Shown: positions 1-42,863 of the stretch, in pieces
Numbering within the stretch: position 1 is the first letter of the stretch
How the letters are laid out: each line of letters starts with the position of its first letter
Source of the DNA: Candidatus Butyricicoccus avicola
GTDB taxonomy: Bacteria > Bacillota > Clostridia > Oscillospirales > Butyricicoccaceae
Reading direction: 5' to 3'
Assembly: GCA_019119435.1 (NCBI GenBank)
Contig: DWWZ01000010.1
Span: forward strand, 1-42,863
DNA: 42,863 nucleotides
Notes under the pieces: generated by a model
Databases searched by the model: none
What the model saw: the letters and a program-made list of their open reading frames with translations, nothing else
Told to the model about the DNA's origin: nothing
Position numbers and translations under genes: made by a program

Positions 1-1167
1 AATATCCGCCTGAGCTGGATTACCGTCCCAGAGGTGACGGACAGCGTCGTCCAGTACCGTGTCAAGGGAACGACCGCCTGGAAGACCGTCAAAGGGACAT
101 CCTATGTCGACGCTGTGACCGAGGGATGGAAGGAACTGGCTACCCACCAGGCAGTTTTGAAGGATTTGCCGGCAGATGCCCAGATTGAGTACCGTGTCGG
201 AGACGGCAAGGACTTCATGAGCGAAATCCACACATTCAAGGCGCCGCAGGCCGAGGACGCTGATGCATTCTCGTTTATCTTTGTGGCAGACCCGCAGTCG
301 GTCACCCAGGAGGACTATATGTCGTTCAAAAAGTCGCTGGATTATGCGACGACGTTTGTCGAGCCAGAGTTCATCGTGTCGGGCGGAGATACCACCCAGG
401 ATGGCTACAAGGCAACCGAGTGGGAAAATTGCTTCGCCGTCATGGGGGACTACTACGCTTCCATCCCGACCATCACCGTCCCCGGCAACCATGAGATGAA
501 AGGCGACTGGGGCTTTGTCTCCTTTGCCCAGCGCTTTAACATGCCAGGCGGCAATTCCGGTACGGAATTTGACAACACTATCGGCTGCTTTGAGTATGGA
601 GACGCCTGCATAGTGGCGCTCAATACCGAAGTTACCCCGCCGGAGGACAAGGCGGAGATCATCCAGAAGCAGCTCAAGTGGGCCAAGTCCTGCTATGAAA
701 ATTCCGACAAGAAATGGCGCATTATGGTCGTTCATGCAGGCCCGTATACCTCGAACCACGATCCGCTGGAAGTGCGCGATCTGTTCATCAACGACAGCCC
801 GTACTCTGTCGACGCTCTGGGCGTGGACCTGTTCCTCAACGGCCATGACCACATCTATATCCGCTCGTGCGTCAAGGATGGGCAAAAGGCCGAAATCGGC
901 GAGGGCACGACTTATGTGACCGGCGGCACGGTCGGCAACAAGTATTACGCATACATCCCGGAGCGCAGCGATGACACGACGGTCGCCTACCATGACGACG
1001 AGGACCGCCAGACATTCTCTATCATCACGGTCTCTGAGGATGCCATTACCGGGCAGGCATATCAGTGTGTGGACGATGATACCGATCTCAAGGAAGAGAT
1101 GGAGACCTGGGACAACTGGGAGCTGTCCGACTCCTATACAATCTCGAGCACCAGGCGTGCGGCGTGA
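1..1167 (+). CDS. Metallophosphoesterase / purple acid phosphatase-like protein (5' truncated by window)
   Basis: Frame open from base 1 (NIRLSWITVPEVTDSVVQYR, FnIII-like N-terminal domain); motifs VADPQ, GGDTTQDG, PGNHE, VVHAGPY, NGHDH typical of calcineurin-like phosphoesterases. Confidence 0.88.
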   Translation, partial: NIRLSWITVPEVTDSVVQYRVKGTTAWKTVKGTSYVDAVTEGWKELATHQAVLKDLPADAQIEYRVGDGKDFMSEIHTFKAPQAEDADAFSFIFVADPQSVTQEDYMSFKKSLDYATTFVEPEFIVSGGDTTQDGYKATEWENCFAVMGDYYASIPTITVPGNHEMKGDWGFVSFAQRFNMPGGNSGTEFDNTIGCFEYGDACIVALNTEVTPPEDKAEIIQKQLKWAKSCYENSDKKWRIMVVHAGPYTSNHDPLEVRDLFINDSPYSVDALGVDLFLNGHDHIYIRSCVKDGQKAEIGEGTTYVTGGTVGNKYYAYIPERSDDTTVAYHDDEDRQTFSIITVSEDAITGQAYQCVDDDTDLKEEMETWDNWELSDSYTISSTRRAA

Positions 1168-1226
1168 CCACACACACAAACTAAATATCTAGGATATTGT
1201 TCCTTTTTCATCCTCTTATTCAAAAT

Positions 1227-1258
1227 GCGGCAGGCCATATGGCTTGCCGTATTTTTTT
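1227..1258 (+). terminator. Rho-independent terminator
   Basis: cggcaggcc-at-atggcttgccg hairpin followed by a T7 run. Confidence 0.75.
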
Positions 1259-1319
1259 GCGATCAGCAGGGCGGATACCTGATATCTGCAAGCAGGGACA
1301 AAAGCGGCCCGCAGCCGTG

Positions 1320-1766
1320 TCAGGGAAGCAGATATAGGACCAGGCCATATAAGATGCTGGCCGAGATGCCATAGACTAGGACAGGTCCGGCGATGGCGAA
1401 CAGCTTTGCGCCCAGGCCCAGGATGAGCCCTTCGGACTTGAATTCCATGGCAGGGGACACGATGGAGTTGGCAAAGCCGGTGATGGGGACAAGCGTGCCC
1501 GCGCCGGCCTTTTTTGCCAGCTTGTCATAGAGGTGCAGGCCGGTCAGCAGCGCGCCCAGAAATACCATGGTGATGGCGGTCGCGGCAGAAACCCCAGATT
1601 CGTCCAGGCCACGGCCCTTGTAGAAATCGGACACCAGCTGCCCCACCGTACAGATCAGCCCGCCGATGACGAATGCCCAGAGCATGTCGGCCGGCAAATG
1701 GGACGGCGGCGCGGCCCGGTCCAGCATCTTTGCATATTCTTCTTTGGTTAGCTTCATGGGAAGCAC
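1320..1766 (-). CDS. spoVAC: Stage V sporulation protein AC
   Basis: 148 aa; MKLTKEEYAKM start region, PITGFANSIVSPAMEFKSEGLILGLGAKLF core characteristic of SpoVAC. Confidence 0.88.
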   Translation of the reverse strand: MLPMKLTKEEYAKMLDRAAPPSHLPADMLWAFVIGGLICTVGQLVSDFYKGRGLDESGVSAATAITMVFLGALLTGLHLYDKLAKKAGAGTLVPITGFANSIVSPAMEFKSEGLILGLGAKLFAIAGPVLVYGISASILYGLVLYLLP

Positions 1767-1803
1767 TTCCTTTCCGCAATGTTGGCAGGAGGGATCTTTG
1801 CCA

Positions 1804-1833
1804 TAGTATGGGCTATACGGGAAAAACTTATTC
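1804..1833 (-). promoter_or_regulatory. Candidate sigma-G (forespore) promoter for spoVAC
   Basis: On minus strand: GAATA - N18 - CATACTA, matching the sigma-G pattern gHATR-N18-CATNHTA, about 30 nt upstream of the ORF. Confidence 0.65.
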
Positions 1834-1879
1834 TGACCCTATAAAAATATCTAAAATTGGATATTTGAAAAAGGTCAGA
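1832..1879. promoter_or_regulatory. Two-tier symmetric dyad (candidate operator)
   Basis: TCTGACC-N6-AAATATC-N8-GATATTT-N6-GGTCAGA; both inverted-repeat pairs are perfect and share one centre. Confidence 0.6.
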
Positions 1880-1892
1880 CGCCTGCTAAACT
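1865..1892 (+). promoter_or_regulatory. Candidate promoter of ECF transporter gene
   Basis: TTGAAA - 16 nt - TAAACT upstream of ORF at 1934; -35 overlaps the dyad. Confidence 0.45.
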
Positions 1893-1933
1893 GTTGTACA
1901 GCAAGGAACCACAGATCAAGGGAGGTATTCACC

Positions 1934-2521
1934 ATGACAGAGAAAAAGAGAGGCATTACGACGTATGACATTGTCGCAATTGCGCTGATGGCGGCATTTG
2001 TATTTGTTGCGACCTACTTTTTTAAGATCGATTTGCCAACCATCGGTGGCAAAGTGAGCATCAAGCTGGGCAATGGCATTTGTATCCTGGCGGCGCTGCT
2101 GCTGGGCGGATGGCGCGGGGCGCTGTCGGCGGCCATCGGCTGCACGCTGTTTGACCTGCTCGACCCGGTATACGCCAAGGAAGCGTGGGTCACTTTCATC
2201 CGCTACTTCATCATGGCTGGCCTGTGCGGCACCATCGCGCACTGGCATGGCGCGCAGGGCGCACACTTCCGCCGGAATGTCGTGGCGGCCGTGATCGGCG
2301 CCTACAGCTATTCGGCCATGTACATCGGCAGCAAGGTCTTAGAGCAGTTGCTGCTCGGCTCCTCGTCCCTGCGCAATGCAGTCATTGCCTGCACCACCAA
2401 TATCACTGCCTCGCTCATCAACGCGACCGCCGGCGTGATCGTTGCCCTGGTGCTGGCGCCCGTCCTGCGCCGTGCGCTCGCGCAGACGACCTTTGGCCAA
2501 CACGTCTATAACCACTCTTAA
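1934..2521 (+). CDS. ECF transporter S-component-like membrane protein
   Basis: 195 aa from ATG after ggaggtattcacc; VSIKLGNGICILAALLLGGWRGALSAAIGCTLFDLL pattern of ECF S components. Confidence 0.75.
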   Translation: MTEKKRGITTYDIVAIALMAAFVFVATYFFKIDLPTIGGKVSIKLGNGICILAALLLGGWRGALSAAIGCTLFDLLDPVYAKEAWVTFIRYFIMAGLCGTIAHWHGAQGAHFRRNVVAAVIGAYSYSAMYIGSKVLEQLLLGSSSLRNAVIACTTNITASLINATAGVIVALVLAPVLRRALAQTTFGQHVYNHS

Positions 2522-2569
2522 ATGCAATTGCTATCATGCCCCGGCCGCTGAAAAGGCTGGGGAGAAGCA

Positions 2570-2599
2570 AGCCCGCAGGCACAGCCTGCGGGCTTTTTG
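2570..2599 (+). terminator. Rho-independent terminator
   Basis: agcccgcaggc-aca-gcctgcgggct followed by T run. Confidence 0.85.
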
Positions 2600-2822
2600 T
2601 CTGCTTAAGGATAGACAGATCGCTGCGAAATGGGACAGAAAAAATGCAATATGTGCACAAAATCGGTCAGGTATAACACAAATGTATGGAAAACGATAAA
2701 AAATAGGTATTTTACATTTTACCATGCTACCATTACAATGAAATTGCAGGTGAAATGATTCCTCCTGCAAAGATGCGGGACATGCGGGAATCTGCCGCAG
2801 GCCATAGAGAAAGGAGCCAGCC

Positions 2823-3518
2823 ATGCAAAAATCTTGGAAAGCGGCCTGCGTGCTGCTGATAACGGCACTGGCCGGTTTTGCCTTTGCCGCCTGCCAGCCA
2901 CAGGAGACCGAACCGCCCGCCGCGCAGCCCGAACAGGACCGAGCACTCGTCGCGTATTTTTCGCTGTGGGACAACGCCGGACAGCCGGGGTACGCCGATG
3001 CACAGACTTCCGCGAGTGTGGTGGTGCATAACGGGCAGTCGGTGGGCACGACTGGCTATATCGCCCGGCTGATCGGGGAGATGACAGATGGGGAGCTGTA
3101 TCCCATCCGTACCGAGCAGACCTATCCGGCGGACCGGCAGTCGGTTGAGATCTACAACCGGCAGAGCAGCGCGCGCCCGGCACTGGCCGGAGAGCCTCTG
3201 GACGTGGAGACGTACGATGTGGTCTATCTGGGATATCCGATTTGGAATGACCAAATTCCGGGCGCGGTCTACAGCTTTTTGGAACGCTATGACCTGTCAG
3301 GCAAAACCATTGTGCCATTTTGTACCTATGAGGAGGGCACAACAGACAGCACCTACGCCGCGATCGCCGCAGCGGAGCCGGAGGCAGAGGTCATACAGAG
3401 CGGGTTTTTCATCCTGCCAGAGGAGATGCCTGAGGCGCGGGCTTATCTCTCAGTATGGCTGGAAGGGCTGTATACACTGGAGGCGCAGCCGCTGGGATCG
3501 GGGCAGGTCCAGGGCTGA
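2823..3518 (+). CDS. Flavodoxin-family lipoprotein
   Basis: Signal peptide with lipobox (FAFAAC), LVAYFS strand, DVVYLGYPIWNDQIPGAV flavodoxin core. Confidence 0.82.
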   Translation: MQKSWKAACVLLITALAGFAFAACQPQETEPPAAQPEQDRALVAYFSLWDNAGQPGYADAQTSASVVVHNGQSVGTTGYIARLIGEMTDGELYPIRTEQTYPADRQSVEIYNRQSSARPALAGEPLDVETYDVVYLGYPIWNDQIPGAVYSFLERYDLSGKTIVPFCTYEEGTTDSTYAAIAAAEPEAEVIQSGFFILPEEMPEARAYLSVWLEGLYTLEAQPLGSGQVQG

Positions 3519-3557
3519 GAGGAGAAAGATTGACAGCAGACAAGGAGGATAAGACAG

Positions 3558-4232
3558 ATGAAACACAACGGCAATAAGCGGGCAATCCATATTTCCCTGA
3601 AACTGAGTCTGTCCCTTGGATTTTCCACGGGCAAAAAGCGGCAGGAGCGCGAGGTCGACTTAGCGCTGCCGCGGGAGTTGCCGCCGGAGCAGGAGAGCGG
3701 GGAACCGCCGCAGGCGGCACAGGAATTGCCGCAGGAGCAGGACGCGGCGCAGCCGCCGCGTGCGGCGCTCGTTGCCTATTTCTCGCGGATGCAGGAAGCA
3801 CCGGAGGACGAGTATGTGCCAGACCCGGTGACCGCATTGGCCCAGTGGATTGCTGCGCTGACAGGCGGGGACATCCATGCCATCTATGCCGAGGAAGTGT
3901 CCCTGGACAAGGAGCAGGGCCGCACGGTGCTTGCCGAGCCGGCTGTGCCCATGGAGCAGTATGATGTGGTCTTTCTGGGTTATCCGGAATGGTGGGACAG
4001 CTGCCCGGCCGAGGTGCGCAGCTTTTTACAGACGCATGACGTTTCTGACAAGCAGATTGCACCGTTCTGCGTGACCAACGGGGCGTTTGCCGGCGGCGCG
4101 GATGCGCTGCGGGAGATCCGTCCGGACGCACAGGTGGGCGAGGCGCTGTGCCTGACGGCCGAAGCGGTATCCGGCCAGACCGAGCAGGCACAGGATGCGC
4201 TGCGGGCCTGGCTGGGGCGGCTGGGATACTGA
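3558..4232 (+). CDS. Flavodoxin-like protein (divergent paralogue with Pro/Glu/Gln-rich N-terminal segment)
   Basis: RAALVAYFSRMQEAPEDE...YDVVFLGYPEWWDSCPAEV; SD aaggagg upstream of ATG. Confidence 0.7.
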   Translation: MKHNGNKRAIHISLKLSLSLGFSTGKKRQEREVDLALPRELPPEQESGEPPQAAQELPQEQDAAQPPRAALVAYFSRMQEAPEDEYVPDPVTALAQWIAALTGGDIHAIYAEEVSLDKEQGRTVLAEPAVPMEQYDVVFLGYPEWWDSCPAEVRSFLQTHDVSDKQIAPFCVTNGAFAGGADALREIRPDAQVGEALCLTAEAVSGQTEQAQDALRAWLGRLGY

Positions 4233-4240
4233 ACACAGTA

Positions 4241-4278
4241 AAGGGCCGAAGGCTTGTGAAAAGCCCGCGGCCCTTTTT
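4241..4278 (+). terminator. Rho-independent terminator
   Basis: aagggccg...cggccctttttc hairpin plus T run. Confidence 0.6.
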
Positions 4279-4334
4279 CCGTATGCGATGGCCCGGCGCG
4301 GCGTGCCGCCTCGGCCTATCCGGTGTATTGTGGT

Positions 4335-5534
4335 TTAGTTGGTGTAGTTATCGAAATAGCCTTGGATATAGACGATGGGCGTGCCCTTGTCGCCCGAGCC
4401 CGAGGTCAGGTCGGCCAGCGAGCCGATCAGGTCGGTCAGACGGCGCGGCGTGGTGCCCTGGGTCACCATGGTGCCCTTGAGGCTCTGCGCCTTTTCGTCC
4501 TTTTCGTGGATGTAGCCCTTGATGGCCTGCTTGAGCGCGTCGCCCTTGAGGTCGGCGAAATCATTGTCCGCCAGATACTTGAGCTTGACCTCGTTGGGGG
4601 TACCCTCGAGGCCGGGGGTGTATGCCGGGGAGACGACCGGGTCGGCCAGCTCCCAGATCTTGCCGACCGGGTCCTTGAACGCGCCGTCGCCATAGATCAT
4701 GACTTCGACCTGCTTGCCGGTCCGTTCCCGCATCATTTGCTGGATGCGGGCAACCATCTCGTCACAGTGGATGGGGAACAGCTTGACGGTCTCCTCGGTC
4801 GCCTTGTTGGAGCCCAGAAGGCCAAAGCGGTCGTTGTAGCCCGAGCCGTCGATGCTCGCGGTCATGATATCGTCCAGCGTGCACACGACCTCGGCGCCTG
4901 CCTTTTGCAGGATACGCTTGGTGCGCGCCCGGGTGTGGATATCGCAGGCCAAGACGGTTTTTGTGTAGTCCAGGATGGCACGCGGGTTGTTGGCAAAGAT
5001 GATCTCTGCCTCAGCGCCGGCCTGTTCGATGATCTGCTGATAATAGGAGACGTAATCTACGCCGGTAAAGACATGGGTCCGGTTGCCAAAATGCGCACGG
5101 TACTGCGCAAGGCTGAGCACATCGCTCCAGGGGTTGACGCCCTGTTCATCTACAAGATCGGGGTCGATCAGATGGTTGCCGACCTCATCGGACGGATAGC
5201 TGAGCATGAGCACGACCTTTTTGCAGCCCATGGCGATGCCCTTGAGGCAGATGGCAAAGCGGTTGCGGCTGAGAATGGGGAAAATTACACCCACGGTGCC
5301 GCCGCCGAGCTTGGCGCGGACATCGGCCGCGATGTCCTGCACGCGCGCATAGTTGCCCTGGGCGCGCGCCACGACGGCCTCGGTCACGGCGATGACGTCG
5401 CGGTCCTCCACGGAGAACGGCGCGCTCTGGGCGGCGGCCATGACCGAATCAACCACGATCTGCGCAAGGTCGTCTCCTGCACGGATGATAGGGGCACGGA
5501 TGCCGCGTGATACTGTACCGATCATTCTTTCCAT
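4335..5534 (-). CDS. CofE-like (coenzyme F420-0:L-glutamate ligase family) protein
   Basis: 399 aa; GTVSRGIRAPIIRAGDDL, DVIAVTEAVVARAQGN, LSRNRFAICLKGIA, IYGDGAFKDPVGKIWELADPVV motifs. Confidence 0.72.
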   Translation of the reverse strand: MERMIGTVSRGIRAPIIRAGDDLAQIVVDSVMAAAQSAPFSVEDRDVIAVTEAVVARAQGNYARVQDIAADVRAKLGGGTVGVIFPILSRNRFAICLKGIAMGCKKVVLMLSYPSDEVGNHLIDPDLVDEQGVNPWSDVLSLAQYRAHFGNRTHVFTGVDYVSYYQQIIEQAGAEAEIIFANNPRAILDYTKTVLACDIHTRARTKRILQKAGAEVVCTLDDIMTASIDGSGYNDRFGLLGSNKATEETVKLFPIHCDEMVARIQQMMRERTGKQVEVMIYGDGAFKDPVGKIWELADPVVSPAYTPGLEGTPNEVKLKYLADNDFADLKGDALKQAIKGYIHEKDEKAQSLKGTMVTQGTTPRRLTDLIGSLADLTSGSGDKGTPIVYIQGYFDNYTN

Positions 5535-5643
5535 AGTGTTGTCCTCTTTTTCGTATAATGCAGAAAATGTAGATTTCTGTTCCTATTATACCGGTTTTTC
5601 GCCGCCGGGGCAACCGGGAAAGAGAAAAAATCCCGGCGGCCGA

Positions 5644-5672
5644 TTGTCAGGGGCAAAAAGGGCTGATATACT
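5644..5672 (+). promoter_or_regulatory. Sigma-A-type promoter
   Basis: TTGTCA - 17 nt - TATACT. Confidence 0.7.
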
Positions 5673-5769
5673 AAAAGAAAGGCCCGGCGAAAGAGAGCGC
5701 GTATGCGCCGGGTGCAAAAAGAGAATTGATACTGTCTTTTTAGACCAGAACGAGAGAGGAATTTTTTTT

Positions 5770-6888
5770 ATGGAGCCTGCAAAGGTATATTTTGCGGATT
5801 TCCGCACGACCCTGACCGAAAATCTGCAGCAGAAGCTGTGGCGCCTTCTAGATAAGGCCGGCATGGGCACAATCGATTTTGACAAGAAGTACGCTGCGAT
5901 CAAGCTGCATTTTGGCGAGCCGGGCAATCTGGCTTTCCTGCGCCCCAACTGGGCCAAGACTGTGGCCGATTACGTCAAGGCGCACGGCGGCAAGCCGTTC
6001 CTGACCGACTGCAACACGCTCTATGTGGGCGGGCGCAAGAATGCACTCGATCACATGGATTCGGCTTACTTAAATGGCTTTTCGCCCTTTTCGACCGGCT
6101 GCCATGTGATCATTGCGGACGGACTCAAGGGGACGGACGAGACCTATGTGCCGGTCGAGGGCGGCGAGTACATTAAGGAGGCCAAGATTGGCACGGCCAT
6201 CATGGACGCCGATGTCCTGATCTCGCTGACCCATTTCAAGGGCCATGAGAACACCGGCTTTGGCGGCGCACTCAAGAACATCGGCATGGGCTGCGGCTCG
6301 CGCGCGGGCAAGATGGAGATGCACAACGCGGGCAAGCCGCGCGTCCATCAGAAGCGCTGCGTGGGCTGCGCGATGTGCACGCGCGTATGCGCGCATGGGG
6401 CGATCACCGTCCAGGGCCGCAAGGCCAGCATTGACCATACCAAGTGCGTCGGCTGCGGCCGCTGCATCGGCATGTGCCCGCATGACGCCATCGCCTGCGA
6501 TTACGACGAGTCCAACATCGTCCTCAACCGCAAGATCGCCGAGTACACCAAGGCGGTCGTGGACGGCCGTCCATGCTTCCATATCGCACTTGTCATCGAC
6601 GTGTCGCCCAACTGCGACTGCCACGCCGAGAACGATGTGCCGATCGTGCCGAACGTTGGCATGTTCGCCTCGTTCGACCCGGTCGCGCTCGACCAGGCCT
6701 GTGCGGACGCGGTCAACCAGATGCCGGCGAACCCGCACTCGGCGCTCTTTGACCACGATGCACCAAAGGCGGAGGACGCGCATGACCACTTCCACGCCGC
6801 CCATCCGGAGACCAACTGGCAGAGCGCGCTCGAACACGGCGAGAAGATCGGCATCGGTACGCGTCAGTACACGCTCATCCGCATTTAA
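5770..6888 (+). CDS. DUF362 domain protein with two [4Fe-4S] ferredoxin motifs
   Basis: 372 aa; IKLHFGEPGN, SLTHFKGHENTGFGGALKNIGMG, CVGCAMCTRVCAHGAI and CVGCGRCIGMCPHDAI. Confidence 0.88.
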   Translation: MEPAKVYFADFRTTLTENLQQKLWRLLDKAGMGTIDFDKKYAAIKLHFGEPGNLAFLRPNWAKTVADYVKAHGGKPFLTDCNTLYVGGRKNALDHMDSAYLNGFSPFSTGCHVIIADGLKGTDETYVPVEGGEYIKEAKIGTAIMDADVLISLTHFKGHENTGFGGALKNIGMGCGSRAGKMEMHNAGKPRVHQKRCVGCAMCTRVCAHGAITVQGRKASIDHTKCVGCGRCIGMCPHDAIACDYDESNIVLNRKIAEYTKAVVDGRPCFHIALVIDVSPNCDCHAENDVPIVPNVGMFASFDPVALDQACADAVNQMPANPHSALFDHDAPKAEDAHDHFHAAHPETNWQSALEHGEKIGIGTRQYTLIRI

Positions 6889-6904
6889 CCGGACGGATTT
6901 TCAG

Positions 6905-7419
6905 ATGCGGCAGACGCTCTTCATCCGGCCCGCCCGGGCGGATGAATTCCCCGCAGTACGCGCGTTTTACCACCATCTGACCGATGCCATGCGGGATGCG
7001 GCCTTTCCGCCAGGCTGGGAGAAGGATATCTATCCTGCGCCCGCATTCCTGCGGCAGGCCATAGCCAGCCGGGGCCTTTTTCTGGGCCTAGCCGCCGGGC
7101 AGATCGCCGCGTGCATGGTGCTCGACCGCACGGGCAACCCGGACTACGATAAGGCCTGCTGGCCGACGGCACGCGCGCCTGGGGAATACCTCGTGATCCA
7201 TGCACTGGGCGTACGCCCAGACCTTGCGGGCCAGGGCCTTGCAGGACAGATGGTCCGGAAAGCAATTGCCTGCGCGCGGTGCGGCTGGACGTCCTGGCGG
7301 GCAACATACCGGCCGAGCGGCTGTATGTCGGGCAAGGGTTCCGCTATGTCGATACGGTCGAGATGTTTTACGCGGACACCGGACGGACCGCCTTTCGGCT
7401 GTACGAATATGCCCTATAG
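6905..7419 (+). pseudogene. GNAT-family N-acetyltransferase, frameshifted
   Basis: MRQTLFIRPARADEFPAVRAFYHHL...VIHALGVRPDLAGQGLAGQMVRKAIACAR in one frame, then VRLDVLAGNIPAERLYVGQGFRYVDTVEMFYADTGRTAFRLYEYAL* in another frame from about 7279. Confidence 0.85.
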
Positions 7420-7435
7420 CAGTATCAAAATGATA

Positions 7436-7484
7436 GAAAAAGCGGACGTCTTTCGATCTCTGGTCGAAAGACGTCCGCTTTTTT
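7436..7484. terminator. Bidirectional rho-independent terminator
   Basis: aaaaagcggacgtctttcga-tctctgg-tcgaaagacgtccgcttttttg between convergent genes. Confidence 0.9.
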
Positions 7485-7495
7485 GTCTCCAAGGC

Positions 7496-8503
7496 TCAGC
7501 AGATGCGCGGCAGCTGCAAGCCGGACAGCTTGGACAGGATGCGCTTGCCGCCAATGGCGGTCTTGAGCAGCACATGGCCGGGCATTTCACCGGTGACCGT
7601 ACCGATCCGCGCCGCCTGTTCGCCGCCCGGTGTCCGGCGGATGGCGGCCAAAACAGCATCGGCGCAGGCAGGGTCGCAGACGGCCAGCATGCGCCCCTCA
7701 CAGGCACAGTAGAGCGGGTCCAGGCCCAAAAGGTCGCAGGCCGACTGCACGGCGGGATCAATGGGCAGCGCACCCTCGTCCAGTGTGATGGAAAAAGGCG
7801 TTCCCTCGGTGAACTCGTTCAGCGTGGTGGCCACGCCGCCCCGGGTCGGATCGCGCAGTATACGGATGCCGGACGGGGCGGCATTCCGTGCCGCGGACGC
7901 AATCTCGTGCAGCGGCCGGCAGTCCGATTGCAATGGGCCGCCTGCTTCCAGAAGGCCGGCACGGGCCAGCATGACCGCTGCACCGTGGCAGCCAATGCTG
8001 CCGCTGACGAGCACGGCGTCGCCCGGCTGGAAGCCCTGCCTGCCGGGCAGCACCGCGCGCTGGAACCCGATGCCGGCGGTGTTGATGTAAATGCCGTCGC
8101 CCTTGCCGGACTCGACGACCTTGGTGTCGCCGGTCACGATGGACACGCCGGCCGCTTTGGTCTGGTCGGCAATGGAGCGCACGATGCGCTTGAGGTCGGA
8201 CAACAGGAAGCCTTCCTCTAGGATGAGGGCAAGGCTGAGATAGCGCGGTTCGCCGCCCGCCATACACAGGTCGTTGACCGTGCCGCAGACGGCCAGCTTG
8301 CCGATGTCCCCGCCGGGGAATTCCCACGGAGAGACCACAAAGCTGTCGGTCGAAAAGATCAACTTGGGTCCGCCGGCGAGGACCGCGCCGTCTCCCAGTT
8401 CAGCGAGCGCAGGATTGTCAAAAGCGGGAAGTAGGATGGACTGGATGAGGTCGGCGGTCTTTTGCCCGCCGCTGCCATAGTCCAGTGTGATTTGCTCGTC
8501 CAT
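7496..8503 (-). CDS. hypE: Hydrogenase expression/formation protein HypE
   Basis: ITLDYGSGGQKTADLI start, DPTRGGVATTLNE, C-terminal PRIC ending with the substrate cysteine. Confidence 0.95.
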   Translation of the reverse strand: MDEQITLDYGSGGQKTADLIQSILLPAFDNPALAELGDGAVLAGGPKLIFSTDSFVVSPWEFPGGDIGKLAVCGTVNDLCMAGGEPRYLSLALILEEGFLLSDLKRIVRSIADQTKAAGVSIVTGDTKVVESGKGDGIYINTAGIGFQRAVLPGRQGFQPGDAVLVSGSIGCHGAAVMLARAGLLEAGGPLQSDCRPLHEIASAARNAAPSGIRILRDPTRGGVATTLNEFTEGTPFSITLDEGALPIDPAVQSACDLLGLDPLYCACEGRMLAVCDPACADAVLAAIRRTPGGEQAARIGTVTGEMPGHVLLKTAIGGKRILSKLSGLQLPRIC

Positions 8504-8509
8504 GGATCG

Positions 8510-9637
8510 TCACCTCTCTATGTTTGCTTGCGGCCCAGGCGCTTTGGCGCCGTATTGATACCAGGCTGCGCACGCGCCCTCCCCGGATACCATGCACGGG
8601 CCAACCGGGTCCTGCGGGGTGCAGGCCCGGCCAAACAGGGGACAGGCGGATGGATGCAGCACACCGCGGATGACCTGGGCGCAGCGGCAGCCGGGCGGCT
8701 CGACGTCCGGCCCTGGGCGCAGGCCGAACTTCTGGGCAGCGTCCCAGCGCGCATACGCTGGCCGGATGGCGTAGCCGCTTGCCGGGATGTGACCGAGGCC
8801 GCGCCAATCGGATGGCGCCGGGGAAAATACCTGCTCGATGAGGGATTTTGCCGCGGGATTGCCGTCCGGCTGCACCAGCCGCGTGTACTCGTTTTGAAGC
8901 GCAGGCCGGCCCTGGGCAAGCATCTGCGCCAGCATCAGCACCGAATAGAGCAGGTCGGCCGGCTCAAAGCCGCTGACGACGCCGGGCAGCCGGTAGTCGT
9001 CCGGCAGGAAGGAAAATGCGTTTGCGCCCAGGATGGCTGCGACGTGGCCGGGGCACAGGAACCCGTCCACGGCAAAGTCGTCGGCCTCGATGAGCGCGCG
9101 CAGGGCCGGCTCGGTCTGCTTGAGCAGGCATAAGACCGAAAAATTTGGTATGCCGCGTGCGGCGGCCTCCAGGATGCAGGCGGCTGTGCCGGGGGCAGTG
9201 GTCTCAAACCCCACGCCCAGAAAGATGACCTCGGTCTCGGGGTGCGCCGCCGCCGCTTCCAGCGCATCCATGGGGGAATATACCGACAGCACATGGCCCC
9301 CGGATGCGCGCCGCCGCAGCAAACTGTCACCCCGGGCGGAGCCCGGGACGCGCAGGAGATCGCCGTAACTTGCGACCAGAATGCCGGGCTGCTGCGACAG
9401 GGACAAGATGCAGTCGATCACCTGCGCGGGCGTCACGCAGACCGGGCAGCCCGGGCCAGAGAGCAGGGTCACGGACGGGGGCAGGAGGCTCCTGAGCCCG
9501 CTGCGGGCAATGGCCATGGTGTGCGTGCCGCAGATTTCCATCAGGCGGATGGGACCGGACCGGTCGGTATACACCCGGATCTTGTCCAAAAGCGCGGGCA
9601 CATCGCCGGGATTTTTAAAGTAACTGTCATAGAGCAT
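8510..9637 (-). CDS. hypD: Hydrogenase formation protein HypD
   Basis: LMEICGTHTMAIARSGLRSLLPPSVTLLSGPGCPVCVTP and GFETTAPGTA. Confidence 0.95.
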   Translation of the reverse strand: MLYDSYFKNPGDVPALLDKIRVYTDRSGPIRLMEICGTHTMAIARSGLRSLLPPSVTLLSGPGCPVCVTPAQVIDCILSLSQQPGILVASYGDLLRVPGSARGDSLLRRRASGGHVLSVYSPMDALEAAAAHPETEVIFLGVGFETTAPGTAACILEAAARGIPNFSVLCLLKQTEPALRALIEADDFAVDGFLCPGHVAAILGANAFSFLPDDYRLPGVVSGFEPADLLYSVLMLAQMLAQGRPALQNEYTRLVQPDGNPAAKSLIEQVFSPAPSDWRGLGHIPASGYAIRPAYARWDAAQKFGLRPGPDVEPPGCRCAQVIRGVLHPSACPLFGRACTPQDPVGPCMVSGEGACAAWYQYGAKAPGPQANIER

Positions 9638-9845
9638 GGCGAAGCTCCTCTAAAAGTGCGATGTTTTCCTGCGCCTCGGCGTCGGACAGTTTTTGGATGG
9701 CAAACCCGGCATGTACCATGACATAATCCCCGGGTTTTGCGTCCGGTACGAAGTCGATGCGGACGGTCTGGCGCAGGCCGCCGGCCTCGCACCGGGCAGA
9801 GGTCCCGGTGATCTCAGAGATCTGCATAGGCATTGCTAGGCACAT
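9627..9845 (-). CDS. hypC: HypC/HybG/HupF family hydrogenase chaperone
   Basis: MCLAMPMQI N-terminus, PGDYVMVHAGFAIQKL. Confidence 0.95.
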   Translation of the reverse strand: MCLAMPMQISEITGTSARCEAGGLRQTVRIDFVPDAKPGDYVMVHAGFAIQKLSDAEAQENIALLEELRHAL

Positions 9846-12162
9846 GGTTCATACTCCTTTTTTTGCGGGCAATGGCAAGCTGGCCAAGGCATAGGCCCTC
9901 GTCGTTTGTCGAGACCCGGTGATGCGTATAGACGGAAAAACCGTTTTGCTCCAGCAGGGCGGTGACGCCGGCGAGCAGAAAGCGGTTCTGAAAGACGCCG
10001 CCGGACAGGACGACCGGCAGGCGATCTGGGTTGAGTGTCTGGCACTGGTCCAGCGCCAGGCAGCACAGCGTTGCCAGAAAGCGCAGCGCGATGCGGCCGC
10101 TGTCCTGTCCGGCGGCAAGGTCGTCCAAGATGGCGGCGATGAGCGGGCGCGTGTCGAACACGCGCACCGCCTCCTGGGGATAAAATGTGAGCGGATAGGC
10201 GAGCGCGGCGCACGGGATGCCCAGCGCCTCCGGTGTTTCCACTGGCGAGAGCGCCTCCAAAAGTGCCGCGCCTTCGCCCTCATAGTCGGTCACGGCGCGG
10301 CCGGTCAGCAGCGCGCAGACGCCGTCAAACAGCCGGCCGATGCTGCTCGCCGCCGGGCAGAGCTGCGGCGCGGAACAAAGCAGACGCGAGAACCTCTGCC
10401 GCGCAGGGGCGGGCAGAGGGACCGCCTCCATACGCGCCGGCGCTGCGTCCTGGACCAAGGCCAGGGCAATGCGGCCGATCTCGCGGATGGCGCGGTCGCC
10501 GCCCGGCAGCCGGACAGCGCGGACCGAGCCTGCCCGCACGAAGTGCGTGAGGTCGCCCCGCAGGAACTCCCCGCCCCAGATGGTTCGGTCGAGGCCGAGG
10601 CCGGTGCCGTCCCAGATGATGCCGAAACAGTGCGCATCCAGCCCATTGTCCGCCATGCAGGAGGCCATATGCGCCCAGTGGTGCTGTACCTGTAGGAGCG
10701 GGACCCCCTGCGCCCGGGCGCGTCGGACGGCTTCCTGGCTGGATAGATAGTCGGGATGCAGGTCACACACATAGAGCGAGGGCTGGGCGCGGAACAGGCG
10801 GGCATAGGTATCCATGGCCTGGGTGTAATGTGCAAAGGTCTCGGCGTTTTTGAGGTCGCCGATGTAGGGGCTGATGAAGGCCTGCTGTCCCTTTCCCAGG
10901 GCGAAGGAGGCCTTTTGCTCGGCGCCCATGGCAAGAATGCCATCGGCATCGGCCTCCAGTGCAAGCGGGCGCGGGGCATAGCCCCGGCTGCGGCGCAGGA
11001 AATAGGGCGCGCCGCGCCAGACCGCGATCAGGGAGTCGTCACAGCGGTTTTGGATGGGCCGGTCATGCAGCAGAAAGCCGTCGGCCACACCGTCCAGCGC
11101 GTCCAGCGCCGCCTGGTTTTCGGTCAGGACCGGGCAACCGGATAGGTTGCCGCTGGTCATGACTAAGGTGTCCGGGCCGCCATATGTGCCGTCGATAAGC
11201 AGGGTGTGCAGCGGAGAATAGGGCAGCATGACGCCCAGGCGTGCGCTGAAGCTGAGCGCGGCGAAGGCCGTGCGGTCACACTTTTGCAGCAGCACAATGG
11301 GCCGGGCCGGGCTTTGCAGAAGGCGGATCTCATCCGGGTCAGGCCGGCAGATGGCATGCACGGCGTCCAGGGAGCGGCACATAACCGCGAGGGGCTTGTC
11401 CGCACGGCGTTTTTTGCGCCGCAGCCGCTGCACAGCCCGGGTATTTTTGGCATCACAGGCCAGATGGATGCCGCCGACCCCCTTGACCGCGAGGATGCCG
11501 CCGCCTGCGAGCAGCGACTGGGCCAGGCGGAAGGCGCCGTCCCCACGCACCGTGCTGCCGTCCCGCCCGGCAAAAAAGACCTGCGGCCCGCAGGCCGGGC
11601 AGCAGTCTGGCTGGGCGTGATAACGCCGGTCGCGGATGTCACGATATTCGCGCGCACAGGCCGGGCACATGGAAAAGGACTGCATCGTCGTCCGGTTCCG
11701 GTCGTAGGGCAGCGCACGGATGATGGTATAGCGGGGGCCGCAGTTCGTGCAATTGATGAAGGGATAGCGGTATCTGCGGTCAGAGGGTGTATAGAGTTCG
11801 GCTTCGCAGTCCGCGCACATGGCGATATCGGGCGAAACCAGCGTGGAGCCCGCATCTAAGCTGCTCTCGAGGATGGTAAACTCATGCGGAAGCCCTTCAG
11901 GCGGCGGCGCGCACGCCTGCACCTCGACCGACTGTACGGCCGCCATGGGCGGCGGCGAGGACGAGAGCGTGTCCAAAAAGCGCGTCAACGCCTCCTGCGG
12001 CCCGGATAACAGCCCTTCCAGGCCGGAGGAGGTGTTGCGCACCCAGCCGCAGATCCCGTTTTGCACAGCTAGGCGGTGCAGAAACGGGCGGAAGCCCACG
12101 CCCTGGACAATGCCCGTGACCGTCAGCCGGACACAGGATGTTCCCTTGCCCGGGTGTGTCAT
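9814..12162 (-). CDS. hypF: Carbamoyltransferase HypF
   Basis: 782 aa; acylphosphatase domain GIVQGVGFRPFLHRLA, CADCEAEL..CTNCGPRYTI and CPAC..CPACGP zinc motifs, VLSGGVFQNRFL. Confidence 0.95.
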   Translation of the reverse strand: MTHPGKGTSCVRLTVTGIVQGVGFRPFLHRLAVQNGICGWVRNTSSGLEGLLSGPQEALTRFLDTLSSSPPPMAAVQSVEVQACAPPPEGLPHEFTILESSLDAGSTLVSPDIAMCADCEAELYTPSDRRYRYPFINCTNCGPRYTIIRALPYDRNRTTMQSFSMCPACAREYRDIRDRRYHAQPDCCPACGPQVFFAGRDGSTVRGDGAFRLAQSLLAGGGILAVKGVGGIHLACDAKNTRAVQRLRRKKRRADKPLAVMCRSLDAVHAICRPDPDEIRLLQSPARPIVLLQKCDRTAFAALSFSARLGVMLPYSPLHTLLIDGTYGGPDTLVMTSGNLSGCPVLTENQAALDALDGVADGFLLHDRPIQNRCDDSLIAVWRGAPYFLRRSRGYAPRPLALEADADGILAMGAEQKASFALGKGQQAFISPYIGDLKNAETFAHYTQAMDTYARLFRAQPSLYVCDLHPDYLSSQEAVRRARAQGVPLLQVQHHWAHMASCMADNGLDAHCFGIIWDGTGLGLDRTIWGGEFLRGDLTHFVRAGSVRAVRLPGGDRAIREIGRIALALVQDAAPARMEAVPLPAPARQRFSRLLCSAPQLCPAASSIGRLFDGVCALLTGRAVTDYEGEGAALLEALSPVETPEALGIPCAALAYPLTFYPQEAVRVFDTRPLIAAILDDLAAGQDSGRIALRFLATLCCLALDQCQTLNPDRLPVVLSGGVFQNRFLLAGVTALLEQNGFSVYTHHRVSTNDEGLCLGQLAIARKKRSMNHVPSNAYADL

Positions 12163-12815
12163 CGCGCCGCACGTGCGATGTGGCCGGATAGGAAATCCGC
12201 AAGCGCGTCTATCCCGTCGCCCGTCCGGCTGCTGACACGGAAGAGGGGCGCTGACGGATTGACCGCCTCGTAGTTGGCGCAGACGCGGGCCTCATCAAAA
12301 TCGAAGTAGGGCAGCATGTCATATTTATTCAGCACCAGGCAGTCGGTATCGGTGAACATGAGCGGGTATTTTTCCACCTTGTCATCGCCCTCGGGAATGC
12401 TCAGGAGGGTCATGCGCAGCGATTCGCCGATGCGGAACTCGGCCGGGCACACAAGGTTGCCGATGTTTTCCACAAAGATGACGTCGAGCCGATCGAGCGG
12501 CAGCGCGGGCAGGATCTTCTGGATGCTCATGGCCTCGATATGGCAGGCACCGTCGGTGTTGAGCTGCACGGTGGGGACGCCCAGCGCAGCGATGCGCTCG
12601 GCGTCCACCTGCCCGGCGATATCGCCCTCGATAACGCCCACCCGGAAGTTCGCCTTCAGGCGTTGGATGAGTGCGGTGATGAGGCTGGTCTTGCCCGCGC
12701 CCGGGCTGCCCATGACGTTTATCATACAGATATGCTGGCCGGCCAGCGTCTGCTTGACCGCATCGCTTACGTCCTCATTCCAATCCATGACCTGGTGCAG
12801 TACTTGGATCTCCAT
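12159..12815 (-). CDS. hypB: Hydrogenase nickel incorporation GTPase HypB
   Basis: GSPGAGKTSLI P-loop, VIEGDIAGQVDAERI, FVENIGNLVCPAEF; no His-rich N-terminus. Confidence 0.95.
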   Translation of the reverse strand: MEIQVLHQVMDWNEDVSDAVKQTLAGQHICMINVMGSPGAGKTSLITALIQRLKANFRVGVIEGDIAGQVDAERIAALGVPTVQLNTDGACHIEAMSIQKILPALPLDRLDVIFVENIGNLVCPAEFRIGESLRMTLLSIPEGDDKVEKYPLMFTDTDCLVLNKYDMLPYFDFDEARVCANYEAVNPSAPLFRVSSRTGDGIDALADFLSGHIARAAR

Positions 12816-13158
12816 TGCTGTCTACCTCCATGCTTTTGATATAGAATTCCTTGCCGGACAACAGCTTGAGCCGCAGGCTCCCGCAGTAGGGGCACTGCAA
12901 ATGGTGGGGCGTAATCTCGCCCTGCCGCCCGCAGTCCCGGCACAGGACCTGGACCGGAAGAAACTCGGCTGTGATCTGTGCCCCTTCGGCGATTGTCCCC
13001 TCAGAGAGCATGTCCAGGTAGACCTGGATGCAGTCCGGGACGATCCCGCGCAGCCGTCCGATACACAGATGAATTTTTCGGATCTTGCCAGCGCCCGCCG
13101 CCTGCGCGCGCTGGATACAGTCGGCAAGCAGGTGCTCGGTGATGCTGAGTTCGTGCAT
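12775..13158 (-). CDS. hypA: Hydrogenase maturation nickel metallochaperone HypA
   Basis: MHELSITEHLL start; CRDCG...CPYCGS zinc site. Confidence 0.93.
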   Translation of the reverse strand: MHELSITEHLLADCIQRAQAAGAGKIRKIHLCIGRLRGIVPDCIQVYLDMLSEGTIAEGAQITAEFLPVQVLCRDCGRQGEITPHHLQCPYCGSLRLKLLSGKEFYIKSMEVDSNGDPSTAPGHGLE

Positions 13159-13318
13159 AAAAAAAACCTCCCCGCCCATCGCCCGGCCCGCATGGGGCCG
13201 CAAAGCGTGGAGCACGATCATTCAACAACCTACATTTTAGCATATTTTCTGCGGGATGGGGTAGAGAAACTTCAATGCTACAAAATATGTGAAAATTTCT
13301 CCGGGGTACTTGTAAAAT

Positions 13319-13347
13319 TTGCACAAAAGGATTATAACAAATATAAT
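13319..13347 (+). promoter_or_regulatory. Candidate promoter of the ech operon
   Basis: TTGCAC - 17 nt - TATAAT, 66 nt upstream of echA ATG. Confidence 0.7.
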
Positions 13348-13412
13348 AGGTTATTTCTTCTTTATCAGCATGCGCTGTGACAATATGGGAAAAGTGATTG
13401 GAAGGAGGATTC

Positions 13413-15305
13413 ATGGAAATGATACCATTACTGATCGGGATACCGGCCGTACTCGCGGTGTTATTTCAGGTTATCCGAAACGAAAAAGCGAGGGGCTACG
13501 TGGTCTATGCAGGCGCGGGTGTCCTGATGCTCACGACGGTCATTTTCATCTGGCGATGGATCGCGGACGGTGCGCAAACCTGGACATTTTACCCACAGAC
13601 CGAACTGATCGACCACCTGATGACGGTGGGCGACATCGTGCTCATGTGCCTGATTATCTACCTGAGCGTTAAATACAAGAAGATACTGCCCATCCTGCTG
13701 ACCGTCTCCCAGACGGCGCTGCTGCTTTATACGGAGTTTACAGCCGAAGTGGTGGAAGGCCCGCACATGATGGTGGATTGGCTGACCATTTTGATGTGCA
13801 TCATCATCGCCTTCATCGGCGGCTTCATCTGCATCTATACAGTCGGCTATATGAAGGGCTATCACGCGCACCACACCGATGTGCAGGACCGGCAGCCGTT
13901 CTTCTTTTCCATGCTGTTCTTGTTCCTCGCGGCCATGTTCGGCCTGGTCCTGTCGCAGAATCTTATCTGGATCTACTTCTTCTGGGAGATCACGAGCGTG
14001 ATTTCCTTCCTGATGATCGGTTACACCCGCACGCCGGAGGCCGTGGGGAACAGCTTCTGTGCCCTGTGGATGAACCTCCTGGGCGGCCTGGGCTTCGCCG
14101 TGGCCATTGCGCTCATGGCGCAGATCTATGGCACGGTGCAATTGACCGATGTCGTACAGATCGGCGCGCTGCTGCCGCTCATGTGCCTGGCGCTTGCCGG
14201 CATGACCAAGTCGGCCCAGCTCCCCTTTTCCACCTGGCTTTTGGGCGCGATGGTCGCGCCGACGCCGTCCAGCGCGCTCCTGCACAGCGCCACTATGGTC
14301 AAGGCCGGCGTCTATCTGCTCATCCGCATCTCGCCGGCCCTTGCCGGCAACCTGGTCGGCATCATCGTCTCCAGCATCGGCGGTTTTACCTTCATCATGG
14401 CCAGTATGATGGCAATTGCGCAGCACGACGCCAAAAAGGTGCTGGCCTTCTCGACCATCTCCAACCTCGGCCTGATCGTCGGCTGCGCCGGCATCGGCGC
14501 GGAGGAGACGGTCTGGGCGGCGATCTTCCTGATGATCTTCCACTCGGTCAGCAAATCTATGCTGTTCCAGTCGGTCGGCGCAGCCGAGAATACGCTGGGC
14601 TCACGTGATATCGAGGACATGCACGGCCTCATCATCCGCGCACCCAAGCTGGCGTACATCATGGGCATCGGCATCGCCGGCATGTATCTGGCCCCCTTTG
14701 GCATGCTGATCTCCAAATGGGTCGCGCTCAAAGCCTTCGTCGATTCCGGCAACTTTGTGCTCGTGCTGTTCATCGCCTATGGCAGCGCCACGACTATGTT
14801 TTACTGGACCAAGTGGCTGGCAAAGCTGCTCTGTTACCACATCCCGCGCCAGAAGACACAGGACCTGACGCACAGAGATGAGTACGTCTCCATGTCGTTC
14901 CACGCGGTCAGTATGCTGCTGCTGTGTCTGCTGCTGCCCCTCGTGGCGGTCGGCGTGGTCAACCCGATCGTGCGCAACCTGTTCGGCAACTCGACCGACG
15001 TGCTGTCCATGAGCGTTCTGACGACCATGGCGATCATGCTGGTCTCGATCTTCATCGTGCCGGTCGTCATGTTCTTCATCAGCCGGCGGTCGCATACCGA
15101 GCTGGTACCGATCTATATGAACGGCATCAACGAGGGGGACAACCGGTTCTTCCGCAATAGCTACGATGAACAGGAACACCTCTACCTGAGCAACTGGTAT
15201 CTCAGGCGGGAATTTGGCCGCGGCCATCTCCGTGTTCCCTCCATCATTCTCGCGGCGGCGGTGTTGGTCCTGGGCTTCTGTCTGGTAATAGGAGGCGTGT
15301 CATGA
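13413..15305 (+). CDS. echA: Ech-type hydrogenase membrane subunit, NuoL/MrpA-like (EchA)
   Basis: 630 aa proton-pump family protein (WEITSVISFLMIGY, AQLPFSTWLLGAMVAPTPSSALLHSATMVKAGVYLL); SD gaaggagg. Confidence 0.88.
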   Translation: MEMIPLLIGIPAVLAVLFQVIRNEKARGYVVYAGAGVLMLTTVIFIWRWIADGAQTWTFYPQTELIDHLMTVGDIVLMCLIIYLSVKYKKILPILLTVSQTALLLYTEFTAEVVEGPHMMVDWLTILMCIIIAFIGGFICIYTVGYMKGYHAHHTDVQDRQPFFFSMLFLFLAAMFGLVLSQNLIWIYFFWEITSVISFLMIGYTRTPEAVGNSFCALWMNLLGGLGFAVAIALMAQIYGTVQLTDVVQIGALLPLMCLALAGMTKSAQLPFSTWLLGAMVAPTPSSALLHSATMVKAGVYLLIRISPALAGNLVGIIVSSIGGFTFIMASMMAIAQHDAKKVLAFSTISNLGLIVGCAGIGAEETVWAAIFLMIFHSVSKSMLFQSVGAAENTLGSRDIEDMHGLIIRAPKLAYIMGIGIAGMYLAPFGMLISKWVALKAFVDSGNFVLVLFIAYGSATTMFYWTKWLAKLLCYHIPRQKTQDLTHRDEYVSMSFHAVSMLLLCLLLPLVAVGVVNPIVRNLFGNSTDVLSMSVLTTMAIMLVSIFIVPVVMFFISRRSHTELVPIYMNGINEGDNRFFRNSYDEQEHLYLSNWYLRREFGRGHLRVPSIILAAAVLVLGFCLVIGGVS

Positions 15306-16165
15306 AGAGTATCGTTTTTGTTGCGGCCTATCTGGTATTTGCGCCCTTCCTGGGCGGGCTTCTGGACGGCGTGGACCGCATCATCAGCGCGCGCATGCAG
15401 CGCAGGAAGGGCCCGGTCCTGTTACAGCCGTTCTATGACATTGGCAAACTGCTCTCCAAAGAGCAGATTGCCGTCAACAAGGTGCAGCTCCTGCTCAACC
15501 TGAGCTATCTGGTCATCCTGATGATCGCAGGCAGCCTGCTGTTTGGGGGCGCAGACCTGCTGATGGTGCTCTTTATCCTGAGTACAGCTGACATGTTCCT
15601 GATTATGGCGGCCTCGAGCGACTCCTCCCCCTACGCCAACATGGGCGCCAACCGTGAGATGCTGCAAATGATGGCCTACGAGCCGCTGACGCTGCTCGTC
15701 GCGGTCGGGTTCTATCTGACAACCGGCTCGTTCCATGTGTCCGACATTGTAGCGGCGGACGTCAGCGCCGTTGTTTGGATGCCCGGCCTGCTGGTGGGCT
15801 TCATGTTCACGGCCGCTATCAAATTCCGCAAATCTCCCTTTGACCTGTCCACCAGCCACCATGCGCACCAGGAGATGGTCAAGGGCCTGACGACCGAGAT
15901 GTCGGGTACGACCCTGGCCATTATGAATATCGCCGAATACTATGAGATGGTCCTGCTGCTGGGCATCTGCTGCCTGTTCTTTGTCAACAGCACCTGGTGG
16001 AGCTGGATCGTCGCGGTCGTGCTGTGCGGCGTGATCTTCTTCCTCGAGACGCTGTGGGACAATGTCAGCGCGCGCGTCAAGTGGAAGAACGTGTTGTATA
16101 GCTGCTGGGCTGTGACGCTGGTGGCTGGCGGCGTGAACATCCTGTTTTTGATGCTGGACAAGTAG
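15302..16165 (+). CDS. echB: Ech-type hydrogenase membrane subunit, NuoH-like (EchB)
   Basis: GVDRIISARMQRRKGPVLLQPFYDIGKLLSKE; SPFDLSTSHHAHQEMVKGLTTEMSG. Confidence 0.9.
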   Translation: MKSIVFVAAYLVFAPFLGGLLDGVDRIISARMQRRKGPVLLQPFYDIGKLLSKEQIAVNKVQLLLNLSYLVILMIAGSLLFGGADLLMVLFILSTADMFLIMAASSDSSPYANMGANREMLQMMAYEPLTLLVAVGFYLTTGSFHVSDIVAADVSAVVWMPGLLVGFMFTAAIKFRKSPFDLSTSHHAHQEMVKGLTTEMSGTTLAIMNIAEYYEMVLLLGICCLFFVNSTWWSWIVAVVLCGVIFFLETLWDNVSARVKWKNVLYSCWAVTLVAGGVNILFLMLDK

Positions 16166-16181
16166 AGGGAGGTAGCGGACT

Positions 16182-16619
16182 ATGAACAAAGTATCCAAAT
16201 CGCCGTGGCTGCTCCACTATGACGCCAGCAGCTGCAACGGGTGTGACATCGAGGTGCTGGACTGCCTGACGCCCAAATATGACATCGAACGGTTCGGCAT
16301 CATCAATACGGGCGACCCGTTCCAGGCAGATATCCTGCTCATTACAGGCGGGGTCAACAGCCAGACAGCTCCGGTCGTCAAGCAGATTTACAGCCAGATG
16401 GCCGAGCCCAAGGTGGTTGTGGCGGTCGGCATCTGCGCATGCACGGGCGGCGTATTTAAAGAGTGTTATAATATCAAGGGCGGGATCGATACGGTCATCC
16501 CGGTGGACGTCTATGTGCCCGGCTGTGCCGCGCGCCCGGAGTCCATCATTGACGGCGTCGTCCGGGCGCTCCAGGTGCTCGACGACAAGCAGGCCGCCTT
16601 GAAAAATAAGGAGAGGTGA
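16182..16619 (+). CDS. echC: Ech-type hydrogenase small subunit, NuoB-like (EchC)
   Basis: DASSCNGCDIEVLDCLTP; VGICACTGGVF; VYVPGCAARPESI. Confidence 0.92.
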   Translation: MNKVSKSPWLLHYDASSCNGCDIEVLDCLTPKYDIERFGIINTGDPFQADILLITGGVNSQTAPVVKQIYSQMAEPKVVVAVGICACTGGVFKECYNIKGGIDTVIPVDVYVPGCAARPESIIDGVVRALQVLDDKQAALKNKER

Positions 16620-16624
16620 CAGCG

Positions 16625-16972
16625 ATGGATAACCGGAGCGAGATCCGGAAGATCACGATGGCTGAGTTCTTTTCGGCGGTCGTACACATGAAGACCGAGG
16701 GCTGGCGGCTGGCCCAGATCTGTGCGAACAGTGTCCCGCAGGGATATGAGATGAGCTATTCCTTCTGCAAGGGATACCAGATGGTGACGCTCCGCCTGGA
16801 GGTTGGGCCGGACGAAGAGGTGGCGAGCATTACGCAGATCTATCCCTGCGCGTTCTTGCAGGAAAATGAGGCCAAAGAACTGTTCGGCGTGCAGATCACC
16901 AAGATACAGCCCGATTACCGGGATAAGCTGTACCGGATTGAGGAGAGCACGCCGTTCCGCAAAAAGGAGTAA
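16625..16972 (+). CDS. echD: Ech-type hydrogenase subunit, NuoC-like (EchD)
   Basis: Position in operon; QIYPCAFLQENEAKELFGVQI and PDYRDKLYRIEE NuoC-like segments. GTG at 16616 is an alternative start. Confidence 0.82.
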   Translation: MDNRSEIRKITMAEFFSAVVHMKTEGWRLAQICANSVPQGYEMSYSFCKGYQMVTLRLEVGPDEEVASITQIYPCAFLQENEAKELFGVQITKIQPDYRDKLYRIEESTPFRKKE

Positions 16973-16980
16973 GAGGGAAC

Positions 16981-18060
16981 ATGTCAACGAGAAGTATTGT
17001 ACCGTTTGGCCCGCAGCATCCTGTCCTGCCGGAGCCGGTGCATCTGGATCTGGTGCTGGAGGATGAGATGGTGGTCGATGCGGTCCCGAGCATCGGATAT
17101 ATCCACAGGGGCCTGGAAAAGCTGGTCGACAAGCGGGACTTTAAACAATATGTATACATCGCCGAGCGCGTGTGCGGTATTTGCAGCTGCGGGCACGGGC
17201 TGGGCTACTGCCAGGCGGTGGAGCAGGTCATGGGCATTGAGGTGCCCGACCGGGCACGCTATCTGCGCACAATCTGGATGGAGATGAGCCGCGTACACAG
17301 CCATCTGCTATGGCTCGGCCTGTTGGCGGACGCCATGGGGTTTGAAAGCCTGTTTATGGAGAGTTGGCGCCTGCGCGAAAAAATATTGGATCTATTTGAT
17401 GAGACGACCGGCGGCCGCATTATCCACTCGGTCAACCAGGTGGGCGGCGTGCAGAAGGACATGGATCAGGGCATGCTGGACGATATCCTGCGTGTGACCC
17501 GTGATCTGGAAAAGGACATGAAGCCGGTCATCGATACCTTTTTGCAGGACTATACCGTACAGAGCCGCCTCAAAGGGGTCGGCGTGCTCAGCAAGGAGGA
17601 CGCCATCGGCCTTGGCGCGGTCGGGCCGATGCTGCGTGCGAGCGGGGTTTCCTATGACGCGCGCCTTTTGGGCTATGCGGCCTACGGCGAACTGAGCGTA
17701 GAGCCTGTCCTCTCCACAGAGGGGGATTCCTACGGGCGCTGTGCGGTACGCCTTCAGGAGATCCTCCAGTCCTTTGCCCTCATCCGCGAGGCCATTGGCA
17801 AGATCCCCGCCGGGCCGGTCAGCGCGCCGGTCAAGGGCAACCCGGACGGCGAATACTTTTTCCGCATCGAACAGCCCAGAGGTGAGGCGATCTATTATGT
17901 CAAGTGCAACGGCACCAAGAATTTGGAACGCTTCCGCCTGCGCACACCGACGACGAGCAATATCCCGCCGATGGTGCAATTACTCAAGGGCAGCCAGCTG
18001 GCCGATGTGCCGCTCCTAATCTTGACCATTGACCCCTGTGTCAGCTGCACCGAGCGGTAA
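16981..18060 (+). CDS. echE: Ech-type [NiFe]-hydrogenase large subunit, NuoD-like (EchE)
   Basis: Ni-ligand motifs ERVCGICSCGHG (N-terminal) and DPCVSCTER* (C-terminal); FGPQHPVLPEPVHLDL start. Confidence 0.93.
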   Translation: MSTRSIVPFGPQHPVLPEPVHLDLVLEDEMVVDAVPSIGYIHRGLEKLVDKRDFKQYVYIAERVCGICSCGHGLGYCQAVEQVMGIEVPDRARYLRTIWMEMSRVHSHLLWLGLLADAMGFESLFMESWRLREKILDLFDETTGGRIIHSVNQVGGVQKDMDQGMLDDILRVTRDLEKDMKPVIDTFLQDYTVQSRLKGVGVLSKEDAIGLGAVGPMLRASGVSYDARLLGYAAYGELSVEPVLSTEGDSYGRCAVRLQEILQSFALIREAIGKIPAGPVSAPVKGNPDGEYFFRIEQPRGEAIYYVKCNGTKNLERFRLRTPTTSNIPPMVQLLKGSQLADVPLLILTIDPCVSCTER

Positions 18061-18082
18061 GCGGCGGAATGGAGTGGAAATC

Positions 18083-18637
18083 ATGGATAAGACGAGAATG
18101 TTTACCTTTGCCGGCCGGGTGCTCAAAAATCTGTTTCACAAGCCGGCCACGGTCCAGTATCCGTTCCAGCCGGCCAACTACCCGGAACGGATGCGCGGGC
18201 ACGTTGTGATTCGGATCGAGGACTGTATCAGCTGTGGCCTGTGCATGCGCGCCTGCCCATCCGGGGCGATCGCGGTCGACCGCCAGGCGGGGACCTGGAA
18301 GATCGCGCGGTTTGACTGCGTGCAGTGTGGAAGCTGCGTGTTGGCCTGCCCGAAGAAGTGCCTGCACATGGAGAAAGGGTACACAGCGCCCGACATACAA
18401 AAGAAGACCGAGACCTTCACAAAGCCTGCCGCACAGGCCGCGCCGGCAGCCGGCGGCGGCAAACCGGCTGCCGATGCCGACAAGTGCGTATACTGTACGC
18501 TGTGCGCAAAGAAATGTCCACAGCAGGCCATCACGGTCGACCGCGCGGCCAAGATCTGGAAGCTGGACGCAGAGAAGTGCGTGGGCTGTGGGATCTGCGC
18601 GGGTGCGTGCCCTAAAAAGGCGATCGAGATGAAATAA
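18083..18637 (+). CDS. echF: Ech-type hydrogenase ferredoxin subunit (EchF) with four [4Fe-4S] motifs
   Basis: CISCGLCMRACP, CVQCGSCVLACP, CVYCTLCAKKCP, CVGCGICAGACP; Ala/Pro-rich linker between halves. Confidence 0.88.
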   Translation: MDKTRMFTFAGRVLKNLFHKPATVQYPFQPANYPERMRGHVVIRIEDCISCGLCMRACPSGAIAVDRQAGTWKIARFDCVQCGSCVLACPKKCLHMEKGYTAPDIQKKTETFTKPAAQAAPAAGGGKPAADADKCVYCTLCAKKCPQQAITVDRAAKIWKLDAEKCVGCGICAGACPKKAIEMK

Positions 18638-18644
18638 TGCGTGC

Positions 18645-18686
18645 AAAAAACCGTACCAGACGCATGCGTCTGGTACGGTTTTTTTG
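18645..18686 (+). terminator. Rho-independent terminator of ech operon
   Basis: Perfect palindrome AAAAAACCGTACCAGACGCATGCGTCTGGTACGGTTTTTT. Confidence 0.9.
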
Positions 18687-18709
18687 TGCTGGGCCGGGAA
18701 TATACGCAA

Positions 18710-18738
18710 TAAAAAAGGAACGCCTTTCGGCGTTCCTA
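18710..18738 (-). terminator. Rho-independent terminator of GPH symporter gene
   Basis: aaaaaaggaacgcc-tttc-ggcgttcct; T6 run on the minus strand. Confidence 0.8.
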
Positions 18739-18773
18739 AAAAATGCGGGATGCGAGGGGACTGCGGGGATTGA

Positions 18774-20162
18774 TTACAGTTCGCCGCACATCTCACGCGC
18801 AGCAAGCTCCTGCATGATCGACGGGTACTTCTTGTCCAGCTGGTACAGCAGGCCGACGATCAGGACGGTACCCCAGATGAGGATGGGGGAGAATTTATAG
18901 ATATTGGCAATGGCAGTGATGGCCGATTCGGGCTGCACCACGTTCTGGGCCGTCGAGCTGATATAGCCGAAGGCCGACATGATGCTGGTCATGCAGGCGC
19001 TCGCAACGCCCGAACCGATCTTGGTGCCGACCGAACCGCCGGCAAAGATAAAGCTTTCCTGGCGCAGGTGGGTCTTCCACTGGCCGAACTCGACTACGTC
19101 GCCGATCATGCCGAAGACGAAGGCGTTGAGCGGCGCCTCGCCGATCGCGCGGATGACCGTCGTGATCAGGCACCATGTAAAGCTGGTCGGGTTAAGCAGG
19201 AACAGGGCATGGCCGCCAAGCGCGATGACCGAGCCGATGACGACCAGGTTGCGCTTGCCCAGGCGGTCGCGCACCAGCGGGCACAGGAAGATAACAAAGA
19301 CGATGACCAGGGTCTCGACCAGGTACAGGGTGCTGTACATCCAGTCATCGTTGTGGAAGACATACTTGCAGTAGTAGGGCAGGATGGTGCCGATGACCGT
19401 CTGGCTGACGTTCTGGAACATCCAGAGGATCAGGACCGCCCAGAAATACTGGTTGGTCGCGATGGCCTTGAGGGTGCGGCCGACCGGTACGTGCTGGTTT
19501 TCCTGCTTCTTGACCGCCTCGATCTCGACGGTCTCCTTGCAGCGCACAAAGCAGAACAGCAGCATGGCAAACGCGAGTATCGCCCAAAGGCCCATGCACT
19601 TGACCCAGGCCATCTGGTCGTCGCCAAAGACCTTGACGAGCGGCAGGGTGAAGGTGACGGCAATGATCTTGCCAAACTGGGCCATGCCCACGCGGAAGAC
19701 CGAGAGGATATCGCGCTCATGCGAATCACGGGTCATCATGGCCGAGAGCGAGCCGTAAGGCAGGTTGACCGCCGTGTAGCACACGGTCGTGCAGAAGTTG
19801 TAGGTCACAAAGATATAGAGTGCCTGCAGGAATCCGTCTGTGTGGGGGACGGTGAAGAGCAGGACAGCAGAAAGCGCAAAGGGGATCGCCATCCACAAAA
19901 GCCAGGGACGGGATTGGCCGTATTTGGATTTTGTCCGCGCGACGATGAAGCCCATGACGACATCGGAAAAACCGTCAAATACACGCGAGATAAGCATAAC
20001 TGTACCGACTGTCACGGCAGATACGCCGACATAATCGGTGTAGAAGAAAATCAGCAGCGCGCTGATCATGCCGAATACAATGTTGCATGCTACGTCACCG
20101 CCGCCATAGGCGACACGGGTCAGAAATGGGATGCGTCCGGCAGTTTCGGTTTCTTTTTTCAT
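18774..20162 (-). CDS. GPH-family (glycoside/pentoside/hexuronide:cation) symporter, MFS
   Basis: 462 aa; FFYTDYVGVSAVTVGTVMLISRVFDGFSDVVMGFIVARTKSKYGQSRPWLLW, GEAPLNAFVFGMIGDVVEFGQWKT. Confidence 0.9.
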   Translation of the reverse strand: MKKETETAGRIPFLTRVAYGGGDVACNIVFGMISALLIFFYTDYVGVSAVTVGTVMLISRVFDGFSDVVMGFIVARTKSKYGQSRPWLLWMAIPFALSAVLLFTVPHTDGFLQALYIFVTYNFCTTVCYTAVNLPYGSLSAMMTRDSHERDILSVFRVGMAQFGKIIAVTFTLPLVKVFGDDQMAWVKCMGLWAILAFAMLLFCFVRCKETVEIEAVKKQENQHVPVGRTLKAIATNQYFWAVLILWMFQNVSQTVIGTILPYYCKYVFHNDDWMYSTLYLVETLVIVFVIFLCPLVRDRLGKRNLVVIGSVIALGGHALFLLNPTSFTWCLITTVIRAIGEAPLNAFVFGMIGDVVEFGQWKTHLRQESFIFAGGSVGTKIGSGVASACMTSIMSAFGYISSTAQNVVQPESAITAIANIYKFSPILIWGTVLIVGLLYQLDKKYPSIMQELAAREMCGEL

Positions 20163-20662
20163 TGGTCCTCACTTTCCGCGCAGCGGAATCTGCGTCCCGC
20201 CGTCCGCAAAGGCGCGGCAGACAGCCAGTTGTGCTGCACAACAAATCTAGGCGATAGTATAGCAGGAAAATGTGTGCATACACAATGGTGCATCTGAACA
20301 ATATAGACATAATAAGATACAGATTATTGTGCAAAATGCGCATAACGCAAAAAATACTGCAAAAATTTAAGTTCAGAATAAAAAAGAAATATAGAGAAAT
20401 AAATGCGAAATTTTCAAAATAAATATGCGAAAAATGCTGATATTTTTTAAAAATATGCAAAAAATTTAAAAAATAAGAAAATAAGGAGATAAAATGATTC
20501 CGAACAAAAATAAAAAGAATAAATTTATTTAAGAAATATTTTATGGACAAAATACACGAATAAATTTAAAAAGAAAAGTTATGTAAAAGCATAAAATATA
20601 AATAAAATGCCGAATAAAAAAATTAAATTTTATGGTGCAAATAGCCTGAAATGCGCGGCGAC

Positions 20663-20692
20663 TTTACGGTATTCACACAGATATGTTATAAT
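20663..20692 (+). promoter_or_regulatory. Candidate extended -10 promoter of the EAL gene
   Basis: TTTACG - 18 nt - TATAAT with TGn extension (ATGTTATAAT). Confidence 0.5.
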
Positions 20693-20824
20693 ATCAATAA
20701 ATCCAAATCGCAGGAAAACGGATACTTTGCAAGGGAACTGTGCTGCTTGGGCCGCCTGACCCGTTCGCAACCCGATCTGAACGGAACTGCGCGGCGGAAA
20801 TCGCAGCACACGGAGGCAAAAAAT

Positions 20825-23113
20825 ATGAATGAAGAGAGAATGCGCAAGCGGCTCGTGCGCATGACCATCGTCATGGTGGTGGTCAGCTTCCTGCTGCTCG
20901 CGTGCGCGGGTGTGATTATTGGTTCCATCTGGAACGCGCAGAGAAGTTCTTATGAGGCGCAGCTGCAGGCCACGGTGACCGAGCACAAACTCAGCCTCGG
21001 CCGTGAGATGTCCTCCAATATCCGCACGCTGCAAACCTTGTCAGCTTTTATCGAAAATACGCCGGATTTGACCTTCCAGGACCTGGCAGAAGGCCTGCCC
21101 AGCTCACAGAGCGCCGCGAATTTTATCCGGATGGGCTATTATGCAGTTGAGGGCGAGGGCATCCGTGTCACCTTTGGCGGTGAACTGGAGCTGGACGTAC
21201 CCTATGAGAGCCTAAATCCTGCCATCCAGCAGGCCATCGCGCAGGCGTGGCAGGGGCAGGCCTCCATCTCGGAAGTGTATTTCAGCGAGGACTTTGACGA
21301 AAATACGGTGGGCTATGCCGTTCCGGTCTATGACAAGGCGGGGCAGACTGTGGGTGCGCTCATTGGCCTGGAAACGCTGGACACCTTCCAGCAGCTATTG
21401 GAGACGACCACCGAACTGGACACCCGGCTGGATCTGAGCTGGATCAATGAGGAAGGCGAGTTCTTGGCCTGGTCGGGCGGGCAGGTCGGTGAACAGTCTA
21501 ACCTGTTCACGGCGGACTTCCTATCCGAGGCGGATATTGCTGCGGCACAGCAGGCCATGCAGGCCGATCAGACCTACCGCTGTGACATCACGTTATATGG
21601 ACAGAAATACCCGTTTTATTTTGATCCCATTGGGGAGCATCACTGGTACCTCGTATGCCTCGATTGGTCGCAGGGCATGGACAGCCCGGTCTATCCGTTC
21701 CTGGTCGTGACCGGACTGGGCCTCGGCGCAATCGTCCTGCTGTGCATCCTGCTCATTGCGTATGGCTACCACACCCTGCACCGCAACAGCCGGGAACTTA
21801 TCCGGCTGGCCTACTATGACCGGCTGACCGGCTGCTACAACCTGGAGCGATTTCAACAGGCCTGTACCGATACGCTTTCCCACGGGAGCGGTTACAGCAT
21901 TGTAGTGCTCAATATCCGGCGTTTTCAGTACATCAATGAGATCTTTGGGCGCAGCCAGGCCGACCGCTTGCTGTGCGATATCGCAGACATCCTACAGGAC
22001 AGCCTGCACCAGAACGAGTGCTGCAGCCGCTACATGGGCGACCAGTTTTATCTGCTGATGCAGGCCGTCGATCCGGACAGGCTGAAACAGCGGCTGCTCG
22101 GCATCATGGGGCGCATCAGCGGCATTTTCGAGCAGACAGGCCGAAACTATCCCATCGTCCTATATGCGGGCGCCGCGATCGGGACACCGTCCATGGCGGG
22201 GGAACAGGCAGCAAAGACGCTGCTGCATCAGGCTGAATTTGCGCTCAAGCATGTGCGGGACCGGCATGAAAATATGGTCGCTTTCTATAATGACGACATG
22301 CATGCCGCCGACGCCCAACAGAACAACATAGAAAGCAGCATGCGGTATGCACTGTCAACCGGGCAGTTCCAGATGTGGCTGCAACCCAAAATGGACCTGC
22401 AGACCGGAGTCCTGTGCGGCGCCGAGGCGCTTGTCCGCTGGGTCCGCCCGGATGGCGGGATGTTTTATCCAAATGAGTTCATCCCACTCTTTGAGCGCAA
22501 CGGCTTTTGCACCGAATTCGACCTCTACATGGTGGAGCGGGCCTGTGCCTGCCTGCGGGCGTGGATGGACGCGGGCATCCAACCGGTGCCGATCTCGGTC
22601 AACCAGTCCAAACTGCTCTTTTACCAGAGTGATTATGTGAATAAGCTGTGCGCGCTGACCGACCAGTACGGCGTGCCGCGCACCTTGATCGTGCTGGAGA
22701 TCCTGGAGGGTCTGGCGGCAGAAAACCTGGACGAGCTCAATAAGACCATCGAACAGCTGCGCGCATGCGGCTTCCGCCTGTCGCTCGACGATTTTGGCAG
22801 CGGATACTCCTCGCTGACCATCCTAGCACGGCTTTCCATCGACGAGGTCAAGCTGGATCGCAGTTTCCTGCTGGGGATGTCGCGGCAGGAGAGCGACGGC
22901 CAGCAAAAGCTGCTGCGCAACGTGGTGCGCCTGGCACGAGACCTCGGCCTGCGCACGGTCGTAGAGGGCATCGAGACCGCCGAGAACGCCGCCCTCGTGC
23001 GGTCGGTCGGGTGTGACGTCGGTCAGGGATACTATTACAGTCGCCCGATCAGCGTGGCAGATTTTGAGGCCAAATATTTTTCGGATAAACTGCCGCCAAA
23101 GGCCGACTTGTGA
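20825..23113 (+). CDS. Membrane-anchored extracytoplasmic sensor-GGDEF(degenerate)-EAL c-di-GMP phosphodiesterase
   Basis: Two TM segments flank an extracytoplasmic domain; RYMGDQF replaces GGDEF; EAL motifs GAEALVRW, LDDFGSGYSSL, KLDRSFL, VVEGIET are present. Confidence 0.9.
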   Translation: MNEERMRKRLVRMTIVMVVVSFLLLACAGVIIGSIWNAQRSSYEAQLQATVTEHKLSLGREMSSNIRTLQTLSAFIENTPDLTFQDLAEGLPSSQSAANFIRMGYYAVEGEGIRVTFGGELELDVPYESLNPAIQQAIAQAWQGQASISEVYFSEDFDENTVGYAVPVYDKAGQTVGALIGLETLDTFQQLLETTTELDTRLDLSWINEEGEFLAWSGGQVGEQSNLFTADFLSEADIAAAQQAMQADQTYRCDITLYGQKYPFYFDPIGEHHWYLVCLDWSQGMDSPVYPFLVVTGLGLGAIVLLCILLIAYGYHTLHRNSRELIRLAYYDRLTGCYNLERFQQACTDTLSHGSGYSIVVLNIRRFQYINEIFGRSQADRLLCDIADILQDSLHQNECCSRYMGDQFYLLMQAVDPDRLKQRLLGIMGRISGIFEQTGRNYPIVLYAGAAIGTPSMAGEQAAKTLLHQAEFALKHVRDRHENMVAFYNDDMHAADAQQNNIESSMRYALSTGQFQMWLQPKMDLQTGVLCGAEALVRWVRPDGGMFYPNEFIPLFERNGFCTEFDLYMVERACACLRAWMDAGIQPVPISVNQSKLLFYQSDYVNKLCALTDQYGVPRTLIVLEILEGLAAENLDELNKTIEQLRACGFRLSLDDFGSGYSSLTILARLSIDEVKLDRSFLLGMSRQESDGQQKLLRNVVRLARDLGLRTVVEGIETAENAALVRSVGCDVGQGYYYSRPISVADFEAKYFSDKLPPKADL

Positions 23114-23162
23114 CCAGCCCTGCCGTGCCAGACAGACCAGCAAAAATTTGTGCAAAATTGCC

Positions 23163-23191
23163 TTTGCAAAATAGCAGGCAGCCGGTATAAT
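23163..23191 (+). promoter_or_regulatory. Candidate promoter driving a short terminated transcript
   Basis: TTTGCA - 17 nt - TATAAT (or TTGCAA - 16 nt). Confidence 0.6.
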
Positions 23192-23198
23192 GAATTAT

Positions 23199-23250
23199 AG
23201 ACGTGTAGCATACACTGCGTAAATCCAGTTGTGTGCTGCACGTCTTTTTT
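23199..23250 (+). terminator. Rho-independent terminator / attenuator-like hairpin
   Basis: AGACGTGTAGCATACA...TGTGTGCTGCACGTCT (two G-U wobbles) followed by T6. Confidence 0.8.
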
Positions 23251-23282
23251 CATAAGTTATGGCAAAACAGGAGGAATGTACA

Positions 23283-23393
23283 ATGCCAAAAGACAGGAAA
23301 CAGGGGATGGTTTTCGGGGTCATCATGTCATATGCGATGGCCTACGGCATGGAGATCTATAACATCGCCATCAAGGAAGGCATACCGTTGTTT
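23283..23393 (+). pseudogene. Truncated DUF2798-like membrane protein
   Basis: MPKDRKQGMVFGVIMSYAMAYGMEIYNIAIKEG resembles the family N-terminus; homology ends and the frame runs into a terminator hairpin. Confidence 0.55.
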
Positions 23394-23406
23394 CAAGTGA
23401 GGGATA

Positions 23407-23440
23407 GGGCCTGCCCGCTTGTGGGCAGGCCCATTTTTTT
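23407..23440 (+). terminator. Rho-independent terminator
   Basis: gggcctgccc-gcttgt-gggcaggccc followed by a T7 run. Confidence 0.85.
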
Positions 23441-23446
23441 GGCCGT

Positions 23447-24691
23447 CTATGTGGGGCGGCGCAGGGCGGGGATGAGGGCGGAAAGCACAATTGCCACAAG
23501 CCCTGCCGAAAAGCCGTTGTTATATAGATTCATGCCGGCGACCGGGGAACTGGTGCACAGTACGACCGACGCATGCAGGAAACCGGCCAGCACGCCGTAA
23601 GGCCAGCCGAACCGGCCGCTGACCGGGGCGAGCGCCGTACAGAACAGGCCGGCAAGCTGTACGGCGCTGTCGGACAGCGACCAGTGCATGCAGACGCTGC
23701 CCAGCACCACGCCGCCCATCACAGGGAGCATGTTGCGCGCGTGCTTGCCATAGGCCGAGAAGCCCAAGATGGTCAGGATGGCACCCAAGGTTGGGCCGTT
23801 GAGGTCGCCGCCCGTGCACAACAGGAAGCCCAGGGCAATCACGCCGTTGGTGCCCATGTTGATGAGCGTCGGGGCGGGGCCGAACTGTACCAGGTAGTCG
23901 CTGGGGGCGCGGCCGCTGGTGCGCAGCAATGCGCGATACCCGCGCAGGGCGGCGCTGGGCGGCTGGCCGCACAGGAAGAGCCCGGCGAGCAGCAGGAGGG
24001 CGCATAGCCCGAAAGACAGCAGCAGCACGGGCAGCGGCCGCCCGGATGCCCAGCGGTACTGCACGGCCGGCGCCGCCCCGAGGGCATTCATGAGCGGGAC
24101 GATGAGAAAGGCGGCCAGGCCGCAGGCAAAGCCGGTGTTATACAGGTTCATGCCGCGCTGGAGCCGATAGGTGTAGGCGGCGAGGGCGGGCAGCAGGAAC
24201 CCGATGGCCGCACCGGCCAGGATGCCGGCGGGCAGGGTGCCCCAGCCGTTGTCCAGCACGAAATAGCTGACCACGGGCGCAAGGGCAGTCGCGGTCAAGC
24301 CGGCTGCGGCATAGCGGCCGAAAGGCTCACGCCGGTACCAGGCGTACAGACGCGCGCCCAGCAGGATGGGCCACAGGTTGAGGCCGTTTTTGCCGAAAAG
24401 GGCAAAACCTGACATCAGGCCCACGACGACCAGGGCGCTGCCGTCAAAGGGCGTATGGGCGTGCTGCAATGTGGCGATACTGATTGCGGCGACCAGCCCT
24501 GCATTCACTAGAGCCGGCCCAGGCCCGGCGACCAGCATATAGTCGGTGATCAGGGCGTCTTCGGTCAGCACGATCTGGGCCAGCCCGGGCCCGAGCTGGC
24601 CGGCCGGCGTGATTACAAATCCGGCTGCAGCGAGTAGGGCGCTATATGCCCACAGGAGGGGCAGCACAGGGGAGGTATTCGGCGGCGCCAT
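23447..24691 (-). CDS. DUF1576-like polytopic membrane protein
   Basis: 414 aa; repeated MNLYNxGFxxGL signature and DY..(A/F)GP.P.L(V/I)N motif. Confidence 0.72.
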   Translation of the reverse strand: MAPPNTSPVLPLLWAYSALLAAAGFVITPAGQLGPGLAQIVLTEDALITDYMLVAGPGPALVNAGLVAAISIATLQHAHTPFDGSALVVVGLMSGFALFGKNGLNLWPILLGARLYAWYRREPFGRYAAAGLTATALAPVVSYFVLDNGWGTLPAGILAGAAIGFLLPALAAYTYRLQRGMNLYNTGFACGLAAFLIVPLMNALGAAPAVQYRWASGRPLPVLLLSFGLCALLLLAGLFLCGQPPSAALRGYRALLRTSGRAPSDYLVQFGPAPTLINMGTNGVIALGFLLCTGGDLNGPTLGAILTILGFSAYGKHARNMLPVMGGVVLGSVCMHWSLSDSAVQLAGLFCTALAPVSGRFGWPYGVLAGFLHASVVLCTSSPVAGMNLYNNGFSAGLVAIVLSALIPALRRPT

Positions 24692-24766
24692 GCAGCAAGG
24701 CCTCCTTTGGCGGCAGACAGAGCGCGCGGGCTGCCCACCGGCATGGAGGCAGCCCGCGCAGGGCGG

Positions 24767-25306
24767 TTACATGGTCACGTGGCGCGCCAGGAAGCTGGCT
24801 GCGGTCTGACTGAGCTTGCTTTCGACCTCGGTCGCAACCGCGTCCGGCGCGTCGGACAGCAGGGCGACGCAGCCGGTCACATCGCCCTCCGAGATGATGG
24901 GCGCGGCGACAATGACATGATAGGGATCGTTTTCCGACACATGCAGGTCGGTATCCGAGCCGGTGTGCTCATAGATGTGGCGCTGCTCCATGAGCAGTTC
25001 CAGGTCGTTCGAGATGGATTTTTCAAAGATCTCCTTTTTTGCACCGCCGGCCGCTGCGATGACCGCGTCCCGGTCACAGATGGCGCAGGATAGCCCGGCT
25101 GTGCGCGAGAGCGCCTCGGCCAGCTCGCTGGCAAAGGTTCCAAGCTCGCCCATGGGGGAATATTTTTTAAAGATGACTTCTCCGTCCCGGTCGGTGTAGA
25201 TCTCCAGGGGATCGCCCTCGCGGATGCGCATGGTGCGGCGGATCTCCTTGGGGATTACGACGCGGCCGAGGTCATCAATGCGGCGCACGATGCCCGTAGC
25301 TTTCAT
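24767..25306 (-). CDS. spoVT: Stage V sporulation protein T (AbrB-type regulator)
   Basis: MKATGIVRRIDDLGRVVIPKEIRRTMRIREGDPLEIYTDRDGEVIFKKYSPMGEL is the SpoVT N-terminus; GAF-like C-terminal domain. Confidence 0.95.
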   Translation of the reverse strand: MKATGIVRRIDDLGRVVIPKEIRRTMRIREGDPLEIYTDRDGEVIFKKYSPMGELGTFASELAEALSRTAGLSCAICDRDAVIAAAGGAKKEIFEKSISNDLELLMEQRHIYEHTGSDTDLHVSENDPYHVIVAAPIISEGDVTGCVALLSDAPDAVATEVESKLSQTAASFLARHVTM

Positions 25307-25354
25307 ATTCGTATCTCCTCCCAGAATCGGAATGTTCTTTCTTGATCATGCTGG

Positions 25355-25383
25355 TAGTATTTGCGCGAAGCTTGCAAATATGT
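25355..25383 (-). promoter_or_regulatory. Candidate sigma-G/F-like promoter for spoVT
   Basis: Minus strand ACATA - N17 - AATACTA (one mismatch to CATNHTA). Confidence 0.35.
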
Positions 25384-25738
25384 AATGTGCGCGCGCCCCG
25401 CGCGGTGAGAAAAAACAGCACACAAGAAAAAAATTGGAAAGTGACGCACAATTGGCCGGATTCTGGAAAAATTTCGGATAAAGCACAAATTCGCCGAAAA
25501 AAGTTTGGAACCACAGAAAAACAGGCAAAAGCGCGCGCTGGGAAGATGTCAGATTGACGAAAAGCGTTAAACTTTTATTAGACAAAATTGTGAAAGCGAC
25601 GAAATGTATTAAAATACGAAAAAAAATTATACATTTAGATTAAACAGGTGTATAATACAAGAAAGTTGTTCCATACGGACAGGTGTATGTCCGCTGGGGA
25701 CGACGGAACCCAAACAGCAAATGAGGGAGGAAACGAAA

Positions 25739-26917
25739 ATGAAAAAGGTACTGAGCCTGCTGCTGGCGGCGGCCATGTGCACAAGCGTGCTGGCTGGCTG
25801 CGGAAACAGCGCTGGCGACACGGCAGACACCAGCTCGGACAACGGCGCCGAGAGCACGGCGGCTGCATTTAAGATTGGCGGCACCGGCCCGCTGACCGGT
25901 GACGCGGCGATTTACGGCAATGCCGTCAAGAACGGCGCGCAGATCGCAGTGGATGAGATCAACGCCGAGGGCGGCATCCAGATCGAGTGGAACATGGAAG
26001 ACGACGAGAACGACCCCGAGAAGGCGGTCTCGGCCTACAATAACCTCAAGGACTGGGGCATGCAGTTGTCCCTGGGTTCGGTTACGAGCAAGCCCGGTGA
26101 GGCCACCGCAACCGAAAACTATGCAGACCGCATCTTCGCCCTGACCCCGTCGGCATCCTCGACCGCGGTCACCGAGGGCAAGGACAACGTCTTCCAGATG
26201 TGCTTTACCGACCCCAACCAGGGCACGGCTTCGGCAGACTATATTGCAGACAACCAGCTGGGCACCAAGATTGCCGTCATCTATAAGAACGACGACGTCT
26301 ACTCGTCCGGTATCTTCGAAAAGTTCCAGGCAGAGGCTGACGCCAAGGGCCTGAACATTGTGTCGGTCACCACCTTCACCTCTTCGAGCGCGACCGACTT
26401 CTCGGTCCAGCTGAGCGAGGCCAAGAGCGCTGGCGCAGACCTTGTCTTCCTGCCGATCTACTATCAGCCGGCTTCGCTGATCCTGCAGCAGGCCAAGAGC
26501 ATGGACTATGCGCCCAAGTTCTTCGGCGTTGACGGCATGGACGGCATTCTGACCCTGGAAGGCTTCGATACCTCCCTGGCAGAGGGCGTCATGCTGCTGA
26601 CCCCGTTCAACGCGGACGCAACCGACGAGAAGACCCAGAGCTTCGTCACCAAGTACAAGGAGCAGTTCGGCGAGACCCCGAACCAGTTCGCGGCGGACGC
26701 TTACGACTGCATCTATGCGTACAAGGCAGCCATTGAGGCCTCGGGCGCAACGCCTGACATGTCGGCCGAAGAGCTGTGCGATCTGATGATCCAGACCTTC
26801 CCGACCCTGACCTTTGACGGCCTGACCGGCGAGGGCGCGACCTGGGATGCAACGGGCGCGGTTTCCAAGGACCCGAAGGGCATGGTCATCGAAAACGGTG
26901 TATACGTCGGTATGTAA
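25739..26917 (+). CDS. livJ: Branched-chain amino-acid ABC transporter substrate-binding lipoprotein
   Basis: Lipobox LAGC; GGTGPLTGDAAIYGNAVKNGAQIAVDEINAEGG; followed by livHMGF. Confidence 0.92.
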   Translation: MKKVLSLLLAAAMCTSVLAGCGNSAGDTADTSSDNGAESTAAAFKIGGTGPLTGDAAIYGNAVKNGAQIAVDEINAEGGIQIEWNMEDDENDPEKAVSAYNNLKDWGMQLSLGSVTSKPGEATATENYADRIFALTPSASSTAVTEGKDNVFQMCFTDPNQGTASADYIADNQLGTKIAVIYKNDDVYSSGIFEKFQAEADAKGLNIVSVTTFTSSSATDFSVQLSEAKSAGADLVFLPIYYQPASLILQQAKSMDYAPKFFGVDGMDGILTLEGFDTSLAEGVMLLTPFNADATDEKTQSFVTKYKEQFGETPNQFAADAYDCIYAYKAAIEASGATPDMSAEELCDLMIQTFPTLTFDGLTGEGATWDATGAVSKDPKGMVIENGVYVGM

Positions 26918-26937
26918 CGCCAAGTAAATTACACGAA

Positions 26938-26998
26938 TCCGCAGGGGAGGCAGCCGGCAGCATACAAATGCCCGGCCCTCTCCTGCGCTTTTTTGTTC
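26938..26998 (+). terminator. Terminator/attenuator between livJ and livH
   Basis: cgcaggggagg...cctctcctgcg stem followed by cttttttg. Confidence 0.7.
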
Positions 26999-27089
26999 AA
27001 ACGGCCTATGGTGTGGGGCGACGGCTTGCACGTTCAAACCTCCGCCCTGCATCACCGGCTTTTTCGGTAGAAAGAATGAGGTGTATCGC

Positions 27090-27971
27090 ATGACCTTTTT
27101 ATCCTATCTGATCAATGGCATCAGCTTAGGCAGCGTCTACGCAATCATCGCGCTGGGCTATACGATGGTTTACGGTATCGCCAAGATGCTGAACTTTGCG
27201 CACGGCGACGTCATCATGGTAGGCGCATATATATCCTTTTGCTCGACAAGCTATCTTGGCTTGTCCCCGCTGCTTTCGGTCGTCCTGGCAGTCATCGTGT
27301 GTACCGTCCTCGGCATTGTCATCGAGGGCTTGGCATACAAGCCGCTGCGTCAGGCGCCTGCACTGGCCGTTCTGATTACGGCCATCGGCGTGTCCTATTT
27401 CCTGCAGAACGCGGCGCTGCTGATCTGGGGCTCCAGCTCCAAGACCTTCTCCTCTGTCGTCGGCGACTGGTCGGTCAAGCTGTTTGACGGCCAGCTCAAT
27501 ATCACCGGCGTCACCATCGTCACCGTCCTGGCCTGCGTCGTGATCATGGCAGGCTTGACCCTGTTCACCAACAAGACCAGGGTCGGCACCGCGATGCGTG
27601 CGGTCTCGGAGGACAAGGGCGCGGCCCAGCTCATGGGCATCAGCGTCAACCGGACCATTTCCATCACGTTTGCCATCGGTTCCGGCCTTGCGGCGATCGC
27701 GGGCGTCCTGCTGTGCTCGGCCTATCCCATGCTGATGCCGACAACCGGTTCGATGCCCGGCATCAAGGCGTTCACGGCGGCGGTCTTCGGCGGCATCGGC
27801 TCCATCCCGGGCGCAATGGTGGGCGGCATCCTGCTTGGTATCATCGAGATCTTTGCTAAGGCCTATATTTCCACCCAGCTGTCTGACGCCATCGTCTTTG
27901 CCGTCCTGATCATCGTCCTGCTCGTCAAGCCGGATGGCCTGCTGGGCAAGCATGTGAGCGAGAAAGTGTGA
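27090..27971 (+). CDS. livH: Branched-chain amino-acid ABC transporter permease
   Basis: MTFLSYLINGISLGSVYAIIALGYTMVYGIAKMLNFAHGDVIMVGAY. Confidence 0.94.
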   Translation: MTFLSYLINGISLGSVYAIIALGYTMVYGIAKMLNFAHGDVIMVGAYISFCSTSYLGLSPLLSVVLAVIVCTVLGIVIEGLAYKPLRQAPALAVLITAIGVSYFLQNAALLIWGSSSKTFSSVVGDWSVKLFDGQLNITGVTIVTVLACVVIMAGLTLFTNKTRVGTAMRAVSEDKGAAQLMGISVNRTISITFAIGSGLAAIAGVLLCSAYPMLMPTTGSMPGIKAFTAAVFGGIGSIPGAMVGGILLGIIEIFAKAYISTQLSDAIVFAVLIIVLLVKPDGLLGKHVSEKV

Positions 27972-27981
27972 GGTGAGCCTG

Positions 27982-29046
27982 ATGAAACAGTCCAAAAATA
28001 TGCTGGCAGGCCGGCGCGACAGCATTATCTCGTACGGCATTGTCATTATCGCGTTTGTCGCCGTCCAGCTCATGATCCTGACCGGCAATATCTCCTCGTC
28101 GCTCAAGGGCCAGCTCGTGCCGATCTGCGCCTATGTCGTCATGGCGGTCTCGCTCAACCTGACCGTTGGTATTCTGGGCGAGCTGTCGCTCGGCCATGCG
28201 GGCTTCATGTCGGTCGGCGCATTCGCCGGCATCGTCGCCACCACCAGCCTGGCTGACGCCATCCCGCTGGCGCCGCTGCGTCTGGCAGTCGCCATGGTCA
28301 TCGGCGCGATCTGCGCAGCCATCGCGGGCGTCATCGTCGGCGTGCCGGTTCTACGCCTCAAGGGCGACTATCTTGCCATTGTCACCCTAGCATTCGGAGA
28401 AATCATCAAAAATATCGTAAACGTCCTGTACATCGGCCTGGACGAGAACGGGCTGCATTTTTCGCTGGTCAACCAGACCTTCCAGCTCGCCGAGGGCGGC
28501 GAAATGATCATCAATGGCCCGATGGGCGTCAGCGGCGTTGAGAAGATCTCGTCGTTTACGTCGGGATTTGTACTCATCCTGATCACGCTGTTTGTCATCC
28601 TAAACCTGATTCACAGCCGGACCGGCCGTGCCATCATGTCGGTGCGCGACAACAAGATCGCGGCCGAGAGCATCGGCATTTCGGCCACCCGCTACAAGCT
28701 TTTGGCCTTTGTCATCTCGGCGGCCTTTGCGGGCATGGCGGGCACCCTGTACGCCATGAACTTCTCGACGGTTACGGCCACCAAGTTTGACTTCAACACC
28801 TCGATTCTCATCCTGGTCTTTGTCGTCCTGGGCGGCCTGGGCAATATCTGGGGCTCGATCATCGCGGCGGCCCTGCTCACCATCCTGCCCGAGGTGCTGC
28901 GCGCGGTCAACGACTACCGCATGCTGATCTATGCGATCCTGCTGATCGTTATGATGATCTTCAACAATTCCGGCATCAAGACGCGCCTTATGGAAAAGCG
29001 TGCGGCCCGCCGCGCGGCAAAGCAGGCAAGCAAGGAGGGCATTTGA
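27982..29046 (+). CDS. livM: Branched-chain amino-acid ABC transporter permease
   Basis: SLNLTVGILGELSLGHAGFMSVGAF; GGLGNIWGSIIAAALLTILPE. Confidence 0.94.
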   Translation: MKQSKNMLAGRRDSIISYGIVIIAFVAVQLMILTGNISSSLKGQLVPICAYVVMAVSLNLTVGILGELSLGHAGFMSVGAFAGIVATTSLADAIPLAPLRLAVAMVIGAICAAIAGVIVGVPVLRLKGDYLAIVTLAFGEIIKNIVNVLYIGLDENGLHFSLVNQTFQLAEGGEMIINGPMGVSGVEKISSFTSGFVLILITLFVILNLIHSRTGRAIMSVRDNKIAAESIGISATRYKLLAFVISAAFAGMAGTLYAMNFSTVTATKFDFNTSILILVFVVLGGLGNIWGSIIAAALLTILPEVLRAVNDYRMLIYAILLIVMMIFNNSGIKTRLMEKRAARRAAKQASKEGI

Positions 29047-29047
29047 T

Positions 29048-29806
29048 ATGGCAATGCTCGAAGTAATCAAGCTGGGCATCTCGTTTGGCGGCCTGCGCGC
29101 CGTGGACGACCTGTCCATGAAAATTGAAGAAGGCGCTCTGGTCGGCCTGATTGGCCCGAACGGCGCGGGCAAGACCACGGTCTTCAACATGTTGACCGGC
29201 GTATATCGCCCGACCGACGGCGGCATCCGTCTGGACAATCAGAACCTGATCGGCAAAAAGCCGCACGATATCTGCAAGTTGGGTGTGGCGCGTACGTTCC
29301 AGAACATCCGCCTGTTCCAAAAGCTGACCGTGCTGGACAACGTCAAGGTCGCCCTGCATAATCAGGTCACGTATAACCTGTTTGAGAGCATGGTGCACCT
29401 GGGCAGCTACCGCAAAAAGGAAAAGGAGATGGACCGCCGCGCGCTTGAGATCCTCAAGGTCTTTGACCTGGACCATGAGGCGGGCAATCTGGCGGCCAAC
29501 CTGCCGTACGGCAAGCAGCGCAAGCTGGAGATCGCCCGTGCGCTGGCGACCAACCCCAAGCTGCTGCTCCTGGACGAGCCGGCGGCCGGCATGAACCCCA
29601 ATGAGACCGGGGAGCTCATGGACACCATCCGCCTTGTGCGTGAGAAGTACGGCGTGACCATCCTGCTCATCGAGCATGACATGAAGCTCGTCCAGGGCAT
29701 CTGCGAATACCTGTATGTCCTGAATTTCGGCAAGCTGCTCGCCGAGGGCACGCCCAAGGAAGTGCTCAATGACCCGGCGGTCATCAAGGCATACCTGGGC
29801 GACTAA
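29048..29806 (+). CDS. livG: Branched-chain amino-acid ABC transporter ATP-binding protein
   Basis: GPNGAGKTTVFNMLTG Walker A; LLLDEPAAGMNPNET Walker B. Confidence 0.94.
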   Translation: MAMLEVIKLGISFGGLRAVDDLSMKIEEGALVGLIGPNGAGKTTVFNMLTGVYRPTDGGIRLDNQNLIGKKPHDICKLGVARTFQNIRLFQKLTVLDNVKVALHNQVTYNLFESMVHLGSYRKKEKEMDRRALEILKVFDLDHEAGNLAANLPYGKQRKLEIARALATNPKLLLLDEPAAGMNPNETGELMDTIRLVREKYGVTILLIEHDMKLVQGICEYLYVLNFGKLLAEGTPKEVLNDPAVIKAYLGD

Positions 29807-29821
29807 AGGAGGGCTTATTTC

Positions 29822-30532
29822 ATGGCAATGCTTACCGCAGAGAATCTGAATGTATATTACGGTATGATCCACGCGCTCAAAGACGTCTCGTTCCACGTGG
29901 ACGAGGGCGAGATCGTCGCGCTCATCGGCGCCAACGGCGCGGGCAAGACCACGACCCTGCATACCATCAGCGGCATGTTACAGGCGAAGTCGGGCTCGGT
30001 CCAGTTTGAGGGGCGCGAGATCGTCAAGATGCCCGGCCACCAGATCGTTTCGCTCGGCATGTCCCATGTCCCCGAGGGGCGCCGCGTGTTCGCCGGGCTT
30101 ACGGTTTACGAGAACCTCAAGATGGGCGCCTACACCCGCAAGGACAAGAACGAGATCGCAGAGACGCTTGAGATGGTCTATACGCGCTTCCCGCGCCTGA
30201 AAGAGCGCACCCGCCAGCTCGCCGGCACCCTGTCGGGCGGCGAGCAGCAGATGCTCGCCATGGGCCGCGCGCTCATGTCCCATCCCAAGATCCTGCTCAT
30301 GGACGAGCCGTCCATGGGCCTGTCGCCACTGTTTGTCAGCGAGATTTTCAAGATCATCGAGGACGTCAACAAGCAGGGCGTGACCATCCTGCTCGTGGAG
30401 CAGAACGCGAAAAAGGCGCTCTCTATCGCAAACCGCGCCTATGTCCTGGAGACCGGCAAGATCGTCAAGGAGGGCGCCGCGCGCGACCTGCTCAATGACG
30501 AGTCCATCAAGAAAGCCTATCTCGGCGAGTAA
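29822..30532 (+). CDS. livF: Branched-chain amino-acid ABC transporter ATP-binding protein
   Basis: GANGAGKTTTLHTISG; LSGGEQQMLAMGRALMSHPKILLMDEPSMGLSP. Confidence 0.94.
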   Translation: MAMLTAENLNVYYGMIHALKDVSFHVDEGEIVALIGANGAGKTTTLHTISGMLQAKSGSVQFEGREIVKMPGHQIVSLGMSHVPEGRRVFAGLTVYENLKMGAYTRKDKNEIAETLEMVYTRFPRLKERTRQLAGTLSGGEQQMLAMGRALMSHPKILLMDEPSMGLSPLFVSEIFKIIEDVNKQGVTILLVEQNAKKALSIANRAYVLETGKIVKEGAARDLLNDESIKKAYLGE

Positions 30533-30607
30533 AGCCTCTTGCGCGCGGGCCGCCGTCCTGTTACAATAAAAGAGACAAAGGACCATATCAAAGGGGGCTT
30601 GTCTTTT

Positions 30608-31243
30608 ATGGAAAAAACGATCATCACCATTGCGCGCCAGTATGGCAGCGGCGGACGTACGGTCGGCAAAATGCTGGCAAAGCGTCTGAATATCCCATAC
30701 TATGACCGGGAGATCATCCAACTGGCCGCGGAGGACAGCGGGATCAATGCCGCGCTGTTCCACGATGAGAAAAAACTGCACGGGCTGCGCGCCCTGCTCA
30801 AGGGCGGCTACCAGGGCAATAAGATCCTCTCGCCGGAGAGCGCGGGCTTCACCGGCGATGACAACCTGTTCAACTATCAGGCAAAGATCATCCGCGAGTT
30901 GGCGGAGGAGGGGTCCTGTGTGCTGATCGGCCGCTGCGCCGACCATATCTTGTCCGGCATGCCGGGCGTCGTCAGCGTGTTTGTCCATGCGCCCGCAGAC
31001 TTTTGTCTGCAGGAGGCCATGAAGGTCAACAGCCTGCCCGAGCGCGACGTGGAACGCCTTATCGCCAAAACCGATGATTACCGTGCGCGGTATTACAAAT
31101 ATTACACCGGGAAGGAATGGAAAGACGCCAAAAATTACGATCTGTCGCTCAACAGCGCAAAGCTCGGATTTGACGGCACAGTCGAGGCCATCCTGGCTTA
31201 CATCGAGGTGCGCCGGCGGTTTGATCCGGCGCTCAAAGGCTGA
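30608..31243 (+). CDS. Cytidylate kinase-like family protein
   Basis: MEKTIITIARQYGSGGRTVGKMLAKRLNIPYYDREII. Confidence 0.88.
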   Translation: MEKTIITIARQYGSGGRTVGKMLAKRLNIPYYDREIIQLAAEDSGINAALFHDEKKLHGLRALLKGGYQGNKILSPESAGFTGDDNLFNYQAKIIRELAEEGSCVLIGRCADHILSGMPGVVSVFVHAPADFCLQEAMKVNSLPERDVERLIAKTDDYRARYYKYYTGKEWKDAKNYDLSLNSAKLGFDGTVEAILAYIEVRRRFDPALKG

Positions 31244-31280
31244 GGGACGGCCGTGCAGCGGCCGGGCCTTACCACGCATA

Positions 31281-31313
31281 ATAAAAAAACGCTCCCATGA
31301 GGGAGCGTTTTTT
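31281..31313. terminator. Bidirectional terminator
   Basis: aaaaaaacgctccc-atga-gggagcgttttttg. Confidence 0.88.
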
Positions 31314-31337
31314 GTTGTGCTTTGGCAAAGTGAGGGC

Positions 31338-32117
31338 TCATCCAAGCGCGACATCCAGGATCATCATCAGAACAAAACCGGCTGCGAACCCAATGGTGCC
31401 GAGATTGCTGTGCGTGCCCTCGGACGCCTCGGGGATCAGCTCTTCGACCACGACATAGATCATGGCGCCCGCGGCAAAGGACAGCAGATAGGGCAGGAGC
31501 GGCGTCAGCCAGGCCGCCAGCGCGATGGTGATCGCGCCCGCAATGGGCTCGACGATGCCGCTCAGGCTGCCGTAGACAAAGGCGCGTCGCCGGCTGATCT
31601 GCCCGCTGCTGCGCAGCGGCATGGAGATGATCGCGCCCTCAGGGAAATTTTGTAGCGCAATGCCCAGGGAAAGGGTGAATGCGCCCGCAAGCGTTAGATG
31701 CGTATTTTCGGCGAGCAGGCCGGCAAATACGACGCCGACTGCCATACCCTCAGGAATATTGTGGATGGTGACGGCCAGGATGAGCATGGTGCTCTTGCGC
31801 AGATGGCAGGCAGGACCTTCGGCGGCCGGACTGTCCAGATGGAGATGGGGGACCAGGTGGTCAAGCACGAGCAGGAAGGCGATGCCCGCCAGGAAGCCAA
31901 TTGCTGCGGGCAAAAATGCCAGCCGTCCCATGCCGGCGCACTGATCCATCGCAGGAATGATGAGCGACCAGATCGAGGCCGCGCTCATGACGCCCGAGGC
32001 GAAGCCCAGCAGGCATTTCTGCAGCAGCGGAGGGAAGGTATCGCGCAGGAAAAAGACGCAGGCAGCGCCGAGCACGGTCCCGGCAAATGGGACGAGCAGG
32101 CCAAGCAGGATTTCCAT
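31338..32117 (-). CDS. ZIP-family metal transporter
   Basis: 259 aa; TIHNIPEGMAVGVVFAG, LGIALQNFPEGAIISMPLRSSG. Confidence 0.9.
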   Translation of the reverse strand: MEILLGLLVPFAGTVLGAACVFFLRDTFPPLLQKCLLGFASGVMSAASIWSLIIPAMDQCAGMGRLAFLPAAIGFLAGIAFLLVLDHLVPHLHLDSPAAEGPACHLRKSTMLILAVTIHNIPEGMAVGVVFAGLLAENTHLTLAGAFTLSLGIALQNFPEGAIISMPLRSSGQISRRRAFVYGSLSGIVEPIAGAITIALAAWLTPLLPYLLSFAAGAMIYVVVEELIPEASEGTHSNLGTIGFAAGFVLMMILDVALG

Positions 32118-32209
32118 TTTAAGCTCCTTTCTGGGATGCAGGGGGGACATATCGCTTTCAACAGAGATGTTAACATGAACTAATCCCTGTGTCAACAGGA
32201 GGCTTCGTG

Positions 32210-32246
32210 AAAAATAAGGCCGGGGCGCGCAGCGCCCCGGCCTTAT
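32210..32246 (-). terminator. Rho-independent terminator of citrate synthase gene
   Basis: ATAAGGCCGGGGCGC-N3-GCGCCCCGGCCTTAT, 15-bp perfect stem, T run on minus strand. Confidence 0.8.
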
Positions 32247-32323
32247 AGGAGGCTGCCAGCCGTGATTTTTGTGCGGCTGCCAGCCTTCCCGCATTTTTTG
32301 CACAATGGCCGCGTACAATAACA

Positions 32324-33694
32324 TTATCCCCGCTTGCTGATCGGGACATAGGGAACGTTTTTGGACAGTGGCTTAAAGGCAGGGCGGATGATGCGGCCGC
32401 CGAATGCGACTTCCTCCATCCGGTGGGCGATCCAGCCGACGATGCGGGCGGTCGCAAAGAGCGGCGTGAACATCTCCTGCGGGATACCGAGCATTTTGTA
32501 GACCAGGCCGGAATACATATCGACATTGGCGCACATGACCTTGGTATCCGCACCGCGCGCCTCGGCAAACGCACCGGGTGTGAGTTTTTCAACCAGCTCG
32601 ATGAGATTGAACTCATCGAGGTAGCCCTTCTTCTCGGCCAGCGGACGGGCTGCCGACTTGAGCGCGACCGCACGCGGGTCGCTCAGGGTGTAGATGGCGT
32701 GCCCCATGCCGTAGATCAGGCCGCTGTGATCGCCGACCTCGCCTGCGAGGATGCGGAGCAGGTACTGATAGACCTCTTCCTGGTCGGTCCAGTCCGAGAC
32801 ATTGGCCTTGATGTCCTCAAACATCTGCACGACCTTGAGGTTAGCGCCGCCATGGCGCGGGCCCTTGAGCGAGCCGACCGCGGCGGCGATCGCCGAATAG
32901 GTATCAGTGCCCGAGGAGGAGACGACGCGGGTGGCAAAGGCGGAGTTGTTGCCGCCGCCGTGCTCGGCGTGGATGATGAGGCAGCGGTCAAGCAGCTTGG
33001 CCTCCTCATCGGTGCAGGTGCCGTCCGGCCGGATGAGGTGCAGGATGTTCTCGGCCGTGGACAGCTTGGGGTCGGGCACATGCAGATACATGGACTGGCC
33101 CTCAAAATAGCGGCGGCGCGCCTGATAAGCGTGCGAGATGATGACCGGGAATTTGGCCATCAGGCTGATGCCTTGGCGCAGGATGTTTTCGGGCGAGATG
33201 TCGTCCGGGTTGGGGTCGTAGGAGTACAGCGCGAGGGTCGCGCCTGCCAGCTTGTTCATGATATCCGGGCTGGGCGCGCGCATGATCATGTCCTCGGTGA
33301 AGTTGTCAGGCAGCGCGCGCGCCTCGCCGATCATATCGGTGAAGCGGGAGAGCTGGGCGCTCGTGGGGAGCTGGCCCGAGAGCAGCAGATAGCCGACCTC
33401 GCCGAAGCCAAAGCGGTCCTCGGACTCAAAGGCGTGCAGCAGGTCATAGATGTCGATGCCGCGATAGGTCAGCTTGCCCTCGATCGGTTCACGCTCGCCC
33501 TCGTTGAGCAGATAGCCATGGACATTGCCCAGACGGGTGATGCCGGCCAGTACGCCGGTGCCGTCGGCGTTGCGCAGGCCACGCTTAACATTGTATTTGG
33601 AAAAGGTTTCTTTTTTGATCTGGTGCAGCGGGCGAAGCTGCTCGCAGATCGTATGGATCATCTCCGGATCCATGTCCTTCATCTGGTTGACCAT
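32324..33694 (-). CDS. Citrate synthase (citrate/2-methylcitrate synthase family)
   Basis: 456 aa; LIIHAEHGGGNNSAFATRVVSSSGTDTYSAIAAAVGSLKGPRHGGAN, YGMGHAIYTLSDPRAV. Confidence 0.93.
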   Translation of the reverse strand: MVNQMKDMDPEMIHTICEQLRPLHQIKKETFSKYNVKRGLRNADGTGVLAGITRLGNVHGYLLNEGEREPIEGKLTYRGIDIYDLLHAFESEDRFGFGEVGYLLLSGQLPTSAQLSRFTDMIGEARALPDNFTEDMIMRAPSPDIMNKLAGATLALYSYDPNPDDISPENILRQGISLMAKFPVIISHAYQARRRYFEGQSMYLHVPDPKLSTAENILHLIRPDGTCTDEEAKLLDRCLIIHAEHGGGNNSAFATRVVSSSGTDTYSAIAAAVGSLKGPRHGGANLKVVQMFEDIKANVSDWTDQEEVYQYLLRILAGEVGDHSGLIYGMGHAIYTLSDPRAVALKSAARPLAEKKGYLDEFNLIELVEKLTPGAFAEARGADTKVMCANVDMYSGLVYKMLGIPQEMFTPLFATARIVGWIAHRMEEVAFGGRIIRPAFKPLSKNVPYVPISKRG

Positions 33695-33799
33695 GGCATT
33701 ATCCCCTTTTTCTTTCAGTCTATATGCATCAATATTACTATTATCCTGCAAATTTGTCAATCTGCGAACTGTAAAAATGCAAAGCCAGGAGGGAGAAAA

Positions 33800-34849
33800 A
33801 TGAGAAAAGTTCTGGTCATTGGCCTGCTTCTCACGGCCGTGATCTATCTGCTGCCGGTATTTTGTGGGTTTCTGGAGGACGACGCGCCGCTGCCCATCCC
33901 GCAGGAGAGCGTGGCGGCGGATGCAGAAATTGGGGAGAGCGCCCAACCGGAGGAGGCGGAACAGACGCCCGCAGGGACGCTCGCTGCCGCGCAGGAGATC
34001 ACGGTGCTGGTAGATGGGGAGGTGCGCGAGATGGACCTGGAGGAATATGTGGTGAGCGTGGTGGCCGGCGAGATCTCACCCGATTTCCCGCAGGAGGCCA
34101 TCCGTGCGCAGGCGGTTGCAGCCCGGACCTATGCCGTCTATAAGTGCCAGGCCGGGCGGCCGGCGCAGCATGAGCAGGCCGATGTGTGCGATGACCCGGC
34201 GCACTGCGCGGCATTTGTCGACCTCAAGACCGAGGCGGCGGCGCGCTGGGGGGAGGAGGCAGCGGCAGACGAGGACGTCATCCGCCAGGCTGTCCGGGAT
34301 ACGGCCGGGCAGGTGCTGACCTATGAGGGCGCCCCGATCATTGCGGTGTTCAGTGCGGCGGCCGGGGAAAAGACCGAGCGCGCGGCCGACGTCTGGGGCA
34401 GCGATATCCCATACTTACAGAGCGTGGACAGCCCGGGCGGCGAGGCCTGTCCCAAGTACCGGGCGGCGGTCGTGCTGACAGCCGATGAGATCCGTGCCCG
34501 CGCCGATGAGACGCTGCCGTCTGCCGACCTGTCCGGCGACCCAGCAAACTGGTTCAAGGCCTCCGAACGCAGTGCAGCAGGCGGGATCATCCAGATGAAG
34601 TTCGGCGGCGTCACGGTCAAGGGTATGACCATGCGTGCGCTGCTCGGCCTCAATTCCACGAACTTTACCGTTGCCATAGATGGCGATACGCTGACCTTTA
34701 CCACAACGGGCTATGGCCACGGCGTCGGGCTGAGCCAATGGGGCGCAAAGTATGCCGCGGAGCAGGGAGAAAGCTATGCCGAGATCCTGGCGCACTATTA
34801 TCCGGGCACCGAGCTTGCGCGCCTGACCGCGCAGGACGCGGACACCTGA
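33800..34849 (+). CDS. spoIID: Stage II sporulation protein D
   Basis: LEEYVVSVVAGEISPDFPQEAIRAQAVAARTYAVYK; GYGHGVGLSQWGAKYAAEQGESYAEILAHYYPGTEL. Confidence 0.93.
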   Translation: MRKVLVIGLLLTAVIYLLPVFCGFLEDDAPLPIPQESVAADAEIGESAQPEEAEQTPAGTLAAAQEITVLVDGEVREMDLEEYVVSVVAGEISPDFPQEAIRAQAVAARTYAVYKCQAGRPAQHEQADVCDDPAHCAAFVDLKTEAAARWGEEAAADEDVIRQAVRDTAGQVLTYEGAPIIAVFSAAAGEKTERAADVWGSDIPYLQSVDSPGGEACPKYRAAVVLTADEIRARADETLPSADLSGDPANWFKASERSAAGGIIQMKFGGVTVKGMTMRALLGLNSTNFTVAIDGDTLTFTTTGYGHGVGLSQWGAKYAAEQGESYAEILAHYYPGTELARLTAQDADT

Positions 34850-34874
34850 CCGCCGGATTTCCCGGCCGGACGGG

Positions 34875-34904
34875 GTATAAAGCGGGAAACAGCGGCCGAT
34901 ACTA
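34875..34904 (+). promoter_or_regulatory. Candidate sigma-F/G-like promoter for the M23 gene
   Basis: GTATA - N18 - GATACTA upstream of the SpoIIQ-like ORF. Confidence 0.4.
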
Positions 34905-34925
34905 TCCCTGGAGGTGTTCAGAGTT

Positions 34926-35723
34926 ATGCGCAAACAGGGATATACCGGCCAGGCAAAAAAGGCCGACCGCGGCTTTTACGTGATTTTATCGATTTGCCTG
35001 GTGGTCATTGCAGTGTCCAGCTATGTACTCTTTTTTTCGACAGGCAAGGGCCAGGCCGACCCGTCGGACACGACCGTGTACCTGCCGTCCAGCGAGCAGG
35101 CCGTGCAGACACCGGTCTCGGTGCCCGACGTAGACGTGCCCGCAGAGCCGGCCGAACCAGCTGTACAGCCGGAACCCGAGCCCGAGCCGGAACCCGCCCC
35201 GCAGCAGGCCGACCAGCCGCAGCAGACCGCTGCCGAAGCCCCTGAGCCGATCTGGGTCCGCCCGGTAGACGGCGCAGTGCTCAAGGCGTTCTCGGGCGAC
35301 GCCCTGGTCAAGGATGAGACCATGGGAGACTGGCGCGTGCACACGGGCACAGACTATGCCGCAGAATCGGGCGCGCGGGTCTATGCGGTGTCGGACGGTA
35401 CGGTCACCCAGGCGGAGATGGACGCGCAGTACGGCGGCGTGGTGGTGTTGGAGCTCACGGACGGCAAGCAGGCGGTCTATCAGTGCTTGGATGAGGAGAT
35501 GAAGGTCAGCGCGGGCGACGCGGTGCGCGCGGGCGACGTGATCGGCACGGTCGGCACGCAGGGCTACGCCGAGGCGGGCCAGGATAGCCATCTGCATCTG
35601 GAACTGTACGCGGACGGGGCCGCCATTGACCCGGAGAGCGTCCTGGGCGGCGCGCAGCAGACGGCATCCGGGGAAACGCTGGATGTCAGCCTGCCGCAGG
35701 ATGGCATTTATGTGGAGGAATAA
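34926..35723 (+). CDS. spoIIQ: M23 peptidase, SpoIIQ-like
   Basis: Single N-terminal TM, Pro/Glu linker, HTGTDYA and HLHLEL M23 motifs; directly downstream of spoIID. Confidence 0.8.
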   Translation: MRKQGYTGQAKKADRGFYVILSICLVVIAVSSYVLFFSTGKGQADPSDTTVYLPSSEQAVQTPVSVPDVDVPAEPAEPAVQPEPEPEPEPAPQQADQPQQTAAEAPEPIWVRPVDGAVLKAFSGDALVKDETMGDWRVHTGTDYAAESGARVYAVSDGTVTQAEMDAQYGGVVVLELTDGKQAVYQCLDEEMKVSAGDAVRAGDVIGTVGTQGYAEAGQDSHLHLELYADGAAIDPESVLGGAQQTASGETLDVSLPQDGIYVEE

Positions 35724-35738
35724 CCTTGGGATACACAC

Positions 35739-35767
35739 AAAAAAGCCAGGCAGGGCCTGGCTTTTTT
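35739..35767. terminator. Bidirectional terminator
   Basis: aaaaaagccaggc-agg-gcctggcttttttg. Confidence 0.85.
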
Positions 35768-35790
35768 GTATATGAAGTTGAGATCCTGGG

Positions 35791-36117
35791 TCAGGCAAAG
35801 ATGGCCTGCACAAGGAACATATAGAGCGCGGTGCCGCCGCAAATGCTCAGCAGCATATTGTGCTTCCATTTGTGCAGCAGGACGACGAATAGGATGGCGA
35901 TGAGCTCGGGCAGCCCATGCAGCGCGGTGGGCAGGGCGTCCTTCAGGCAGTAGACCACCAGAAGGCCGATGACCGCGTAGGGCAGGACCGTGCCCAGGTA
36001 AGAGATAAAGCGCGGCGGCCTTTTCCCCTCCGGGAACAGCAGAAAGGGAAGGAAGCGGGTCAGCATCGTACCCAGGACGACCGCCGCGATGGTCACGACG
36101 CTCTGTACAGTTGTCAT
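35791..36117 (-). CDS. azlD: AzlD family branched-chain amino-acid exporter subunit
   Basis: 108 aa; [45 protein letters not shown]. Confidence 0.88.
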
Positions 36118-36818
36118 GAGCGAGCCTCCTCCTTTTCCTTGCGCGCAATTTTATGGCGGCCGAGCGAAAAGCACAGGACGATGAGCGCCATCGCCGGCAG
36201 CATGAAGCGATCCCCGCCAAAGAGGAGCAGGCAGACAAGCGAGCACACGATACCGGTCAGCGCCGGACGGTGGTCGTCGGCCTCCTCCCATTGGCCCACC
36301 AGCATGACCACAAAGAGGGCGGTCATCACAAATTCAATGCCGGTGGTGTCAAAGTGGATGACATAGCCGAGCAGCGCGCCCAGGGTGGCGCCGCTCACCC
36401 AATAGATATGGTTGAGCAGGGTGACAAAGAACATAAACCAGCCCCGGTCGATCTCGGGCGGCGGCGTCACTGCGCAGTTAATGGAAAAGGACTCATCGCA
36501 CATGCCGTAGATGAGATAAAATTTTTTCGGGCCGCAGTTTTTGTACTTATCCAGCATGGAGATGCCGTAAAATAGATGCCGCGCATTGACCATCAGCGCG
36601 AGCAAGAAGGCGGACAGCGGGTGGAAGGCCGATAAGAGCAGGTTGACCGTTACAAACTCCATGGAGCCTGCGAAGATGAACAGGCTCATAAACAGTGGAT
36701 AGACAAAGGGGAAGCCCTTGCTGTGCATCAGGAACCCATAGGACATGCCGAGAAAGAGAAAGCCGAAGCAGATCGGCAGCGTATAGGGCAGGGCGGCCTT
36801 GAAGGCCTGTTTTTTCAT
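36114..36818 (-). CDS. azlC: AzlC family branched-chain amino-acid exporter
   Basis: [59 protein letters not shown]. Confidence 0.92.
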
Positions 36819-36904
36819 GGTTATGCATCCCCTTTTTGGTTCAAAATGGGCAAAGTCGGCGCCAAGCGTCAGCTATTTTATTGTATCGCCGCAGGCAAAC
36901 ACTG

Positions 36905-37738
36905 TCAAGCGCCGGCGGCGTCGGACGCCGCAGAGAACAGATAGTGTTCGCACAGATCGGCGAACGCGCCCTCAGCTGCCGGGCAGCAGATATAGTCGGC
37001 GTGCGCCTTGGCGGAGTCCGTACCGTCACCCGGGCAGGCGGCAAGGCCGGCGGCGTCCAGAAGCTGGATGTCGTTCTCATTGTCGCCAATGGCCAGCGTG
37101 CGCGCTGGGTCCAGCCCCAGGCGCGCGCACAGGGTGCTAAGCGCCGCGCCCTTGTCGATGCCGCGCGCATAGCAGTCAATATAGTTGTCGTGGCTGCGAT
37201 GCCACTGATACCGCGGGTCCTGGTCGGCCGACAGGATGGGCATGGCGCGCGCGATGTCGTCCAGCGGGCCGTTTAGGACGATCTTGTTCATGGGCTTGTA
37301 AATGACCTGCTTGAGGTCGGGCACCTCCACCAGCGGATAGCGCAGCAGGCGGGCCTCGTTTTCGAGCAGGTCGGTGCGCCGGGAGACATACATCTTGCCG
37401 TCCATAGGCAGGACGAAGGGCAGGCCGAGCGGGGCGTAGCGGTCAAACAGCTCACATAGGGTATCGACCGACAGCATGCCGGTCATATCGTTTTCCTGGG
37501 TGCGCACATCATAGATGCCCGCGCCGCCCGAGTGGATGATATAGGAAAAGTACGGCCACAGACCCAGATGGTCAAGCGCCGGCGCGACTGCATCCAGTTC
37601 ACGGCCGGTGGCAATGGCGCAGGGGATGCCGCACACATGCAGCCTCTCCAGCATGGCGCGGTCGCGTGCGCAGATGTGCGCACGGTCATAGAAGAGCGTA
37701 CCGTCCAGGTCGGTTACGACGAGATCGAAGCAGGGCAT
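36905..37738 (-). CDS. Cof-type HAD-IIB hydrolase
   Basis: DLVVTDLDGTLFYD; ATGRELDAV; DKGAALSTLCARLGLDPARTLAIGDNENDIQLLDAAG. Confidence 0.93.
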   Translation of the reverse strand: MPCFDLVVTDLDGTLFYDRAHICARDRAMLERLHVCGIPCAIATGRELDAVAPALDHLGLWPYFSYIIHSGGAGIYDVRTQENDMTGMLSVDTLCELFDRYAPLGLPFVLPMDGKMYVSRRTDLLENEARLLRYPLVEVPDLKQVIYKPMNKIVLNGPLDDIARAMPILSADQDPRYQWHRSHDNYIDCYARGIDKGAALSTLCARLGLDPARTLAIGDNENDIQLLDAAGLAACPGDGTDSAKAHADYICCPAAEGAFADLCEHYLFSAASDAAGA

Positions 37739-37927
37739 AAAAATAGCCTCCTGGTGAAAATTTGATTGTCTGCTTTTATGATACAGGCACGCAAAGGCAA
37801 AGTCAATCGCGCGAAATCAACAGAATTCCCAGAGAGTTTACAAATCTGCGTTGCATTTTGGACAGAATTCTGGTACCATCTAGAAAGAAGAAGCGAAGAA
37901 CAAAATTGTCAAAGAGAGGGTTTCAAT

Positions 37928-38413
37928 TTGGAAAGTTTATTTACCTGGCTGGAGGCTGCCGGTAAGGAAACCGCGCTGTTTCTGGTCTCTATGCTGCCGC
38001 TTGTGGAGCTGCGCGGTGCGGTCCCGCTGGGCATCGCCGCCGGTATGTCCTGGCTGGAGGTGCTTCCCATCTGCTACTTGGGCAATCTGCTGCCAATCCC
38101 GTTTCTGCTGCTGTTTGCCGAGCGCCTTTTGGATTGGCTTGCCCGCCAGCCGCTGTTTCGCAAGCCGGCAACTTGGTACCTTGGCAAGCTCAACAGCAAG
38201 AAGGGCGAGATCACCAAATATGCCAAGTGGGGCCTTTTTATCTTTGTAGCCATCCCGCTGCCAGGCACGGGCGCCTGGTCGGGGGCGGCGATTGCGGCGC
38301 TGCTCAAGATGCCGCCGATCCGTGCGTTTTTTTCTATTGCGGCGGGCGTCGTCGCCGCTGGGCTGATTATGGCCGTCGCCTCGTCGGGGGTTGTGACACT
38401 GTTCACGATGTAA
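37928..38413 (+). CDS. Small multidrug-export-family membrane protein (COG2426-like), TTG start
   Basis: LESLFTWLEAAGKETALFLVSMLPLVELRGAVPLGIAAGMSW; IPLPGTGAWSGAAIAALL. Confidence 0.8.
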   Translation: MESLFTWLEAAGKETALFLVSMLPLVELRGAVPLGIAAGMSWLEVLPICYLGNLLPIPFLLLFAERLLDWLARQPLFRKPATWYLGKLNSKKGEITKYAKWGLFIFVAIPLPGTGAWSGAAIAALLKMPPIRAFFSIAAGVVAAGLIMAVASSGVVTLFTM

Positions 38414-38442
38414 CGGGATCTATATATCAAAATATCAAAAGG

Positions 38443-38472
38443 AAAAAGGAGCAGGGAAACCTGCTCCTTTTT
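38443..38472. terminator. Bidirectional terminator
   Basis: aaaaaggagcag-ggaaac-ctgctcctttttg. Confidence 0.8.
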
Positions 38473-38481
38473 GAGAATCGG

Positions 38482-39111
38482 TCAGACTTTTCGCAAGACC
38501 AGGCGGCAGCCGTGCCGCCAAAACAGTGGGGTAATCCGGGTCATCAAACGCTCGGGTGTCACGTCGGCCGTAGCTTCAAGCTCAAGCATTGGGCGACCGG
38601 AAAGATAGTCCATCCGCAGCCGGCTGAGGCCGTGGGACAGGTACCAGAGGCATGCGCCATACGGCATTGCAGCCAGTTTGGACAACAGGATACGCTGCGG
38701 CACATAGCAGAGGACGTGGAAGGCGCTGTCCGGGTCAAACAGCATGGCGCTGAGCAGGTCAAGGGGAAGGCAGCTCCCCGGATACAACAGGAACGATGGG
38801 CTGCCGGCGTCGCGCACAACCAGGCCAAACGCTTCCGCGCAGCCAGCCAGAAGCGGTGCATCCGGGTGATCGGGCGTGGCGCACTGGAAATGGATGAGCA
38901 CCGGCCGGCCATCTGTCATCATGGACAGGATTTCCAAGATCATGGGGACGGCACGCTGCTGGGAGTCAGGGGCAAAAAATTGTTCGTACAAGTAAGGGCG
39001 CAGCGTGAACTGCTGCCGGCCCCTGGCGGCCTCGGCGAGCAGCACCCAGCAGGTACGAAACCGCGCACGCTGTGCTTCGGTCAGATTTTCGTCAATACAG
39101 TCGTTGCGCAT
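38482..39111 (-). CDS. Hypothetical protein (no recognised family)
   Basis: 209 aa ORF bounded by a terminator and the tRNA promoter region; MRNDCIDENLTEAQRARFRTCWVLLAEAARGRQQFTLRPYLYEQFF. Confidence 0.65.
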   Translation of the reverse strand: MRNDCIDENLTEAQRARFRTCWVLLAEAARGRQQFTLRPYLYEQFFAPDSQQRAVPMILEILSMMTDGRPVLIHFQCATPDHPDAPLLAGCAEAFGLVVRDAGSPSFLLYPGSCLPLDLLSAMLFDPDSAFHVLCYVPQRILLSKLAAMPYGACLWYLSHGLSRLRMDYLSGRPMLELEATADVTPERLMTRITPLFWRHGCRLVLRKV

Positions 39112-39240
39112 TGGGATTCCCTCCTCGTTGGCACAGATGTCTGGATAATTCCATTATAGGGGCTGTGCCGTGGAAAAGCAAGACAAAGGGGACCGCGCAG
39201 AAGAGCAGCCTGGACGATACAAAAAACATGGGCAAGTCCC

Positions 39241-39268
39241 TTGACAATTGGGAAATCCGGTGTATAAT
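39241..39268 (+). promoter_or_regulatory. Consensus sigma-A promoter of tRNA-Ala
   Basis: TTGACA - 16 nt - TATAAT. Confidence 0.8.
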
Positions 39269-39310
39269 TAAATACTGTCGAGAGCAATTTTGGCAAAAAT
39301 TTTTATAGAT

Positions 39311-39386
39311 GGGCCTGTAGCTCAGTTGGGAGAGCGTTCGGTTCGCATCCGAGAGGTCAAGGGTTCGAATCCCTCCAGGTCCACCA
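39311..39386 (+). tRNA. tRNA-Ala (anticodon CGC)
   Basis: 76 nt cloverleaf GGGCCTG TA GCTC..GAGC G TTCGG TTCGCAT CCGAG AGGTC AAGGG TTCGAAT CCCTC CAGGTCC A CCA; G3-U70 alanine identity pair. Confidence 0.95.
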
Positions 39387-39399
39387 CTTTCTGTAAAAT

Positions 39400-39427
39400 C
39401 CCCGCCTGTTTTCAGGCGGGGCTTTTT
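39400..39427 (+). terminator. Rho-independent terminator after tRNA-Ala
   Basis: ccccgcctg-tttt-caggcgggg-ctttttg. Confidence 0.88.
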
Positions 39428-39695
39428 GTCGTTATGCGGCATTTGGCAGCAATCTATCCAGGAAACGGCGGAGCCGAAGGGGAGAGGCGGCTGAAAAGGC
39501 CGCATTCGATACAAAAAGAGGAATCGGATCCGTCCAAAGGTGGTCCCGGTCAACAAAAAATGTTTCTCTGCCCTGAATTTGGCGCCGGTCGATCGGATGT
39601 ATCTGTGCGAATGGGCCGGGTTTCCCTGCCAAAAAGGCCAGCAGCCTTTTCTATTCGGAAGAGAACCGGCGGGGCGCCCAGGTTTGTGGCCGGTC

Positions 39696-39724
39696 TTGAT
39701 TCTTTTTCCAGATATCGTTATAAT
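39696..39724 (+). promoter_or_regulatory. Sigma-A promoter of esterase gene
   Basis: TTGATT - 17 nt - TATAAT. Confidence 0.7.
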
Positions 39725-39763
39725 TTGAGTCAGAGAAACCGGCAAGAAAGAAGGCCATCTGCC

Positions 39764-40438
39764 ATGACGCAATGCACCATAGCGAAAAAAAGAGTCTCGG
39801 TCTATCCAAGTGCGGCCCCAAACAAGCCGGTCCTCTATCTGCACACGTATGCAGACGAGGGGGATGCGGCGTATCGGGCCATGCAACAGGCCGGCTGCCC
39901 GGATTTTACCCTGATTGCAATCAGCGGGTTGGACTGGAACCGGGATATGGCGCCGTGGGATATCCCGCCGGTGACGGGGCAGGGCATGCCCTGTACCGGG
40001 GGCGCGGACGCATACCTGCGGTGCCTGCTCCAAGAGATCCTGCCAGAAGCCGAGCGGGCCGTCCGGGGCCGGGTACCGTGGCGAGGGATCGCCGGCTATT
40101 CACTGGGCGGCCTGTTCGCACTCTATGCGCTCTGCCGCAGCGATTGCTTTGCACGTGCGGCCAGCATGTCGGGATCGCTCTGGTTCCCGAATTTTTCGGC
40201 CTATATCCAGGCACACGGCATGCAAAATCATCCGTCGCACGTATATTTTTCGCTGGGAAGCAAGGAGAGCAAGGCACGGAACCGATATTTGCGCACCGTC
40301 CGGCAGAACACCGAGGCGATTGAGGCGTTTTATCGCAGCCAAGGCGTGGATACGGCATTGGCGATCCACCCCGGCGGCCACAATCAAGACGTGCCCGCCC
40401 GCATTGCGGCGGGCCTGGCTTGGCTTTTGCAGCGATGA
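39764..40438 (+). CDS. Alpha/beta hydrolase, esterase-like
   Basis: 224 aa; GYSLGGLFALYAL nucleophile elbow, MSGSLWFPNF, HPGGHNQD with C-terminal His. Confidence 0.82.
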   Translation: MTQCTIAKKRVSVYPSAAPNKPVLYLHTYADEGDAAYRAMQQAGCPDFTLIAISGLDWNRDMAPWDIPPVTGQGMPCTGGADAYLRCLLQEILPEAERAVRGRVPWRGIAGYSLGGLFALYALCRSDCFARAASMSGSLWFPNFSAYIQAHGMQNHPSHVYFSLGSKESKARNRYLRTVRQNTEAIEAFYRSQGVDTALAIHPGGHNQDVPARIAAGLAWLLQR

Positions 40439-40464
40439 AGCGATGAGAAGAGAGGATAACGAAA

Positions 40465-41340
40465 ATGATCGTGCGCGATATTACAGTCAAAAGTGTGCTC
40501 ACAAAGTCAAACCTGCCGGTCGCTGACTATTCGGTCAATCCCTATGTCGGCTGCGCCCATGGATGTAAATATTGTTACGCCTCTTTTATGAAGCGGTTTT
40601 CTGGTCACCCAGAGCCGTGGGGGGAGTTCGTGGACGTCAAGCACTGGCCGGAAATCAAGAATCCCGGCCGGTACGCGGGCAAGGAACTGTTTTTGGGCTC
40701 GGTTACCGACCCGTACCAGCCCATCGAAGAAGCCTGCCGGCGTACACGGACGCTGCTCGAGCAAATGCAGGGCAGTGGGTGCACGGTCAGCATTGCGACC
40801 AAGTCTGACCTGATACTGCGGGACTTGGATCTCATCAAGACCTTTCCCAATGCCCGGGTATCCTGGTCGATCAATACGCTCGATGAGGGATTTCGGGCCG
40901 ATATGGACGAGGCTGTCAGCATCGAGCGGCGGTTGGACGCCATGAAGGCTTTCCATGATGCCGGCGTGCGCACGACCTGCTTTATCTCCCCGATTTTCCC
41001 GGGGATTACCGACGTACCCGCTATTATCCGGCGGGCCAAAGCACAGTGCAACTTGATTTGGCTGGAAAACCTGAACCTGCGCGGCGGCTACAAAAAGACA
41101 ATCTTAGACTATATTGCAGAAAAGCGCCCAGACCTTGTGCCGCTCTATCGGGCGATCTATCAGCAGAAAGACCGCAGTTATTGGAATATGCTGGACGCGC
41201 AGATGCAGGAATTTACCGCAGAGCAAGGCTTGCTCTATGTGCGTGACGACGACTCAATCCGCCGGCCGTTCGATGCGCCGCCGATTGTGGTCAATTACTT
41301 TTTTCACGAGCAGATCGTGCCGTCGGCCAAGAAAAAGTGA
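40465..41340 (+). CDS. Radical SAM protein, SPL/SplB-like (COG1533-type)
   Basis: NPYVGCAHGCKYCYASFM (CxxxCxxC), FLGSVTDPYQPIE, VSIATKSDLILRDLDLI. Confidence 0.88.
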   Translation: MIVRDITVKSVLTKSNLPVADYSVNPYVGCAHGCKYCYASFMKRFSGHPEPWGEFVDVKHWPEIKNPGRYAGKELFLGSVTDPYQPIEEACRRTRTLLEQMQGSGCTVSIATKSDLILRDLDLIKTFPNARVSWSINTLDEGFRADMDEAVSIERRLDAMKAFHDAGVRTTCFISPIFPGITDVPAIIRRAKAQCNLIWLENLNLRGGYKKTILDYIAEKRPDLVPLYRAIYQQKDRSYWNMLDAQMQEFTAEQGLLYVRDDDSIRRPFDAPPIVVNYFFHEQIVPSAKKK

Positions 41341-41373
41341 GCAGCGCGTTTCTTTAGATCGGAGGGACAGGAA

Positions 41374-42705
41374 ACGGAACAGCAGACTTTTTTTTCACAG
41401 CAAAACGCCGCGCCGCTTGCGGCCCGCCTGCGGCCGCAGACGCTGGATGAATTTGTCGGGCAGACCCATCTTTTGGGTGAGGGAAAGATCCTGCGCCGCC
41501 TGATCGAGAGCGACCAGATCTCGTCCATGATCTTTTGGGGGCCGCCGGGCGTCGGGAAGACCACGCTGGCGCGGGTGATCGCAAACCGCACAAAGGCCAC
41601 GTTTATCGATTTTTCGGCGGTGACCAGCGGGATCAAGGAGATCCGCGCCGTCATGCGTGAGGCGGAGGACAACAGCCGATTTGGGGAAAAGACCATCGTC
41701 TTTGTCGATGAGATCCACCGCTTTAACAAGGCACAGCAGGATGCCTTCCTGCCGTTTGTGGAAAAGGGCAGCATCATCCTTATCGGCGCGACGACCGAAA
41801 ATCCGTCCTTTGAGGTCAACGGGGCGCTCTTGTCCCGCTGCAAGGTGTTTGTCCTGCAAGGCCTCAAGCCGGAGGAGCTGACCCAGCTGCTTGCGCGCGC
41901 CCTGAGCGACCCGCGCGGCTTTGGCGATCTCAAGGTGGAGATGGCGCCTGATATGCTGGAGGCAATCGCAAATTTTGCAAACGGCGATGCCCGTGTCGCC
42001 CTGTCCACGCTGGAGATGGTCGTGCTCAACGGGGATGCACAGGACGACCATATCACGGTGACAGCCGAGACGCTCATGCAGTGCATCTCCAAAAAGTCGC
42101 TGCTCTATGACAAGACCGGTGAGGAGCACTATAACCTGATCTCTGCGCTGCACAAGTCCATGCGCAATTCCGACCCGGACGCCGCCGTGTATTGGCTGGC
42201 GCGCATGCTGGAAGCGGGAGAGGACCCGCTCTATATCGCGCGGCGCGTGACCCGGTTTGCCAGCGAGGACATTGGCCTTGCCGACCCGCGCGCGCTGGAG
42301 CTGGCAGTCGCGGCCTATCAGGCCTGTCATTTGATCGGGATGCCCGAGTGTACGGTGCATCTGACCCAGGCCGTCGTATATATGTCTCTGGCGCCCAAGT
42401 CCAACGCCCTGTATAGGGCTTACGAACGGGCAAAGGCAGATGCGCTGGAGCACCTGGCCGAACCGGTACCTCTCGTCATCCGCAACGCACCTACCAGGCT
42501 GATGCGCGAGCTGGATTACGGCAAGGGCTATCAATACGCCCACGATGCCGCTGACAAGTTGACCAATATGCAATGCCTGCCCGACACGCTGGCTGGGCGA
42601 GAATACTATGTCCCTACTGAGCAGGGTGTCGAGGCCAAATACAAGGCGCGCCTGGAAAAAATCAAGGACTGGAAGGCCAGGCATAGAAAGCCGCAGGAAG
42701 ACTAA
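41374..42705 (+). CDS. rarA: Replication-associated recombination protein A (RarA/MgsA AAA+ ATPase); putative ACG start
   Basis: ARLRPQTLDEFVGQTHLLGEGKILRRLIES, WGPPGVGKTTLARVIA, FVDEIHRFNKAQQDAFLP, ENPSFEVNGALLSRC. SD ggaggg at 41361; the ORF track start (41473) would delete the conserved N-terminus. Confidence 0.88.
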   Translation, partial: TEQQTFFSQQNAAPLAARLRPQTLDEFVGQTHLLGEGKILRRLIESDQISSMIFWGPPGVGKTTLARVIANRTKATFIDFSAVTSGIKEIRAVMREAEDNSRFGEKTIVFVDEIHRFNKAQQDAFLPFVEKGSIILIGATTENPSFEVNGALLSRCKVFVLQGLKPEELTQLLARALSDPRGFGDLKVEMAPDMLEAIANFANGDARVALSTLEMVVLNGDAQDDHITVTAETLMQCISKKSLLYDKTGEEHYNLISALHKSMRNSDPDAAVYWLARMLEAGEDPLYIARRVTRFASEDIGLADPRALELAVAAYQACHLIGMPECTVHLTQAVVYMSLAPKSNALYRAYERAKADALEHLAEPVPLVIRNAPTRLMRELDYGKGYQYAHDAADKLTNMQCLPDTLAGREYYVPTEQGVEAKYKARLEKIKDWKARHRKPQED

Positions 42706-42758
42706 TTGCGCGGCCACTGGGCATGGAGAGTGCGAAAAGAATATGGACGAGCCAGACA

Positions 42759-42809
42759 CATAACAACATCCCCCTGAATCCTTACTGGACTCAGGGGGAT
42801 GTTGTTATG
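42759..42809. repeat. 19-bp perfect inverted repeat with 13-nt loop
   Basis: CATAACAACATCCCCCTGA-N13-TCAGGGGGATGTTGTTATG. Confidence 0.85.
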
Positions 42810-42863
42810 GCCGGAAATGGATTTTTGTTTGTTCGCGCGAAAATAAAGATATTAAACCTGGTC

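Follow-up and report, generated by a model that had tools for sequence, protein, structure and literature searches.

A four-cluster EchF with a tethered second two-cluster module in the Ech hydrogenase operon of Candidatus Butyricicoccus avicola

Fermenters of the gut and rumen dispose of electrons by ferredoxin-driven H2 formation. Ech hydrogenases, additional Ech subunits and polyferredoxin wires have all been described before. The Ech2 enzyme of Thermoanaerobacter kivui, for which seven [4Fe-4S] clusters were predicted and iron was measured, includes a separate subunit, HycB2 (PMC9356269). It resembles the Ech complex considered here in carrying more clusters than the minimal form, whereas its extra HycB2 is a protein of its own and the extra module described here is fused to EchF. 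The polyferredoxin FwdF holds eight clusters and is described as a wire (PMC12517254); like MvhB, it shares with our EchF the serial two-cluster modules, but both polyferredoxins are archaeal, serve other enzymes and lack the EchF anchor. RnfB, too, brings clusters of the ferredoxin type to a ferredoxin-dependent complex that pumps ions, although that complex is a ferredoxin:NAD+ oxidoreductase and the RnfB anchor domain is unrelated. A rumen butyrivibrio study that counts EchF genes contains neither "4Fe" nor "iron-sulfur" in its text (PMC4478896). In the open-access literature, which leaves most subscription journals and all bioRxiv preprints outside, we found no account of an EchF with fused extra modules and no biochemistry of a four-cluster EchF, so fused EchF modules appear to be new.

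The window analyzed here is a stretch of 42,863 nucleotides (contig DWWZ01000010.1 of Candidatus Butyricicoccus avicola). It contains a complete echABCDEF operon of six contiguous genes on the plus strand (13398-18637), and the expected complex-I-like Pfam domain was found in all six products, which are NuoL-, NuoH-, NuoB-, NuoC-, NuoD- and NuoI-like, respectively. The membrane part comprises the antiporter-like EchA (13398-15305; Proton_antipo_M) and EchB (15302-16165; NADHdh). EchC (16182-16619; Oxidored_q6) is the small subunit with the cysteines of the proximal [4Fe-4S] cluster, and EchD (16616-16972; Complex1_30kDa) precedes the large [NiFe] subunit EchE (16981-18060). EchE retains both NiFe-binding CxxC motifs, RVCGIC and the C-terminal DPCVSC. 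Among solved structures, the MBH large subunit MbhL (6cfw_L) matches it best, over residues 7-359, nearly the full length. The maturation genes hypABFCDE lie divergently upstream on the minus strand (7496-13164, assigned by profiles and sequence): hypA (12775-13164) and hypB (12159-12815) were recognized by Pfam/NCBIfam, while hypF (9814-12162), hypC (9627-9845), hypD (8510-9637) and hypE (7496-8503) were named from sequence. A PHROGs search gave no useful match. With its six-gene operon, NiFe motifs and the full hypABCDEF set, the locus belongs to the Ech-type (group 4) energy-converting [NiFe] hydrogenases and, judged by its sequence, encodes an enzyme of this type with a second module tethered to EchF. 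A search with EchE of genome G000 returned no match in four other genomes of its genus, and its nearest EchE relatives, 82-85% identical, occur in other families; this distribution suggests that the operon as a whole was gained horizontally.

The sequence-only reading had described an EchF-like subunit with four cluster motifs, two in a tethered second module, and the open reading frame, motif and domain analyses agree with it. The gene at 18083-18637 (+) is an intact echF with exactly these boundaries, encoding 184 amino acids with four CxxCxxCxxxC(P) motifs arranged as two two-cluster modules, as read from sequence motifs and Pfam. Since classical EchF has exactly two such motifs, the window protein is a variant of it. 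An N-terminal anchor (residues 1-40, LKNLFHKPAT..YPFQPANYPERMRGH; 18083-18202) is kept in two- and four-cluster EchF alike (16 of 16 alignment rows). It is followed by module 1, the ancestral two-cluster domain (residues 41-97; 18203-18373), an Ala/Pro/Gly/Lys-rich linker that is the least conserved part of the protein (residues 98-130; 18374-18472), and module 2, the extra two-cluster domain with a net charge of +4 (residues 131-184; 18473-18634). Directly after the stop codon comes a strong stem-loop with a U-run behind it (18651-18688, +; -32.5 kcal/mol, z -6.5), a likely operon terminator, which marks echF as complete and as the last gene of its operon.

The similarity of the window EchF to Pyrococcus MBH MbhN (6cfw_N) and to E. 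coli HycF (7z0s_F) is confined to the half that holds the anchor and module 1. Fold and sequence searches agree in relating the first half to the input-side subunits HycF, MbhN and NuoI. The two-cluster clostridial EchF shares the anchor, module 1, the position directly after echE and often an Ala/Pro-rich tail, but lacks module 2, its tail stopping where the linker would enter that module. An AlphaFold model showed two ferredoxin folds with a pLDDT of about 77-87 (77-86 in module 1), joined by an unstructured linker (pLDDT below 50 at residues 118-125); the relative placing of the modules carries no meaning, as the model was built from 16 sequences and reached a pTM of 0.50. The flexible linker noticed in the sequence-only reading, exact in its quoted residues and in those of both halves, is thus disordered in the model as well.

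We then surveyed cluster counts among relatives, using EchE as bait in three surveys and reading EchF just downstream. Among 107 EchE-EchF pairs, 82 had a two-cluster EchF, with both motifs intact in 81 of them and a cysteine lost in one, confirming two clusters as the norm. Four clusters were found in 21 pairs, a share that overstates their frequency because the four-cluster query itself was used to find 13 of the loci (those from genome_contigs); six clusters occurred once and eight clusters three times. The four-cluster design therefore recurs beyond the window, for example in the named strains Lachnoclostridium sp. An169 (L022) and Clostridium sp. Marseille-P3244 (L009). Of the 15 close relatives surveyed in the order of the window, counting the window itself, 8 exceed two clusters, and in the other two surveys, where seven matches were left out of the EchF reading, only four EchFs did so (three four-cluster proteins from one genus and one six-cluster protein). 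EchFs with eight motifs (387 and 420 aa) were located at L041 2587-3747, L042 2587-3747 (-) and L044 2608-3867 (-), and the one with six motifs (249 aa) at L086 2600-3346 (-), minus-strand positions of L042, L044, L086 and L126 being counted on the reverse complement. The six- and eight-cluster operons read at length are otherwise ordinary echA-F operons with hyp genes alongside. When 16 genomes from the order of the six-cluster form were searched for its relatives, only G707 itself gave a match. The two-cluster EchF at L126 2588-3013 (-; G1039) has a Trp in place of a first-motif Cys (CIGWGMC), reflecting either an error or a lost cluster.

A gap-free alignment of the two modules of the window EchF spans 47 residues, 51% of them identical. 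The alignment score of 136 lies 6.3 standard deviations above the mean of 63.5 (sd 11.5) for shuffled sequences in which all Cys and Pro were held fixed, a value not attained in any of 2000 shuffles. Module 2 shows 60-66% identity with the nearest extension modules from six- and eight-cluster EchFs, and up to 69% with those of an EchF-like protein that has eight clusters and is encoded beside a more distant group 4 hydrogenase (L158). In a module tree, whose 50 columns give weak resolution, the first modules grouped together (98/80) and the soluble ferredoxins separately (100/96). A recent duplication of module 1 within the window clade was weakly rejected (AU p 0.027, 50 columns), and a single clade of all extension modules was not (p 0.3). 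The internal duplication proposed from the sequence alone thus holds as far as the modules are homologous. A recent origin within this lineage fares worse, because module 2 has less in common with module 1 than with extension modules found in other hydrogenases (64-69%) and recent duplication is weakly rejected: on these comparisons, either the copying event is old or module 2 was acquired. In the eight-cluster protein at L044, two inner modules adjoin the first modules in the tree, so local duplication may also have occurred. The L158 locus (7583-16695; G080, genus g47) encodes an EchE-like protein (41% identical), has hyp genes inside the cluster and carries its eight clusters on an EchF-like polyferredoxin.

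In a tree of EchE (359 columns), the window falls into a clade of 21 rows (100/100), of which 19 have four-cluster and two (L020 and L033) two-cluster EchFs. These two are best read as putative losses; downstream of the two-cluster gene in L020, whose contig, unlike that of L033, runs on far enough for the comparison, no leftovers of module 2 were seen in three frames. The remaining four-, six- and eight-cluster forms lie in a second, separate group, mixed with two-cluster ones. A single origin of all multi-cluster EchFs was rejected on this tree (p 2.7e-5), in a test for which the group was named after the tree had been seen and in which horizontal exchange of modules would give an equal signal; this leaves separate gains or module exchange between operons.

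In genome G298, EchD (L038 857-1498) bears at its C terminus a two-cluster ferredoxin module resembling the one on EchF of its own operon, with 83% DNA identity to module 2 of that EchF over 215 bp, and EchD of the congener G145 is without a module. By this comparison, the module has been copied onto EchD, and grafting is seen directly in the sequence. We consider it possible, but hold only tentatively, that a mobile two-cluster extension module circulates among gut-clostridial group 4 hydrogenases, where it would be copied between operons and subunits (EchF, EchD), extend the input end from two to eight clusters and tune the electron-delivering partner.

Purifying selection acts on module 2 as strongly as on module 1 (dN 0.066 and dS 1.12, compared with dN 0.063 and dS 0.78), and the linker evolves more freely (dN 0.171). 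The net charge of module 2 averages +4.0 across 21 proteins, and that of the soluble ferredoxins -7.6 across 30 genomes (range -11 to -4); in the window genome, module 2 has about +4 to +5, depending on the module cut, and the ferredoxin -5. The opposite charges fit docking of ferredoxin on module 2, which is plausible on this basis, and speak against the module being a ferredoxin substitute. Since module 1 is basic too (mean +2.2 to +2.8), charge does not single out module 2 for docking and the argument is suggestive only. The extension modules of six- and eight-cluster EchFs are not consistently basic (-5 to +5).

Based on these features, module 2 probably acts as a tethered relay and docking unit and lengthens the input wire of Ech, a role toward which we lean with some reserve. 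Reduced soluble ferredoxin, being acidic, would dock both on module 1 and on the basic module 2, and module 2 would hand electrons to both clusters of module 1, from where they would pass through EchC to the NiFe site; H2 would be made there and protons pumped. The tether would widen the capture radius, and the module would add two electron-holding sites. Module 2 would then represent a family of extension modules that have repeatedly been grafted onto the input subunits of group 4 hydrogenases, two clusters at a time (2, 4, 6, 8). Because clade members L020 and L033 are without it, the module is not essential. The Ech input end seems to grow in such steps, with up to three extra modules in relatives. 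It also illustrates how electron input changes in complex-I-like machines: the core stays as it is and modules are added. The cluster counts form a natural length series on one conserved enzyme core, partly in named gut strains, with which one can test how far docking area and wire length determine the speed of ferredoxin-driven H2 formation and its affinity.

Module 2 could instead serve mainly as an electron store, a capacitor that buffers one-electron deliveries for the two-electron reaction and not a docking site. This is unlikely in our judgment: the range of cluster numbers from two to eight in two-cluster steps, which has a parallel in the eight-cluster polyferredoxin wire FwdF (PMC12517254), would suit such a store, but the strong conservation of residues other than Cys suggests specific surfaces. 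Somewhat less likely still is a built-in ferredoxin in place of the soluble carrier, which would let pyruvate:ferredoxin oxidoreductase or a similar donor reduce the hydrogenase directly. The tethered two-cluster fold predicted by the model is compatible with this idea, and the flexible linker would permit a swinging arm. Replacement had been raised by the sequence-only reading beside docking, but a canonical soluble ferredoxin is kept in 32 of 32 Ech genomes tested, with EchFs of two to eight clusters, including a 56-aa protein in the window genome. Moreover, module 2 does not belong with the soluble two-[4Fe-4S] ferredoxins, being basic where they are acidic and grouping apart from the clostridial ferredoxins (100/96). 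The window genome also encodes an RnfB-like protein (L006), so ferredoxin probably has another membrane outlet.

A neutral fusion, in which the module was copied and kept without functional consequence, would agree with the patchy presence of the module and the two-cluster state of L020 and L033, but we regard it as very unlikely given that the dN/dS of module 2 is about 0.06, as low as in module 1, and that all four motifs are kept in 21 species. The chance that a frameshift or assembly artefact fused two genes, which would have undone the sequence-only reading, is negligible, since the same single four-motif frame occurs in independent assemblies of 20 other species, named strains included (13 species in genome_contigs and seven genomes from whole-genome surveys).

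Elsewhere in the window, a DUF362 protein with a two-cluster ferredoxin insert is encoded at 5794-6888 (+). Its gene adjoins an F420-0 gamma-glutamyl ligase-like gene (4335-5534, -) and two flavodoxin-like genes (2823-4232, +).
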